Source: an uncultured delta proteobacterium (GTDB lineage: Bacteria; RBG-13-61-14; DRUE01). From it: a stretch of 9,474 nt of DNA. A program made the translations under genes and the position numbers. Location: positions 1 to 9,474 of the forward strand of contig CAIYYW010000144.1 in assembly GCA_903930515.1 (NCBI GenBank), written 5' to 3'. The notes under the pieces are model-generated. The model searched no databases. It saw only the letters and a list, made by a program, of their open reading frames with translations, and had not been told where the DNA came from. Position 1 is the first letter of the stretch. Each line of letters begins with the position of its first letter. Positions 1-9,474 of the stretch are shown here, piece by piece.

Positions 1-1
1 G

Positions 2-1798
2 GGATGCCCGAGATATGTGGCGCGGCTGTTGGAAGAGGTGAAGGTCGGCCCCAGTCCGGAATGGATGCGGAAGCGCCTGGAGGCCTCGGGGGCGCGCGCG
101 ATAAATAATGTGGTGGATGTGACCAATTATGTGATGCTGGAGCTGGGACAGCCGCTCCACGCCTTTGATTTTGAACTGTTGCGCAAACAAAAAATCATTG
201 TCCGCCGCGCCCGCGATGGGGAAACCTTTGTCACCCTGGACGGGACCGAGCGGAAACTCTCTCCGGAATGTCTCCTGATCTGCGACGGAGCAGGCCCGGT
301 GGCGGTTGCCGGGATTATGGGCGGGGCCAATTCCGAGGTGAGGGACACTACCCGGAGCATCCTGATTGAGAGCGCGTTTTTCGACCCGAAGCTGATCCGG
401 AAAGGGGCGCGATTTTTGGGCATGGCCACCGAGGCGAGCATCAGGTTTGAGCATCGGGTGGACCCGCTCGCCACCGACCGGGCGGCTGACCGGGCCGCGC
501 AATTGATGCAGGAACTGGCCTTTGCCAAAGTCCTGAAAGGCCGGATTGACGCGCGCGAAAAACTGCTCCTGCCTTCCCCGATCCCGTTCCGGATCAACCA
601 AGTTGGCCGTCATCTCGGCTTCCCGGTAGAGACCGGGCAGATGGTGAAATATTTTGAGGGCCTGGAATTCCAGGTTGAAAAAAAATCAAATGATGAACTT
701 TCCATCACCCCCCCGGGGTTCCGGCCCGACCTGGAAAAAGAGATTGACCTGGTTGAAGAAATCGCCCGGCTTTACGGTTTTGAAAAAATACCCTCCGAGC
801 TTCCCCCCTTCCGGATGCAGCCCCTTTTACGCTCGGCCAAGGAACAACTTCGGAAAAGACTCCGCAACCTCCTAAGCGACCTCGGCTTCTCCGAAATGAT
901 CTCCCTGAATTTCCAGAGCGAAAAGGATCCCGACCGGCTGAACCTGGCTCCGAACGATCCGAGAAGAGGCGCGGTCAGGATTATGAACCCGCTCGGGGAA
1001 AACTGGCGCTGTCTCAGGACCAGCCTGATCCCGGGACTGCTTTCAACCCTGGCCTTCAATTTATCCCGACAGCAGGAACTGGTCCGGATTTTTGAATGTA
1101 ACAAAACCTTCTTCCCGCCCGAACCGGGAGGGGATTTGCTCGCGGAAAAGGAAATCGTCGCCGGACTGATCGCCTCCCGCGATCCCAAAACGCTCTGGGA
1201 CCTGAAATGCCCGGGCACGGCCGGAGCAAAAGTGTCGGACGGAGGGTTCTACCAGGCCAGGCGCGCGGTAGAGGCGATCCTGGAGGAGTTGCGGTTTCCC
1301 GGAGCAAGAATTGAGCCTGCAGCCGATGTGCCCTACCTGCTGCCGGGGAAAACCGCCCGGATCATGATGGGAAAGGACCGGGCCGGGAATATCGGAGAGG
1401 TTGATCCGGCCGTGCTGAAGAGTTTTGAAATTGAAATCCCGGTCCTGGTCTTTGAACTGGAGTTCGATCTTCTGCTACAATATCAGAGGGAACTGGTTAA
1501 GGCGGAAATGCCTTCCCGCTTCCCGGCCTCTTACCGCGACATTTCTTTTTTAGTGGAGGAAGCGGTGAGTCATCAGGAGGTGAAGATTTTGATCAAGGGC
1601 CTGAAGAGCGAACTGATTTCCGGGGTTGAGTTGTTTGATATTTATCGCGGAGAAAAATTGACCGCGGGCAAAAAGAGTATGGCCTATCGGATCTGGTATC
1701 AGAGCCGGGAGCGGACTTTAACCGACGACGAGGTGAACGCGCTTCACGCAAAAGTGACGATGAAGCTCAAGGAAAAACTAGGGGCCGAGATTCGGTAA
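2..1798 (+). CDS. pheT: Phenylalanyl-tRNA synthetase beta subunit, 5'-truncated by window edge
   Basis: Beta chain of the cytoplasmic alpha2beta2 enzyme that charges tRNA-Phe. The frame is open from base 2, so the gene enters from outside. About 598 residues are visible against roughly 800 in the family, so the N-terminal tRNA-binding/EMAP-like part is missing. A GTG at 17 is not the real start, because homologous sequence (CPRYVA) continues upstream of it. Visible residues 35-56 hold the family motif around [20 protein letters not shown] (B3/B4 region). [19 protein letters not shown] starts near residue 241 (B5 domain and entry to the catalytic-like core). The last ~98 residues form the anticodon-binding FDX-ACB domain, with [20 protein letters not shown] and RTLTDDEVN. 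No frameshift is seen. ihfA follows after 18 bases, as in the pheST-ihfA order of E. coli and many deltaproteobacteria; pheS would be expected just upstream. Confidence 0.97.
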
Positions 1799-1816
1799 GC
1801 AAAAGGGGGAGGAGCA

Positions 1817-2101
1817 ATGACCAAGGCGGAAATTATTGAGCGGGTTTACCAGACGCTCGGAGGCTCAAAGCAGGAATGCGCCCATTATGTGGAACTCACC
1901 TTTGACCTGATCAAGCAAGGGCTGGCCGGCGGGGAAAATGTCAAAATCAGCGGGTTCGGTAAATTCAACCTCCGGATTAAAAAAACCCGGCCCGGCCGGA
2001 ACCCGCGCACCAAGCAGGAGATTATGATCAGCCCCCGCCGGGTGGTCACCTTCAAGGCCAGCCATGTGCTCCGCGACCGCGTGAACCAGGCCGGGGCATA
2101 A
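1817..2101 (+). CDS. ihfA: Integration host factor alpha subunit
   Basis: DNA-bending HU/IHF-family protein of 94 residues, the usual length. Together with IHF beta it wraps and sharply bends specific sites. The N-terminal dimerisation helices (residues 2-38) are followed by SGFGKF (45-50) and the beta-arm motif RPGRNPRT (58-65), whose proline (P63) is the DNA-intercalating residue in the family. RRVVTF (74-79) then leads to a C-terminal helix. RPGRNP followed by RRVVTF fits IHF alpha better than HU. The ATG has a strong GGGGGAGGAG site 3 bases upstream. It lies 18 bases after pheT and is presumably cotranscribed with it. The TAA stop is in frame with the next gene. IHF alpha versus another HU-like paralogue is decided mainly by the pheT context. 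Confidence 0.93.
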   Translation: MTKAEIIERVYQTLGGSKQECAHYVELTFDLIKQGLAGGENVKISGFGKFNLRIKKTRPGRNPRTKQEIMISPRRVVTFKASHVLRDRVNQAGA

Positions 2102-2120
2102 ACTCGGACCGGGCCGGCCT
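2088..2120 (+). promoter_or_regulatory. Inverted repeat spanning the ihfA stop and the merR TTG start
   Basis: AGGCCGG (2088-2094) is perfectly complementary to CCGGCCT (2114-2120), leaving a 19-base loop that contains the ihfA TAA. In RNA the stem would cover the first base of the merR TTG codon and the bases before it. Ribosomes finishing ihfA would melt it, giving translational coupling. The pairing is seen directly. A regulatory role is inference, and a 7-base GC-rich match can arise by chance. Confidence 0.3.
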
Positions 2121-2506
2121 TGAAAAAAGAGCAACCGCATATTCCTAAAATACCCGACAAGAAATATTTCAAGATCGGAGAAGTCGCCAAACTATCCAAG
2201 CTCCCCGAATACACCCTGCGCTACTGGGAAACCGAGTTTGAGGCGCTCCGCCCCGAGAAATCCAAAAAAGGCCAGCGGGTATATCAGAAGAAAGACCTGG
2301 AAATGGTCTTCCTGATCAAGCGTCTGCTCTATCAACAAAAATTCACCATCGCAGGCGCCCGAAAAGAACTGGCGGCCTCATCCAAAAAAGCCGACTCCAA
2401 AAAGGAAGAACAACTCGGCTTCGGCTTTGAACAAAACCTGCTTAAGGACAAGCTCAAAAAAACCTTGAAGGAACTCAAGGAGATTGAGAAACAACTCAGG
2501 GGCTGA
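2120..2506 (+). CDS. MerR-family transcriptional regulator (short form, pheT-ihfA neighbour)
   Basis: DNA-binding protein of 128 residues. Residues 15-60 form the MerR winged helix: YFKIGEVAKLSKLPEYTLRYW (helix-turn-helix), then EFEALRP and GQRVYQKKDLE (wing). Residues 63-84 (FLIKRLLYQQKFTIAGARKEL) are the following helical pair. A lysine-rich segment and a probable short coiled coil (about 105-127) end the protein. No effector-binding domain or metal-binding cysteines are present, so the signal is unknown. The TTG start at 2120 is the only usable initiator between the in-frame ihfA stop (2099-2101) and the HTH. It has no good Shine-Dalgarno site, so translation may depend on ribosomes finishing ihfA. 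A gene of this type after ihfA is common in deltaproteobacterial genomes (family knowledge). Confidence 0.88.
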   Translation: MKKEQPHIPKIPDKKYFKIGEVAKLSKLPEYTLRYWETEFEALRPEKSKKGQRVYQKKDLEMVFLIKRLLYQQKFTIAGARKELAASSKKADSKKEEQLGFGFEQNLLKDKLKKTLKELKEIEKQLRG

Positions 2507-2537
2507 AGCTTTTTTGGCTCCCCGACCAAAAACCCAT

Positions 2538-3389
2538 TCAGGTCTTCGGGCGCTCTGGATACCTGCCGCTATTCATCAGGTTGCTGAGGTAATTTATGAC
2601 ATAGTTGAAAATCGGGCGGAAGTGGTGCTTGCAGATATACAGGAAATGCACATCCCGGGGAGTGATCACCAGAAATTTATTCTTCTGGATGGCGCGGATG
2701 ATCTGGCCGGCCACTTTTTCCGGAGAAATCGCGTGCCGGGAAAACCTTTTCTTGATCTCCTGCACATCCTCCCGACTCATATCCAGTCCCAGGATTTCAA
2801 CGGTATTTTTCAAAGGTGTTTCCACCGCGCCCGGGCAGACCACGGTCACGCCGATATGGTGCTGCTTAAGGTCAACCCGCAATACCTCGGACAATCTCAC
2901 CAGTCCCGCCTTGGAGGCGCTGTAGGCCGAGTGCCAGGGCAGCCCGATCAGACCGGCCAGCGAGGCGACATTGACCAGGTGTCCCTTTTTAGCCCGGATC
3001 ATTTCCGGGAGGAAACACTCAATGGCGTGGATCGGCCCCCAGAGATCAATATTGATGACCTTTTTCCAGTGCTCATGGGTCATATCCTCAACCAGCGCGA
3101 ACAAGGCGATTCCCGCGATATTCATCAGGATCTCCAGCGGCCCGTAACTTTTATGAATTTCATCCGCAAAGGACTTGATCGCAGCGTAATCGGCCACATC
3201 CAAAACCCGGGTCAAGCAAACCTCCCCGCCACTTTTCCTGACCATCGCCGCGGTCTCTTCCAGGCCCTTCCCGTTGAGGTCGGTCAAAAACAACCGGCAT
3301 CCCAGGTCAGCCATAACCAGGGCGGTTGACCGGCCGATCCCGCTCCCGGCGCCCGTGATGAAAACCTTGCTCCCTTTGGTTATTTCCAT
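2538..3389 (-). CDS. Short-chain dehydrogenase/reductase (classical SDR)
   Basis: Cytoplasmic NAD(P)-dependent oxidoreductase of 283 residues acting on an alcohol/ketone; the substrate is unknown. Rossmann glycine motif TGAGSGIG at 12-19. An acidic residue (D37) at the end of strand 2 favours NAD(H). D64 follows in VLDVAD and NIAG in 90-93. The catalytic set is N113, S143, Y156 and K160 (YSASK). The PG motif is at 186-187 (CPGAVETP). The C-terminal ~50 residues are longer than in minimal FabG-type enzymes and rich in aromatic and basic residues. The chosen ATG (3389) has GGAGG 6 bases upstream; a TTG 33 bases further out is in frame but has no supporting site and lies in the promoter. It is transcribed divergently from the FadR-like regulator and convergently with merR. 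A strong promoter upstream overlaps the regulator's promoter, so co-regulation is likely. Confidence 0.92.
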   Translation of the reverse strand: MEITKGSKVFITGAGSGIGRSTALVMADLGCRLFLTDLNGKGLEETAAMVRKSGGEVCLTRVLDVADYAAIKSFADEIHKSYGPLEILMNIAGIALFALVEDMTHEHWKKVINIDLWGPIHAIECFLPEMIRAKKGHLVNVASLAGLIGLPWHSAYSASKAGLVRLSEVLRVDLKQHHIGVTVVCPGAVETPLKNTVEILGLDMSREDVQEIKKRFSRHAISPEKVAGQIIRAIQKNKFLVITPRDVHFLYICKHHFRPIFNYVINYLSNLMNSGRYPERPKT

Positions 3390-3415
3390 GCCTGCCTCCG
3401 GTTTAAAAAAAGTTC

Positions 3416-3444
3416 TTGACAAAGGTTAAACCATTCATTAGAAT
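3416..3444 (+). promoter_or_regulatory. Sigma-70 promoter for the GntR/FadR-like regulator and downstream genes
   Basis: TTGACA (3416-3421), a 17-base spacer (3422-3438) and TAGAAT (3439-3444, 5 of 6 to consensus). The predicted start is near 3451, giving a leader of about 72 bases to the ATG at 3524. Its -10 box lies 2 bases from the -10 box of the opposing promoter, so two polymerases cannot be bound at once. It may drive the whole downstream gene series, since no clear internal promoter was found. Confidence 0.75.
3423..3433. promoter_or_regulatory. Candidate FadR/GntR-type operator inside the promoter spacer
   Basis: AGGTTAAACCA has the form GGT-N3-ACC and matches the symmetric E. coli FadR core TGGT-N3-ACCA at 7 of 8 defined positions. 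It lies entirely in the spacer of the plus-strand promoter and at about +12 of the minus-strand promoter, so a bound regulator could block both. The adjacent gene encodes a FadR-like GntR protein, which makes autoregulation plausible. The match is seen; binding is inferred. Confidence 0.5.
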
Positions 3445-3458
3445 TGATTATATCAATT
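3442..3458. promoter_or_regulatory. 17-base palindrome over the paired -10 boxes
   Basis: AATTGAT (3442-3448), spacer TAT, ATCAATT (3452-3458): perfect 7-base arms. It covers the 3' half of the plus-strand -10 box and all of the minus-strand -10 box. It could be a second operator, for the same regulator or another one. Part of the symmetry comes from AT-rich promoter sequence, so confidence is limited. Confidence 0.4.
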
Positions 3459-3475
3459 TAAGGAAAAGATGTCAA
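3447..3475 (-). promoter_or_regulatory. Consensus sigma-70 promoter for the SDR gene
   Basis: Read on the minus strand, TTGACA (plus positions 3475-3470) is followed by a 17-base spacer (3469-3453) and TATAAT (3452-3447). Both hexamers match the consensus perfectly, with ideal spacing. The predicted start is near 3440, about 50 bases before the SDR ATG. The downstream DNA includes the FadR-like site at 3423-3433. Confidence 0.8.
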
Positions 3476-3491
3476 GCGCGGAACCCCGCGC
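3476..3491 (+). promoter_or_regulatory. GC-rich stem-loop in the leader of the regulator gene
   Basis: GCGCGG (3476-3481), loop AACC, CCGCGC (3486-3491) form a perfect 6-base stem with a 4-base loop, about 25 bases into the predicted transcript. It sits just upstream of two successive Shine-Dalgarno sites. No U-run follows, so it is not an intrinsic terminator. It could stabilise the 5' end or affect initiation. Confidence 0.35.
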
Positions 3492-3507
3492 GGCGGGAAG
3501 GAGATTG

Positions 3508-3531
3508 ATGATGGAGGCCGACCATGGCTAA
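3508..3531 (+). other. Possible 7-codon leader ORF overlapping the regulator start
   Basis: ATG-ATG-GAG-GCC-GAC-CAT-GGC-TAA (peptide MMEADHG) has its own AAGGAG (3498-3503) 4 bases upstream. It ends at 3531, overlapping the regulator's start codon at 3524 in another frame. If translated, it would couple initiation of the regulator to the mini-ORF. So short a reading frame has no statistical weight alone; the Shine-Dalgarno site is the only support. Confidence 0.2.
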
Positions 3532-4312
3532 CCTGCAAAAACACCAGCGGGTGGTGAACACCCTGGTCAACCAGATTTTTCTGGGCAAGCTGAAACCGGA
3601 GGCCAAGCTCCCGACCGAGAAGCAGCTTTCGGAGCGGATGAAGGTTGACCGGACCTCTCTCCGGCTAGGGCTGAAGCAGCTTGAGTCCATGAGGGTGCTC
3701 ACGATCCGGCAGGGGGACGGGATCTATGTCAAGGATTACATCAAGAATGCGGGCCTGGATTTCCTGGGACTGCTGATGCAGCAGGAGGACGCGGGCAAAT
3801 ACCTGATTGAGGATGTGTATATCATGGACGAGATCTGGGAGTTCTGGATCATGTTTTTCCCGCTCGTGCTCCGGATGGCGATCGAGCGCGGCTCTACCCG
3901 CGACATCAAGTCCCTGGCCGACCTGATCACATTGCAGGAACAGCGCCTCGCAGACCGCAAGCGGGTGGTGGAGATCGGGATCCTCATCCAGGACCGGGTC
4001 GCGGAGATCGTGAACAACACCATCGTGCTCCTGCTTTTCAACTCCTGCCGGCCGCTCCGGAAACGGATCCTGGAAATCCAGGTCCACTCGATGGACAGGA
4101 ACGGTTTGAAAGGTTTGATCGAGACCGAGAAATATATATTGAATGCGGCGATCAACGGCACGGACGCCGAGATCGCCCAGGGCCTGGAACAGGTGCGGCA
4201 AAACTACGAGTCCTACCGCAGGAAAATGCGGGAAACCATGAGCGGGCCGCTCCGGCAGGGCAGTGTTTCAAAAAACCGGCTGAGCCAGAGGCGGAAAAAA
4301 GATGCGGCTTGA
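3524..4312 (+). CDS. GntR-family regulator, FadR-like
   Basis: DNA-binding regulator of 262 residues. Residues 5-72 form the GntR winged helix: VVNTLVNQIFLGKLKPEAKLP, TEKQLSERMKVDRTSLRLGL (HTH) and LTIRQGDGIYV (wing). The linker NAGLDFLGLL and the all-helical remainder (80-240) resemble the acyl-CoA-binding C-terminal domain of E. coli FadR. The conserved Asp/His metal set of ordinary FCD domains is not evident (one histidine, H188). Family knowledge thus suggests a fatty-acyl-CoA or similar CoA-thioester effector; this is inference. The C-terminal 25 residues are basic and probably disordered. The ATG has GGAGG (3513-3517) 6 bases upstream. It diverges from the SDR gene, with overlapping promoters and FadR-like symmetry, as expected for an autoregulated local regulator. 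Its stop region is followed within 22 bases by the next gene. Confidence 0.87.
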   Translation: MANLQKHQRVVNTLVNQIFLGKLKPEAKLPTEKQLSERMKVDRTSLRLGLKQLESMRVLTIRQGDGIYVKDYIKNAGLDFLGLLMQQEDAGKYLIEDVYIMDEIWEFWIMFFPLVLRMAIERGSTRDIKSLADLITLQEQRLADRKRVVEIGILIQDRVAEIVNNTIVLLLFNSCRPLRKRILEIQVHSMDRNGLKGLIETEKYILNAAINGTDAEIAQGLEQVRQNYESYRRKMRETMSGPLRQGSVSKNRLSQRRKKDAA

Positions 4313-4334
4313 TCGCGCATCCGGGAGGGCGGCT

Positions 4335-4991
4335 ATGAGGGTTTGGAAAAATCTGGGATTGATGGTTCTGGTCATGCTGGTTTTCGCCCGGGCCTGGGCC
4401 GCGGACCAGAGCGGCAAAGCCCTGACCGGCACCGTGCTCGACCGCCTCACCCCCGAACAGCGGAAAAAGCTTCTGGCCGGCGAGGAAGTTTACCAGCCGC
4501 CTCTGAAGGTCGAGTCCCAAGCAGGCGGTCAACCAAATTTAACTGCGGCGGCCATGATCATTATCGCCGCCCCGGTCGAGCAGTGTTTCAAAATGTTCTG
4601 CGATTTTGACCGGCAATACCTCTATTTCCCGGCGATTACCAACAGCAAGGCGCTCAACCGCTCTGAAAACCGCGTGGTGATTTACAAAGAACTCGACTAC
4701 CGGGTGGCGGTCTTCAGATACACCCATATCCTGACCATAGACCCCGCGCGGCGCCGGGTGGATTTTGTCACCGACCCGACCGGGGTCAATGACATAAAGT
4801 TTTCCCAGGGATTTTTTCAGTTTGAAAAAATAGATGATACCAGGGCCCTGTTCACCTATGGGCTGGTCAAACTCGACCCGGGAATAAAAATCCCCGAGTT
4901 CATCCAGGAATATATGACCTCGCGCGACCTGCCCAAAATGGCGATCAATCTCAAAAAATATATAGAATCCGGAGGGAAATGGAAAAAGTAA
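4335..4991 (+). CDS. Exported START/SRPBCC-fold (polyketide cyclase-like) protein
   Basis: Periplasmic or secreted protein of 218 residues, 196 after processing. The signal peptide has MRVWKN, a hydrophobic core LGLMVLVMLVF and the cleavage site AWA|AD after residue 22. A linker is followed by a helix-grip-type domain (about 65-212). It begins TAAAMIIIAAPVEQCFKMFCDFDRQYLYFPAI, continues with alternating strands including GFFQFEKIDDTRALFTYGL, and ends in the long C-terminal helix SRDLPKMAINLKKYIES. Such folds bind hydrophobic ligands such as lipids, sterols or polyketides in a central cavity; the ligand here is unknown. The chosen ATG has GGGAGGG 5 bases upstream. An in-frame ATG at 4302 overlaps the end of the regulator but would put 11 charged residues before the signal peptide. 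The esterase next to it is also exported, suggesting a shared periplasmic task. Confidence 0.78.
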   Translation: MRVWKNLGLMVLVMLVFARAWAADQSGKALTGTVLDRLTPEQRKKLLAGEEVYQPPLKVESQAGGQPNLTAAAMIIIAAPVEQCFKMFCDFDRQYLYFPAITNSKALNRSENRVVIYKELDYRVAVFRYTHILTIDPARRRVDFVTDPTGVNDIKFSQGFFQFEKIDDTRALFTYGLVKLDPGIKIPEFIQEYMTSRDLPKMAINLKKYIESGGKWKK

Positions 4992-5048
4992 ACGCCCGGA
5001 TTTTAAGTCCGCGGAACTTGTTCAGCGATCTTAAGGAGGAGGGAGAGA

Positions 5049-6758
5049 ATGGTTAAGGGGAAAACATTTTTTATCTTGGCGAGCCTGTTAATAATTTCCA
5101 TCGCGCAAACCGCCCGGGCCCAGGATTCATGCTCCGAGCCGGCGCCAACCGGTTCCGGCCTGGTCCGCGGAACGAGCGAAAGCGAAACCGCGACCTGCGT
5201 CTGGCGCGGGATCCCTTATGCCGCGGCGCCGGTGGGAGAGTTACGGTGGAAGGCTCCGCAGCCCGCCCCGCAATGGTCCGGGGTGAGAGATACGGTTGTC
5301 TTCGGGAACCGCTGCATGCAGAAAGGCCTTTTGCCCGGAAGCCAGGGGCCTCGGGCGATCTCGGAGGACTGTTTATTTCTCAATATCTGGCGGCCCCGGG
5401 AAAAGAGCGGCAAATTACCCGTGATGGTGTGGGTCCATGGCGGCGGTTATATTACCGGCGGAGGCGATGAGCAAGTGTATTGGGGAGACCGGCTGGCGGA
5501 GAAGGGCGGCCTGGTGGTGGTAAGCATAAACTATCGTTTGAATATTTTCGGGTTTATGGCCGGCCCGGCCCTGCGGGACGAAGACCCTCATCATTCCACC
5601 GGCGGATACGGGACCCTGGACCAGGTTTTTGCCCTGAGATGGGTGCGGGACAACATCGCCAACTTCGGGGGAGACCCCGGGAAGGTGACCATTTTCGGAG
5701 AGTCCGCGGGCGGCTGGTCCATATGCACGCTCCTGGCCACGCCCCTGGCAAAAGGGCTGTTCAACCGCGTTATTATGGAAAGCGGCGCCTGCGAGGCGAG
5801 CCGCGATCCGGATGCGGCATATGAGATCGCCAAAAAATCCTTCTCGGCCCTGAATTGTGATTTCAACGACCTCGCGTGTATGCGCAAAATGCCCGCGACA
5901 ACGGTCCTCGCCAAAGGCTCGGGGGCGTTGCTCGGGGGCTTTGATTATGTGCCGGTTCAGGACGGCTATGTTTTGAAGGCAACGCCTTTGGAAATGATCA
6001 AATCCGGCGACTTCAACCGGGCTTCGGTGATGGCCGGGACCAATTTGGACGAGTTCGCCGGAGCGACCAAGCTGGTCCCGAAATATTATTACACCCTGCC
6101 GCAGGACTATGAGCGGAAACTGGGCAAGGCTTTCGAAACCACCCCGGAGCAAGCGGCAAAACTGGTCCTGCTTTACCCGCTTGCTGAATTTAACAACCGG
6201 CCGGTGCTGGCTTACGGCCGGATGTTTGCCGCGGACGCGGCCTTGCTTTGCCCCACCTACCGGGCCGTCACCAGTCTGGCGGGGCAGAACGGGACCGCCT
6301 ACCTCTACCGTTTTGATTATGACGATCTGACATACAGCAAGGCCATCGGCGTGTTCCACTGCGCGGAGATCCCGTTCGTTTTCAACAACCTGGACCGCGG
6401 TTCCTTGAAGATGCTCTACCCAAATAAAAACCTGGACCAGGCGCGCGCGCTCTCCCAAGTCATTCAGGGGTACTGGATCAACTTCGCGAAAACCGGAGAC
6501 CCCAACGGACCCGGTCTGCCGGCCTGGGCGGTTTTCCAAGCCCAAAACCAGACCGTACAGGTCCTGGATACCCAAGTCAGGAGCGAGCCCGTCTCCTTTT
6601 CCGGGCGATGCGAATTCTGGGAGACCTACCCAACGGCGTACCTGGAACTAATGAATGGGCTGGTGGATTCCCTTCCGGGTTCCGGACTTGCCCGGCCTTC
6701 AGGGTTGCGGCAGGAGCGGAAGCCTGGAAAAGAAACCTGCAAGAGCAAGGGGGATTGA
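5049..6758 (+). CDS. Exported type-B carboxylesterase
   Basis: Alpha/beta-hydrolase of the carboxylesterase/cholinesterase family (569 residues, typical length) that hydrolyses carboxylic esters. The Sec signal peptide MVKGKTFFILASLLIISIAQ ends at ARA|QD after residue 24. Family marks in order are the oxyanion-hole loop HGGGY (130-134), EDCLFLN (106-112, signature 2) and GESAG with nucleophile S219. E335 lies in GTNLDEF and H437 in GVFHCAEIPFVF, completing the catalytic triad. Cysteines 89/108 and 270/277 sit where cholinesterase-type disulfides occur, fitting a periplasmic or extracellular location. About 30 residues at the C-terminus (540-569) are Pro/Gly/Lys-rich and look disordered. The start has an AAGGAGGAGGGAGAGA site. 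The substrate cannot be assigned; para-nitrobenzyl-esterase-like activity is the usual annotation. Confidence 0.93.
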   Translation: MVKGKTFFILASLLIISIAQTARAQDSCSEPAPTGSGLVRGTSESETATCVWRGIPYAAAPVGELRWKAPQPAPQWSGVRDTVVFGNRCMQKGLLPGSQGPRAISEDCLFLNIWRPREKSGKLPVMVWVHGGGYITGGGDEQVYWGDRLAEKGGLVVVSINYRLNIFGFMAGPALRDEDPHHSTGGYGTLDQVFALRWVRDNIANFGGDPGKVTIFGESAGGWSICTLLATPLAKGLFNRVIMESGACEASRDPDAAYEIAKKSFSALNCDFNDLACMRKMPATTVLAKGSGALLGGFDYVPVQDGYVLKATPLEMIKSGDFNRASVMAGTNLDEFAGATKLVPKYYYTLPQDYERKLGKAFETTPEQAAKLVLLYPLAEFNNRPVLAYGRMFAADAALLCPTYRAVTSLAGQNGTAYLYRFDYDDLTYSKAIGVFHCAEIPFVFNNLDRGSLKMLYPNKNLDQARALSQVIQGYWINFAKTGDPNGPGLPAWAVFQAQNQTVQVLDTQVRSEPVSFSGRCEFWETYPTAYLELMNGLVDSLPGSGLARPSGLRQERKPGKETCKSKGD

Positions 6759-6759
6759 A

Positions 6760-7503
6760 ATGGCGGAAGAAACCAAAGCGAGCGTGGAAAAGGAAACCAA
6801 AATCAAGCCGCCGGATTCCGGCGCGGAATTCAATGAGGTGGAAGACCTGATTTACCGCCGGAGGAGCGCGCGTTTCTACAAGAAGCAACAGGTGCCGGAG
6901 TACCTGGTCCGGCGTCTGCTTGAAACCGCGCGGTTTGCGCCGTCATCCGGCAACGCCCAGCCCTGGAAATTCATCGTGGTCCAGGACCGGAAGATGATTG
7001 AGGAGATGACCCGCGATGTGGTCGCCTTCTGCAAACTGGCCTGCCGGTTCATTGACTACCTGGACGGATGGAACCCGCTGAAAGAATGGACCGCCAAGCT
7101 GATGCAGCGGCTGATGAACAATTTGCTCCACCCGATTCCGTTCGCGGCCCTCAAGCTGATTGCGGAGGAAAAACTGGGATTATGGCACGGGGCGCCGACC
7201 GTAATCATCATGCTCACGGACAAACGCTGCCCCGGAGACCCCGCGGTGGATGTGGGCATTGCCGGGGAGAACCTGGTGCTCGCGGCGCACAGCTACGGAC
7301 TGGGCACCTGCTGGGTGAGTTTCTGCACGCCCCTGAAGATGATGCCCAAATGGAGGAAACGGCTCGGGATCAGGTATCCCTACAAATTGGTGACCTCAAT
7401 CGCGTTGGGTTACCCGAGGGGCGTCCCGGACGGTTATGTGACCCGGGAGACCAGCGCAATTGACTGGTTCGCGGAAGACGGAACCTTTAAAGTGGTATAT
7501 TGA
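6760..7503 (+). CDS. Nitroreductase-family FMN oxidoreductase
   Basis: Flavoprotein of 247 residues, probably a cytoplasmic homodimer. Features: LIYRRRSARFYKKQQVP (30-46) with the FMN-contacting basic/serine residues, APSSGNAQPWKFIVV (60-74), AGENLVLAAHSYGLGTCW (168-185) and a C-terminal SIALGYPRG. Residues 95-145 form an inserted helical region (FIDYLDGWNPLKEW to LKLIAEEKLGLWHG), larger than in small NfsB-type enzymes and partly hydrophobic. The ATG follows the esterase stop after one base and has AAGGGGGA upstream, so the two are translationally linked. A longer in-frame start at 6655 inside the esterase gene is rejected. The dicluster ferredoxin begins 11 bases downstream, suggesting electrons come from a ferredoxin rather than only NAD(P)H. 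The real substrate, perhaps a quinone or unsaturated intermediate rather than a nitro compound, is unknown. Confidence 0.9.
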   Translation: MAEETKASVEKETKIKPPDSGAEFNEVEDLIYRRRSARFYKKQQVPEYLVRRLLETARFAPSSGNAQPWKFIVVQDRKMIEEMTRDVVAFCKLACRFIDYLDGWNPLKEWTAKLMQRLMNNLLHPIPFAALKLIAEEKLGLWHGAPTVIIMLTDKRCPGDPAVDVGIAGENLVLAAHSYGLGTCWVSFCTPLKMMPKWRKRLGIRYPYKLVTSIALGYPRGVPDGYVTRETSAIDWFAEDGTFKVVY

Positions 7504-7514
7504 AAGGAGATCAA

Positions 7515-7838
7515 ATGCCCGAACATTTGAGAATTAGAGACCGGCTGAGGATTGAGAGCTTTAAAAAGCTCGGCCAAGATGTCACCCTGGGCGCGGTGGA
7601 GATAGACCCGGCCAAATGCACCGGATGCGGCTTGTGCGTAAAAGCATGCGCCGCCGGGACGATAGAGTTGGTGGGCAAGAAAGCCCGGATGAGGACGGTT
7701 TTTCCCATTTGCCATTCCTGCGCGGACTGCGTGGCCATCTGCGCCCAGAATGCGATCCAGATGAAACAGTTCCTGGAGTTGAAAAAATATTTCCGCTACC
7801 TGGACCGCGGAAAGCCCGAGCCGCCCAGGAGGTTTTAA
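7515..7838 (+). CDS. Dicluster [4Fe-4S] ferredoxin
   Basis: Small electron carrier of 107 residues with two complete CxxCxxCxxxC motifs: C35-C38-C41-C45 (CTGCGLCVKAC) and C66-C69-C72-C76 (CHSCADCVAIC). It should hold two [4Fe-4S] clusters. The proline that usually follows the fourth cysteine is replaced by Ala in both motifs. An N-terminal segment of ~30 residues (charged helix, RIRDRLRIESFKKLG) and a basic C-terminal helix (FLELKKYFRYLDRGKPEPPRRF) flank the core and may mediate docking. The ATG has AAAGGAGA 4 bases upstream; a TTG at 7500 lies before this site and is rejected. It is placed between the nitroreductase and the thiolase, and the likely partner is the nitroreductase. Confidence 0.92.
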   Translation: MPEHLRIRDRLRIESFKKLGQDVTLGAVEIDPAKCTGCGLCVKACAAGTIELVGKKARMRTVFPICHSCADCVAICAQNAIQMKQFLELKKYFRYLDRGKPEPPRRF

Positions 7839-7839
7839 A

Positions 7840-7872
7840 GTGAAACATTCTTACCAAAGAGCGGGGAGATAA
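7840..7872 (+). other. Possible 10-codon ORF between ferredoxin and thiolase genes
   Basis: GTG at 7840 lies 7 bases after a perfect AGGAGG (7827-7832), the best Shine-Dalgarno sequence in this interval, although those bases also encode the ferredoxin's Arg-Arg. The frame (peptide MKHSYQRAGR) ends with TAA at 7870-7872, two bases before the thiolase ATG. Translation could deliver ribosomes to the thiolase start. It is too short to judge from coding statistics. Confidence 0.22.
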
Positions 7873-7874
7873 AA

Positions 7875-9269
7875 ATGAGGGATGTTTATGTAATAGGGGC
7901 GCACACGATCAAGTTCGGAAAGCATCTGGAAAAGGGCATCAAGGAGCTTACGGCTATGACCGTGGAAGGGGTGCTCAAGGACGCGGGGATAGACCGGAAG
8001 CAGATCCAGTCGGCCTGGTTCTCCAACTCGGGGTGGGGAATGAGGAATTTCCAGCATTGCATCCGGGGGGAGGTGGCGCTCCGTCCGCTGGGGATTGACG
8101 CCATCCCGATTACCAATGTTGAGAACGCATGCGCCGGCGGGTCAACCGCTTTTCACGGCGCCTGGAAGGATGTGTCCCTGGGCATCTCGGAGATCTCGCT
8201 CGCGGTCGGCGCGGAGAAGGTTTACGCCCCGAACAAATATCTGATGTTCGCGGGATTTATGTCGGGAATGGATGTGGAGCTGATCGGCGAGATGATGAAG
8301 CAGGCCGCTCAAATGCCGCGGGTCAAGATTGAGGTTCCGAGGGAGCAGATGGAAGCCGCGAAGAAAACCAAAAAGGCCGGAAAGCCCAAGAGCCTGCGCG
8401 ACCGGGTCCAGGATTACTGGTATATGTTCGCGACCTATGTGGCGCTCGGCGAGAGCATCGGCTATGACACCTTGAAGCTGCTGCGCGAAACCAGCAAAGG
8501 CGGGGGAGCGGGCGGGAGCGACCGGTCCGCGTTTATGGATGTCTATGCCTATGCCGCGCGAATGCATATGAAAAAATACGGCAGCACCCAGCGCCAGATC
8601 GCGGTGATCGCGTCCAAGAGCCACTGGCATTCTACCATGAACCCGAACGCGCAATACAATTTTGACTTGACCATTGACGAGGTGCTCAAGGACCGGGTGG
8701 TGTCCTTCCCGCTGACCCGCAGTATGTGCGCGCCCATCGGGGACGGCTCCGCCTCGGTCATCCTGGCTTCCGAAGAAATGGTCAAGCGCCTGGGAGGATC
8801 TTCGCGCGCGATCAAGGTGAGGGCTTCGGTGCAGGTTTCCGGCAGGACCCGCGGCGAGGACGATCCGGATATCGCGGAGCGGGCGTCCCAAATTGCATAT
8901 CAGAGATCGGGTCTGGGGCCCAAGGATATTGATTTTGCCGAGGTCCACGATGCCACCGCATTCGGAGAGTTACATCAGACCGAGGCGCTGGGATTTTTTC
9001 CGGCCGGAGAAGGCGGCGTTTATGCCGAGAAAGGCGAGACCAGGGTTGGCGGAAAGAAACCGGTCAATCCCTCGGGCGGTCTGCTCTCGCGCGGTCATCC
9101 GATCGGGGCTTCGGGCCTGGCCCAGATCCACGAGCTGGTGACCCAGCTCCGGGGAGAGGCCGGCAAACGGCAGGTGCAGGGAGCGAGAATCGCGATGGCC
9201 GAGAACGGCGGCGGGGTGATCGGTCTTGAGGAAGCCGCGATGTGCATACATATTTTGGAAAAAGTCTAA
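7875..9269 (+). CDS. Thiolase-family protein (SCP2/archaeal-like acyl-CoA acetyltransferase)
   Basis: CoA-thioester condensing or cleaving enzyme of 464 residues. N-terminal MRDVYVIGAHTIKFGKH is typical of the SCP2/archaeal branch. The nucleophilic cysteine is C86 in NACAGGS. H358 is in VHDATAFGE and H408 in SRGHPIGASG. The C-terminal loop reads AENGGGVIG (442-450), so the second catalytic cysteine of classical thiolases (CxG) is absent. The HDCF cysteine of SCP2 thiolases is also replaced (HDAT). Residues about 140-195 form an inserted, lysine-rich segment that makes the protein longer than the usual ~390. Relatives often work with a separate DUF35 OB-fold/zinc partner; none is visible here. 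The ATG is preceded by GGGGAG at 6-7 bases. Possible roles are beta-ketoacyl-CoA thiolysis or condensation; a non-thiolytic C-C lyase is also possible. Confidence 0.88.
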   Translation: MRDVYVIGAHTIKFGKHLEKGIKELTAMTVEGVLKDAGIDRKQIQSAWFSNSGWGMRNFQHCIRGEVALRPLGIDAIPITNVENACAGGSTAFHGAWKDVSLGISEISLAVGAEKVYAPNKYLMFAGFMSGMDVELIGEMMKQAAQMPRVKIEVPREQMEAAKKTKKAGKPKSLRDRVQDYWYMFATYVALGESIGYDTLKLLRETSKGGGAGGSDRSAFMDVYAYAARMHMKKYGSTQRQIAVIASKSHWHSTMNPNAQYNFDLTIDEVLKDRVVSFPLTRSMCAPIGDGSASVILASEEMVKRLGGSSRAIKVRASVQVSGRTRGEDDPDIAERASQIAYQRSGLGPKDIDFAEVHDATAFGELHQTEALGFFPAGEGGVYAEKGETRVGGKKPVNPSGGLLSRGHPIGASGLAQIHELVTQLRGEAGKRQVQGARIAMAENGGGVIGLEEAAMCIHILEKV

Positions 9270-9271
9270 AT

Positions 9272-9325
9272 TGTGCGCAGACAAGGGTGTCTGCGCCACG
9301 AATCGCGACTAAAGTCGCTCGCACA
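9272..9325. repeat. REP-like double-hairpin palindromic element
   Basis: A 54-base element bounded by TGTGCG (9272-9277) and CGCACA (9320-9325), which are complementary. Inside, GCGCAGACA (9275-9283), loop AGGG, TGTCTGCGC (9288-9296) form a perfect 9-base stem. GCGACT (9305-9310), AA, AGTCGC (9313-9318) form a second stem. It starts 2 bases after the thiolase stop and ends before the next gene's ribosome-binding site. The layout resembles intergenic REP sequences mobilised by REP-associated Y1 transposases. There is no second copy in the window, so repeat status is inferred. It could also act as an RNA stabiliser or attenuator. Confidence 0.5.
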
Positions 9326-9348
9326 TTGGGAGGAAGGAGAAAGGAAAA

Positions 9349-9474
9349 ATGCAACAGATAGATTTTGACCAGGAAAACCTCTTTGCCTTTGATGAAGGAT
9401 TTTTCAGCCTGATGTATCTGCACGGGTTCAACCAGAGACTGGTCAACGATGTCAAAAAGGCGATTGAGAAGAAC
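9349..9474 (+). CDS. Unrecognised protein, N-terminal 42 residues only (cut by window end)
   Basis: An open frame runs from ATG at 9349 to the window edge with a strong purine-rich GGAGGAAGGAGAAAGGA site upstream. The start reads MQQIDFDQENLFAFDEGFF, then a predicted helix (SLMYLHGFNQRLVNDVKKAI). There is no signal peptide, metal motif or recognisable domain in the visible part, and it does not resemble the start of a DUF35 thiolase partner. It follows the thiolase in the same direction after 79 bases and is likely the next gene of the same transcription unit, unless the palindromic element ends transcription. Function unknown. Confidence 0.65.
   Translation, partial: MQQIDFDQENLFAFDEGFFSLMYLHGFNQRLVNDVKKAIEKN

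Follow-up and report, generated by a model that had tools for sequence, protein, structure and literature searches.

By its sequence, the stretch between an SDR-family oxidoreductase gene and a GntR-type regulator operon is a real, conserved, and well-formed bidirectional sigma-70 promoter of a kind already described. It lies in a DNA fragment of 9,474 nucleotides (here the window), and its two arms, one on each strand, occupy a common 60 bases (3416-3475; Table 1). Both directions are probably shut off by the GntR/FadR-like regulator encoded beside the promoters, which would thereby combine autorepression with co-repression. The original prediction of two near-perfect overlapping sigma-70 promoters with -10 boxes 2 bases apart (the gap is 3445-3446) was right in sequence and coordinates. 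Its description of the pair as facing outward holds for the transcripts, which diverge, but not for the promoters, which stand head-to-head with the -35 boxes outermost and the -10 boxes innermost.

Table 1. Positions of genes, promoter elements, and candidate operators in the window
Feature	Position	Strand	Details
SDR-family oxidoreductase gene	2538-3389	-	ATG at 3389; Shine-Dalgarno GGAGG ~5 bases upstream
Rightward -35, TTGACA	3416-3421	+	6/6 to consensus; TTGACA at the equivalent place in L037/L047
Candidate operator 1, AAGGTTAAACCAT	3422-3434 (center 3428)		Putative; in the + strand spacer, just downstream of the - strand start
Rightward -10, TAGAAT	3439-3444	+	5/6 to consensus; 17-base spacer; predicted start ~3451; TATGAT in L037/L047
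Candidate operator 2, AATTGAT-TAT-ATCAATT	3442-3458 (center 3450)		Putative; perfect inverted repeat over both -10 boxes
Leftward extended -10, TGATATAAT	3455-3447	-	Hexamer TATAAT at 3452-3447, 6/6 to consensus; 17-base spacer; predicted start ~3440
Leftward -35, TTGACA	3475-3470	-	6/6 to consensus
GntR-family (FadR-like) regulator gene	3524-4312	+	Pfam GntR PF00392, 2.4e-14; FCD 21.7 bits versus cut-off of 24.3
Probable remainder of rightward operon	4302-9269	+	ORFs and Pfam matches

With starts placed 7 bases after each -10 box, divergent transcription is predicted to begin ~11 bp apart. The start on each strand would lie within the -10 hexamer of the other strand (3451 within 3447-3452 of the - strand, 3440 within 3439-3444 of the + strand), in agreement with the earlier claim that it would lie in or next to that box. 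The mutual exclusion of polymerases that had also been claimed follows from this geometry and has been described for the class (PMC12825309). The leftward -10 box is extended by a TG at 3455-3454, one base ahead of the hexamer. Among 6 promoter-like sites in the window (9.5 kb), the pair took the top two places, with 12/12 and 11/12 matches to consensus; the remaining sites had 9/12. The flanking CTTGACA and TGTCAAG, previously read as the ends of a large dyad, are no more than the opposed -35 elements themselves and do not constitute independent evidence; for the same reason, the dyad was rejected as a separate regulator site in the window. The adjoining C/G, which does not vary among 23 upstream regions, goes slightly beyond the needs of a -35 element.

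In 20,000 dinucleotide-preserving shuffles of the intergenic sequence, a fraction of 0.0001 contained two facing promoters with at least 5/6 matches in all four hexamers within 85 bases, by a criterion chosen after the site had been seen. In pattern searches of the 3.65-Mb genome, exact TTGACA-17-TATAAT was found in only 6 places (reversed control, 0), and ORFs begin 18 to 68 bases downstream of the other five; the sigma-70 consensus is thus meaningful in this organism. On two other contigs of this genome (L001 and L003), a pair of nearly identical secreted-type ORFs is preceded by one and the same perfect promoter, TTGACATTATAAATTGGTTTCGGTATAAT, which suggests a recent duplication. The double-TTGACA head-to-head architecture is rare, yet it recurs in unrelated bacteria: 11 of the 386 genomes surveyed had the exact pattern with 0 to 14 bases between the -10 boxes, against 0 for the reversed control. 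Several of these sites are at regulator/enzyme divergons, including a thiolase/TetR divergon (L080) and a MarR/SDR divergon (L081), where TTGATATATATCAA lies between the -10 boxes. Another neighbors a TetR gene (L079), and one site, with a span of 66, is common to three congeners (L083 to L085); in two of these three genomes the promoter lies between an RnfC-type-looking gene and a sugar-nucleotide epimerase-type-looking gene. Gene names at the surveyed sites are readings of ORF translations, except for the thiolase and SDR matches.

Conservation of the hexamers in related genomes had been named beforehand as a test of the prediction, and they are conserved in the nearest relative. This relative of the regulator (L037; 65% identity over the alignment) came from a collection scan that also gave four loci in Syntrophaceae-type genomes; 155 genomes of that order contained 27 homologous loci, and the class-level search was a repeat of the order-level search. 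Among three genomes of the window's phylum, the regulator was found in its own genome only, and a search of the phylum of L037 returned only the L037 genome. The L037/L047 upstream region has TTGACA-17-TATGAT opposed to TTGACA-16-TTAAAT, with a span of 59 instead of 60 bases and the same 2-base gap separating the -10 boxes; the leftward -10 counterpart, with its 16-base spacer, is weaker in L047 than in the window. The divergent ORF of L037 differs from the SDR gene of the window and, from its translation, encodes a TonB-receptor-like protein. TGTCAAG, the leftward -35 element plus its flanking base, was present in 23 of the 27 upstream regions of the family, including those of the window and L047 (0.27 expected), which are related and are therefore not 23 independent events, and the opposite CTTGACA was present in 1. 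Across the family, the leftward -35 is conserved more than any other element.

The relatives are arranged in distinct layouts. Six loci (L044, L045, L049, L050, L053, and L062) have head-to-head promoters spanning 80 to 82 bases, with TTGGT-N2/3-ACCAA between the -10 boxes in five and a degenerate form, ATTGTACCAAT, in L044. In eight loci (L051, L054, L064, L066, L069, L070, L071, and L072), TGTCAAG lies upstream of a rightward TTGACA, such that the promoters are back-to-back. In six others (L055, L068, L073, L075, L076, and L077), TTGGTTNAACCAA immediately follows the -10 box of a leftward promoter, and a comparable rightward promoter was not found. A fourth layout, tighter than the first, is that of the window and L037. 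One kind of regulator thus occurs with head-to-head promoters, tight or looser, and with back-to-back ones, a small evolutionary series in which the divergent -35 motif is the most constant element. The regulators of the back-to-back loci have DLSSLR in place of DRTSLR in the recognition helix, and the palindrome there also differs (approximately TCAATT-N5-AATTGA, between the -35 boxes), possibly a series of regulator/operator coevolution.

The N-terminal GntR winged helix (PF00392) was matched in all six aligned members of the regulator family. The window protein is FCD-like below the Pfam cut-off, and the other five aligned members had no FCD match; FadR and PdhR were among the best relatives of the regulator in solved structures and NCBIfam. 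Close spacing suggests that the genes after the regulator probably belong to one operon with it. In order, they encode an unassigned secreted-type protein, a carboxylesterase, a nitroreductase-family protein, a ferredoxin, and a thiolase, a content that is probably catabolic. Thiolase orthologues (50 to 61% identity) adjoin the regulator in approximately 10 loci, in several of them on the divergent side. As the side of the regulator on which the thiolase lies varies between species, the two directions plausibly belong to one pathway.

Operators were sought by comparison with the relatives, and those in the window are candidates only. In twelve relatives, a palindromic TTGGT-N2/3-ACCAA starts 34 to 36 bases away from TGTCAAG; it overlies the -10 boxes or lies between them, a position from which a single dimer would obstruct both promoters. 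The TTGGTTNAACCAA operator is clear in two Syntrophales subgroups; the window has only the imperfect AGGT-TAA-ACCA and TTGAT-TAT-ATCAA, neither of which lies at the 34- to 36-base distance or is clearly conserved in L037. Candidate operator 1 has 3 mismatches to TTGGTTNAACCAA, has the same core as L077 (GGTTAAACC), and fits the GT-N3-AC of FadR-type sites (PMC4494728). Candidate operator 2 contains TTGATTATATCAA, which also has 3 mismatches to TTGGTTNAACCAA; it is weak on its own because perfect 7-base arms arise in 6.5% of shuffles. Two sites with 3 mismatches to TTGGTTNAACCAA occurred per region in 0.4% of shuffles, and one occurred in 7%. The centers of the candidates are 22 bp apart, a spacing compatible with the paired sites of FadR-type divergons (PMC4494728). 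Elsewhere in the genome, GGTTAAACCA was found in 4 other places; TTGATNNNATCAA was found in 22 places in the genome, with the identical 13-mer at one other (L090, intergenic and not evidently related). A genome-wide regulon for the two candidates was rejected, as no other copy lay at an evidently related gene.

Bidirectional promoters are defined by divergent starts 7 to 25 bp apart (PMC10268837) and account for 19% of the RNAs detected in Escherichia coli, with common distances of 18, 10, and 23 bp (PMC12825309), a large class overlooked in the earlier premise that divergent genes usually have separated promoters. The promoters described by Warman, Grainger, and colleagues (PMC12825309, PMC10268837) resemble the window pair in having opposed sigma-70 promoters with the -10 boxes inside and the -35 boxes outside, in often lying between divergent genes of linked function, and in admitting one polymerase at a time, since opposing polymerases exclude each other sterically (PMC12825309). 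The window differs in having two full-consensus -35 elements and -10 boxes that adjoin rather than being shared, and its starts are predicted. By contrast, the tested E. coli bidirectional promoters have weak basal activity. By sequence comparison, the arrangement is ordinary in kind and of modest novelty, and what sets it apart is its two strong arms.

Particular members of the class offer closer parallels. At E. coli PacrA/acrR, a bidirectional promoter likewise lies between a regulator gene and its target operon, which in the window is putative, and the autorepressor AcrR represses both RNAs (PMC12825309); AcrR, however, is a TetR-family protein, and transcription toward acrA is activated by SoxS and MarA, whereas the window regulator is GntR/FadR-like. 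No activator site was evident at the window promoters. At E. coli bioA/bioB, face-to-face promoters over one operator serve one pathway and are repressed together by BirA. The window shares with that system face-to-face promoters over an operator, here a candidate, and directions that plausibly serve one pathway; it differs in that the regulator gene lies outside the divergon there and the regulator families are unrelated. bioA/bioB is among the listed bidirectional promoters (PMC12825309). Divergons of FadR-subfamily GntR regulators have an intergenic palindromic operator, TKGT-N3-ACMA, as a central single or double site (PMC4494728). They resemble the window in having the regulator gene divergent from a structural gene, and the two window candidates are near the intergenic middle, 22 bp apart; in the window, however, both candidate sites are imperfect and the FCD match is below the Pfam cut-off.

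The favored mechanism starts from two near-consensus promoters reading left into the SDR gene and right into the regulator gene and an operon that is probably catabolic. Binding of the regulator is most likely within the 60-base region, at 3422-3434 and/or 3442-3458, and the bound regulator would shut off both directions. A ligand, probably a pathway intermediate, would release it, after which one polymerase at a time would occupy the site and the promoters that share it may compete. Such competition would be expected once the repressor leaves because both -35 elements are already consensus, and no activator would be needed at promoters so near consensus. Co-repression is favored by the tight layout (59-base span, 2-base gap), which is kept in L037/L047 despite a different divergent gene, and by the recurrence of the exact geometry at the thiolase/TetR and MarR/SDR divergons. 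Against it, eight relatives are back-to-back, so promoter overlap is not required by the family.

The original prediction had instead proposed a switch, in which the regulator would tip the balance to the SDR gene or the regulator operon by blocking or activating one polymerase orientation. Polymerases do exclude each other, activation of one direction of a bidirectional promoter can repress the other (PMC12825309), and candidate operator 1, in the + strand spacer, could affect the two promoters unequally. The switch nevertheless appears unlikely: neither promoter should need an activator, the genes of both sides plausibly serve one pathway, the relatives' operator is placed to block both promoters, and where FadR-type divergons have a single site, it usually controls both operons (PMC4494728). 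With thiolase on the divergent side in relatives, the switch is unsupported, and co-repression is the better reading, the switch being possible but less likely. Also unlikely is a compact constitutive promoter that sets a ratio of transcripts while the neighboring GntR regulator acts elsewhere or another factor binds. It would accommodate the imperfect window operators and the same geometry between genes without an evident regulator at L082, L084, L085, and L089, but the regulator gene adjoins the region in all homologues studied, most of them with a good FadR-type operator or palindrome there, and two candidate sites in one region are rare in shuffles. Least probable, and very doubtful, is that only the perfect leftward promoter is real and the regulator is transcribed from elsewhere. 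The strong conservation of the leftward -35 element and the six homologues that lack a comparable rightward promoter are consistent with such a fortuitous rightward match; the match itself, however, is 11/12 with a 17-base spacer, is kept in L047 as TTGACA-17-TATGAT, and has a weight-matrix score of 14.7, compared to 6.1 for the best alternative rightward candidate in the intergenic region.

Beyond co-repression, it is conceivable, if unlikely, that polymerase exclusion is itself regulatory after the repressor leaves, setting the ratio or noise of the regulator operon versus the SDR gene without an activator, given how close both arms come to consensus. The examples of the class studied to date are so weak that opposing polymerases barely interfere at rest; the five tested in E. 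coli were too weak to compete at rest, and a better -35 element made most of them compete. Exclusion as a regulator would contrast with these weak examples, in which competition appears only on activation, and a conserved pair found in nature with both arms near consensus offers a clean test of whether steric competition serves as regulation.

Minor features were observed to the right of the promoter pair. A seven-codon ORF (ATG ATG GAG GCC GAC CAT GGC TAA; 3508-3531, +), preceded at 3498-3503 by an AAGGAG of its own, overlaps the regulator start codon in another frame; none was evident in L037, and the ORF could encode a leader peptide or be a chance ORF. Just outside the leftward -35 element, GCGCGG-AACC-CCGCGC (3476-3491) forms a perfect 6-base-pair GC hairpin, without a T run, that falls in the leader of the rightward transcript.
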